Origin: an archaeon BMS3Bbin15
GTDB lineage: Archaea; Hydrothermarchaeota; Hydrothermarchaeia; Hydrothermarchaeales; BMS3B
Assembly (NCBI GenBank): GCA_002897955.1
Contig: BDTY01000023.1
Location: forward strand, 1-42,896
Reading direction: 5' to 3'
DNA length: 42,896 nucleotides
Part shown: in pieces, positions 1 through 42,896 of the stretch
Layout: each line of letters opens with the position of its first letter
Numbering within the stretch: the stretch's first letter is position 1
Position numbers and translations under genes: made by a program
The notes under the pieces: model-generated
Seen by the model: the letters and a program-made list of their open reading frames with translations, nothing else
What the model was told of the DNA's origin: nothing
Databases searched by the model: none

Positions 1-201
1 GATGACTCATATAAAGAAAGAAGCGAATGCGAAAGGATTAACGATTATATCAAAGACACTGTAAAGTTCAATGTGAAAGGGATACCCAATGATTCAAAGG
101 AACTTTACAGTAAACTCAGCTTCGTGGCATACCAGATGATGATTCTTAACAATATACAAAATGGAATAGAGCCTGTTAATTCTTTTGCCAGATATTTCTG
201 A
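1..201 (+). CDS. IS4-type DDE transposase, C-terminal fragment (partial)
   Basis: An open frame enters from the left edge and stops with TGA at 199-201, giving the last 66 residues of a protein. It contains Y4-x2-R7-x3-E11-x6-K18 (fragment numbering), which is the Y-(2)-R-(3)-E-(6)-K signature around the catalytic Glu of IS4-group transposases. The earlier catalytic Asp residues would lie outside the window, so integrity cannot be judged. No terminal inverted repeat was recognised in the 200 bases that follow. The YREK match is seen directly; the assignment to the IS4 group is inference from that motif. Confidence 0.7.
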   Translation, partial: DDSYKERSECERINDYIKDTVKFNVKGIPNDSKELYSKLSFVAYQMMILNNIQNGIEPVNSFARYF

Positions 202-418
202 AATTGCACTGTTAAATATAGGGAGAAGAAGTCTGAATTAGTGAAAACCATGTAAAAATATCGGCTTTTGGTGTCTGATGCAGGGTGAGGGAGGAAGTTG
301 ACTGATTAAAAGACCACAGTTCCACTGATTTTCTATAAATTTTAGCTGGAAGATATAGGAGAAGGAGTTTCGAATTGATATTATCCAATTAGAACCAGAG
401 TTTTAAGGGGGTAATTGG

Positions 419-730
419 ATGGTCTCCATAATGCTATACATTAACGAATACATATTTAAGGCAGAAAATCTAAATGTAAAAAGAGTTAATATGGTAGATT
501 TTACCTATCTGAAGAATTTTACCGCAAAGTGCATATACTGTTCAAATATTATAATGAAGTGGAATTACAGTGGTGCAGAACTCAATATGTTCTGTGCTCT
601 TTCAAAGGATATGCGCTCAGAGAGATGCGATTTCTTTGACCTTATTAAAGTTGTGACATGCAATAAATGCGGAGAAAGGTGTGAGACAAATACAAAATAC
701 TGTTCAAATTGTGGTTCCCTTCTGAAGTAA
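419..730 (+). CDS. Small protein with C-terminal zinc ribbon
   Basis: This 103-residue protein is of unknown function. The C-terminus carries CNKCG and CSNCG knuckles about 17 residues apart, a classic zinc ribbon. Upstream, CIYC (near residue 38) and further Cys at about 58 and 69 could form a second metal site. The ATG at 419 follows a GGGGGT purine tract at 7-base spacing, while an internal Met at residue 25 is an alternative start. The 217 bases before it hold no gene that I can see. It converges on the UPF0146 gene with only 1 base between them. It may bind nucleic acid or a protein partner, but nothing more specific is supported. Confidence 0.6.
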   Translation: MVSIMLYINEYIFKAENLNVKRVNMVDFTYLKNFTAKCIYCSNIIMKWNYSGAELNMFCALSKDMRSERCDFFDLIKVVTCNKCGERCETNTKYCSNCGSLLK

Positions 731-731
731 T

Positions 732-1112
732 CTACCCCTTCATTATGTAGAAGAACTCCCTTCCATAGTTAACAAGCTTTAAACCTTCGATATCGAAGCA
801 GCAGTCACCAGAAAAAGGTCGAATAATTAAATCTGCCTTCACAGAACTGGCAATTCTTTTCAGAGCAGGATAGAGTTCCGGTTCTGGTCTGAGAGCATAT
901 ATAAGCTCTGCTCCTCTATAAATCTCCAGTTCGGGGTTAAATATATCATCTCTATCAATGCCCTTCAAATCTTTAATGTCAACTCCAGTTACCTCACCAT
1001 CAATCTTTTCCTTTAGTTTTGTCAGTACTTCAGTATAATTACCAACACCAACTTCGATAATTTTACTGGCTGAAGAATAGTTCTTCAGGATATACTCTAA
1101 AATCTCCTGCAT
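732..1112 (-). CDS. UPF0146 family protein
   Basis: This matches the archaeal UPF0146 family (about 130 residues, function unknown). The N-terminal half carries IIEVGVGNY followed by a VTGVDI strand, the glycine-rich loop and acidic strand end of a Rossmann/SAM-binding fold, so a methyltransferase-like origin is plausible. A longer reading to 1187 is possible, but I chose the Met at 1112 because it follows an AAGGT ribosome-binding site and because the longer form would overlap the start of the divergent rimI gene. The family assignment comes from recalled sequence character. Confidence 0.65.
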   Translation of the reverse strand: MQEILEYILKNYSSASKIIEVGVGNYTEVLTKLKEKIDGEVTGVDIKDLKGIDRDDIFNPELEIYRGAELIYALRPEPELYPALKRIASSVKADLIIRPFSGDCCFDIEGLKLVNYGREFFYIMKG

Positions 1113-1164
1113 TACCTTAGAAAAAAATTTAACACTATAAAGCAATAGCTTAAAAGGTGCATAA

Positions 1165-1602
1165 ATGTTGATTATAAGGAAATTCACACCAGCCGATATC
1201 TCAGATGTTTATAAGGTGGAAGTTGAGAGTTTCGAAGACCCGTATCATCCAATATTTCTTATGAATCTCTATGAGCTCCATGGCGACATGTTTTTTGTGG
1301 CAGAATGGGCGGGCAAAATTGTGGGCTATATTATTGCAAGAAAGGTAGGTGATAGCGGTCATATAATAGCAATAGCTGTGGCAAAAAATCTCAGAAAAGA
1401 GGGTATTGGCAGAATGCTTATGGAAACTGTTGAGAAAATACTTTTAAGAAAAGGAGTTAGAGAAATATGGCTTGAAGTCAGAGTTTCGAATAAAGAAGCT
1501 ATTGGGTTCTACACCAGACTTGGCTACTCTCTGGCAGGTGTGCAGGAATATTACTATGCTGATGGAGAAGATGCACTTATTCTGAAAAAACACTTCTATT
1601 AA
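1165..1602 (+). CDS. rimI: N-terminal acetyltransferase, RimI/Ard1-like (GNAT)
   Basis: A 145-residue GNAT acetyltransferase that transfers acetyl from acetyl-CoA to the alpha-amino group of proteins. In archaea this family acts broadly on N-termini, and a ribosomal protein S18-type target is the bacterial case. It shows the acetyl-CoA binding segment AVAKNLRKEGIG (R/Q-x-x-G-x-G/A type), a later motif with VSNKEAIGFYTRLGY, and IIRKFTPADI at the start, all typical of RimI. The ATG at 1165 follows AAGGTG. The length is normal for the family. It is divergent from UPF0146, with 52 bases between the chosen starts. Confidence 0.85.
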   Translation: MLIIRKFTPADISDVYKVEVESFEDPYHPIFLMNLYELHGDMFFVAEWAGKIVGYIIARKVGDSGHIIAIAVAKNLRKEGIGRMLMETVEKILLRKGVREIWLEVRVSNKEAIGFYTRLGYSLAGVQEYYYADGEDALILKKHFY

Positions 1603-1615
1603 AGTAAAGAAAATA

Positions 1616-1924
1616 TTATACCTGAATTATGCCAAGACCAATGATTCCCCATATAATCAGAAGTAGACCGGCAATTCTCACAGCTGTCTCAGCTATATTC
1701 TTACCCACAGATATCAGAGCAAGGCCAATTATTACTGGCAGGGCTATGTCTGGAAATGCATGTGTTTTTATTATGTAGTATTCATATCCAGCGAAGATTA
1801 TAAATATAAGACCCACAGCTTTTACGACAAAGCCGACTATTCTCGAAGCAACAAATATCAGTACAATACCAACAATAATTTTAAATATTGGCATTGCAAT
1901 AGGCACAGCAGTTGGTACATCCAT
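1616..1924 (-). CDS. Small multipass membrane protein
   Basis: This 102-residue, very hydrophobic protein has three or four predicted membrane segments (about residues 12-32, 33-50, 60-78 and 82-100) separated by short loops with single charges. There are no catalytic motifs. It is transcribed away from the hypothetical gene at 1971, and the 46-base gap between them must hold both promoters. I do not recognise the family. It resembles the many short archaeal membrane proteins without known role. Confidence 0.55.
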   Translation of the reverse strand: MDVPTAVPIAMPIFKIIVGIVLIFVASRIVGFVVKAVGLIFIIFAGYEYYIIKTHAFPDIALPVIIGLALISVGKNIAETAVRIAGLLLIIWGIIGLGIIQV

Positions 1925-1970
1925 AATTTAACTTAATAACTAACTGATTGAAATACCTTTTGGTGATTAA

Positions 1971-2717
1971 ATGATTGAAGCAAATTTTTTAACTGAGAGT
2001 ATGGGAAATAGCAGTTATGCAGTTGAAAGAAGTCTTAAGAAACTTGTGGAGGATATAGAGAGAGATAAAGATGTTGAACTTGTTGGAAAAGATGTGGGTG
2101 AAGTGAAAAAAGAAGAAGGCTCATATACAGGTATAGTTGAGCTGGAGCTTCAATTCAGTGATATGAAAAGTTTTATCAGAGGAGTTATAAAGTATCCTCC
2201 AAGTGCTATCCTTCTGAACTCTCCTGCAGAAATAACTATGAGCAGAGAGGAGTTCCAGCAGCTTCTTGCTTTTACAGGGAGTGTAATAAGGGACCTTTAT
2301 TCACACTATCATGCCGGATTTGTGTTTGAAGATATTGAAGAAGAGTTCACTCCTGTTGATGAGGAGGAGATTGATTCTATTCTTGACCATGGCGCTGTAA
2401 GAGTGGGTGTACTTATTGAAAACGAGGATGAAGATTTTAATACCATTATTTCAAGAGTTATTGAGTCTATAAGTGGTGATGTGGAATACATTAAGGCTGA
2501 GGAGATGAAACTTGAGGCAGGCAGGGTTGTTGCTCTTGACCTTTTAATAGAGCCTCCAAGCAGTGTGTTTGACCTGGTGCTGAAATACGTGCCTATGGTT
2601 ATAAAAGTTGTGGAGCCTGAAGAGATAACTCTGAGTATGCTTGATATACAGGATATCAGTACAAGTATTGCTGAAGTGATAAATGATGTTATGATTCAAA
2701 ATGCAGTATTTAAGTGA
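1971..2717 (+). CDS. Conserved-type hypothetical protein, paired with TPR protein
   Basis: This 248-residue soluble, strongly acidic protein has no motif I recognise. It has two similar-looking alpha/beta stretches, residues 48-110 (a long strand then IKYPPSAILLNSPAEITMS) and 140-225 (VRVGVLIE, then LLIEPPSSVFDLVLKYVPMVIKVVEPEEIT). Each contains a PPS turn followed by hydrophobic segments and an xPxEIT ending, suggesting an internal duplication. The ATG at 1971 follows GGTGAT. The stop overlaps the GTG start of the TPR gene, so the two are translationally coupled and probably work together. Confidence 0.55.
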   Translation: MIEANFLTESMGNSSYAVERSLKKLVEDIERDKDVELVGKDVGEVKKEEGSYTGIVELELQFSDMKSFIRGVIKYPPSAILLNSPAEITMSREEFQQLLAFTGSVIRDLYSHYHAGFVFEDIEEEFTPVDEEEIDSILDHGAVRVGVLIENEDEDFNTIISRVIESISGDVEYIKAEEMKLEAGRVVALDLLIEPPSSVFDLVLKYVPMVIKVVEPEEITLSMLDIQDISTSIAEVINDVMIQNAVFK

Positions 2718-3781
2718 TTGAAATGAATGGACTAAATGACGTTATAACTGGATTAGAGAAGGATATTGATGATGTCAGAGGGAAGGGAGAAGAAGAGGCA
2801 AAGATTAGAATTAAGCTGGGTTTTGCCTATGCTGTCAGTGGAGAGATAGAAAAGGCAGAGAAGGAATACAGTAAGGCTTTTGAGATTTACAGAAAGCTGA
2901 AAAATGACTCAGGGAAGGCGACCTGCTATGGTAACCTTGGAGTTATATATGGAATGAAAGAGGACTTTGAAAAGGCTATGGAATATTACAATAAAGCTCT
3001 TGAGTTACATGATAAGCTGGGACTTAAAAAGGAAGCAGCCCAGGATTATATCAATCTGTCTCTTGTAAATAAAAGTATAAATAATCTTGAGGAAGCAGAA
3101 AAACTTCTAAAAAGTGCCCTTGATATTATACTTGAGGTAGAGGATAAGGAAAAACTTGCATCAGTATATTCTCTCCTGGGTAAGCTAAAATTTGATATGG
3201 AAAAATTTGATAAATCGGCTATCTATTTCAGTAAGGCTGAGGATATCTATGAGGAAATAGAGGATAATGAAGCCTGTGCTCTTGGAGCCATTAATCTCGC
3301 ATCTGCTCTTCAGGCACAGACAAAGCTTGAGGAGGCAGAGAAAAGCTATATTAAAGCCTTCAATATGCTAAAAGAACTCAATCGTGCTGAGTTTTCAAAG
3401 GCTGCTCTGGGGCTTTTTGAAATTTATATAATATATGCGATTTCTGACTACAATCATAATAAAAATTATAAGGAGAAGATGAAACAGGCCTATGGTTTTC
3501 TAAAAGATGCTGGTGCCCAGGAAGCTCTTGAAGGTATAATAAAGAATTTCAATGGCCTCCTTAAAGTAAATCCAGGTTTTGTTGAGGTGGCAGTAAAAGA
3601 GTCAATCTGTCTGGGTGAGGGAGCTCTGGAAACTCTCAGGCCTCTTGAGATAGCCGCACAGAAAATTGAGAAAGGTGAAACCTCTCTGGAAGATGTTGAC
3701 ATGGAATACAGAGATGTGGTGGGTAGCATACTTGAAAGGATTAAGCATTCTTCCCCTTTATCATCTCACAAAACTGGCTGA
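2714..3781 (+). CDS. Tetratricopeptide-repeat protein
   Basis: A 355-residue protein. From about residue 20 to 230 it is built of TPR helix pairs of roughly 40 residues with A/G/Y consensus positions (for example YGNLGVIYGMKEDFEKAMEY), closest to the Rapsyn/PilF-like extended TPR type. The C-terminal 120 residues are helical without clear repeats. TPR arrays are protein-binding scaffolds. The GTG at 2714 overlaps the previous stop, and an ATG at 2723 is the alternative start. The 3' end overlaps the convergent zinc-protein gene by 41 bases. The partner is probably the upstream hypothetical protein. Confidence 0.75.
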   Translation: MIEMNGLNDVITGLEKDIDDVRGKGEEEAKIRIKLGFAYAVSGEIEKAEKEYSKAFEIYRKLKNDSGKATCYGNLGVIYGMKEDFEKAMEYYNKALELHDKLGLKKEAAQDYINLSLVNKSINNLEEAEKLLKSALDIILEVEDKEKLASVYSLLGKLKFDMEKFDKSAIYFSKAEDIYEEIEDNEACALGAINLASALQAQTKLEEAEKSYIKAFNMLKELNRAEFSKAALGLFEIYIIYAISDYNHNKNYKEKMKQAYGFLKDAGAQEALEGIIKNFNGLLKVNPGFVEVAVKESICLGEGALETLRPLEIAAQKIEKGETSLEDVDMEYRDVVGSILERIKHSSPLSSHKTG

Positions 3782-4061
3782 AACTTATTTCTTTTCCTGA
3801 AGTTTCTTTAAGTACATATTCCTCATCATCTACTTTCCCTTTCAGAGAATCAACAAGGAAGACTGTTCGGCTGTTTTTTTTAAGTTCTTCATAATTTTTA
3901 CTTTTTATGAGTGCTCTGAGTTCAAAAAGAAATCTTGGTGTCTCTATTTCTGAATCAAAGCAGTTCCTGCACAGCACTCTGCCTGTTCTCAGCCTGTGAT
4001 AAATATCCCTGACTATCTCTTTACCACAGAAACTGCATTCAATCTTCAGATTTTCTGACAT
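3741..4061 (-). CDS. Small zinc-binding protein next to Mrp ATPase
   Basis: This 106-residue protein starts with CSFCGKEI and, about 20 residues later, CRNCFDSE, so two CxxC knuckles are likely to form one zinc site. The rest is charged and alpha/beta. The ATG lies inside the end of the Mrp/ApbC gene (23-base overlap), which suggests translational coupling and co-expression with that Fe-S carrier. Its 3' end overlaps the TPR gene on the other strand. I do not recognise a family beyond 'zinc finger'. Confidence 0.55.
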   Translation of the reverse strand: MSENLKIECSFCGKEIVRDIYHRLRTGRVLCRNCFDSEIETPRFLFELRALIKSKNYEELKKNSRTVFLVDSLKGKVDDEEYVLKETSGKEISFSQFCEMIKGKNA

Positions 4062-4851
4062 ATTCTTCGACCTCCTCTACTATCTTCCAGAAGACTTCTG
4101 CTGCTACTGAGGTATTATCTGTGACGAAGGGTATGCCTTCTTCACTGAGTTTGCCCACTGTTGCCTCTATAGGTAATCTTCCCAGCAATTTCAGTCTGTA
4201 TTTCTTTAAAAATCTGTCTATGTTGCCTCTCGGAAAAATTTCTTCTCTGGTGCCGCAGCTCTTGCATATATGATAGCTCATATTCTCTATAAGACCTATC
4301 AGAGGCACTTCCATCTTGTTCAGAAGTTCAACACTTTTTGTAGCGTCCATGAGAGCAATATCCTGGGGTGTGGTTACAACAATTGCACCTGTTATTTCAG
4401 GAAGTACCTGCATAACAGTTAATATCCCATCTCCTGTGCCGGGGGGCAGGTCTATTATGAGATAATCGAGATTTTCCCATACCACATCTCTGAGGAAGTT
4501 TACTATAGCTTTTATTACCATTGGACCGCGCCATGCGACAGGCTCCGAGAAATAGTCGAGCAGAGCTTCCATGGAAATTACCTTCACATTATAAGCTTCA
4601 AGAGGATATATCCTGTCGTCAAGAACCTCGGGTTTAACAGCATTCAGCCCGAAAAATCTTGTAATATTTGGGCCAGTTATATCTGCATCAAGAAGGCCAA
4701 CTTTTGAATCTCTTGCTGCAAGAGCATAGGCAAGACTTGCCGAGATTGTGCTTTTACCAACCCCGCCTTTTCCGCCTACAACAATAATCACATTCTTTAC
4801 TCTTGCCATATTCTCAATTATCATACTCTGAAAATCGCTTCTATCTTCCAT
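4039..4851 (-). CDS. apbC: Mrp/ApbC/Nbp35-family P-loop ATPase, Fe-S cluster carrier
   Basis: A 270-residue cytosolic ATPase of the Mrp/ApbC family, which binds and delivers [4Fe-4S] clusters. Seen: deviant Walker A GGKGGVGKST near residues 26-35, the switch LLDADITGPN, Walker B with LIIDLPPGTGD, and a CKSC pair near residue 205, the CxxC that bridges a cluster between subunits. A TTG at 4875 would add 8 residues. I prefer the ATG at 4851 because no ribosome-binding site supports TTG. An AT-rich TATA-like stretch at 4915-4926 suits its own promoter downstream of dsrB. Its place directly after dsrAB suggests a role in loading siroheme-[4Fe-4S] enzymes (inference). Confidence 0.85.
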   Translation of the reverse strand: MEDRSDFQSMIIENMARVKNVIIVVGGKGGVGKSTISASLAYALAARDSKVGLLDADITGPNITRFFGLNAVKPEVLDDRIYPLEAYNVKVISMEALLDYFSEPVAWRGPMVIKAIVNFLRDVVWENLDYLIIDLPPGTGDGILTVMQVLPEITGAIVVTTPQDIALMDATKSVELLNKMEVPLIGLIENMSYHICKSCGTREEIFPRGNIDRFLKKYRLKLLGRLPIEATVGKLSEEGIPFVTDNTSVAAEVFWKIVEEVEEYVRKSED

Positions 4852-4944
4852 GCCAGAGCAAAAAAAAGTTAACAAAGTAATCCTAATTAAAATCAGACAA
4901 AATAAAAATCAGATTAAAAATATAAAGAAAAAAACAGATGGTTT

Positions 4945-6024
4945 TTACACCATCTTGAAGTTTGTACCCTTTCTGTATGTCTCAACACTGAAAATCCAGT
5001 CATCAATGCTCTTGTCACTGAATGGGATATCAGTTATCTGGAAGAATTTCTCCCAGCCGATGCGCTCTATCCACTCACCAATTCTCTCGTCTTCTTCAGC
5101 ATTGGCTTTGTAGATATCCACAATCTTCCTGACAACCTTAACAACATTTTTCCAGTGTGGTGGTTCATTTGGCATGAAGGGTATTATCAGGCGTGCAAGA
5201 AGCGGTCCCTTTCTTGTATTGGATACTTTTCCGCCAACCCAGATGCTTATACCATCATACTCAGGGTTATGTATTGGGATACCTTCACACATACTATAGC
5301 AGATACCACAGTACATACACTTCTCTTCGGCAATAGTAATGCTCTTTGGATTGCCTTTCTTTGGTTTTATTGCATATTTTGGACATGACTTGATCAGGTC
5401 AGGCACAGAGCAGAACTTCTCAACTATCTCATCAATCACAGTTGGTACTTTTCTGTGCATACCTATTATGGCTATATCACTGGCATGAGTGGCTCCGCAC
5501 ATGTTAAGGCAGCCTGAAACAGCTATCTTTATTCTCTCCGGGAAAGCATTGTTGTCCTTGAACTCCTCATAGAACTCTTCATAGAGAGCCTTTGTTATTG
5601 AGGGAGAGTCTGTAGCTGGAGTATGGCAGTGAGTCCAGCCGACACACTGAATTATTGCCTTCAGGCTGTGGTCAGTGCCGCCAACAGGGAAACCCATAGC
5701 CTCAACGTCTTTTATAACACTGTCGACATCTTCGGCTTTGGGTACTATAAAGCTCACATTGTGTCTTGAGGTGAACTTTATGTAGCCTTCGCAATACTTA
5801 TCGGCTATATCACAGAGTTTGTGCACAGTTTCTGCTGCAACATACTTTGGTATAGCTGCTCTTACAGTATAGGCTTCATCTCCGCTCTCTGCCACATGCT
5901 TTATCACACCGCCCTTTATATGCTCGTGGTATTTCCACTTGCCATAATTCCTCTTGGATACAGGCGGTAAAAATTCCTTATAATCCGGTGGTCCAAAATC
6001 TAGGTCATCAAAACTCAGTGCCAT
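4945..6024 (-). CDS. dsrB: Dissimilatory sulfite reductase beta subunit
   Basis: The beta subunit of DsrAB, the cytoplasmic siroheme enzyme that reduces sulfite with six electrons, has 359 residues here, close to the usual length. The siroheme-[4Fe-4S] ligands are complete: C127-x5-C133 (CVGWTHC) and C172-x3-C176 (CLNMC). An inserted ferredoxin domain holds C214-P and C236-x2-C239-x2-C242-x3-C246 for a second cluster. The start region (DFGPPDYKEFLPP, NYGKWKYHE) and the NEPPHWKNVVK segment read like archaeal DsrB. One base separates it from dsrA. No dsrD-like gene follows. Confidence 0.93.
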   Translation of the reverse strand: MALSFDDLDFGPPDYKEFLPPVSKRNYGKWKYHEHIKGGVIKHVAESGDEAYTVRAAIPKYVAAETVHKLCDIADKYCEGYIKFTSRHNVSFIVPKAEDVDSVIKDVEAMGFPVGGTDHSLKAIIQCVGWTHCHTPATDSPSITKALYEEFYEEFKDNNAFPERIKIAVSGCLNMCGATHASDIAIIGMHRKVPTVIDEIVEKFCSVPDLIKSCPKYAIKPKKGNPKSITIAEEKCMYCGICYSMCEGIPIHNPEYDGISIWVGGKVSNTRKGPLLARLIIPFMPNEPPHWKNVVKVVRKIVDIYKANAEEDERIGEWIERIGWEKFFQITDIPFSDKSIDDWIFSVETYRKGTNFKMV

Positions 6025-6025
6025 T

Positions 6026-7171
6026 TTACTCTACCTCCCCTGGCCAATAGAACCAGAAGGGATTTGCCCTTGGTCTTGTTATCATCTGGGGTACAGGGTC
6101 TATTCCCAGTTTTTTACCGACTTCAAATAAGAATTTACCAAAACCAATTCTGTATATGGCTTCGCCAACTCTTTCCTTTGGATTCCCTATTTCATCCCAC
6201 CAATCCTGGATGCCTACTATTATTTCAATCAGCCTGGTGTATGGTGCTTCAACCTTTATGAATGGTATGAGTGTCCAGCCCAGAAAAGCGCCTATTCTAC
6301 CTCTTGCTCTGGCGCCTATGAGGATTGTTGCTCCCTTATCATCACCGGGTCTGAGTGCCTTGGGAAACTCATTAATGCAGTACATGCATCTTGTGCAATT
6401 TCCCATATCTATATCAAGTTTCCCATTCTCGTAGCTCATACAACTTGTAGGACACTTGTTGACTACCTTCAGAATTTTCTCTTCTGGATACTCCTTTAGA
6501 ATATCCTGATCTATCTTGATAGCATCTCTGAAGTTGCCGATTACAGCAAAATCACTCCTTGCAGTTGCAGCTACGCAGTCATTTGGACACCCTGAAATTT
6601 TGATTTTCCATTTATATGGAAATCTTGGACGGTGAATATCCTCTATAAAGCGCATTGTTAAGACCTGATAGAGATCAAGAGTATCGATATTGCTGTATTC
6701 GCAGATAGCAGGACCTCCACAGGCTGCAAGCGTTCTCACGTCACCGCCACTTCCACCGAAGTCATAGTGAAGCTTCGCCAGCGCTTCAAAAGCAGGCTCT
6801 ATATTCTCTGTCTCAACACCCACAAGCTGCAGATTTCCAGTGGCACCGTGGAAGTTAAGAAGTCCGCTTCCATATTTTGTCCAGACATCTACAACCTTTC
6901 TAAGTGATTCTGTTTTGTAGAACCAGCCTGCAGGCTCGATTATTCTGAATATATGGGAACTTCCAAGAACTTCTGGCATGTCTGAAAGTCTTCCTATTAC
7001 TCCTGCATCATAACCTGGGTAGCCCACCATTCCGCCGTGTTTGAAATGGGTCCTTTTATCTTCTAAAGCTTTATTGTAGATTTCCACTAAACCAGTGTAG
7101 CCGGCTTTTTTCCACTCGGTAACATAGCTCGGCCACTTCCCCTTTTCAAGTTCTTCAACTGGCCTTGTCAT
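6026..7171 (-). CDS. dsrA: Dissimilatory sulfite reductase alpha subunit
   Basis: The alpha subunit of DsrAB, 381 residues, about 35 shorter than Archaeoglobus DsrA. The loss is mainly in the N-terminal segment before THFKHGG and at the C-terminal tail. Siroheme-cluster cysteines are present as CGGPAIC (C-x5-C) and CPNDC (C-x3-C). The ferredoxin domain has CPTSC and CTRCMYC followed by INEFPKALRPGD. Conserved GWFYKTESLR and NFHGATGN segments agree with the family. I chose the ATG at 7171 because AGGAGGT lies 6 bases upstream. An in-frame ATG at 7177 directly abuts that site. It is the first gene of the dsrAB transcript. Confidence 0.93.
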   Translation of the reverse strand: MTRPVEELEKGKWPSYVTEWKKAGYTGLVEIYNKALEDKRTHFKHGGMVGYPGYDAGVIGRLSDMPEVLGSSHIFRIIEPAGWFYKTESLRKVVDVWTKYGSGLLNFHGATGNLQLVGVETENIEPAFEALAKLHYDFGGSGGDVRTLAACGGPAICEYSNIDTLDLYQVLTMRFIEDIHRPRFPYKWKIKISGCPNDCVAATARSDFAVIGNFRDAIKIDQDILKEYPEEKILKVVNKCPTSCMSYENGKLDIDMGNCTRCMYCINEFPKALRPGDDKGATILIGARARGRIGAFLGWTLIPFIKVEAPYTRLIEIIVGIQDWWDEIGNPKERVGEAIYRIGFGKFLFEVGKKLGIDPVPQMITRPRANPFWFYWPGEVE

Positions 7172-7222
7172 AAACATACCTCCTATGTTTCAAACTGTAT
7201 ATCTTTAATATATAAAATTTTT
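7172..7222 (-). promoter_or_regulatory. dsrAB promoter and ribosome-binding site
   Basis: On the minus strand a TATA box (TTTATATATTAAA, about 7206-7218) precedes dsrA. A transcript starting about 25 bases on would carry a short leader with AGGAGGT at 7178-7184. The gap between it and the ferredoxin stop is A+T-rich. This is the only strong promoter I see ahead of dsrA. Confidence 0.5.
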
Positions 7223-7348
7223 GTTTTCTAATCGGTGTTGCACTGGTCTAATATACCATAGCTAAGTTACAGTATACCATTAATTTAAAATTAAGAAAAT
7301 ATTAAATATTTACCCAAAATGTTAAAAAAATTTTAAAGAATAGAGGGT

Positions 7349-7522
7349 TTATTCACATGTAATTGCTTGGACTGGACAGGCTTCTGCAATTTCATCGCAG
7401 GTTGCACAGTCATCGCACTTTACATTGCTTTTATCATCAACTACTTCAAAACAATCTGGGTCCATACTTTCACATGTTCCACATCCAACACATGCTTCCT
7501 GATCAACAACTGGTCTTGCCAT
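7349..7522 (-). CDS. Small Cys-rich ferredoxin
   Basis: A 57-residue ferredoxin found by reading the minus strand. C11-x2-C14-x2-C17 together with C49-P is the ligand set of one [4Fe-4S] cluster. Extra cysteines at 24, 36, 39, 42 and 56, including CDDCATC, could serve a second cluster or a disulfide. The ATG follows GAGGTGA at good spacing, and a TATA-like CTTTAAATA lies near 7571-7579. It is the gene just upstream of dsrA in the same direction, separated by 177 bases that carry the dsr promoter. It is a likely electron donor to DsrAB or to other reductases. The donor role is inference. Confidence 0.85.
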   Translation of the reverse strand: MARPVVDQEACVGCGTCESMDPDCFEVVDDKSNVKCDDCATCDEIAEACPVQAITCE

Positions 7523-7603
7523 ATATAAATCACCTCACGGATTTTCTGCTCTACCTTAAGGGCTATTAGTATTTAAAGATTACTGTTTTAAGAGATTAAA
7601 AAA

Positions 7604-9685
7604 TTACTCTATTTCTTTTTTTTGTCTTGCCTGATTATACTTTTCTTTACTCTTGCAGTTCATATCTATACAGCTTAGAATTCTTCTCCTGCCAAAAGAT
7701 ATGCTCACCATGGGTAATCCGCATGTGCTGCAGAGTTTATCAGTAGGATAAACATTTTTTTTCTGAGGGAGAGGGAAGGATGTTTTGCACTTCGGGTAGT
7801 TTGAACATCCTATAAATTGCTTTCCTGAAGCTTTTGAGCGGATTATTCTCAGGTTGCTGTCGCAGTTAGGACATTTACCTATAATTTTCATCTCCCTGTC
7901 TTTTTCGATGAATCCTGCAGCAATGCTCTTACCAATACTTTCTTCCTTTTCTCTGAAAATCTTCAGAGTTTTTATTAACTCTTCCTTTGCTTCTTCGATA
8001 GTTTCCTCTTTTTTTGCCTCACCACGCTGGATTTTCTCCAGTTTTTCTTCAAAATATTTTGTGAGCTTTTCATCAATAATCTTTGGGATATTTTTCTCCA
8101 GAGCCTCTATGACGCGCATACCAAGAGGAGTAACTTTTATGGAAACTCCTTTTATATATTCCCTTCTGTATAATGTATCCACAATCTCAGCCCTTGTAGC
8201 CTTTGTGCCGAGTCTCAGAGCTTCAAGTTCTCTTACAAGTGAGGCAGGGTTATACCTCCTTGGCGGCAAGGTCTCCTTCTCATCACCTACGATTTTTAAT
8301 ACCTTAAATATATCTTCTTCGTTAATTTCAGGTAGCTGAATTTCTTCCAGCTTCAGGTAGGGATAAAATTCACTCCAGCCCCTTTCAAGAGTTCTTGAAG
8401 CAGAGAATCCGAAATCTTCATCTTTAATCTCCACTTTAACATTAATATTCTCTCTATGCATGCTATCGCCAAAGGTTGCAAGGTAGCGATATGCTATAAG
8501 CTCATATATCTTCTCAGCCCTTGGTTCTAGCTTCTTTGGAGTCTGGCCTGTTGGAAATATTGCAGGATGTGCAGGGTCATCCTTTTTTCCCTGTCTTGGA
8601 TATAACCTTTCCTTTTTGAGAAGCTTTTTTGACGCCTCCGCAAATTTTGCGTTTTTGCCAAGAGCTTCTATAATTCTCCTGTAACCTATGGCAGGAGGAA
8701 GTTTCTGAGAGGAGGTTCTGGGATATGAAATGCAACCTTCTTCATATAGACTCTGAGCTATATCCTGAACCTGTTTTGGAGTTAACCTGAAGGCTTTATA
8801 GGCTTCAGACTGAAGTGTGCCCAGGTCAAAAGGTACAGGCGGAGGTATTATACTCTCTTTCCTTGTTACGCTCTTGACTATTCCCTCTTTCTCACCTTTG
8901 ACTTTATTTAATATCTCTCCAGCCTTTTGGAGGTCAAAAATTCTACCAAGAACATGCTCTGCTCTTATCTTTCTTCTTGAAACTTTAAGGTCGGCATAGA
9001 CTTTAATATAAGGTTCAGGCTTGAAGATGGATATTTCCCTCTCTCTTCTCACAAGTATGGCTAAAGCGGGTGTTTGAACTCTACCGGCGCTGAAGACTGC
9101 ATAGCGCTTTAAGCCCTTTTTAGCAGCTTCGGTTAAAGCTCTTGAAATGTTTATACCCCAGTACCAGTCTAGGATATGTCTTGTTTCTCCGGCTTCCACA
9201 AGATTGTAGTCAACTTCAGAAAGCTCGGAGTAGGCCTTCCTCAAATCAAGAGTGGTGAGGGTGGAGAAGCGCATTCTCTTTATTTTATCTTTATTTATTG
9301 CCTTATCGCCAAGAACAGCATATTTGAGTGCATTGTATCCAAGTAGCTCGCCCTCGATATCATAATCAGTGGCGATTATAAATATGTCTGTTTCTTTTCC
9401 GAGTTTTTTCAGTAGATTTACATACTGTTTTATGTAGCTTTTACCCTTTCCAATTTCATATAGAGGTGCCCATTCTATATCGAAGGCAGGGTAGTCTCTT
9501 GAGGATTTCTTTTCCTTCAGTGAATAAAGATGACCTGCTGCACTGGCAATGACAATATCCTTATCGTTGCTTGAAAGCTCATAGTAATTGGCTCTACCAT
9601 GACGTTTCTTCTTGTAGTCTTTTGACAGTGCAAAGGCTATCTTCTGACCTACTTTTGGTTTCTCAGCTATAATCAGAACTTTCAT
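7604..9685 (-). CDS. topA: DNA topoisomerase I (type IA)
   Basis: A 693-residue type IA topoisomerase that relaxes negative supercoils by single-strand passage. The Toprim domain comes first (LIIAEKPKVGQ, then ATDYDIEGELLG near residue 105, with the metal-binding D-x-D-x-E set). The active-site tyrosine is Y321 in ISYPRTSSQ. The C-terminus has two four-Cys zinc ribbons (CPNCDSN...CSNYPKC and CSTCG...CIDMNC). The length and order are those of archaeal TopA. The start at 9685 has no strong ribosome-binding site. It stands alone, with 48 bases to the UPF0235 gene upstream. Confidence 0.93.
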   Translation of the reverse strand: MKVLIIAEKPKVGQKIAFALSKDYKKKRHGRANYYELSSNDKDIVIASAAGHLYSLKEKKSSRDYPAFDIEWAPLYEIGKGKSYIKQYVNLLKKLGKETDIFIIATDYDIEGELLGYNALKYAVLGDKAINKDKIKRMRFSTLTTLDLRKAYSELSEVDYNLVEAGETRHILDWYWGINISRALTEAAKKGLKRYAVFSAGRVQTPALAILVRREREISIFKPEPYIKVYADLKVSRRKIRAEHVLGRIFDLQKAGEILNKVKGEKEGIVKSVTRKESIIPPPVPFDLGTLQSEAYKAFRLTPKQVQDIAQSLYEEGCISYPRTSSQKLPPAIGYRRIIEALGKNAKFAEASKKLLKKERLYPRQGKKDDPAHPAIFPTGQTPKKLEPRAEKIYELIAYRYLATFGDSMHRENINVKVEIKDEDFGFSASRTLERGWSEFYPYLKLEEIQLPEINEEDIFKVLKIVGDEKETLPPRRYNPASLVRELEALRLGTKATRAEIVDTLYRREYIKGVSIKVTPLGMRVIEALEKNIPKIIDEKLTKYFEEKLEKIQRGEAKKEETIEEAKEELIKTLKIFREKEESIGKSIAAGFIEKDREMKIIGKCPNCDSNLRIIRSKASGKQFIGCSNYPKCKTSFPLPQKKNVYPTDKLCSTCGLPMVSISFGRRRILSCIDMNCKSKEKYNQARQKKEIE

Positions 9686-9733
9686 TGGGAGAATTTTGAG
9701 ATAGTAACATTAGCTAAATATTATGGTTAGTTA

Positions 9734-10039
9734 TTAATGTGAAGTCAACCCTTTAGAGAGTATATCAATAATTCTTGACTTCTCTCTGGGAATAAAAACT
9801 GTCTTCTGTCTGGACTTTTTTCCATTTACTATTTCTACTCTGCACTCAAAAATCTCTGAAAGATATTTTTCAAGCTCTTTATTGGCTTTGTTATCCTTTG
9901 CTTCGACTTTTATTTTAACCTCAATTCTTCCACGCCAGCTATTGAAGCCCGAAAGCTCATTCCTTCCAGCTCCAGGCTGGACGATAATCTCAAGAAGGTA
10001 GCCATTGGAAGTACTTTTAATAGAATTTTCCAGTTTCAT
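9734..10039 (-). CDS. UPF0235 / DUF167 family protein
   Basis: A 101-residue member of the DUF167/UPF0235 family (small alpha/beta fold, function unknown). Family features seen are LEIIVQPGAGRNEL near the start, EVKIKVEAKDNKANKELEKYLSE in the middle (the family's 'AxpxdGkANxalixfLA' region) and VEIVNGKKSRQKTVFI, corresponding to the 'iesGxxSrxKxv' motif. Its start overlaps the stop of the UPF0058 gene by 4 bases, so the two form a coupled pair. Confidence 0.8.
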   Translation of the reverse strand: MKLENSIKSTSNGYLLEIIVQPGAGRNELSGFNSWRGRIEVKIKVEAKDNKANKELEKYLSEIFECRVEIVNGKKSRQKTVFIPREKSRIIDILSKGLTSH

Positions 10040-10260
10040 CTTTTTTCATTTGTGTAATACTCTCTGAAGAATTTATCGAAACCTATGAGTAGAAGACCAA
10101 GAGCCTCTTCATGCTCTGTCTTTTTTATATTGATATGGTAGTGCCTAACCGGGTTTTTTTCATAATCAATGAAGCATTCCTGACACTGATATGTCTCCTC
10201 AAGGAACTTCTTCACCCAGATAAGGAACTCATGAAGAACAAGAATTTCATCTTTGTACAT
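10036..10260 (-). CDS. UPF0058-like small archaeal protein
   Basis: A 74-residue protein beginning MYKDEILVLHEFLIWVKKFLEE, with NPVRHYHINIKKTEHEEALGLLL in the second half. That layout (helix with LH, then a 'rhHIhkxkxeHxxA' segment) recalls the archaeal UPF0058 family, whose function is unknown. Cys residues at about 26 and 29 (CQEC) are also present. It is first in a two-gene unit with UPF0235. Confidence 0.55.
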   Translation of the reverse strand: MYKDEILVLHEFLIWVKKFLEETYQCQECFIDYEKNPVRHYHINIKKTEHEEALGLLLIGFDKFFREYYTNEKR

Positions 10261-10894
10261 CCTACAATAATGTTATGAATCTACCATAAATATATTTCTC
10301 TGGACTTCTGGCAATGTTACAAATATTAGAGGGGTGAAATGCAAGCTTGACCAGTGAACACTTTTCCGGTGCACCTGGAATATACATTTATACATTAGTG
10401 CTCCTCTGATTAACAGACCTGATAACTTAGTTTCTGAAAGTGATTTAGCCGTAAAAATGATGAATTCCGAATTACAATAATATCTGGCGAAAAATTGGTA
10501 GAATCAATTAGAAAAAGAAGGTAAAGAAAAGGAAGCAATAAAAAGTATAAAAACTTCTAATGAGTTTTCAAATAAATATTTATATTAAACACAAAGATAC
10601 AGTGAACTAAATATAGGGAGGGATTAAAATTAGGTCAAAAGTCCATAGTTTCCTGTTAAAAACATTAAGGAGGTTTGGATGTGGATCAGGGTTTATGCTT
10701 CTCATATCGAGAGCTTATGCTTTGCCGGCTATCATACTTTCAACTTCCATTCGACAGACATAGAAATTAATTGTATGATATTCTATTTAATTATAAGCTA
10801 TGTAACCACTTTAGATTACTTTATATTTAATATTCATAAGCTTTAAATATTAATGTAGTGATGTACGCTTACATATAACACAAGGAGGTGTAAT
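10261..10894. other. 634-base non-coding stretch before wtpA
   Basis: No convincing gene. Around 10440-10587 two short open pieces in different frames read ITIISGEKLVESIRKRR and EGKEKEAIKSIKTSNEF. They could be the frameshifted end of a lost small antitoxin-like gene. At 10679-10846 a 55-codon ORF follows a good AAGGAGGT, but its protein resembles nothing and it overlaps the putative operator. The last 100 bases hold the wtpA control region: a palindrome at 10802-10819, TATA-like CTTTAAATA near 10841, and AAGGAGGTG before the ATG. Confidence 0.45.
10802..10819. promoter_or_regulatory. Palindromic operator upstream of wtpA (copy 1)
   Basis: GTAACCACTTTAGATTAC is an inverted repeat with half-sites GTAAYC and GRTTAC around 6 bases. 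It lies about 20 bases upstream of the wtpA TATA element. A second copy with the same half-site pattern and nearly the same core lies at 13959-13976 before wtpB. Binding by a molybdate/tungstate-responsive factor, perhaps the Tfx protein encoded at 16979, is inference. Confidence 0.55.
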
Positions 10895-12091
10895 ATGTTA
10901 AAGAAAATAATAACTATATCGATACTGTTTTTTGTTCTGTTAGGAGCAGGTTGTACAACAGCTCCGAAAACAACCGGAGCTCCAAAAACATCAACAACCA
11001 CAAGTAGCCCTGTTGTGTCTTCCCATCCCGGTGTCACAGTAATTGCCGCAGGGTCTTTGGGGTATGCGTTAAAAGACCTTGGTCAGAAGTGGCGTGAGGT
11101 ATATCCTAATGCCCCTATTCTACCCGGCGGAGGAATTTTTATGGGTAGCATTAAAGGTGGAAAGCAGATTGGTGTACTGCACAGACAATATGACGTTTAT
11201 GCATCTGCTGCTTCCAGTGTAATACCTCAGGTTCTGGCCCCAAAATATGCATCATGGATGATAGTATTTGCAACCAATCAGATATCTGTTCTGTATTCAC
11301 AGAATTCTCAAGCACCTATAACCATAGAAGGTAAAACTTACCACGTAAGTGATATCAATAGTCAAAACTGGTGGAAGTTTGTGACATCACCAGGTGTGAC
11401 AATAGGTGTCAGTAATGGCAGTCAGGACCCGGCTGGATTTCAGGCAATACAGGCTATGAAACTTGCAGGAATGTATCTGGTAAAGCACGATAATACTGCA
11501 TACAATGCATGGTTCCACAAGGAACTTGGTTATCCTGTAAACGACACTAATGCAATATTCCAGGCAATATGGATAAAGAAAACTAAGACTGGATATCTCA
11601 GGCCTGTGGGCATAGAGGCTAGTCTTGATGCAATGATAAAGACAGGAGCGCCATATTTCGGAATCTCTTACAGAAGTCTTGCAAAGTCTTACGGATTGGG
11701 ATATATCCAGCTGCCATGGCAGGTAAATCTTGGCCATACAAATGAATCTGCGATTCAATATTATTCACAGGTTAATAGCAGTGGTGCACCCATGGGATTA
11801 AGTGGTTCAAGTAGTGAAGCAACACAGTCAGGAGCACCTATATTTTACGCAGTGACCATTCCTACAAACGCACCTAACAAAGTATTGGCAAAGAATTACC
11901 TCATGTTGCTATTAGGGCCTATCGGACAGCAGGTACTGAAAGATACTTATTTTAAGCCACTTTCTAAACCTTACTTTGTACCGTTTAACTCCAAAGCCGT
12001 GTTACCATCAGGTTTGTCTCCATATGCGCAGAAGTTGCCAGTACGGTTACAGTCAGGATCTGGTTATAAAGCAATGATGGGATCATCATAA
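10895..12091 (+). CDS. wtpA: Molybdate/tungstate-binding lipoprotein (WtpA/ModA type)
   Basis: A 398-residue extracellular binding protein for molybdate/tungstate uptake. The first 20 residues are a lipoprotein signal peptide with lipobox LLGAGC (C20), then a Thr/Ser-rich linker to about residue 47. The WtpA-like core follows (VIAAGSLGYALKDLGQKW, then DVYASAASSVIPQVL and ASWMIVFATNQISVLYS). It is about 50 residues longer than typical WtpA. The start has an ideal AAGGAGGTG. The 3' end overlaps the convergent wtpC by 6 bases, unusual because the transporter genes run on the opposite strand. The leader is almost identical to that of tupA. Confidence 0.85.
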   Translation: MLKKIITISILFFVLLGAGCTTAPKTTGAPKTSTTTSSPVVSSHPGVTVIAAGSLGYALKDLGQKWREVYPNAPILPGGGIFMGSIKGGKQIGVLHRQYDVYASAASSVIPQVLAPKYASWMIVFATNQISVLYSQNSQAPITIEGKTYHVSDINSQNWWKFVTSPGVTIGVSNGSQDPAGFQAIQAMKLAGMYLVKHDNTAYNAWFHKELGYPVNDTNAIFQAIWIKKTKTGYLRPVGIEASLDAMIKTGAPYFGISYRSLAKSYGLGYIQLPWQVNLGHTNESAIQYYSQVNSSGAPMGLSGSSSEATQSGAPIFYAVTIPTNAPNKVLAKNYLMLLLGPIGQQVLKDTYFKPLSKPYFVPFNSKAVLPSGLSPYAQKLPVRLQSGSGYKAMMGSS

Positions 12092-13063
12092 AATCCTTCT
12101 ATATTTTTTTATTTTTATTTTTATGTTATCTCCATTTATGCTGAAGTTTGTATTGGATTTTATCTTTACTGGATTTTCAAAAAGTAGGCCAGTGATCATC
12201 AGGCTTTTTTCCAGTTTTATTACCTGCTGGATTGCTACTGGTATTCCATCTATTCCATTATCTTTGTCTATAAGCAGTACTACATCCTCAGGAGTAAATG
12301 CGACTGTGGTGTCTTCTGGCAGGTTTAGATACCTGTTTAACTCTGCACTCTTAATCACATTTTCAATACCCAGAAACTTTGCTATAAACTCATTTTTTGG
12401 GGCATTAATAAGCTCATCAAATTTACCCACCTGTTCTAATGTGCCATGCTGAAGTATTCCCACGCGGTCTCCCAGTTCAATCGCTTCTATACGATTATGA
12501 GTTACGTGGATTGTGGGAATGCCATATTCATCATGAATCCGTTTCAGTTCGTAGATAAACCTGTCTTTCAAATTTTGGTCCAGTCCACTGAATGGTTCAT
12601 CTAATAATAGCAGTTTTGGAGAGGTTGCAAGGGCACGAGCCAGTGCAACTTTCCGTTTCTCGCCACCGCTCAGCACCTCAGGTCGCTTCTGCAATAAATC
12701 TTCGAGTTCAAGAGTTTTTATCAGGCGTTTGAGCTGTTGATATGCATCGTGGCGTGAGACACCATGAACTCTCAATCCAAATGTAAGGTTATCTATTACT
12801 TTCATGTTATCGAATAGCGCGTAATCCTGAGGCACATATCCGATTTCACGGCCTTCAGGCCTTTCATGTGTGATATCTCTGCCATTCAGCATAATTTTAC
12901 CAGATTCAGGACTATAAGCACCTGCTATTATATCTAACAACAGGCTCTTTCCAGACCCAGTCGGTCCTAAAAGTACAAAATATTCATGGTCATGGAGATG
13001 TAGTGTTATCTTGTTAAGAGTTAGTGAAGGTACCTCGAGAAGCAGATTTTTAATATCAATCAT
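12086..13063 (-). CDS. wtpC: Molybdate/tungstate ABC transporter ATPase
   Basis: A 325-residue ATP-binding subunit. Walker A is GPTGSGKS near residues 33-40, then YVPQDYALF (Q-loop), LSGGEKRKVALARAL (signature), LLLLDEPFSGLD (Walker B and D-loop) and VTHNR (switch His). Residues 235-325 form a regulatory or oligobinding C-terminal domain, as in ModC/WtpC. Its start overlaps the wtpB stop by 4 bases, so it is translated with wtpB. A T-rich run at 12103-12120 between the convergent 3' ends can stop transcription of wtpA. Confidence 0.88.
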   Translation of the reverse strand: MIDIKNLLLEVPSLTLNKITLHLHDHEYFVLLGPTGSGKSLLLDIIAGAYSPESGKIMLNGRDITHERPEGREIGYVPQDYALFDNMKVIDNLTFGLRVHGVSRHDAYQQLKRLIKTLELEDLLQKRPEVLSGGEKRKVALARALATSPKLLLLDEPFSGLDQNLKDRFIYELKRIHDEYGIPTIHVTHNRIEAIELGDRVGILQHGTLEQVGKFDELINAPKNEFIAKFLGIENVIKSAELNRYLNLPEDTTVAFTPEDVVLLIDKDNGIDGIPVAIQQVIKLEKSLMITGLLFENPVKIKSNTNFSINGDNIKIKIKKYRRIL

Positions 13064-13920
13064 CTTTCTACACCTGGCATATAAAATATTTTTTGATACT
13101 GTATCACTTTAAGCACTATCAATATTATCAGGGAGATAATAATAAGCACTGCAGATAATCCTACTGCACCTTTCATACCTGTTGATACAAACTGGTTGTA
13201 TACTTCGATACCTGCAATCTGGTGATACGTGGGTATTATGTACGGGGCAACAATCATGATAGCTGCCACCTCACTCATTGCACGACCCCAGCTGAGGATA
13301 CCACCAGTAAGTATGCTTCGTGCGATTTGAGGAATGATAATCATTCTTACTACCTGCCATTGCGATGCACCGAGTGTTCTGGCAACAAGCTCAATTCTTG
13401 GATGTACGCTCTTTATCGCTTCTTCCATGGTCTTTATGGCATACGTGCCACTTACGAACATATATGCCATCACTATTGCAAGCATGCTGTAGCCAAATGA
13501 TAATCCGAAACGACTCAATAGCGGTCCACCAGGTTCACTCTTCGCAAATACTAATAATAGTGCAATTCCTACAACAGTGTGTGGAATCATTATGGGCAAC
13601 TCTACAATGGCATCTATCATTTTCTTGCCTATAAACTGGTACCTTGCAAGAATATATGCAAGCGGAAAACCGAATATTACCACTATTATTGTAGATACTG
13701 TAGCAGCTAATAAAGTAATCTTAATCCCTTCAAGATTTACAGGAGAAAGAAATTGAGAAAGTAGATATCGCGGTGAGTCATATAATAACAATCTTAGAAT
13801 TGGTACTACGAAAAACAGTATAAGAAGAATGGATGTGCTCCAGACAATAATATTAAATGATAGGCTTCCTGATATAGTTTTAGGTACCTTTCGATTGGTA
13901 TGCATATTGATACGTTGCAC
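13060..13920 (-). CDS. wtpB: Molybdate/tungstate ABC transporter permease
   Basis: A 286-residue membrane permease with six membrane segments. It has the EAA loop typical of the ModB/WtpB group (ELVARTLGASQWQVVRMIIIPQIARSILTGGILSWGRAMSEVAA, around residues 185-225). It is the first gene of wtpBC. A GTG at 13920 or an ATG at 13905 could start it. A TATA-like TTTTTATAAAAG at 13945-13956 places the transcript start close to either, so the leader is very short. The palindrome at 13959-13976 lies directly upstream of that TATA box. Confidence 0.88.
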   Translation of the reverse strand: MQRINMHTNRKVPKTISGSLSFNIIVWSTSILLILFFVVPILRLLLYDSPRYLLSQFLSPVNLEGIKITLLAATVSTIIVVIFGFPLAYILARYQFIGKKMIDAIVELPIMIPHTVVGIALLLVFAKSEPGGPLLSRFGLSFGYSMLAIVMAYMFVSGTYAIKTMEEAIKSVHPRIELVARTLGASQWQVVRMIIIPQIARSILTGGILSWGRAMSEVAAIMIVAPYIIPTYHQIAGIEVYNQFVSTGMKGAVGLSAVLIIISLIILIVLKVIQYQKIFYMPGVER

Positions 13921-13958
13921 AATTTCTATACTTAAACTTTCGTCTTTTATAAAAATAT

Positions 13959-13976
13959 GTAATCACTTTGGGTTAC
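13959..13976. promoter_or_regulatory. Palindromic operator upstream of wtpB (copy 2)
   Basis: GTAATCACTTTGGGTTAC repeats the GTAAYC-N6-GRTTAC pattern found before wtpA, differing at only 3 of 18 positions. It abuts the wtpB TATA element on its upstream side, inside the 134-base divergent region shared with tupA. Confidence 0.6.
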
Positions 13977-13989
13977 ATGGAAGTGAAAA

Positions 13990-14035
13990 TACGTAAACTT
14001 TAAATATACAATGTATTCAGAACCACGTTTACGTA
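13990..14035. promoter_or_regulatory. tupA promoter with TACGTAAAC/GTTTACGTA inverted repeats
   Basis: Perfect 9-base inverted repeats, TACGTAAAC at 13990-13998 and GTTTACGTA at 14027-14035, bracket the TATA-like CTTTAAATATA (13997-14007) and the probable transcript start of tupA. A repressor bound here would block initiation. The wtpA promoter has a partial match, GTACGCTTAC near 10863, in the same relative place. ACAGGAGGT lies before the tupA ATG. Confidence 0.55.
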
Positions 14036-14054
14036 CTAAAACAGGAGGTACAAT

Positions 14055-15104
14055 ATGTTAAAGAAGATAATAGCTATATCGATACTGGTCTTTGTTCTGT
14101 TAGGTGCAGGTTGTACAACCGCTCCAAAAGCAACCAGCGTACAGGCACCCGGCGTAAACAAAGAAAACAGTTCTGTAAATAATAGCAATGTAGCAGCTGT
14201 AAAGGAGACTGCAAGTATACAGGAGCCTCAGAAACTTGCCCTTGCAACAACAACAAGCACATATAACTCGGGCTTGCTTGGAGTACTCAATCCAGTCTTC
14301 CAGAAGGAATATAACGTACTGATAGATGTCCATGCTGTTGGCACTGGTGCGGCACTTACAATGGGAAAAGATGGCCAGGTAGATGTTGTCCTTGTACATG
14401 CCAGGAACCTGGAGGATAAGTTCCTTGAGGAAGGCTATGGGATAAATAGAAGAGACGTCATGTTCAACGACTTTATAATAATGGGGCCTAAGAATGACCC
14501 TGCGGGAATAAAAGGAAGTAAGAGTGCAATGGAAGCCTTCAAGAAAATAGCAGCAGCCGGAAAACTTGGCAAGATAAAGTTTTTGTCAAGGGGTGACAGG
14601 TCAGGTACAAATGAAAAAGAGCTAATTGTATGGAAAGATACAGGAATTACCCCAAGTGGTAATTGGTATCAGAAGACAGGACAGGGCATGGGAAGAACAT
14701 TGACAATGGCCAATGAAGAGAAAGCCTATACTCTGAGTGATAGAGGAACCTATCTTGCCTATCTTTCCAAAGGTAAACTTGACAACATGGCGATTCTCGT
14801 ACAGGGACCTCTAGATGGTGGTGACCCTCTTCTTGCTAACCCCTATGGAGTGATTGCAGTTAACCCATACAAGTATCCAAAGAGAAACTATGGACTTGCT
14901 ATGCTGTATATCAGTTTCCTTACATCGCCTGAAGGCCAGAAAATAATAAAAGACTACAGGAAAAATGGCCAGAAGCTTTTCTATCCCGATGCTATTAAGC
15001 CCGTAGATGACTTCAACCAGTATCTCCCTATAACTATCCATGGACTCTACAATAAAACAGGCAGTCCATATACTGGTATTACAACACTTCCACCGACAGG
15101 CTAA
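14055..15104 (+). CDS. tupA: Tungstate-binding lipoprotein
   Basis: A 349-residue substrate-binding protein of the TupA (PstS-like) family, selective for tungstate. The signal peptide and lipobox LLGAGC (C20) are followed by a linker to about residue 62. Then come LATTTSTYNSGLLGVLNPVFQKEY (the oxyanion-binding TTTSxxxSG segment), GTGAALTMGKDGQVDVVLVHAR, and FLSRGDRSGTNEKELIVW, all TupA hallmarks. Its first 81 bases match wtpA at 73 positions although the mature proteins are unrelated. A T-rich run at 15117-15133 may reduce read-through into tupB. Confidence 0.9.
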   Translation: MLKKIIAISILVFVLLGAGCTTAPKATSVQAPGVNKENSSVNNSNVAAVKETASIQEPQKLALATTTSTYNSGLLGVLNPVFQKEYNVLIDVHAVGTGAALTMGKDGQVDVVLVHARNLEDKFLEEGYGINRRDVMFNDFIIMGPKNDPAGIKGSKSAMEAFKKIAAAGKLGKIKFLSRGDRSGTNEKELIVWKDTGITPSGNWYQKTGQGMGRTLTMANEEKAYTLSDRGTYLAYLSKGKLDNMAILVQGPLDGGDPLLANPYGVIAVNPYKYPKRNYGLAMLYISFLTSPEGQKIIKDYRKNGQKLFYPDAIKPVDDFNQYLPITIHGLYNKTGSPYTGITTLPPTG

Positions 15105-15166
15105 GCTAAGCCTCCATTTTTCTTTTTTTTTCCAATAGTTATTGATACAATGAAATAGGTGCTATT

Positions 15167-15901
15167 ATGGACTATCTTATTGATGGAATTATCCAAGCAA
15201 TAAAACTTATAATCACTCTTAATCCTTACGTGGTTACTGTAACGGTGGTGCAGGTGCTGGTCTCTACCAGTGCTGTTATTTTTGCCTCTATCACGGCAAT
15301 TCCTCTTGCGGTGCTATTATCCTTCAAAAGATTTCCCTTCAGGGACTTTATTCTCACAGCAATAAATACGGCAATGGGTCTTCCTCCCGTGGTAGTCGGT
15401 CTGTTTGTTTTTGTCTTTTTCATGTCCAATGGCCCGTTAGGCTTTCTTGACATATTATATACAAAGCAAATCATGATTTTTGCTCAGTATATCCTTGCCA
15501 CACCGATAATTCTCGGTGTAAGTATAGCAGCAATAAATGCCGTTCCAAAAGAAATAAAGGAAACAGCCTATAGCCTTGGAGCGGGAGACCTGCAGGTGGC
15601 AGTTATTGTTTTGAAGGAGTCTACCTATGGAATTCTCACAGGTGTAGTGGCCGGAGCCGGAAGGGTTTTTGCTGAAGTCGGTGCTATTCTGACTGTAGGC
15701 GGGAACATTGAATATAATATTCTGCAACACGGGGAGATAATTACAGTTTCAAAAACAAGAACTTTGAGCACAGCAATACCTCTCGCAACAAGTCAGGGGG
15801 ATATACCGTCTGCTATTGCCTTTGGATTAATTCTCCTGCTGTTAAGCTTGATATTAAATATAATTATGTATCAGCTTCAGAAGAGGTCTCAGCATGAATA
15901 A
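15167..15901 (+). CDS. tupB: Tungstate ABC transporter permease
   Basis: A 244-residue permease with five or six membrane segments. The EAA-type loop (EIKETAYSLGAGDLQVAVIVLKESTYGILTGVVAGAGRVFAEVGA) lies around residues 126-170. TupB is the membrane partner of TupA and TupC. It starts 62 bases after tupA, and its stop overlaps tupC by 8 bases, so tupBC are coupled. Confidence 0.9.
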   Translation: MDYLIDGIIQAIKLIITLNPYVVTVTVVQVLVSTSAVIFASITAIPLAVLLSFKRFPFRDFILTAINTAMGLPPVVVGLFVFVFFMSNGPLGFLDILYTKQIMIFAQYILATPIILGVSIAAINAVPKEIKETAYSLGAGDLQVAVIVLKESTYGILTGVVAGAGRVFAEVGAILTVGGNIEYNILQHGEIITVSKTRTLSTAIPLATSQGDIPSAIAFGLILLLLSLILNIIMYQLQKRSQHE

Positions 15902-16979
15902 TGTTGTTGAGTTGCGTGGTATTGGTAAAACCTTTGGTTCAGAAGAGGTTTTAAAAGATATAGACCTCGAGGTGAGAAAGGGCGAGTTTATTTCCTTCCT
16001 TGCTCCAAGCGGCTCTGGTAAAACAACACTGTTGAGGATAATAAATCTTCTTGAAGAGCCAAGTAGTGGTGAAATGAAAATTTTTGGCAGGGATATGAAT
16101 AGTATTAACAAAAAAGGTAGGCTTGAGGTTAGAAGGAGGATGACACTGGTATCACAGAAGCCAGTTATGTTCTCCGGCAGTGTTTTTGATAATATATCCT
16201 ATGGCCTCAAAATAAGGCACTACAGTAAAAACGATATAAAAGAAAAGGTAAAAGAAGTTCTTGAGCTGGTGGGTTTTGCAGGTTATGAGGATAGAAATGC
16301 AAGAACCCTATCTGGGGGTGAAACCCAGCGTTTATGTTTTGCCAGAGCTTTGATTTTTGACCCAGAACTTCTCCTTCTGGACGAACCAACCACAAGCCTC
16401 GACCCCATAAGCGAGGCAAAAATACACAATATAATAAAGGAGATAAAAAAACTAGGTATTACAATTATTCTTGCAACACACAAGCAGGAAGAGGCACTTG
16501 GCCTGAGCGATAGAATAGCTGTGTTCAATGAAGGTAATATGGAGCAGGTTTCAGGGGTTGAAGAACTTTTCCATTTTCCAGAGACAAGATTTGCTGCAGA
16601 GTTCACAGGCATGTGCAATATCTTCTATGGTAAAGTTGAAGGTAAGGAGAGCAGGGAAACAATAGTTGAATTGGAGGGAGAGACTTTATCTCTGCCCTTT
16701 GATGTATCAGGCTCGGAGGTGTGCTTTGGAATAAGACCGGAGGAAGTTATGATTCTGAGAGAAGATGTACCGGTAAATACAATCCATAGAAATATATTTA
16801 ATGGAGTAATTATAGATATTTACCCGAAAAACAGTGCTCTTAAAAGACTAACTCTGGACACAGGAAAAATTAGAGTTTTTGCGGATCTGCCAAATCATGC
16901 GGTTGAAAAAATGCAACTCAGAAAGGGAAAGAAGGTTATGTTTTCCCTCAAGCTTTCCTCAATCAGGAGGTTAATTTGA
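15894..16979 (+). CDS. tupC: Tungstate ABC transporter ATPase
   Basis: A 361-residue ATP-binding subunit. The ABC domain spans about residues 4-240 with Walker A APSGSGKTT, LSGGETQRLCFARAL signature, LLLLDEPTTSLDP Walker B and ATHKQ switch. The C-terminal 115 residues form a TOBE-like domain, which in this family can bind the oxyanion. The N-terminal part of Walker A reads LAPSGSGK rather than the commoner GPSGSGK. It overlaps the Tfx start. Confidence 0.9.
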   Translation: MNNVVELRGIGKTFGSEEVLKDIDLEVRKGEFISFLAPSGSGKTTLLRIINLLEEPSSGEMKIFGRDMNSINKKGRLEVRRRMTLVSQKPVMFSGSVFDNISYGLKIRHYSKNDIKEKVKEVLELVGFAGYEDRNARTLSGGETQRLCFARALIFDPELLLLDEPTTSLDPISEAKIHNIIKEIKKLGITIILATHKQEEALGLSDRIAVFNEGNMEQVSGVEELFHFPETRFAAEFTGMCNIFYGKVEGKESRETIVELEGETLSLPFDVSGSEVCFGIRPEEVMILREDVPVNTIHRNIFNGVIIDIYPKNSALKRLTLDTGKIRVFADLPNHAVEKMQLRKGKKVMFSLKLSSIRRLI

Positions 16980-17380
16980 TGGAAGACTATGGATTTCTAA
17001 CTAAACGTCAGATGGAGGTTCTCGGGCTCAGAGCCCAGGGCTACAGTCAGGAAGAGATTGCCAAACTTCTAGGTACAAGCAGGGAGAATATAACCATAAT
17101 AGATAAGAGAGCAAGAGAAAAAGTTAGGAAGGCAAGGACCACTATAAAAATATTTGAAAGCCTTGAACCTGTCGAGGTAACTATACCGACTTCTATAAAT
17201 CTTTTCAGCGCGCCTCAGGTTATTTTTCATGCAGCAGACAGACATGAGATTAAAATAAGGTATAATTCCACAACAGTTATAGGGATACTAAGAAGAAAGG
17301 CTGGAAATAGTATTGTAGGCAATTCAGTTGTGGAGCCTATAAAAATAAAAATCCTTAGAAGTGGTTCTATTATTGTTTAG
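16979..17380 (+). CDS. tfx: Tfx-family transcriptional regulator
   Basis: A 133-residue regulator of the Tfx family. The N-terminal helix-turn-helix reads FLTKRQMEVLGLRAQGYSQEEIAKLLGTSRENI with RAREKVRKARTTI following, the family signature. The C-terminal half is beta-rich. In Methanothermobacter, Tfx binds DNA at the fmdECB operon for molybdenum formylmethanofuran dehydrogenase. The ATG at 16979 overlaps the tupC stop as TGATG and has GGAGGT 7 bases upstream. A TTG 3 bases earlier is also possible. As last gene of tupABC it is the natural candidate for the Mo/W regulator of this island (inference). Confidence 0.85.
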   Translation: MEDYGFLTKRQMEVLGLRAQGYSQEEIAKLLGTSRENITIIDKRAREKVRKARTTIKIFESLEPVEVTIPTSINLFSAPQVIFHAADRHEIKIRYNSTTVIGILRRKAGNSIVGNSVVEPIKIKILRSGSIIV

Positions 17381-17413
17381 ACCAGAACCTCTCCCTGATA
17401 TCTTTCAATATCT

Positions 17414-17530
17414 CTAAAGTAGATTTGTTTTACAGGCTGGATGTTCTTTTAAGATATGTTCTGCCATCTCTTCTCCGGAGTTAAACACCTTACTGCATAT
17501 ATGACACTTAAATTCTTCTTTTTCTGTCAT
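17414..17530 (-). CDS. 38-residue C2H2 zinc-finger protein
   Basis: A tiny gene, found by reading the minus strand. After MTEKEEF the protein has C-x2-C-x12-H-x4-H (C9, C12, H25, H30), one classical C2H2 finger, and ends with a short tail. It begins 2 bases after the nac stop on the same strand, so it is very likely co-translated with nac. Single-finger C2H2 proteins are known in archaea as small DNA-binding or ribosome-linked factors. The specific role is unknown. Confidence 0.7.
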   Translation of the reverse strand: MTEKEEFKCHICSKVFNSGEEMAEHILKEHPACKTNLL

Positions 17531-17532
17531 AT

Positions 17533-17859
17533 TCAACCCTGGAGCTTCATTATAGCTTCGGCAAGGTCGCCGTTGCTCTCTTCAAGAGCTTTTTTTGCCT
17601 CTTCTGGAGTTACATTAGTCTGCTCTGCAACAAGCTTTATATCATCTTCAGAAATAGAGCTTCTTACTGTTTCCTTGCCAACAATCTGATAGGTTGTCTG
17701 ACCCATGGCTTTAACAATATTCACCTGAGGGTCTGAAATAACTATCTCACTGTCTTCAAGCTTTATGATTACCTCTTTAACATCAATTTCTTCCATTTCC
17801 ATTCCCATCTGTTTCATCATCTTTTTCATTTGCTTGGGATTTACTTTTCCTGGAAACAT
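17533..17859 (-). CDS. nac: Nascent polypeptide-associated complex protein
   Basis: A 108-residue archaeal NAC, which homodimerises at the ribosome tunnel exit and shields nascent chains. The order is a Met/Lys-rich N-terminus ([18 protein letters not shown]), the NAC beta domain ([31 protein letters not shown]), and a C-terminal UBA domain ([38 protein letters not shown]). The length is typical. An ATTTTTAAA TATA-like box lies near 17890-17898. Confidence 0.93.
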
Positions 17860-17920
17860 AATCTCACCAGAACAATTTCAGACGCTACCTTTAAAAATAT
17901 TCCGCTTCTGGACAAAGAAA

Positions 17921-18120
17921 CCACCCATTTTAATGGGTGGAGGGATTGCCCTACCTCGCACGTAGACACACTGAGAGAGTTTCCTCTCTGTTTATATGCC
18001 CCACTTACATAGCAGGACTTGAGGAGCATTCCCTGATGTGTTCTGAAACTCTACCAATAACTGCTGCATATTTCAATGCCTCCTAATCAACCTGTCACCC
18101 CTGTCTCTCACGAGGCAGGC
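17921..18120 (-). ncRNA. Structured non-coding stretch resembling an IS605/tnpB-associated RNA, tnpB absent
   Basis: No protein gene lies between tusA and nac (269 bases), but the minus strand folds well. Reading 5' to 3' there are: a hairpin at 18119-18100 with CTC-GTGA-GAG at its tip (a GNRA loop); a long-range pair GGAGGCATT with AATGCTCC; AGAGAG-GAAA-CTCTCT at 17989-17974 (a second GNRA loop); AGGG-CAAT-CCCT; and a perfect 9-base stem CCACCCATT/AATGGGTGG at 17940-17921. A G+C-rich hairpin of that last shape closes many IS200/IS605 elements and their omega RNAs. No intact tnpB is present. Family and boundaries are inference; the GNRA loops favour the minus strand. Confidence 0.42.
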
Positions 18121-18128
18121 CACACGTT

Positions 18129-18404
18129 TTAACGGATGGTAATTGACTCCTTTCTGAAATATAACTTAAAAGTTCCCTGCTCTTTTATATATCCCAGTAG
18201 AGTACATCCTGTTTTCTGCAGAATTTTTGGTACAGTCTCTACAGAAGCTGGATTTGTTAATATTACCTCTGCCACCTCGCCTGGTTTCAGATGGATAGCA
18301 GCTTTCTTAACTTCAAGCTGAGGTCTTGGACAGACCATGCCAGAGCAGTCAACAACAGTATCAACTGTTATTCTACCTACTTTTGGGATTTCAACTTCAC
18401 TCAT
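18129..18404 (-). CDS. tusA: TusA-family sulfur carrier
   Basis: A 91-residue TusA-like protein that carries sulfur as a persulfide. C25 sits in VCPRPQLEVKKA, the CPxP active-site motif, followed by the beta-alpha-beta-alpha-beta-beta pattern to the end. The first 16 residues are a short extension. The ATG follows AAGGAG. TusA homologues are often found in dissimilatory sulfur loci. Here one lies 11 kb from dsrAB and may shuttle sulfur for reductive or biosynthetic use (inference). A later Cys (C67) is also present. Confidence 0.88.
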   Translation of the reverse strand: MSEVEIPKVGRITVDTVVDCSGMVCPRPQLEVKKAAIHLKPGEVAEVILTNPASVETVPKILQKTGCTLLGYIKEQGTFKLYFRKESITIR

Positions 18405-18506
18405 TTTCCATTCTCCTTGGTTTTTACATAGAATTTTAACCTCAATATTCTATGTTTTAGATGCTGAAACAAAAAGATATTTATATCAAAAACCTGATGT
18501 TGGCTT

Positions 18507-19190
18507 ATGGATAGAGCAGCTACCGGTGTGAGGGGTCTCGATGATGTGCTTCATGGGGGATTTCCTTTTCCCGGTGTTGTTCTTATAGCTGGTGAACCGG
18601 GAGCTGGAAAGACTACCCTCTGCATGCAGACTCTCTTTGAAGGTGCAAGACGCGGTGAATCAGGACTTTATATAACAGCTATCTCAGAACCTGTTGACCA
18701 GATTCATAAATATATGGCAGGCTACAGGTTTTATGACCGCTCTCTTGTGGAAGAGGGTCTGATAAAGTTTCTGGATATATCATCACTGCTTCTCAAAGAG
18801 GAGCACGAGGGAGGTGGAGCTAAGGCTGCCCTGGATTTTGCTACGGATTTTATAAGGAAGAGTGGGGTAAAAAGGGTGGTTATAGATAGTATAACCCCTT
18901 TTTCCTTTACATTTGCGGAACCCCAGGGTTACAGGAGATTCCTCCATGAACTTTTTACTATGCTAAAAGCTATGGAAACCTTAACACTTCTTGTTGCAGA
19001 ATTCTCTCCTGATGAAACCACCAATCCAGAGAATTACATGGCTGATGGCGTTGTATTTCTGTATCTCCAGAAAACAGAGGTGCCGGATATTTATAAGCCT
19101 GCAATCCAGATAAGGAAGATGAAGGGAACAGAGCACACAAAGGATATTCTTCGCCTGGGTTTCACAAGAGAGGGTTTAAGGATATTGTAG
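18507..19190 (+). CDS. KaiC-like RecA-superfamily ATPase, single domain
   Basis: A 227-residue ATPase of the KaiC/RadA-like group. Walker A GEPGAGKTT is at residues 29-37, with the acidic ITAISEP switch strand and Walker B VKRVVIDSI. The final HTKDILRLGFTREGLRI matches KaiC-domain ends. Only one domain is present, as in many archaeal signalling ATPases of unknown role. A TATA-like ATATTTATA at 18478-18486 lies about 25 bases before the ATG, suggesting a leaderless transcript. It ends 2 bases before mptE. Confidence 0.85.
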   Translation: MDRAATGVRGLDDVLHGGFPFPGVVLIAGEPGAGKTTLCMQTLFEGARRGESGLYITAISEPVDQIHKYMAGYRFYDRSLVEEGLIKFLDISSLLLKEEHEGGGAKAALDFATDFIRKSGVKRVVIDSITPFSFTFAEPQGYRRFLHELFTMLKAMETLTLLVAEFSPDETTNPENYMADGVVFLYLQKTEVPDIYKPAIQIRKMKGTEHTKDILRLGFTREGLRIL

Positions 19191-19192
19191 CC

Positions 19193-19864
19193 ATGGAATA
19201 TGAAGAATGGAGAAAATTTTACATAAAAATTCTTAAAGATTTCGGATTTTCAGAAGAGGAGGATTTGAAGGCAGGTAAATTATTAAAAAATCTTCTTGAA
19301 AATCAGCAGAGAAGTGGCTATGAAGAACTCGAGAAGTTGATAAAAAATAAAAGAGTGAATATCTTCGGTGCAGGACCAGTTCTGGAGAGCCTGAAAGAGA
19401 TTCCAGAAGGAACAAATATAGCATGTGATGGTGCCACAACTTTTCTGATGGAGATAGGAATAAAGCCTGAAATAATTGTAACCGACCTTGACGGTAAAGT
19501 TGAGGACCAGATTGAAGCATCTGAAAATGGAAGTCTCGTTGTAATTCATGCCCATGGTGATAATATCTCTTCATTGAAGAAATATTTGCCAGGATTCAGA
19601 AAGGTAATTCCAACCATGCAGGCTGAGCCGGTGGAGGGAGTTTATAACTTTGGAGGATTTACAGACGGTGATAGGGCAGTGGCTCTTGCATGTCATTTTG
19701 GAGCCAGAGAAATTGTGTTATATGGCTTTGATTTTAAGGGAGCTATAGGAAGATATTCTTTTACATTAGATATTAAAAAGAAAAGAAAGAAACTTTTATG
19801 GGCTGAAAGAATAATAGGTTATCTTGTTAATAATGGAGAAAAAATAAGGTGGTATAATGGTTGA
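19193..19864 (+). CDS. mptE: 6-hydroxymethyl-7,8-dihydropterin pyrophosphokinase
   Basis: A 223-residue DUF115-type enzyme (MptE) that adds pyrophosphate from ATP to 6-hydroxymethyl-dihydropterin in tetrahydromethanopterin or folate synthesis. The diagnostic run is VNIFGAGPVLESLKEIPEG, then IACDGATTFLMEIGIKPEIIVTDLDG and HAHGDN, with NFGGFTDGDRAVALACHFGA near the end. It fits archaeal MptE in length. Presence of this gene suggests methanopterin-type C1 carriers. The end overlaps guaAA by 8 bases. Confidence 0.88.
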   Translation: MEYEEWRKFYIKILKDFGFSEEEDLKAGKLLKNLLENQQRSGYEELEKLIKNKRVNIFGAGPVLESLKEIPEGTNIACDGATTFLMEIGIKPEIIVTDLDGKVEDQIEASENGSLVVIHAHGDNISSLKKYLPGFRKVIPTMQAEPVEGVYNFGGFTDGDRAVALACHFGAREIVLYGFDFKGAIGRYSFTLDIKKKRKKLLWAERIIGYLVNNGEKIRWYNG

Positions 19865-20426
19865 TTACATTGTCATAGCTAACAGAGGACAGTACAATCA
19901 TAGAATTTACAGGAGAGTGAAGTATCTGGGTGAAGATGTTAAAATGGTACAGAACACCATTACACCTGAGGATATCGAGAAGGAAGAACCGGAGGGCATA
20001 ATTATTGGCGGTGGCCCATACCTTGATGAAGTTGGTAATACCCCCGAAATATTAAAAAAATTTTATAAAGAAGTTCCGATTCTGGGTATATGCCTTGGCC
20101 TGCAGCTTATTGCAAAGGAATTTGGAGGAACTATTAAAGAGGCTGATGTTGGCGAGTATGCAGAGGCTGAAATTATTGTAGATGAGGAAAATGAAATCCT
20201 TAAAGGTTTATCTCCCGGCTTTAAAGCCTGGGTGTCCCACATGGATGAAGTAAAGAAACTTCCAGAAAACTTTAGACTTCTTGCTCATTCAGCCACCTGT
20301 GAAATTGAAGCTGCAGCTCATAATAAGTATCCTGTTTATGGAGTGCAGTTCCATCCTGAAGTTGAGCATACACCGATAGGTGAGGAAATATTTAAAAATT
20401 TCATTGAATTATGTAAAAGAATTTAA
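19857..20426 (+). CDS. guaAA: GMP synthase glutamine amidotransferase subunit
   Basis: A 189-residue class I amidotransferase that supplies ammonia to the separate archaeal GMP synthase ATPase subunit. The catalytic triad is visible: C79 in GICLGLQ, H166 and E168 in VQFHPEVEHT. Archaeal GuaA is split into two genes; the partner subunit GuaAB is not in this window. The ATG lies inside the mptE end. Confidence 0.92.
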   Translation: MVDYIVIANRGQYNHRIYRRVKYLGEDVKMVQNTITPEDIEKEEPEGIIIGGGPYLDEVGNTPEILKKFYKEVPILGICLGLQLIAKEFGGTIKEADVGEYAEAEIIVDEENEILKGLSPGFKAWVSHMDEVKKLPENFRLLAHSATCEIEAAAHNKYPVYGVQFHPEVEHTPIGEEIFKNFIELCKRI

Positions 20427-20444
20427 ACATAGTTGTAATCTAAT

Positions 20445-20616
20445 TCAGGTGAACTACCCACGAATAAAGTCGTTGGTTTTCTGCGATGTCTGTCATAAAT
20501 ATAACCTTCGGTAATTTATTTAAAAACATGCTGGGGGTGTAAAAGCCAGAAAAGCAGAAAAAGCTTTGAAGGTTAAGATAAGGGATATAGTCAGCTAAAA
20601 ATTATAGTTCACCTGA
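20445..20616. repeat. 172-base stretch with nested inverted repeats (possible mini-element)
   Basis: Outer arms TCAGGTGAACTA (20445-20456) and TAGTTCACCTGA (20605-20616) are perfect 12-base inverted repeats. Inside are TAACCTTC (20502-20509) and GAAGGTTA (20568-20575). At 20457-20476 CCCACGA and TCGTTGG nearly pair; on the minus strand the hairpin is followed by GTGGGTAGTTCACC, which resembles IS605-type right ends. The right arm covers the apgM stop. No protein gene lies inside. It could be a miniature element or a chance repeat. Confidence 0.35.
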
Positions 20617-21790
20617 TTTTGTCAATTAAAATATTTGTGAGTTCCCATCCTTTTCTTTTAGTATATCTGCCTTTATCAGCATCTTTCTCTGAGAAGGCTT
20701 TCATCTCATCTCTGTTGCTACCCGGGCCATATACTGCAAAGGGCACTGCATCTGCGGTATGAGTTTTAATTTCAATTGGTGTTGGGTGGTCAGTTACCAC
20801 AGCTATTCTGAAATTCTCAAGATTATCGAGAATTCTTCCTATAATTTCTTTATCTATAGCTTCAATAGCCTTCATTTTCATCTCAAGGTTACCTTCATGT
20901 CCAGCCTCGTCAGGCGCCTCAATATGAATATAACAGTAATCTACCTCTTCAATAATTTTCAGAGCATAATCTGCCTTATTTCTATAATTTGTGTCATAGT
21001 AACCTGTAGCACCTGGCACAGATATAGCTTTCAATCCTGTATAAATTCCCAGTCCCTTAATTAAATCGACTGCTGAGATTACAGCACCCCTGAGGCCGTA
21101 GACTTCTTTAAAATCTGGAAGTTCGGGTTTTTTTCCCTGTCCCCATAGCCATATCATATTGGCAGGATTATGTCCGGCTGCCACTCTTTTTCTGTTAACT
21201 TCAGATTTTTCAAGAATATTTTTCGAGTCGAGCATGATTTTATTCAGAAGCTCGGCATCTTCTCCGTCCTTTATTAAATTCCTATCAATTCTCTCTCCAG
21301 TTATATCATGGGGAGGAACAGCTTTAACATCTGCTCCACAGGAGCATACAAAGAGGTTTCTATAACTCATTCCAGTATAGAATTTTCCATGTGTAGTAAG
21401 TCTGCTGGTGTTTAACAACTCTATTAACTGCTTTCCCTCCTGACTCGAGATATGTCCGGCTGTGAAATCCTCAATTTTGCCTTCATGCTCGGTTATAAAG
21501 TTACATCTGAAGGCAACTTCTCCTCTGCCAAGAGGAACTCCAGCACTGGCTGCTTCGAGAGGGCCTCTGCCGGTATAATATTCTTCAGGGTTATAACCAA
21601 GAAGTGACAGATTTGCAACATCACTCCCTCTGGGCATACCATTGGGAATTGTGACAAGTTTTCCACCCTTGCCTTTACTGGCAATAAAATCCATATTCGG
21701 CGTAGAAGCAACTTCCAGGGGAGTTTTGTCCTTCAGGACTTTCAGAGGATAGTCTGCCATTCCATCGCCAACAACCACGACATACTTCAT
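20609..21790 (-). CDS. apgM: 2,3-bisphosphoglycerate-independent phosphoglycerate mutase, archaeal type
   Basis: A 393-residue metal-dependent mutase that interconverts 3- and 2-phosphoglycerate in glycolysis and gluconeogenesis. It belongs to the alkaline-phosphatase superfamily: VVGDGMADYP at the start binds metal, GMPRGSDVANLSLLGY (51-66) holds the nucleophile region, and CYIHIEAPDEAGHEGN and VVTDHPTPI provide the other metal ligands. The length is normal. It starts 2 bases after the thrC stop on the same strand, so the two form one unit. Confidence 0.93.
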   Translation of the reverse strand: MKYVVVVGDGMADYPLKVLKDKTPLEVASTPNMDFIASKGKGGKLVTIPNGMPRGSDVANLSLLGYNPEEYYTGRGPLEAASAGVPLGRGEVAFRCNFITEHEGKIEDFTAGHISSQEGKQLIELLNTSRLTTHGKFYTGMSYRNLFVCSCGADVKAVPPHDITGERIDRNLIKDGEDAELLNKIMLDSKNILEKSEVNRKRVAAGHNPANMIWLWGQGKKPELPDFKEVYGLRGAVISAVDLIKGLGIYTGLKAISVPGATGYYDTNYRNKADYALKIIEEVDYCYIHIEAPDEAGHEGNLEMKMKAIEAIDKEIIGRILDNLENFRIAVVTDHPTPIEIKTHTADAVPFAVYGPGSNRDEMKAFSEKDADKGRYTKRKGWELTNILIDKIR

Positions 21791-21792
21791 AT

Positions 21793-23004
21793 CTATCTCC
21801 TGATTATCCTCTCAAGTTCTTTAAGGCTTGGTTCAATTTCTACAGGCTTCTTATAATGGCTGAGAATAACCTCCGGGTCCTTTAAAGCATTTCCTGTGGT
21901 TATGCACACAACTCTTTCGCTTTTATCAATCTCTCCACTTTCAACAAGTTTCTTCAAACCCGCAATACTTGAGGCGCTGGCAGGCTCCACACCTACGCCA
22001 ATAGTCCTTGCAAGAAGCTTCTGGGCGTCAATAATCTCCTCATCGCTGACAGCTTCGGCAGTGCCACTGCTCTCTTTAATTGCCTTCAGAGCCTTTGAAG
22101 CATTTACAGGAGCACCAATCCTTATGGCAGTTGCAATAGTTTCAGGGTTTTCAAGGGGTTCAACTTTGTCTTTACCTGATTTAACAGCCGTAACCACTGG
22201 AGAAGCACCTTCAGCCTGAATTCCAGTCATCTCTGGCATCTCATTTATTAATCCTGTTCCATAAAATTCCTTGAAGCCTTTCCATATAGCGGATATATTG
22301 CCGCAGTTTCCTACTGGCAGAATAACCCTGTCGGGAGGCTCAAAATCGAGCTGGTCTATAATTTCGTAAGCTTCGCTTTTCTGACCTTCTAGACGCCAGG
22401 GATTAATTGAATTTAGAAGATATATATTAAAGGCTTTGCTTGCCTGCTGTATCAGCTTGAAGGCTACGTCAAAATTGCCATGAATCCCTATGACCATGGC
22501 ACCGTGCAGTATGGCCTGAGCCAGCTTACCCATGGCTATTTTACCGCTGGGAAGCAGTACATAGCACTTAATCCCGGCTTTTGCCGAATAGGCTGCAAGG
22601 CTGGCACTTGTATTGCCTGTGGATGCGCATCCAACAGCATTAACTCCGAGTTCAATAGCTTTTGTAACACCCATGGTCATGCCTCTATCCTTAAATGAGC
22701 CGGTTGGGTTTGCTCCTTCATTCTTAACATAGAGTTTCTTTATACCAATACTTTTAGAAATTCTGTCTGCTTTATATAGAGGCGTACCTCCTTCCTCCAG
22801 CGAAATAATCTTTGCATTTTTGCTGACTGGCATAAACTCTCTGTAGCGCCACAGGTTAAAGCGCCTCCTTCTGAGCTTTTCTCTTGTAACCTCAATCAAA
22901 TTCAGGTCAAGATTCACCTCCAGAAGACCACCACAATGGCACCTGTAAATTATCTCACTGCTACTATATTTGGCATCGCATTTAATACATCTAAGTTCAA
23001 ACAT
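21793..23004 (-). CDS. thrC: Threonine synthase
   Basis: A 403-residue PLP enzyme that turns O-phosphohomoserine into threonine. An N-terminal zinc ribbon (C5-x2-C8 and C22-x1-C24) precedes the catalytic domain. The PLP lysine is K105 in TGSFKDRGM. GCASTGNTSASLAAYSAKAG and the phosphate-binding VGNCGNISA follow. The first bases overlap the upstream membrane protein gene by 8. The length is typical of archaeal ThrC with zinc ribbon. Confidence 0.92.
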   Translation of the reverse strand: MFELRCIKCDAKYSSSEIIYRCHCGGLLEVNLDLNLIEVTREKLRRRRFNLWRYREFMPVSKNAKIISLEEGGTPLYKADRISKSIGIKKLYVKNEGANPTGSFKDRGMTMGVTKAIELGVNAVGCASTGNTSASLAAYSAKAGIKCYVLLPSGKIAMGKLAQAILHGAMVIGIHGNFDVAFKLIQQASKAFNIYLLNSINPWRLEGQKSEAYEIIDQLDFEPPDRVILPVGNCGNISAIWKGFKEFYGTGLINEMPEMTGIQAEGASPVVTAVKSGKDKVEPLENPETIATAIRIGAPVNASKALKAIKESSGTAEAVSDEEIIDAQKLLARTIGVGVEPASASSIAGLKKLVESGEIDKSERVVCITTGNALKDPEVILSHYKKPVEIEPSLKELERIIRR

Positions 23005-23833
23005 GTTCTCGCCTATTTTCGTCTATATAATAAATAGCTTCATATACATAGATAAAGCACATTGACAAAGTTCCAAAAATAATATCAACAATCAGGGCTG
23101 AGAAGGATACACCAAAGCCAGGATTTGGAAAGTTACCAGTGAAACTCCCAAGTGTAATGGTGTTCTGAAAGTTTGTCAATATATGATAGCCTATAATAAT
23201 TACTACCGGCAGAGCAAGAAACACTGAAGTTAAAAATTTCATCACAGATACACCAATCACAGATAAAAGCCTGCTTCTGGAGAAACCAAAGCTCCTTTTA
23301 AAGGAATCCACAGGGCTAAGCGAGTCAATTACAATGGCTGTACCATAGAACTGAAGCATAATAAGCAAGATTGCAATAATAACTGACAGACTTGAAAGGA
23401 ATATAAACATAGAACTAAAAACAAAAGTGGCACTGTGAATTATAACCTTTGAAATGGTAAATATAATTACAGTTCCTAGAATCAGGGTAAGAATTGAAGT
23501 AAAAATAATTAGCAGCATGATTATGCCGGACATAAGCAGGTTAACATAATTTTTTTTCCCATCTTCAAGAAGAACATTATAGGAAATGTCTTCGCCATTC
23601 TTAATCCTCTTAATCGCACCAATGGTTGCTCCTGCCACCAGAGGTATAAGAAACCACATAAGTAAACTGTAGATTATTATAAGAATCTGGGATATGATGG
23701 AAATTTTCATTCCGAAGACATCAGAGACAAAGACAGGCGTCTTGAGTATTACAAGCAGCAGGGCAGGAAAAAGAATAACAGTTTTTTTTCCAAGAATTTT
23801 CCAGGCTTCGAAGTATGAATCAAGAATACCCAT
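22997..23833 (-). CDS. Multipass membrane protein of unknown function
   Basis: A 278-residue membrane protein with about six hydrophobic segments (near residues 17-34, 45-70, 95-125, 135-160, 195-215 and 240-265). A loop DSLSPVDSFKRSFGFSRSRL around 165-185 is the clearest soluble piece and resembles loops in uncharacterised archaeal/bacterial DUF4013/DUF7847-like proteins. No enzymatic motif. It leads the thrC-apgM unit, and the 8-base overlap suggests coupling rather than function. Confidence 0.6.
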   Translation of the reverse strand: MGILDSYFEAWKILGKKTVILFPALLLVILKTPVFVSDVFGMKISIISQILIIIYSLLMWFLIPLVAGATIGAIKRIKNGEDISYNVLLEDGKKNYVNLLMSGIIMLLIIFTSILTLILGTVIIFTISKVIIHSATFVFSSMFIFLSSLSVIIAILLIMLQFYGTAIVIDSLSPVDSFKRSFGFSRSRLLSVIGVSVMKFLTSVFLALPVVIIIGYHILTNFQNTITLGSFTGNFPNPGFGVSFSALIVDIIFGTLSMCFIYVYEAIYYIDENRREHV

Positions 23834-23948
23834 GGGTGATATTTTGCATATAAGGTATATAAAGATTGAGTTATGGGAATTTCTTTAACCAGCTTCCAGG
23901 AATTCCATAACATCAACTGGAAGCTTCAGGGAGTATTATGCATAAGAA

Positions 23949-24665
23949 TCATGATATAAGTGTGGGAAGAATAAAACCTAAATCTTTCTTAATCATATCC
24001 GCAATATCTGCAGAAACTCTCTTTTCAGAGTTTCCCATAACAATAATTTTATGCCCTTCGTATTCAATGGGAAATATAAATTTGAAGCTGCTTCCATAAA
24101 ACTCCGCAAAGTTATTATCATTATTAAAAATCTGTTCGGCAAGAGAAGCTGCTTGTTCTGCCATCTCCTCTGGCTTTTCAGCACTTGAAAGTATAACAAG
24201 CCCTTCAGCACCGACAAGAGTGAGATTTAATAACCTGTACTTATCTGTCATGGTTTCTATAAATTCTTTATAATCCTTTATTTCACTCAGGTCAATATCC
24301 CTGGGGCTATAGGTGTCCTCAACAGGAACCGGTTTTTCAACAATCTTTTCAACTACTTTTTCAATTTTCTTTTCGATGATTCTGGGTTTGAATCTTGCAA
24401 TAACTTCCAGGTCTCCTGAGGAAAAAATCTTCTCCTCTTTCATCTCGCTTTTTTCTTCATCTTTCTCAATTTTTTTCAATTTTATAGATTTTCTTCTATA
24501 AATATAGGCTAAGATAATAACTATGATGACAAGAAGCAGGATAATGGCAAATAAAAACAATACTGGGGACAAACCTAACGTTTTTGACGTTTTATCAGTC
24601 CAGAAATTAATATATGTAATCTGTTTACCAAGAAAACTCTGTATAGGACTATATATAGTAGCCAT
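23949..24665 (-). CDS. Membrane-anchored protein with roadblock-like C-terminal domain
   Basis: A 238-residue protein from the Met at 24665. A short external part is followed by one membrane helix (about residues 35-53), then a highly charged linker with a Lys/Glu-rich coiled segment (EKKIEKVVEKIVEKPVP). A C-terminal domain of about 110 residues reads LNLTLVGAEGLVILSS and EQAASLAEQIFNN, like roadblock/LC7 proteins that regulate small GTPases. A longer start at 24710 would overlap cbiX. A TATA-like CTTTTATAG sits about 25 bases before the chosen ATG, suggesting a leaderless transcript. The domain call is inference. Confidence 0.55.
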   Translation of the reverse strand: MATIYSPIQSFLGKQITYINFWTDKTSKTLGLSPVLFLFAIILLLVIIVIILAYIYRRKSIKLKKIEKDEEKSEMKEEKIFSSGDLEVIARFKPRIIEKKIEKVVEKIVEKPVPVEDTYSPRDIDLSEIKDYKEFIETMTDKYRLLNLTLVGAEGLVILSSAEKPEEMAEQAASLAEQIFNNDNNFAEFYGSSFKFIFPIEYEGHKIIVMGNSEKRVSADIADMIKKDLGFILPTLIS

Positions 24666-24687
24666 ATGTGTATTCTTACTCAGTACA

Positions 24688-25095
24688 CTATAAAAGTTTC
24701 CCCAGTGCACTGTTCACTCTGTCTTTTACTATCTCTGCAAGTCTTTCATCCCCGCCAATATTGGCTGTGTAGATAATTTCAACATCTTCAGGAGCTTTAA
24801 CTATACTGTTATTCTCATCGGTTTTACCTTCTTTCAATCCCAGAATGACAGGTATATCGTCAGTTACATGAAGCCCTGGTAGAAGAAACAGTGGCACGAC
24901 TACAATTTTCTTAAAGCCCTCCTTTATTGAAGATGTTACGGCTTCATATATACTGGGTTCCCAGTGTTTCATATATGCCACTTTAGTTGGAACTCCAAGC
25001 TTCTCCCCGGCAAGCTTTCCAACCTTTTCATAAACTTCCTTGGTTTCAGGTAGCCTTGAACCATGCCCTACCACAACCACACATACGTTATTCAA
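24688..25095 (-). CDS. cbiX: Sirohydrochlorin chelatase, short archaeal CbiX
   Basis: A 135-residue small CbiX that inserts Co or Fe into sirohydrochlorin as a homodimer, leading to cobamide or siroheme, the DsrAB cofactor. VVVGHGSR at the N-terminus holds the metal-binding His, and VVPLFLLPGLHVTDDIP holds the second. I chose the TTG at 25095 because AAGGTGA lies 5 bases upstream. The longer ATG form at 25128 adds 11 residues without a ribosome-binding site. A TATA-like ATTTATAAAT lies at 25151-25160. Confidence 0.85.
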   Translation of the reverse strand: MNNVCVVVVGHGSRLPETKEVYEKVGKLAGEKLGVPTKVAYMKHWEPSIYEAVTSSIKEGFKKIVVVPLFLLPGLHVTDDIPVILGLKEGKTDENNSIVKAPEDVEIIYTANIGGDERLAEIVKDRVNSALGKLL

Positions 25096-25176
25096 TAAAA
25101 TCACCTTCGGATATATGCACTTTATCACTAAAAGGAAAATGATATACGATATTTATAAATATGCTGTTTTGGTTTA

Positions 25177-25192
25177 GAAATGTTTACATTTC
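25177..25192. promoter_or_regulatory. Palindrome upstream of cbiX promoter
   Basis: GAAATG and CATTTC form a perfect inverted repeat around TTTA, about 16 bases upstream of the cbiX TATA element. It may be an operator for cbiX, perhaps for the neighbouring ArsR-like regulator. No second copy was noticed elsewhere. Confidence 0.35.
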
Positions 25193-25255
25193 AGGAAACT
25201 ATCCTGAGGGTTATATGTTTAGATGTCCTTTATTTTGAGCAGGATTATTTAAAAT

Positions 25256-25525
25256 CTATTCATACTCCTCCTGTATTTCTTTCACGAGTTTATGAATCTT
25301 CTTCCCCTTCTCGGTAAGATAGTAATAAACCGGTCTATATTTCTCCATATGCACTTCTCTTCGAACTATTCCCTTCTTTTCGAGAATCTTTAGATGTCTT
25401 GTTGTGGTTGATGGATTACCCAGAATATTTTCAATTTCTCCATACTTCCTCCTTTTTACAACAATACAATCAAGTATCTTTATCACACCTTTCTTTCCCA
25501 GGATTTTGAATATTTCCTCGCTCAC
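25256..25525 (-). CDS. ArsR-like winged-helix regulator
   Basis: An 89-residue single-domain regulator. Residues 10-60 form a winged helix (KKGVIKILDCIVVKRRKYGEIENILGNPSTTTRHLKILEKKGIVRRE), followed by a wing and a final helix (YYYLTEKGKKIHKLVKEIQEEYE). No Cys metal site is evident. It lies between cbiX and acs, divergent from acs with 159 bases between, so either could be its target. Confidence 0.75.
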   Translation of the reverse strand: MSEEIFKILGKKGVIKILDCIVVKRRKYGEIENILGNPSTTTRHLKILEKKGIVRREVHMEKYRPVYYYLTEKGKKIHKLVKEIQEEYE

Positions 25526-25684
25526 AGATTATTCTGGTTTATGGTTTGATATATATTAATTTCTATTGTCAGGAAGTAAACACTCAGAACTTCTTGAGAT
25601 TCGGAAAAATCCCGATGAGACAGGATAGAAAAATAGGTGGGGAAAATTTTATAATTAAGTGCAGAAAACTATACATGTGATATC

Positions 25685-27607
25685 ATGGCAGAAAAAATTG
25701 AATCCTTATTAAAAGAGGAGGAAGTTTATCACTCCAGTGATGATTTCAGGGAAAAAGCTTTGGTGAAGGATGAGAGTATATACTCAGAGGACTATAAGCA
25801 GTTCTGGAAAAGGGCGGCTGAAGAGGTTGACTGGTTTGAACCCTATTCAAAGCTTATGGATGATAGTGAAGCACCTTTCTTCAAGTGGTATATTGACGGT
25901 AAGATAAATATTGCCTACAACTGCCTTGACAGACATGTTAATAGCTGGAGAAAGAATAAGGCTGCAATACTCTGGGAAGGTGAAAATGGGGATAGGATGG
26001 TCTTAACATATTATCAACTTTACAGGGAAGTCAACAGGTTTGCTAATGCTCTCAAAGGGCTGGGTGTAAATAAAGGGGACAGGGTGACAATCTATCTTGG
26101 AATGGTACCGGAACTTCCAATTGCCATGTTAGCATGTGCAAAAATAGGAGCAGTACACAGTATTGTATTTGGAGGTTTCAGCGCTCTTGCTTTGAGAGAG
26201 AGGATTGAGGATTCTCAGTCAAAGATAGTGATAACTGCAGACGGTAGTTACAGGCGTGGAAAAATTGTACCATTGAAGGATAATGTGGATGAATCTCTTG
26301 AAGGTATAGATGGTATTGAGAAGGTTGTAGTTGTAAAAAGGACTGGGAATGAAATAAATTTTATTGATGGAAGGGATATCTGGTGGAATGATTTTATTGA
26401 AGGACAGAGCATAGAGCTTGAAGCTGAGAATCTTGATAGCGAACATCCTCTTTTTATACTCTATACCTCCGGCACAACAGGCAAGCCCAAGGGTGTTGTG
26501 CATGTACACGGCGGTTACAATGTGGGTACCACCATAACAACAAAACTTATCTTTGATTTAAAAGATGAGGATGTCTACTGGTGCACGGCAGACATAGGCT
26601 GGGTTACCGGGCACAGTTATATTATATATGGACCTCTGAGTCTTGGAGCTACGACTTTGATGTATGAGGGCGCTCCTGATTACCCCTCAGCGGGGCGCTG
26701 GTGGGACATTATTGACAGGTATGGTGTGAGTGTGTTCTATACTGCCCCCACAGCTATAAGGTACTTCATGCGCCTTGGAGATGAATATATCAAAAAACAT
26801 AGCCTTTCCACTCTTCGCCTTTTAGGTACTGTGGGAGAGCCAATAAATCCTGAGGTCTGGCGCTGGTATTATAGAACTATTGGAAAAGAGAATTGTCCTA
26901 TAGTTGATACATGGTGGCAGACTGAGACAGGGATGATACTTATTACGACATTACCCGGGGTACTCCCCATGAAGCCAGGTTCAGCCGGTAAGGCTTTCCC
27001 TGGAACTGAAGCAGATATTTTTAATGAGAATGGAGAATCCGTAGGATTAAATGAGGGTGGCTATCTTGTGCTGAAAAAACCATATCCTTCAATGCTCAGG
27101 ACAATATATGGTGACCCTGATAGATATGTGAATGTCTACTGGAGTAAATTCAAGGGTTGCTATCTTACTGGTGATGGAGCGAGAAAGGATGGGGATGGCT
27201 ACTTCTGGATTCTGGGTAGAATAGATGATGTTCTGAATGTATCAGGCCATAGGATTGGAACTATGGAGCTTGAGAGTGCTTTAGTTGCCCACCCCCAGGT
27301 GGCTGAGGCTGCTGTTGTTGGAAAACCCCATGAGATTAAAGGGCAGGCTATTGTGGCATTTGTTGTAATGAAGGCTGGAGTTATACCAGGAGATGAACTC
27401 AGAGAAGAGATAAGGGATTTTATGGTCAAAGAGATAGGTTCTATAGCAAAGCCCGATGAGGTTCATTTTGTGGAGAAGCTGCCAAAAACAAGAAGCGGGA
27501 AGATTATGAGGAGGGTAATAAGGGCCATAGCAGAGGGAAAAATTGATGTGGGTGATATCTCAACCCTGGAAGATGAGAGTGCTCTGGATGAAATAAGGAA
27601 GAAGTAG
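25685..27607 (+). CDS. acs: Acetyl-CoA synthetase (AMP-forming)
   Basis: A 640-residue enzyme that activates acetate to acetyl-CoA through acetyl-AMP. It shows the P-loop [21 protein letters not shown], the substrate-pocket WWQTETGM, the hinge [35 protein letters not shown], and [11 protein letters not shown] with the lysine that is acetylated in regulation. The length is right for Acs. A TATA-like TTTTATAATTA lies at 25648-25658. It ends in a strong hairpin, so it is a single-gene unit. Acetate use fits a sulfite-respiring lifestyle. Confidence 0.95.
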
Positions 27608-27630
27608 CTATGGTATATTCAGATTGATTA

Positions 27631-27659
27631 GAGCCTGGAGATATTGATTCTCCGGGCTC
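27631..27659 (+). terminator. Hairpin after acs
   Basis: GAGCCTGGAGA and TCTCCGGGCTC pair over 11 bases (one G-U) around TATTGAT, starting 24 bases after the acs stop and followed by pyrimidine-rich sequence with a TTTT run. It fits a terminator or mRNA 3'-end protector. Confidence 0.55.
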
Positions 27660-27675
27660 TGATACTTCTACTTTT

Positions 27676-27727
27676 ATAAGCCCAAGTTCAATCATATTCT
27701 CCAACCTTTTTGTCGTAAATTGTATCC
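27676..27727 (-). pseudogene. Relic of a thermosome (chaperonin) gene
   Basis: About 52 bases match the 3' part of the thermosome gene at 42367-42419 at roughly 43 positions, including a 17-base and a 10-base unbroken block. On the minus strand the relic reads [14 protein letters not shown] against [14 protein letters not shown] in the intact gene. Similarity stops sharply on both sides. It appears to be what is left of a lost chaperonin paralogue, or a copied scrap, between acs and mvk. Confidence 0.6.
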
Positions 27728-27804
27728 ACATAATAAAATAATTTAATAACTTAAGGTAATAATTTTACGGTATATTTTTATATTGTCTCTTATATTAATT
27801 AATC

Positions 27805-28746
27805 ATGGTTTTGGTATCCTCTCCAGGTAAGGTGATATTATTCGGTGAGCATGCCGTTGTTTATGGTTTTCCTGCTCTTGCAAGTGCTATTGACAGAAGG
27901 GTTTATGTTAAGGCTGAAAAGAACAGTTTAGAGAAGATTGTTATAGCTTCGAAGGGAAAAAAAACCTCTTTTTCCTTCAAAAGTCTTAAAAGGAAAAGGG
28001 GCGAGTTCAGGTATATTCTCAGAGCCTTAAAAATAGCCTTTGACACCCTTGGCATGAACTTTGGCGTTTCCCTTGAAATAGATTCGAAGATACCCAGAGC
28101 TTCAGGATTGGGTTCAAGTGCCGCAATAAGTGTTGCTGTACTTAAGGCTGTTTATTATATAGCAGGAAAAGATATTAAAAACGGTAAGCTCGCCGTTCTA
28201 GGGCATAGAGTTGAGCTGGAGGTACAGGGCTCAGCTTCTCCTACTGACACAGCAACGTCAGCTCTGGGTGGTGTACTTTTTATACGTCCCGGAAAAGCTA
28301 TAGAAAAGGTTGAAATCGGGCAGGATATTTCATTGATTGTTGGATGCACCGGGATGAAAAGGTCAACAAAAGAGCTTGTTGCAAAGGTTAAAACTTTTAA
28401 GGAAACATATCCAAATATAGCAGAGCCAATAGTTACAAGTATAGGAGAAATCGCCATAGAGGCACGAATTGCTCTGGCAGATGGTGACTACCAGAAGCTT
28501 GGAAGGCTTATGCTGGTTAATAATGCGCTTCTCGATGCACTGGGAGTAGGTAATGTGGCTTTATCAAAGAGAGTGTATTCTGCCATAAAGGCAGGTGCAG
28601 CAGGTGCAAAGCTTACTGGAGCAGGTGGTGGAGGATGTATGATTGCCCTTGCACAGGAAAACAGAGAAAAAGTACTTAAATCTCTGGGCAAGAGAGCTTT
28701 TGTCACAAAAATTTCAAAAGAAGGAACGAGAGTTGAGCACTCATGA
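27805..28746 (+). CDS. mvk: Mevalonate kinase
   Basis: A 313-residue GHMP kinase that phosphorylates mevalonate for archaeal lipid synthesis. Seen: GKVILFGEHAVVYG at the start, PRASGLGSSAAISVAVL (the GHMP ATP loop), the catalytic-Asp region SPTDTATSALGG, and KLTGAGGGGCM near the end. It begins an operon of four tightly joined genes, with a 4-base overlap to ipk. Confidence 0.95.
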   Translation: MVLVSSPGKVILFGEHAVVYGFPALASAIDRRVYVKAEKNSLEKIVIASKGKKTSFSFKSLKRKRGEFRYILRALKIAFDTLGMNFGVSLEIDSKIPRASGLGSSAAISVAVLKAVYYIAGKDIKNGKLAVLGHRVELEVQGSASPTDTATSALGGVLFIRPGKAIEKVEIGQDISLIVGCTGMKRSTKELVAKVKTFKETYPNIAEPIVTSIGEIAIEARIALADGDYQKLGRLMLVNNALLDALGVGNVALSKRVYSAIKAGAAGAKLTGAGGGGCMIALAQENREKVLKSLGKRAFVTKISKEGTRVEHS

Positions 28747-29534
28747 TTATTGTTAAACTGGGCGGAAGTCTTCTGACTTCAAAAAATAATGAATTTTCTC
28801 TTAGAAGGGATGTTCTTCATAGAGTTGCCGGAGAATTAAAAAAAGGAATTGACGGAAGTGCTATAATCGTGCATGGTGGAGGTAGCTTCGGGCATCCACT
28901 TGCAGAGAAGTATTCTCTGAATGAAGGTTTTAAGAGTAGAATTCAGATTGAGGGTTTTGTTTTAACAAGGCTGGCAATGCAGAGTTTTAACAGCGAGGTT
29001 GTGGCTTCTCTTGTTGAGGCAGGTTTACCTGCTGTATCTCTTGCAACTTCTTCGATTTTTATAACCGAAAACAGGTATATAAACAGCTACTCCAGAGACA
29101 TTGTTGAGGGTTTCCTCAGGCTCGGAACTTTTCCTGTTCTCTATGGCGATGTTGTTCTTGACAGAGCAATGAGTTTCTGTATTCTATCAGGGGACAGAAT
29201 AATTTCAAAGCTTGCCCAGGAATTTAAACCAGATAGAATTGTTCTTGCTACGGATGTTGACGGTATATTTACAGCAAGCCCGAAGTTAAGGAGCAATGCA
29301 GAGCTGATTGAAGAGATAAACCCTGAAAATTATAGAGAAATATTAGGCTTGCTGACTCCTGAGAAAGGAGATGTTACAGGAGGAATGCTGGGTAAACTGG
29401 AAGAGCTGATTTCCCTTGCAAATCGGGGTTATGAATCAATAATCGTAAATGCTCTTTCAGAGGGGAGACTTAAGAAAGTTTTATTAGGTGAGAAAGTTAA
29501 AGGCTCTGTTATTAAAGGAGGAAAGTATTATTGA
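28743..29534 (+). CDS. ipk: Isopentenyl phosphate kinase
   Basis: A 263-residue amino-acid-kinase-fold enzyme that turns isopentenyl phosphate into isopentenyl diphosphate in the archaeal mevalonate pathway. It has KLGGSLLTSK (lysines of the ATP site), VHGGGSFGHP with the catalytic His, and LATDVDGIFTASP. No phosphomevalonate decarboxylase is seen in the window. It overlaps mvk and idi by 4 bases on each side. Confidence 0.93.
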   Translation: MIIVKLGGSLLTSKNNEFSLRRDVLHRVAGELKKGIDGSAIIVHGGGSFGHPLAEKYSLNEGFKSRIQIEGFVLTRLAMQSFNSEVVASLVEAGLPAVSLATSSIFITENRYINSYSRDIVEGFLRLGTFPVLYGDVVLDRAMSFCILSGDRIISKLAQEFKPDRIVLATDVDGIFTASPKLRSNAELIEEINPENYREILGLLTPEKGDVTGGMLGKLEELISLANRGYESIIVNALSEGRLKKVLLGEKVKGSVIKGGKYY

Positions 29535-30589
29535 GTACAGAAAGCAGAAAGTTTGACCACATAAGAATATGTCTCGAGGAGAAAGTTGAGAGTAATGTGA
29601 AATCCGGCTTTGAGGATGTAAAGCTGGTTCACAGATGTCTACCTCAGATTGACTTTGGGGATATTGAGCTTGAAGCTGACTTTCTTGGCAGAAAACTTTC
29701 CTCGCCTCTTGTTATTGCCGCTATGACAGGGGGTCATGAGAAAGCTTTAAAAATAAACGAAAATCTTGCAGATGCTGCAGAAAATTTTGGGATTGCTATA
29801 GGTGTTGGCAGCCAGAGAGCTGCTATTGAGGATAAAAGTTTGAAGTATACATATAAAGTGGTGAGAGAGAAGGCTCCCAATGCTTTTGTGATTGCCAACC
29901 TTGGAGCTGTGCAGTTCTGTAGAGGGTATACAGTAAAGGAAGCTGAGATGGCTGTTGATATGATTGGAGCTGATGCTCTTGCCCTTCATCTCAACCCGCT
30001 GCAGGAGGCTGTGCAGAAGGAGGGGGATTTAAACTTTTCCTGCTGTCTTGAAGCTATTGAGGAGTTATCCTCCGAGCTATCTGTTCCTTTGATTGTGAAG
30101 GAAACGGGAGCAGGGATTGCTATGGAAGAGGCAATGCTTATTGAGAGGGCAGGCGCCTCTGCTATAGATATAGGGGGTCTTGGAGGAACAAGTTTTGCGG
30201 CAGTTGAAAGTTATAGAGTTCAAAATTCAAATGTTGCAAAAACGTTCTGGGACTGGGGTATTCCAACGGCAGCAAGTCTGATGGAGTGTGCATCTTCAGT
30301 TTCAATACCTCTTATTGCGACTGGTGGCCTCCGCTCCGGTCTTGATGCTGCCAGGGCGATAGCCTCTGGTGCATCTCTTGCTGGTTTTGCCCTTCCCCTT
30401 TTAAAACCGGCAGTAAGAAGCTATAGAGATGTGGTTATAAAAATTGAAGAAATTATTGACGAACTTAAAATTGCAATGTTTCTGACGGGAAGCAGAAACA
30501 TTTATGAGTTGAAAACAGCTGGTTTTGTGCTAACTGGTGCCACAGGTGAGTGGCTTAATGAAAGAAAATTAAAATTAAAAAAGGTGTGA
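29531..30589 (+). CDS. fni: Isopentenyl-diphosphate delta-isomerase, type II (FMN)
   Basis: A 352-residue type II isomerase, an FMN- and NAD(P)H-dependent TIM barrel that interconverts IPP and DMAPP. Family segments are SSPLVIAAMTGGHEKALKINENLA, IGVGSQRAAIED, HLNPLQEAVQKEGD, VKETGAGIAMEEA and the phosphate-binding IATGGLRSGLDAARAIASGAS. It starts with TTG at 29531, overlapping the ipk stop (TTGA). Confidence 0.93.
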   Translation: MSTESRKFDHIRICLEEKVESNVKSGFEDVKLVHRCLPQIDFGDIELEADFLGRKLSSPLVIAAMTGGHEKALKINENLADAAENFGIAIGVGSQRAAIEDKSLKYTYKVVREKAPNAFVIANLGAVQFCRGYTVKEAEMAVDMIGADALALHLNPLQEAVQKEGDLNFSCCLEAIEELSSELSVPLIVKETGAGIAMEEAMLIERAGASAIDIGGLGGTSFAAVESYRVQNSNVAKTFWDWGIPTAASLMECASSVSIPLIATGGLRSGLDAARAIASGASLAGFALPLLKPAVRSYRDVVIKIEEIIDELKIAMFLTGSRNIYELKTAGFVLTGATGEWLNERKLKLKKV

Positions 30590-30592
30590 ATA

Positions 30593-31912
30593 ATGGAAAT
30601 AATTGGTGTAGGCGGCTATGAAGAAGTAGGCCGTAATATGACCCTTTTCAGGTCAGGTGAAGATGCTATTATTATTGATATGGGTATACGCCTTGACAGG
30701 GTATTTATCCATGAAGATACGGATTTGAACAGATTATCTCATAAGGAACTGGCAGAAAAGGGTATTATTCCTGATGATAGTGTAATAAAGTCCTTCAGAA
30801 GTAAAATTAAGGCTATTGTATTGAGTCATGGTCATCTTGATCATCTGGGTGCAGTTTCTATTATAGCAAAGAAATACCCTTCTGCTCCTATAATAGGTAC
30901 TCCATATACTATCGAGCTGGTGAAGAAGGAGTTCAGAGGGAAGTGTCAGAATCCTATTTATACTCTTGTAGCTGGGGAAGTCCTCCAGGTTTCAAGAGAC
31001 ATGAGTATAGAATTTGTTAAGGTTACTCACAGTATTCCTGATGTTGTCGCTCTGGTTGTGCATTCAAATGAAGGAAAATTCCTTTATATGAATGATTTCA
31101 AGCTTGATGATAATCCTATTCTGGGCGAACCTCCTGACTATGCAAGGCTTAAAGAGCTTGGTAAAGAGGGAGTAAAGTTGATGGTTATTGAAACCACAAG
31201 AGTTGCAAGGGAGGGAAGGACACCCAGTGAGAGTATTGCAAGATATCTGCTTAAAGATACAATAAAGAAGAGCGATTCAGATGCAGGGCTTATTGTTACA
31301 ACTTTTTCATCTCATATTGCAAGGATTCAGAGTGCAGTAGATTCAGCAAAGGAACAGGATAGAATTCCTGTACTTCTAGGAAGAAGTATGGAGAAATATG
31401 TAGGTATAGCTGAAAGAACCGGAATTATTTCATTGCCTGACAATGTGAGGATATATGGTGCCCAGAAGTCAATAACAAAGGTTCTGAATAAAATTGCCAA
31501 GGGTGGAAGAGAAGAGTATATGCTGATTATTACAGGACATCAGGGAGAGCCGGATGCTTTACTATCAAAAATAGTCAAGCACAAGTATGACTTCAGAATT
31601 GATAAGGGTGATAATGTTGTTTTTTCTGCCGATATAATACCAAATCCCATAAATGTTGCGCAGAGATATACACTTGAGACAAAGCTGAATATGCAGGGAG
31701 CCAGAATTTTTAAGGGCGCTCATGTCAGCGGGCATGCTGCCAGAGAAGACCACAGGGATATTATCAAGATGGTCAGGCCCGAGAATATAGTACCAACTCA
31801 TGGTACTCTGGAAATGCTGGCAATCTATGCGGAACTGGCAGAGAGTGAGGGTTACACTCTGAACAAAAATCTTTTCCTTATAAGAAATGGTCAGAGGGTT
31901 GAAGTAAGGTGA
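30593..31912 (+). CDS. rnj: Ribonuclease J
   Basis: A 439-residue metallo-beta-lactamase/beta-CASP 5'-3' exoribonuclease of the archaeal RNase J type. The metal motif LSHGHLDHLG (HxHxDH) is near residue 80. The beta-CASP part includes TFSSHIARIQ and GRSMEKY, and the final histidine motif is near HVSGHAAREDH and PTHGTLEM. It lacks the long C-terminal domain of bacterial RNase J, as expected in archaea. It sits in the isoprenoid operon 3 bases after fni, a conserved archaeal neighbourhood. Confidence 0.92.
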   Translation: MEIIGVGGYEEVGRNMTLFRSGEDAIIIDMGIRLDRVFIHEDTDLNRLSHKELAEKGIIPDDSVIKSFRSKIKAIVLSHGHLDHLGAVSIIAKKYPSAPIIGTPYTIELVKKEFRGKCQNPIYTLVAGEVLQVSRDMSIEFVKVTHSIPDVVALVVHSNEGKFLYMNDFKLDDNPILGEPPDYARLKELGKEGVKLMVIETTRVAREGRTPSESIARYLLKDTIKKSDSDAGLIVTTFSSHIARIQSAVDSAKEQDRIPVLLGRSMEKYVGIAERTGIISLPDNVRIYGAQKSITKVLNKIAKGGREEYMLIITGHQGEPDALLSKIVKHKYDFRIDKGDNVVFSADIIPNPINVAQRYTLETKLNMQGARIFKGAHVSGHAAREDHRDIIKMVRPENIVPTHGTLEMLAIYAELAESEGYTLNKNLFLIRNGQRVEVR

Positions 31913-31916
31913 AGGG

Positions 31917-33596
31917 ATGAGAGAACTTATTTTCAAGTATGCTCTTAAGAATGCTCTCGATTTTGGCAATGCAAACCCAAAGGCTGTTATTGGTAAGGTG
32001 ATTGCTGAGAACCCTGATATGAAAAAGAAGGTTAAAGATTTATTTCCTGTTGTCGAGGAGGTTATTGAGGAGGTTAATTCTCTCAGCAGAGAGGAGATAG
32101 AGGGATATATTGAGAGTTTCACCTTTGAAGAAAAGGAGAGAAAAAAAGAACAGAAGCTTCAGGAGTTGAAATGTGCGGAGAAGGGCAAGGTGGTGATGCG
32201 TTTTGCACCCAACCCTTCGGGGCCACTTCACCTGGGTCATGCAAGGGCTGCTGTGCTCAACAGTGAATATGTAAAGTATTATGGGGGGAAGCTGATTCTC
32301 AGGTTTGAAGACACGGACCCTGCCAGGGTTATGCCTGAAGCTTATAATATGATAAGGGAGGATTTAAGGTGGCTTGGAACTGAATGGGATAAAGAGGTGG
32401 TTCAGTCTTCAAGATTAGAAATTTACTATAAATATGCAAGGGAGCTTATAGAAAAAGGGTTCAGCTATGTATGTACATGCACCGCTGAAGAATTTCAAAA
32501 ATTGAAGATAGGTAAGGTTGAATGTCCACACAGAAACACTACGTCCAGGGAAAATCTTGAAAATTTCGAGAGGATGTTTTCAGAGTTTAATGAGGGGGAT
32601 GCTGTTTTAAGATTTAAGTCTGGAGTTGATTTACCTGACCCTGCTATGAGGGAATTTCCTTTAATGAGAATAAGTGAAAAAAAGCATCCTCTTGTTGAGG
32701 CGAGAGTTTATCCTCTTATGAATTTTTCAGTTACAGTGGATGACCACCTTCTGGGACTTACCCATGTGCTTAGGGGTAAAGACCATATTGTCAATACAAG
32801 AAAGCAGGAGTTTGTCTACAATGCATTTGGCTGGGAAATGCCGGAGTTTATCCACTATGGCAGACTGAAAATTGGAGGTCTTGCTTTGAGCACCTCGAAG
32901 ATAAGCGAAGGTATAAGAGCAGGGCTTTACAGCGGATGGGAGGATGCAAAGCTTGGTACTCTGAGGGCCCTGAGGAAGAGGGGGTTGCAGCCTGAAGCTA
33001 TAGTAAAAACAATGCTTGATGTTGGAGTTAAACAGAGTGATATTAACTTTTCCTGGGAGAATCTCTATTCTTACAACAGGGCAATTATCGAACCGGATGC
33101 AAATAGATACTTTTTTGTAGCACAGCCTAAAATTCTTGAGGTTGAAAATGCGGAGAGTGTGGAAAATTATGCTCCGTTTCACCCGGATTATCCAGAGAGG
33201 GGTAAGAGAAGGCTTGTTATAAGTGCTGATAATGCTGGTAAGGCAAGAGTGCTCATCTCTTCAAGGGATTTCTCAAATTTAAAGCCAGGAAATTTTATAA
33301 GATTGATGGGGGCTTTCAACATTGAAATTATTGAGGTTGGAGAGAAGGTCAGAGGTATATTCAGGAGCTTTGAGCTCGGGGAAGCAAGAAAAAGAAAGGC
33401 AAGGCTTATTCACTGGTTGCCCGAGGATGGTAATATTGAGGTTAAGGTTGTGAAACCTGAGGGTATCGATACCGGTTTTGCGGAGAGGCTTCTTGAGAAG
33501 GAAGAAACTGGCAGTATTGTGCAGTTTGAGCGCTATGGTTTCTGCAGGATTGATGAGAAAAATTCTATTATTACTCTCTATTTCACCCATGAGTGA
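31917..33596 (+). CDS. gltX: Glutamyl-tRNA synthetase, archaeal type
   Basis: A 559-residue class I synthetase. A helical N-terminal extension of about 90 residues precedes the catalytic core with PNPSGPLHLGHARA (HIGH motif as HLGH). The KMSKS equivalent reads ALSTSKISEG, usual for archaeal/eukaryotic GluRS. The C-terminal part is the beta-barrel anticodon domain of the GlnRS type. It follows rnj by 4 bases. In many archaea a prenyl synthase gene (idsA) lies between rnj and gltX, and here it does not. Confidence 0.93.
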   Translation: MRELIFKYALKNALDFGNANPKAVIGKVIAENPDMKKKVKDLFPVVEEVIEEVNSLSREEIEGYIESFTFEEKERKKEQKLQELKCAEKGKVVMRFAPNPSGPLHLGHARAAVLNSEYVKYYGGKLILRFEDTDPARVMPEAYNMIREDLRWLGTEWDKEVVQSSRLEIYYKYARELIEKGFSYVCTCTAEEFQKLKIGKVECPHRNTTSRENLENFERMFSEFNEGDAVLRFKSGVDLPDPAMREFPLMRISEKKHPLVEARVYPLMNFSVTVDDHLLGLTHVLRGKDHIVNTRKQEFVYNAFGWEMPEFIHYGRLKIGGLALSTSKISEGIRAGLYSGWEDAKLGTLRALRKRGLQPEAIVKTMLDVGVKQSDINFSWENLYSYNRAIIEPDANRYFFVAQPKILEVENAESVENYAPFHPDYPERGKRRLVISADNAGKARVLISSRDFSNLKPGNFIRLMGAFNIEIIEVGEKVRGIFRSFELGEARKRKARLIHWLPEDGNIEVKVVKPEGIDTGFAERLLEKEETGSIVQFERYGFCRIDEKNSIITLYFTHE

Positions 33597-33696
33597 GACG
33601 AAATCGAAGATGAAAAGATTTTTAGGTTCTGGGGTAGATGATAACCCTGAAGAGGCAACTGGAAGGGTGGTTATATGGTTCAAATATCATTCGTAA
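33589..33696 (+). CDS. Possible 35-residue ORF overlapping gltX end
   Basis: An ATG at 33589 overlaps the gltX stop (ATGAGTGA) and opens a 35-residue frame. It is hydrophilic, with FLGSGVDDNPEEATGRVVIWFKY. Coupling to gltX is possible, but there is no family match that I recognise and no clear ribosome-binding site, so this is a weak call. Confidence 0.3.
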   Translation: MSETKSKMKRFLGSGVDDNPEEATGRVVIWFKYHS

Positions 33697-33767
33697 ATTC
33701 TGCTGTGTCGCCTAACTTTCATTAATTAAGATATTATGCGATATCTGGTCTAAAAGGAGATAAAAAG

Positions 33768-34331
33768 ATGATGTGGATTTATGCGGGTTTAATTATTTTC
33801 ACAGGTGTCTGGATGATGCTGGGCATATATGTCTTTTCAGAGATAAAAAAGACCTACGATAGAGGAGGTGTATTTACAAGCAAACTTCTGCTTATCTGGT
33901 ATGTTATGTGGGGGTTCCATCATCTAACAGTGATTCTGTCGTCTTTATATGGTTTGTGGCCAATACCGATTAACAGAACATTTGCCTTGGCAGGAGGTTT
34001 GATTCTCTTTGTGGTCGGGGCGGTTATACTGCCGGCCGGGATGATTGAGTTTCGTTCCCTGCGCAGGTCCACAGGACAGGATATTTCAAAGCTTATAACC
34101 ACAGGTATATATCGATGGAGTAGAAATCCGCAGTTTCTTGGCTGGTCTTTAATGCTTTTAGGAATATCGCTTATAGGACGCTCAGGTCTTGCTTTGGCAC
34201 TTACTATAGTATTTGTTACCATAGTTCATTTGTATACTGTCCTGTTGGAAGAGCCTTACCTTGAGCGCCTGTATGGAGATGAGTACTGTATGTATAAATC
34301 GAGAGCTGCAAGGTGGATTGGGATACCATAA
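33768..34331 (+). CDS. ICMT/PEMT-like membrane methyltransferase
   Basis: A 187-residue membrane protein with four or five helices. The C-terminal half carries LITTGIYRWSRNPQFLGWSLMLLGISLIGRS and EEPYLERLYGDEYCMYKSRAARWI, the SAM-binding signature of the isoprenylcysteine carboxyl methyltransferase / phospholipid methyltransferase group. The substrate is unknown; lipid or isoprenoid methylation is likely. AAGGAGAT precedes the start. The order of helices fits the family. Confidence 0.8.
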   Translation: MMWIYAGLIIFTGVWMMLGIYVFSEIKKTYDRGGVFTSKLLLIWYVMWGFHHLTVILSSLYGLWPIPINRTFALAGGLILFVVGAVILPAGMIEFRSLRRSTGQDISKLITTGIYRWSRNPQFLGWSLMLLGISLIGRSGLALALTIVFVTIVHLYTVLLEEPYLERLYGDEYCMYKSRAARWIGIP

Positions 34332-34417
34332 GAAGATGTCCAAAATTGATTGATGAATAGTTCAACAGCACAGCACTGGAAGGTAGTTTTTTATATTTAA
34401 TTCGACAATATGTCACT

Positions 34418-35215
34418 ATGGGCTTTAAAATTAAAGGCGTGGTTATAGAGTATCTGGAGAAGCCTAAGGTTAAGAAGGGCAGGCTGATTCAGGGACTTCT
34501 TGGAGTTGGACAGGTAGGCTTGATGGCTGGTAAGCAGATTATAGACTCTACAAAGGCAAGGAAAATAGCACATATATATTCCAGCAGCTTTTTGTACCCT
34601 GGGGTTGTACTGCCGGGGGTAGTTTATGATGATAAGAATCTTGTTGACCTTCACAGAAATGATATATATTTTGATGAGGAAAAAGAAATTTTTATTATCA
34701 CAGGTATATATCAGGGAACTTCCCCTGAAAGTTACTTTGATATGGCTGAGGCTATAACTGAGTTCTGCAGAGAAGTAGGAGTTAAAGAGATATATACACT
34801 TGGCGGATATGGTATAGGGAAAAAGATTGAAGAGCCTGCAGTCTATGGTGTGGTTTACTCTGAAGAGAGAAAGAAAGAACTGGATGAAAATAATATTGAG
34901 ATTCTCAAGGCTCCTGATGGTACACTTGGTGCCACAGGCCTTGCAGGAATCTTGATTCCATTAGGTGAAAAAAATGGATTTAAAAGTATATGCCTGCTGG
35001 CTGAGACTCCCGGTAGCTACCCTGACCCCAAGGCTTCCAAAACAATTCTGTCTGTACTTAGTAAACTGATTGATATTGAGATTTCAGGCGAGGAGCTTGA
35101 TGAGCAGATAAAGACTATGGAGAAGGAACTTGCCAAGATGGAAGAGTATGAAAGAAAGATGTCGGAGATGTATAAGACCCCTTCCAAGGAAGAGACTTTG
35201 CATTATATAGGATAG
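34418..35215 (+). CDS. PAC2-family proteasome assembly chaperone
   Basis: A 265-residue archaeal PAC2 protein (PbaA-like), related to chaperones that help assemble the 20S proteasome. It reads LIQGLLGVGQVGLMAGKQII near the N-terminus, EIFIITGIYQGTSPESYFDMAEAI in the middle and GTLGATGLAGILIPLGEKNG later, then a coiled C-terminal helix (LDEQIKTMEKELAKMEEYERKMSEMY). The C-terminus ends HYIG. TTTTTTATATTTAA at 34388-34401 is a TATA element about 20 bases before the ATG. Confidence 0.85.
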   Translation: MGFKIKGVVIEYLEKPKVKKGRLIQGLLGVGQVGLMAGKQIIDSTKARKIAHIYSSSFLYPGVVLPGVVYDDKNLVDLHRNDIYFDEEKEIFIITGIYQGTSPESYFDMAEAITEFCREVGVKEIYTLGGYGIGKKIEEPAVYGVVYSEERKKELDENNIEILKAPDGTLGATGLAGILIPLGEKNGFKSICLLAETPGSYPDPKASKTILSVLSKLIDIEISGEELDEQIKTMEKELAKMEEYERKMSEMYKTPSKEETLHYIG

Positions 35216-35247
35216 TCTTTTCTTTTATATCTTTTCCTTTTATATAA

Positions 35248-35331
35248 CGCCGGGGAAGGGATTTGAACCCCTGGGCTCAAACGAGCACCAGATCTCGAAT
35301 CTGGCGCCTTTCCTAGCTAGGCTACCCCGGC
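35248..35331 (-). tRNA. tRNA-Ser (anticodon CGA)
   Basis: On the minus strand GCCGGGG (acceptor) pairs with CCCCGGC. The D arm contains TAGCCTAGCTAGG, the anticodon stem CCAGA/TCTGG encloses TTCGAGA with anticodon CGA (serine, UCG codons), a long variable arm follows (TGCTCGTTTGAGC), and the T arm is AGGGGTTCAAATCCC with GGTTCAA. The discriminator is G, as for serine tRNAs. CCA is not encoded. It borders the recombinase module. Confidence 0.95.
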
Positions 35332-35432
35332 CACATCCTTATTATGAAACATGACAACTCAAGATTTTTCTGTTTTTAAACTTAAACTATTTTATAAAGC
35401 ATACGTTTTATAATATACTTACAGGCCATAGC

Positions 35433-35471
35433 TTTACAACAATGTTTTCAGACTTAAAAGATTATTGTAAT
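35433..35471 (+). repeat. Recombinase-module site, copy 1
   Basis: TTTACAA, 2 bases, ATGTTTT, a variable spacer, then AAAGATTATTGTAAT. The last 15 bases are identical to copy 2 in direct orientation 115 bases away. It lies in the A+T-rich stretch between tRNA-Ser and the serine recombinase gene. Confidence 0.55.
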
Positions 35472-35548
35472 CATACCGCAGACAAATTAACCTGTTTAAC
35501 ATATTCTATATGAACTATATGTTATAAAATAAATATTTCATAGAAATT

Positions 35549-35586
35549 TTTACAAGTATGTTTTAAAAGGCAAAGATTATTGTAAT
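35549..35586 (+). repeat. Recombinase-module site, copy 2
   Basis: TTTACAA, GT, ATGTTTT, AAAAGGC, then AAAGATTATTGTAAT, sharing all three blocks with copy 1. Its last 10 bases cover the stop of the serine recombinase gene. Against copy 3, read on the opposite strand, TTTACA, TATGTTTTAAAA and ATTATTGTAA are shared. Confidence 0.6.
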
Positions 35587-36251
35587 TTTAATTTTTCAAG
35601 AGTTTTAAGCGTTCTATAAATCTTTACGTGATTTATATCAATTTCAAATTCTTCTGCAACTTTTATGGCTATTTTTCTGTATGATAACTTCATCTGCCTC
35701 AATTCCTTAATTCTTAATGCTGTCTTGGATGGTGTAACCTTTGTGTGTTTTTCTCTCTCTACCTCAAATAGGTCTGGAATTCTACCTATCCAGTATCCAT
35801 CCTTCTTTATCTTCTGCATTCCAAACTTGGTCTTTCTTGCTAAGTCTTTTCTGAAGTAGGTGGCAAAACCGGCCTGAAGAGTGAAAAAGAGTTCACCTTC
35901 AGGAGATGTTATATCAACATCCAGGTTCGAAAATCTGAATCTTACCTCATATCTGAGGAGCTCCTGGGTGATTGTTAGAGCATCTTTTGTATCTCTGCTT
36001 AGCCTGTCGTTATGATAACATAGGACAACTGAAAATTTTTTATTTTTTGCATCTTTGATTAGTTTCTGGAGAGCAGGTCTTTTCAAATTTTTTCCACTGT
36101 AGCCTTTATCAGTATATGTGCCGTAAACTTCAAAATCTTCTTTTTTTGCCCAGTCCTCAAGAAACTCTTCTTGTGCTTCAATACTTGCCCCCTTTTCAGC
36201 CTGTTCCTCTGTACTTACTCTGATGTAAAGAGCTGATTTTTCACTACCCAT
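35577..36251 (-). CDS. Serine recombinase (resolvase/invertase), catalytically complete
   Basis: A 224-residue serine recombinase. The catalytic domain has Y9-x-R11-x-S13 (YIRVSTEEQ, nucleophile S13) and YHNDRLSRD with R83 and R86. The E-helix reads GELFFTLQAGFATYFRKDLARKTKFGMQK, and a C-terminal helix-turn-helix (ALRIKELRQMKLSYRKIAIKVAEEFEIDINHVKIYRTL) binds DNA. The size is that of small resolvases and invertases, with the large PF07508 domain missing. A TATATATG box at 36272-36280 suggests a leaderless transcript from the ATG at 36251, just downstream of the palindrome at 36283-36308. Confidence 0.85.
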   Translation of the reverse strand: MGSEKSALYIRVSTEEQAEKGASIEAQEEFLEDWAKKEDFEVYGTYTDKGYSGKNLKRPALQKLIKDAKNKKFSVVLCYHNDRLSRDTKDALTITQELLRYEVRFRFSNLDVDITSPEGELFFTLQAGFATYFRKDLARKTKFGMQKIKKDGYWIGRIPDLFEVEREKHTKVTPSKTALRIKELRQMKLSYRKIAIKVAEEFEIDINHVKIYRTLKTLEKLKLQ

Positions 36252-36282
36252 AATGTTAAATTGGGGTGGTTCATATATATCT

Positions 36283-36308
36283 GTTACGTAAGGGAGCCCT
36301 TACGTAAC
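36283..36308. promoter_or_regulatory. 26-base perfect palindrome with central AG
   Basis: GTTACGTAAGGG and CCCTTACGTAAC are perfect 12-base inverted arms around the dinucleotide AG, in the 85-base gap between the two recombinase genes. It abuts the TATA box of the serine recombinase, so it may be an operator. Symmetric arms around a non-palindromic 2-base centre are also how serine-recombinase crossover sites are built. Confidence 0.6.
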
Positions 36309-36336
36309 TGAAAATTTCAAGAAAAACAGGGTGATT

Positions 36337-37062
36337 TTAAGGGACATTGTCTTTGAGATACCGGGACTGGAAATCAAAAGCGTCGTTGACTATGGGAGTG
36401 TATGAGAGACCTTTCAGTCTTGATAAAGCCTCCTCATACTCCTTTTCAGAAATTATTGCTTTATGAGAACCTTTAACAAGAATGTTGCTCCATCTCAGAT
36501 AACCACAATATATAGGATTTGAAAGAATCTTTGCTATGGTCTGTTTTTTCCAGTTTTTACCTTTTTTTGTCGGAACTTTTCCTTTGTTCAGAATGTCTGC
36601 TATCTCAGAAAGACTTTTTCCGTTTATATATAAAGAAAAAATTTTTTTCACATGCCAGAACTCCTTTTTCTCAACAATAAGTCTGTTATTCTTATATGTG
36701 TACCCATAGGGTGCAGGAAATCCTGGATGGTTTCCTGATTTGACTCTCCTTTCAAGACCAAATCTGATTTTTTCAGAAATATTCTGGGATAAATCAAGAA
36801 TTTTTATAAGAAATGTATTTCTGTCTTTGAAAGAAGTTATATTTTCTCTGGCCAGAGCAACTTCTATATCTTTTGAAAATAATTCTGCCAGAAAATATGG
36901 GAAATTTCTAATCTCTCTCTGTGCTGCAGCAAGAGATGATAAAACAACTACATCCACGTCTGTGTTCTCTGGATACCCTCCAACATATATCCACTTCATT
37001 TTATTTATATAATCCAGTATTCCTTTTTTCTTTCCAGATACTGAAGCAGCTTTGATACTCAA
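36337..37062 (-). CDS. Degenerate large-serine-recombinase-like protein, catalytic residues missing
   Basis: A 241-residue protein. Residues 100-215 are a good PF07508-type recombinase domain (FGLERRVKSGNHPGFPAPYGYTY, GKSLSEIADILNKGKVPTKKGKNWKKQTIAKILSNPIYCGYLRW). The N-terminal 95 residues keep the resolvase outline (DVDVVVLSSLAAAQREI, FLIKILDLSQNISEKIR), but Y-x-R-x-S is reduced to AASVS, the DRLSR arginines are replaced by SSLAAAQRE, and a stretch of roughly 20-25 residues is missing. It is also short at the C-terminus. It probably binds DNA without cutting. The start overlaps the winged-helix gene by 4 bases. Confidence 0.75.
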   Translation of the reverse strand: MSIKAASVSGKKKGILDYINKMKWIYVGGYPENTDVDVVVLSSLAAAQREIRNFPYFLAELFSKDIEVALARENITSFKDRNTFLIKILDLSQNISEKIRFGLERRVKSGNHPGFPAPYGYTYKNNRLIVEKKEFWHVKKIFSLYINGKSLSEIADILNKGKVPTKKGKNWKKQTIAKILSNPIYCGYLRWSNILVKGSHKAIISEKEYEEALSRLKGLSYTPIVNDAFDFQSRYLKDNVP

Positions 37063-37559
37063 TTCTTTTCTCCTCCCAGAATACTTTCAATCTTCCGGAG
37101 AATTTCATGTCTAAGCTGAACTTTTTCTATGTTTTTTGGTCTTGTTTTTAAAGTTAAGTATTTTATTCTACCAAGTACTCTTGCATGTTTTGGAAGTACT
37201 TTACCCTTCTCTTCTATCTCATCGAGTACTTTTTTAATTCTCAGGTTATATTTCTCAAGCTTGCCAGCCGGCATATATTTTTCTTCACTTTCTTTATAAT
37301 CTTTATCTTCAATATTTGCTTTAATCTCTTCAATAAGTTTTGCAATTTTCAACCCTTTTTCAGTCAACATGAGCTTCTTCTCTCTCCCTGTTTTTGTGCT
37401 TTTTATTATTCCTATCTCTTCAAGGTCCTTTGCAACATTAAATAGATGAGAGTAAGAAGCTTGAAGATTCCTTCCAATTTCTGAGATATTTGAACTTTTT
37501 TTCTCATTCAGGTAGAGAATCAGACCGGTTCCTATCTTCTGAAATATCAATTTGTTCAT
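37059..37559 (-). CDS. Winged-helix regulator of the recombinase module
   Basis: A 166-residue protein. The N-terminal winged helix (GTGLILYLNEKKSSNISEIGRNLQASYSHLFNVAKDLEEIGIIKSTKTGREKKLMLTEKG) is MarR/ArsR-like. The C-terminal 70 residues are charged helices (LRIKKVLDEIEEKGKVLPKHARVLGRIKYL), of a kind found on archaeal plasmids and viruses. AAAGGTGA precedes the ATG. It is the first gene of a coupled pair with the degenerate recombinase, and copy 3 of the repeat covers its promoter, so autoregulation is likely. Confidence 0.7.
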   Translation of the reverse strand: MNKLIFQKIGTGLILYLNEKKSSNISEIGRNLQASYSHLFNVAKDLEEIGIIKSTKTGREKKLMLTEKGLKIAKLIEEIKANIEDKDYKESEEKYMPAGKLEKYNLRIKKVLDEIEEKGKVLPKHARVLGRIKYLTLKTRPKNIEKVQLRHEILRKIESILGGEKN

Positions 37560-37572
37560 CTCATTTCACCTT

Positions 37573-37610
37573 TTACAATAATGATTATATTTTTAAAACA
37601 TATCTGTAAA
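37573..37610 (-). repeat. Recombinase-module site, copy 3 (inverted)
   Basis: Read on the minus strand: TTTACA, GA, TATGTTTTAAAA, ATATAATC, ATTATTGTAA. It matches copy 2 in inverted orientation, differing only by an AG/GA swap and in the spacer, which is one base longer. It includes a TATA-like TTTTAAAAATATA for the winged-helix gene 14 bases downstream. Confidence 0.6.
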
Positions 37611-37726
37611 ATTTTGATATATAATCTATGTTTTATATAATATATAATACTTTCTATTCTTTATTAAACATATTTTTTCTTTTAAAAAGGAAAGACTTAA
37701 AAGCCCAAATAAATCATAATAAATTC

Positions 37727-39028
37727 ATGGAAAAGAAAATCTGTCTTACTATTGCCGGGTCAGATTCAGGAGGAGGCGCAGGCATACAGCAGGATTTGAA
37801 AACCTTTGCAGCTCTGGATGTTCATGGTGTCAGTGCAATAACCGCTCTCACAGCTCAGAATACATGCGAGGTTAGAGAAGTTTTTCAAATAACGTCAGAT
37901 TTTATTAAGAGTCAGATTGATGTTATATTTGATGATTTTAATATTTCAGCAGCCAAAACAGGCATGTTATATTCCAGTAGTATAATATCTGCTGTAAGCG
38001 GTTATGCTAAAAAGGTGCCTTTCATTGTGGACCCTGTAATGGTTTCCACTTCAGGTGATATTTTACTTGAAGAAGAAGCTCTCAGCATACTGAAAGAAAA
38101 GTTACTGTCCAGAGCTGCTTTAATCACTCCGAATATCAGGGAAGCTGAAATTCTCACAGGAATTAAGATTAAAAATTTTGGGGATATGAAGAAAGCTTCA
38201 GAAGAGTTAAGTGTTTATGCCCCTGTCCTCCTTAAGGGTGGTCATCTCAGTGCAACTGATATTCTATTTTACGATAATAGAGTATATAAATTAAAAGGGA
38301 GATATATTGAAGGTAAATTTCATGGCACAGGATGTGCCTATTCTGCTGCAGTAACTGCCTATATTGCAAGAGATTATAATCTCGTAGATGCTGTAAAGAT
38401 GTCAAAAACTTATATTCAAATCCTGATTGAAAACTCCTGCTACTCTGGAAAAGGTGCAGAAATACTTGATCCTCTTTATAATCTCAGAAGAGAAGCTGAA
38501 AAAATAGGAGTTATTGAAGAACTTTCAAAAAATGTTGAAAAACTCCTTGAAATTAAAAATATTGACATGCTTATACCTGAAGTTGGTATGAACTTTGGAT
38601 ATGCTCTTAAAAATCCAGAAACAACTGGAGATATTGCAGCCCTCAATGGCAGAATAGTAAAAGTTAGAGGAAAAGCCCGTACATCTGGCTGTGTTGAATT
38701 TGGTGCATCAAAACATATAGCAGGAGTTATCCTTGCAGCTTCAAAATTTTATTCTGAAATAAGAGCGTGTTTAAATATAAAATTCAGCAGAGATGTCCTT
38801 CAGGCATGCTTTAATTCCGGTCTGAGTTATGCAAGCTTTGATAGAAGAGACGAGCCACCTGGAAAAAGTACTATGGAATGGGGAACAGCCGGTGCTCTGA
38901 AGAAGGCAGTGAAAGCTGTTGATATTATATATGACAGAGGGGGTACTGGTAAGGAGGCGATGATAAGAGTGCTGGGTACAACGCCTTCTGAAATTATTGA
39001 GAAAGTTGCAGGTATAGTTGCGGAGTAA
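37727..39028 (+). CDS. thiDN: Bifunctional HMP-P kinase / thiamine-phosphate synthase (ThiDN)
   Basis: A 433-residue fusion. Residues 1-255 are ThiD, which phosphorylates hydroxymethylpyrimidine phosphate (CLTIAGSDSGGGAGIQQDLKTF, VDPVMVSTSGD, and the kinase anion hole GTGCAYSAAVTA). Residues 260-433 are ThiN, the archaeal thiamine-phosphate synthase (VGMNFGYAL, SGCVEFGASKHIAGVILAA, EWGTAGALKKA). I chose the Met at 37727; a frame back to 37628 adds 33 hydrophobic, low-quality residues. ACTTAAAA about 25 bases upstream suggests a leaderless transcript. Confidence 0.92.
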   Translation: MEKKICLTIAGSDSGGGAGIQQDLKTFAALDVHGVSAITALTAQNTCEVREVFQITSDFIKSQIDVIFDDFNISAAKTGMLYSSSIISAVSGYAKKVPFIVDPVMVSTSGDILLEEEALSILKEKLLSRAALITPNIREAEILTGIKIKNFGDMKKASEELSVYAPVLLKGGHLSATDILFYDNRVYKLKGRYIEGKFHGTGCAYSAAVTAYIARDYNLVDAVKMSKTYIQILIENSCYSGKGAEILDPLYNLRREAEKIGVIEELSKNVEKLLEIKNIDMLIPEVGMNFGYALKNPETTGDIAALNGRIVKVRGKARTSGCVEFGASKHIAGVILAASKFYSEIRACLNIKFSRDVLQACFNSGLSYASFDRRDEPPGKSTMEWGTAGALKKAVKAVDIIYDRGGTGKEAMIRVLGTTPSEIIEKVAGIVAE

Positions 39029-39061
39029 AATTAATAAACGTGAAGATTTCAATCCTTTTCC

Positions 39062-40834
39062 ATGAATCAAGAGACTGAAACTCATCTAGAATATTCAATA
39101 CGTAGAGAGAAGGTTAAAATCCCTGAAGAGCTTTATATTGATTATAAAAATACCTATATTTATCTTATACTTTCTAAAATCCAGAGGAAATTTGATGAGA
39201 AGGGCTTTCATCAGGCGTTAGCCTACCTTGTGATGATAATATTCACCTTTGATTATCTTGACCGCACAGGAAATCATAGAGAAACCAGAGAATTTTTAAA
39301 GTTCACAGGCTGGCCACTTGATAAGTACTCAGAACTTTCAGGAAAAAGCCTAGAAGATAAGATAGCTCTGGCTGTGAATATTGAATATCCCCAGCTACCT
39401 GAAGATGAAAAATCTGAGATTATAAAGATGGTGAAGGCTTCTTGGAAATGGCTGAATCTGGATAAAAATGAAACAGAAAATTTTCAAAAAATTATAGACG
39501 AAAAAAGAAGGTTATATAAGTTAATTGACACTCTCCATGATAGAGAAAGATTAAACATAATTGAATTTTTGAGAGAAAATATGGGCCCTGAAACCAGTAT
39601 TGAACTTATGAATATTGGAATAGTACCTACAGAGCTTTGTGTTAATAACTGCCGCTTCTGTGTTGCAGCCTGGAAATCAAAGCCAGAGGAGAGGGGTAAA
39701 AGTATAACTCCTGAGGATTTTAAGCGTATTGCCTCGGAAGTAAAGACTTTTGCAAATAAAGAGAACCTGATAGTCACAGTAACTGGAGGTGAGCCTTTCC
39801 TCGAGCTTGATAGGCTTGAAGACCTGATTTCCAGAGCAAACTCCAGAATTGATATAACTACCAGTGGTATATGGGCATCCTCTGAAGAAAAAGCATATGA
39901 AGTTCTCAGCAGGATTGATAGAGCTATAAAGAAAAATACAAATAAAAACTTTCATCTATCCCTTCAGCTTAGTTTAGATGCCTTCCACCAGGAGGTTTTC
40001 CATGATGAAAGAGGAAATTATTATCAGAATGTGCCTGTTGAATATCTGATTAATGTTATCAATGTTATACAGAAGAAAATCCCTGAAATTGAACTTGTTC
40101 TCCTTACAAAGCTATCTGTTTATCCTGACCCTCTTGTCCAGTTAATTCTCAGACTTGAAGAAAATGGGTATACAGTCAGTCTGGGGGAGAAGTTCTATAA
40201 AGAAGGTATTGAAATACCTATTATTGAAGGTAGCGATATTATAACAAAGCCGGCATTACTGAAAGCCTATATGTATCTTGTGCCTCGTGGTACCACGGAG
40301 CAGGAAGTCCAGCCAATTCTTATCTTCTATACTGCTGTTGAAAGTATAGGCAAAGCTTCTGCCCTTGAAGAATTTGAATTTCCGGGTTTCAGAAGGGAAG
40401 TGAAGCAATTTCTCGAAGGAAAGTTTACTGAACCCCTGCCCCTCATTGGAATAGAGGTTAGTGACGATGGTCTTGTATACCCTGGAGCTCACTCCCTATA
40501 CACATGGAGTATAGGAGATATGTTGCATGAAAGTCTTGACGAGATTTATGATAGGATAAAATATGACCCTCTTGTTAGAGCTCTTAACACCTCACCTTAT
40601 CTTATAGTAAAAATTGCCATGGAGGCTGAAGAGCTCGAGCTTGAAAGAGAATCATCGCCCCTTGCCGTAGTATATAAAGCTCTTGAAAGACCTGAACTCC
40701 GTCTTTATATAACTAAAAGGCTTCTTCAGGAACTTCCCGAGTACAACCCTTTTATAGAGAAGTTAAGAATACCAGAAAGGGAGTATTTGTTACGTGATTA
40801 TAAAAATGCTGTAAAAAATAACACAGATATATAA
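39062..40834 (+). CDS. Radical-SAM protein with long helical N-terminal domain, unknown function
   Basis: A 590-residue protein. Residues 1-185 are helical and unrecognised. Radical-SAM ligands C193-x3-C197-x2-C200 (CVNNCRFC) bind the catalytic [4Fe-4S] cluster, and TVTGGEPFLE (GGEP at 242-245) contacts SAM. The core extends to about residue 430. A further 150 residues contain DGLVYPGAHSLYTWSIGDMLHESLDEIYDRI, a SPASM-like 'IGNIxxxsLxEI' segment but without its cysteines. It follows thiDN by 33 bases and may be co-transcribed. I know no family match. Confidence 0.7.
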   Translation: MNQETETHLEYSIRREKVKIPEELYIDYKNTYIYLILSKIQRKFDEKGFHQALAYLVMIIFTFDYLDRTGNHRETREFLKFTGWPLDKYSELSGKSLEDKIALAVNIEYPQLPEDEKSEIIKMVKASWKWLNLDKNETENFQKIIDEKRRLYKLIDTLHDRERLNIIEFLRENMGPETSIELMNIGIVPTELCVNNCRFCVAAWKSKPEERGKSITPEDFKRIASEVKTFANKENLIVTVTGGEPFLELDRLEDLISRANSRIDITTSGIWASSEEKAYEVLSRIDRAIKKNTNKNFHLSLQLSLDAFHQEVFHDERGNYYQNVPVEYLINVINVIQKKIPEIELVLLTKLSVYPDPLVQLILRLEENGYTVSLGEKFYKEGIEIPIIEGSDIITKPALLKAYMYLVPRGTTEQEVQPILIFYTAVESIGKASALEEFEFPGFRREVKQFLEGKFTEPLPLIGIEVSDDGLVYPGAHSLYTWSIGDMLHESLDEIYDRIKYDPLVRALNTSPYLIVKIAMEAEELELERESSPLAVVYKALERPELRLYITKRLLQELPEYNPFIEKLRIPEREYLLRDYKNAVKNNTDI

Positions 40835-40894
40835 AAAGTAGCAATTTTATGGTAAATCTTTTATACTATACTTTATATACAGATAACTGGTGAG

Positions 40895-41044
40895 ATGAAA
40901 TATATGGGGCTAACTGAAGAAGTGAGAACAAGAGTGTGTACCAAGTGTGATTTTTATAAAGAAGAAGAGAAGCTGGAATGTGCAGCCTTCAAAGAAGCAA
41001 AGAAACTTGTGGAACAGAAAAAAATAACACTTGATGATCTCTGA
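40895..41044 (+). CDS. 49-residue Cys protein coupled to SPASM radical-SAM enzyme
   Basis: A short gene found by reading. The protein has VCTKCDFYKEEEKLECAAF with C15-x2-C18-x10-C29 and a Lys/Glu-rich helix. The stop overlaps the ATG of the radical-SAM gene as TGATG, so the two are coupled. GGTGAG lies just before the ATG at 40895, and a second ATG at 40904 is possible; TATA-like TTTTATACTATA is at 40858-40869. It could be a RiPP precursor, a small metal-binding partner or an unrelated small protein. Confidence 0.6.
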   Translation: MKYMGLTEEVRTRVCTKCDFYKEEEKLECAAFKEAKKLVEQKKITLDDL

Positions 41045-42207
41045 TGTATCCCAAACTTAAAAATTCGGCCTTGAAGATGGCTGAATCTCCTTTTTTGTAT
41101 AATTATTTAAAAGATGAAATCTATGAATTGGATTCTGAAGCCTTTGACCTCCTGAAATATTTCACAGGTAAGAATTCATTGGAATCTATTATAGGAAACC
41201 CTTCAAAGGAAGTTAAAGAACTGATTGATTTCTTGGTCTCTGAAGGATGTATAGAAGACAGCCAGATGAAACATACTTATGATATGTTTAATGTTGTAGA
41301 AAATTCTAAACCTTCTCTCAGGTATCTCCAGATGCACATAACAACAAAATGCAATCTTGACTGTGCCCACTGCTACCTTGGAAAGAAAAGTGATATTGAT
41401 ATGGAAAAAAAGCTTGCTTTTAAAATAATAGATGAGTTCTCTGAGGTGGGATGGAAGCTTTTGATAACTGGTGGCGAACCCCTTCTCAGCAGTTACTTCT
41501 GGGATATCCTGAAATATGCATCGAAGAAACCCCTGAGAATTGAGGTTTTCACAAATGGAACACTTCTCACAGAAAGTATGGCAGAAAAGCTTGGCGTATA
41601 TGTTCACATGGTGCAGATTAGTCTTGATGGTCTTGAAACAGGGCATGAAATCCTGAGAGGAAGGGGAACCTTCAAAAGTACAATAAAAGGGATAAAAAAT
41701 GCCAGAAAATACGTTGAGGTTTCGATAGCCACTATGATTCACTCCCGTAATCTTAAGGAATTCCCGGAACTTTCGGAATTAATTGAAGAACTTGATATTG
41801 AAGGCTGGAGCCTCGATGTACCCTCATCCAAAGGTAATCTTGAAGTCAGGCAGGAGCTTATTCCTGATTATAAAGAAGCAGCCAGAATATATTCTAGCTA
41901 TGGCTTTTCCAATGAAATGCATCTTGGGAGTGAGAATTTTGCATGTGGTTCTCATCTGATGTCTGTAAGTGTTGATGGAAGTATAACAAAATGTGGCTTC
42001 TTTGATAGGAGTTTGGGCAGAATTGGTAAAATTTCGCTTATGGAAGGCTGGAAGAAAGTTGTTAAAAATTTTGTTCCAGATTTACAGGAACTGGAATGCC
42101 GGGAATGTATAAACCTCAGAGAGTGTAGGGGAGGTTGTAGATACAGGGCTGAATTAAACGGGGATTTTCTTGCCAGAGACCCCTTCATGTGCACATTTAT
42201 GGAGTAA
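41044..42207 (+). CDS. Radical-SAM/SPASM maturase with PqqD-like N-terminal domain
   Basis: A 387-residue protein. Residues 5-75 look like a PqqD/RRE peptide-binding domain (YELDSEAFDLLKYFTG, VKELIDFLVSEGCIED). The radical-SAM core has C103-x3-C107-x2-C110 (CNLDCAHC) and LLITGGEPLL. The SPASM domain is complete: C301-x10-G-x4-C317, C352-x2-C355-x5-C361-x3-C365 and C383, the seven-cysteine pattern for auxiliary clusters. This architecture is typical of peptide-modifying maturases. No recognised modified enzyme lies nearby. Confidence 0.85.
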   Translation: MYPKLKNSALKMAESPFLYNYLKDEIYELDSEAFDLLKYFTGKNSLESIIGNPSKEVKELIDFLVSEGCIEDSQMKHTYDMFNVVENSKPSLRYLQMHITTKCNLDCAHCYLGKKSDIDMEKKLAFKIIDEFSEVGWKLLITGGEPLLSSYFWDILKYASKKPLRIEVFTNGTLLTESMAEKLGVYVHMVQISLDGLETGHEILRGRGTFKSTIKGIKNARKYVEVSIATMIHSRNLKEFPELSELIEELDIEGWSLDVPSSKGNLEVRQELIPDYKEAARIYSSYGFSNEMHLGSENFACGSHLMSVSVDGSITKCGFFDRSLGRIGKISLMEGWKKVVKNFVPDLQELECRECINLRECRGGCRYRAELNGDFLARDPFMCTFME

Positions 42208-42236
42208 CTCCATAAAAATTGGAAAGAGAGGGTTTA

Positions 42237-42896
42237 TTAAAAGCCTCCTTCTCCGGCGCCTCCCTTCCCAAGGCCGCTGGCAGCTATTACATCATCTATT
42301 CTAAGAATCATCACTGCAACCTCGCTTGCACTGTCGATAGCCTGAGTTTTGACATTTGTGGGAGTTATGAGCCCGGCTTCAATCATATTCTCCAGCCTTT
42401 TTGTCATAACATTGTACCCTATATCTCTATTCTCCTCATGCTTTGTTCTTAGTTCGACAAGAACATCTATGGGGTCGAGTCCTGCGTTTTCAGCCAGTGC
42501 TTTGGGTATAACTTCCATAGCGTCAGCGAATGCCTCTATTGCAAGCTGCTCTCTTCCGCCTACGCTTTTTGCATAGTCTCTTAGCACTCTGGCAGTTTCA
42601 ACTTCAGATGCTCCTGCTCCTGCAATAACCTTTCTATATATTATGGCAGAAATTACAACACCCAGAGAATCGTCTATAACTCTCTCAACCTCATCCACTA
42701 TATGTTCGGTTCCTCCTCTCACGAGTATTGTCACAGCTTTAGGTTCCTTACACTCTCTCACAAAGACCATTTCGTCATCGCCGATTTTCACTTCCTCGAC
42801 CATGCCAGCATATCCCAGGTCCTTTTCAGATATATCCACAAGGTTTGTTACTATTGTTGCTCCTGTAGCTCTTGCCAGTTTCTCTATATCGCTTTT
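42237..42896 (-). CDS. thsA: Thermosome (group II chaperonin) subunit, C-terminal part, partial
   Basis: The gene runs off the right edge; the frame is open through 42896. The visible 219 residues include [64 protein letters not shown] and [23 protein letters not shown], then a Gly-rich tail ending in GGF. These are thermosome apical, intermediate and equatorial signatures. It folds proteins in an ATP-driven double ring. A scrap of a second chaperonin gene lies at 27676-27727. Confidence 0.95.

Follow-up and report, generated by a model that had tools for sequence, protein, structure and literature searches.

The recombinase module described here, found in a window of 42,896 nucleotides (the whole stretch of DNA that was analysed), is most likely a chromosomally fixed serine-recombinase/site system that resolves chromosome dimers in place of XerA/dif, a reading that we hold with about even confidence. 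Recombination at this locus is probably real, but at a 26-bp palindrome (P) inside the module and not at the dyad sites (A) that flank it. P is the strongest palindrome of the locus and was missing from the list of sites in an earlier sequence-only reading of the same DNA, which had suggested an invertible segment or integration ends at the flanking sites.

Organization of the recombinase module

The genome that contains the window (G000) belongs to the same family as Ca. Pyrohabitans jungbluthii (G002), of the phylum Hydrothermarchaeota. The three genes of the module follow the order R, D, S on the minus strand (Table 1), and the recombinases, thiDN and PAC2 make up the neighbourhood. Domain searches agreed with the gene calls of the sequence-only reading (a winged-helix protein, a degenerate recombinase and an intact serine recombinase), and the tRNA-Ser beside the module was confirmed. 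The three copies of the flanking site were also found again at the same coordinates, two as direct repeats on the tRNA side and one inverted on the opposite side, although what had been described as a composite site proved in each copy to be a dyad, with one half-site (TTACAAWAATGTTT) present twice in inverted orientation.

Table 1. Features of the recombinase module and its neighbours (window coordinates).
Feature	Position	Strand	Description	Remarks
R	37059..37559	-	Winged-helix DNA-binding protein, 166 aa	Conserved C-terminal helical region (GRxxxLxxxxRP)
D	36337..37062	-	Catalytically degenerate member of a conserved short serine recombinase family	Domain search
S	35577..36251	-	Intact serine recombinase, 224 aa	Catalytic domain plus HTH
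P	36283..36308	+	26-bp perfect palindrome (12-AG-12), candidate crossover site	Between D and S
A1	35433..35470	+	Dyad site, probable R-binding site	Seen in sister species too
A2	35549..35585	+	Dyad site, 37 bp	Overlaps S stop codon
A3	37573..37610	-	Dyad site over R promoter	Inverted relative to A1 and A2
tRNA-Ser(CGA)	35248..35331	-	Neighbour only	Any part in the system hypothetical
thiDN	37727..39028	+	thiD-thiN fusion, divergent neighbour of R	Common to two genera

In a sister species (G001), an insert of about 354 bp lies between PAC2 and tRNA-Ser (L050:8602-8955). On the left, the insert ends in what looks like a degenerate copy of the tRNA 3' end (compared with window positions 35227-35263), and in the middle it matches a dispersed repeat that occurs at window positions 302-426 as well; to judge from these similarities, the tRNA end seems to have been used by another element.

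The palindromic site P

P reads GTTACGTAAGGG-AG-CCCTTACGTAAC, with perfect arms around an asymmetric centre, and lies about 32 bp upstream of S. It is identical in G001 (26/26 positions, against 52/59 for the remaining D-S intergenic DNA), and equivalents were found in G012 and G036, where they lie about 35 bp upstream of S-type genes, and in G002, G003, G004, G007, G009, G018 and G019, where they occupy the 3' end of D-type genes; G014 has a diverged form. Two 12-bp arms around a 2-bp centre are the classical geometry of serine-recombinase sites. A site of this 12-2-12 form was present at 64 of 80 related loci, with an AG or CT centre in 60 of these 64, and the CGG/CCG of the site core was 96-100% conserved. 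In all, 61 sites were counted in Hydrothermarchaeota and Thermoplasmatota against 1.2 expected from shuffles.

The recombinases and their relatives

Both enzymes are serine-family proteins (PF00239/PF07508) and not tyrosine recombinases; a tyrosine-recombinase remnant with four stops was observed elsewhere in the same genome (G000:C81:4934-5233). The Resolvase domain of S is intact (PF00239, E 1e-37). D retains an intact PF07508 (Recombinase) domain, but its catalytic domain no longer has the N-terminal Ser motif or the DRxxR motif. An intact catalytic domain with the nucleophilic serine is a property of S and of D-type relatives but not of D itself, and the catalytic residues are invariant in intact family members. 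Comparison of G000 with G001 gave dN/dS values of 0.13 for S, 0.20 for D and 0.24 for the neighbouring thiDN; S and D are under purifying selection, and the low value of D indicates that it is maintained though presumably unable to catalyse. The structure prediction for D was poor (pLDDT 65). CcrA/B/C were among the best-scoring NCBIfam models for the recombinase, far below the cut-offs of those models.

A recombinase of about 270-300 aa (catalytic domain plus PF07508) is widespread in Thermoplasmatota. Among other ARRANGEMENTS, a second gene is often added at Thermoplasmatota loci. In some of them an S-like second recombinase follows the site (L118, L120, L121, L132, L135 and L151), which parallels the D-P-S arrangement of the window, and in others (L111, L119, L142 and L160, among others) the second gene encodes an HNH-like, Cys-rich N-terminus joined to PF07508, with no catalytic domain. 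The latter type of gene was also observed in L115, L146, L155, L158 and L161, and in G016 (L057:2977-3807). Clearly asymmetric arms around the same core occur at some two-gene loci (L164:6807, L166:6687 and L176 at about 6617), as though each half-site had its own kind of subunit, but a pairing of tandem recombinases with asymmetric sites, as in XerC/D, is not claimed here, since the site is symmetric at many loci with tandem recombinases or two genes.

The genomes G011 (R plus a D-type gene) and G012 (R plus an S-type gene) have common flanking genes on the side of R, indicating that S replaced D at that locus; between G012:C9 and G011:C145 (L063 and L062), the swap from D-type to S-type recombinase includes its palindrome. 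S has appeared twice independently and, from these comparisons, looks horizontally acquired.

Identity of the recombinase among G002, G004 and G009 is 83-86%, compared with 62-67% for thiDN and 42-63% for R, and across genera its identity (78%) is about equal to that of the thermosome (79%). Moreover, the hydrothermarchaeal D-type proteins form one clade that follows the families, and two genera have the module next to thiDN with its orientation unchanged, G006 ending in a stub of the R promoter. No module was seen in some Hydrothermarchaeota MAGs (e.g., G008, G010, G013, G015 and G017), all less than 90% complete. Contig breaks at the module (G005, G006, G011 and G016) were also considered as a sign of population variants, and by a rough estimate based on the lengths of the contigs they are unremarkable.

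The locus might instead be a domesticated or relic integrase locus, in which the recombinase and P came from a mobile element and P is an attachment site or a place that excises or admits elements. The nearest non-archaeal relatives found, recombinases on bacterial plasmids with 34-39% identity, would fit such an origin, as would the apparent horizontal acquisition of S and the variation from species to species in the DNA that separates P from the distal A sites. Nonetheless, we consider this explanation unlikely: the recombinase shows thermosome-level conservation and a lineage-following tree, the locus is fixed beside thiDN in two genera, viral contigs hold few close relatives (six loci, two of them close), and no second P was present in any searched Hydrothermarchaeota genome, so that there is no attL/attR pair. 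Besides, no palindrome of the archaeal P type adjoined the gene in the plasmid relatives of Priestia, Geobacillus, Anoxybacillus and Vagococcus.

Copy number of the site and distribution of XerA

In searches that allowed up to 2-3 mismatches, P was single-copy in G000, as it was in all Hydrothermarchaeota genomes that yielded the site. In Thermoplasmatota, 11 of 12 genomes, two complete chromosomes among them, have one site each, and the twelfth has two recombinase loci with one site apiece. A possible objection to dimer resolution is that the recombinase inverts or deletes DNA by pairing P with another, more distant site whose sequence has diverged, given that serine recombinases can use differing sites and that our searches tolerated only a few mismatches. 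Yet the sites on which Hin/Gin-type systems act are nearly identical to each other, a perfect palindrome is suited to a partner of the same sequence, and no partner within 2-3 mismatches was found in the two complete chromosomes; we therefore regard a diverged partner as quite improbable.

XerA/dif resolves chromosome dimers in other archaea, and the distribution of XerA bears on the role of the serine system. In a set of 200 Thermoplasmatota genomes, each with a completeness of 90% or more (serine system at E<=1e-50, XerA over its cut-off), the serine system was found in 77 and XerA in 71, with both in only 3 where about 27 were expected; 74 genomes had the serine system only, 68 had XerA only and 55 had neither. 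With a looser XerA threshold (E 1e-50), the number of genomes with both rose to 13. The Fisher p value of this contrast (2e-15) ignores phylogenetic clustering and is therefore overstated, and since the split follows families there were fewer independent events than the counts suggest. No genome of the class of the window passes the XerA cut-off, the only strong XerA-like matches in that class being in G010, where no module was found, and in G016. Many archaea without XerA also lack the serine recombinase, so the absence of XerA alone proves little. Altogether, the distribution of XerA is support for the dimer-resolution reading, not proof. On the complete chromosome CP070836.1 (1.79 Mb), a distance of 269 kb separates the site from the only orc1 gene. 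Some 4-mer skews switch at most 5 kb from the site, which is not significant (permutation p about 0.5-0.8), and these data fit a position at the replication terminus as well as one outside it.

The A dyads and the winged-helix protein R

The half-sites of each A dyad start 22-23 bp apart, and the pattern TTTACANNNATGTTTTN11-12ATTATTGTAA has exactly three matches in the whole 1.74 Mb genome, compared with zero for the reversed control. All three sites are kept in G001 (identities of 36/38, 33/37 and 35/38). In related genomes, 35 half-sites were found in 32.6 kb around the module against 8 in 138.9 kb elsewhere. Dyads surround the module in the R-bearing g1, g2, G007 and G012, and they are absent from G014, G018 and G019, which have the recombinase and lack R; no half-sites were found in 45 kb of family f6 genomes with the recombinase and without R. 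R occurs without clear dyads in G016, G011 (where the contig is cut) and G003 (weak). Since A occurs only in genomes with R, the A sites look like R-binding sites, and R and A are probably partners, as far as such co-occurrence can tell. A second, AT-rich type of repeat (ATATAT..TATATTTTATA) was observed alongside the dyads on both sides of the module, at window positions 35388-35417, 35502-35531 and 37612-37660, with equivalents in L051-L055.

R has a dN/dS of 0.39 between G000 and G001. Its AlphaFold model (pLDDT 82, pTM 0.46) retrieved AspA (5k5q, 4rs8), PH1061, AF1382 and MarR-type regulators at the top of a Foldseek search with near-equal scores, and the predicted likeness to AspA is a lead only. 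A defence role of the module was considered and set aside, PADLOC having given only weak winged-helix matches.

The sequence-only reading had also suggested that the flanking sites could be operators. This fits A3, which overlaps the R promoter, but A1 and A2 lie at the far end with no obvious promoter adjacent and may be accessory or architectural sites. A broader version, in which P and A have no role but that of operators, the recombinases serve as regulators and strand exchange is vestigial, could draw on the A3-covered promoter, on the catalytically dead D and on the position of P close upstream of S and just upstream of the gene in one clade. At most loci, however, P follows closely after the recombinase gene and hence is not simply an operator of the recombinase promoter; the catalytic residues of intact members are invariant, and the asymmetric AG/CT centre kept in nearly all otherwise symmetric sites would be needless for an operator. 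This version is accordingly very doubtful.

The invertible or mobile segment proposed by the sequence-only reading is highly improbable and largely refuted by fixed synteny, for although the module of several species lies between A copies in inverted orientation, R is divergent from thiDN with one orientation in all genomes examined (G000, G001, G002, G004, G009 and the G006 stub), the dyads are missing where R is missing, and A copy number and positions differ from species to species. Neither is a role of the A copies as integration ends supported, these being absent elsewhere in the genome and confined to genomes with R. Inversion or transposition between A sites was rejected for the combination of fixed synteny and R/A co-occurrence.

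Comparison with known systems

The closest comparators are archaeal XerA/dif (Cortez et al., 2010; PMC2958812) and the single-recombinase systems XerS/difSL and XerH/difH (PMC5357621). As in Xer/dif, a chromosomal recombinase is paired with one short two-armed site per chromosome, and as in XerS/difSL the site adjoins the recombinase gene; in Thermoplasmatota, XerA and the system of the window are distributed near-exclusively. The chemistry differs (tyrosine in Xer/dif, serine here), as do the sites (11-6-11 versus 12-2-12), and the Hydrothermarchaeota system is accompanied by R and the dyads.

The resolvase/res systems of plasmids and Tn3-family transposons share the Resolvase catalytic domain, the 2-bp crossover centre and a single site per replicon beside the gene, as well as extra sites nearby if the A dyads are such sites. 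They differ in the short resolvase HTH, where D-type proteins have PF07508, and the system of the window is chromosomal; its A sites, candidate accessory sites, lie 0.7-1.3 kb from P and are probably bound by another protein. Large serine integrases and Ccr recombinases have the catalytic domain plus PF07508 in common with the present family. The large integrases, however, also have a zinc-ribbon/coiled-coil region and attL/attR sites, whereas the family of the window (270-300 aa) has neither and its recombinases end after PF07508. In addition, Hin/Gin invertases act on two inverted crossover sites, in contrast to the present system, where only one P was found at up to 2-3 mismatches. AspA of pNOB8 (PMC5120986), an archaeal protein that binds centromeres and the best fold match of R, is also a winged-helix protein whose gene has a dyad upstream, but the 27% identity covers a generic winged helix that other regulators match almost equally, and AspA has ParB and ParA beside it while neither gene adjoins R among the neighbours inspected at the locus.

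Proposed mechanism and implications

In the proposed mechanism, the serine recombinase would act at the single P beside its own gene, where two 12-bp half-sites would flank the asymmetric 2-bp centre (AG/CT) that sets direction. Since there is normally one P per genome, the natural substrate would be a chromosome dimer, and recombination between the two P sites of the dimer would resolve the chromosome. R would bind the flanking A dyads and regulate the operon through A3, and it may build a nucleoprotein complex around P, the spacing of the A sites from P being far for accessory sites. The ancestral form would be one enzyme of about 290 aa, with a catalytic and a PF07508 domain, doing the work alone. 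In the genus of the window, D has been kept after the loss of its catalytic residues and S, a second recombinase with its own P, would supply catalysis; in G012 S has wholly replaced D at the same locus. We infer the cleavage of P, the binding of R to A and the purpose of dimer resolution.

More generally, in Hydrothermarchaeota and much of Thermoplasmatota the resolution of chromosome dimers may fall to serine and not to tyrosine recombinases, which would act at a 26-bp serine "dif" adjoining the gene of the serine enzyme; we see this proposal as evenly poised. Under the same proposal, the system would take the forms of a single enzyme with a palindromic site, of tandem enzymes, of an enzyme with a catalysis-free partner and, in the window, of a dead D beside an active S under a winged-helix protein. 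No earlier report of serine-type chromosome-dimer resolution was found in the literature searched, and, if the proposal is true, this would be to our knowledge the first known case of chromosome-dimer resolution by serine chemistry. Overall, a conserved, unit-copy pair of serine recombinase and site that is seldom accompanied by XerA provides a concrete and testable alternative in two archaeal phyla, and the locus may capture a replacement in progress, with one recombinase losing catalysis and a second, with its own site, taking over the same locus.
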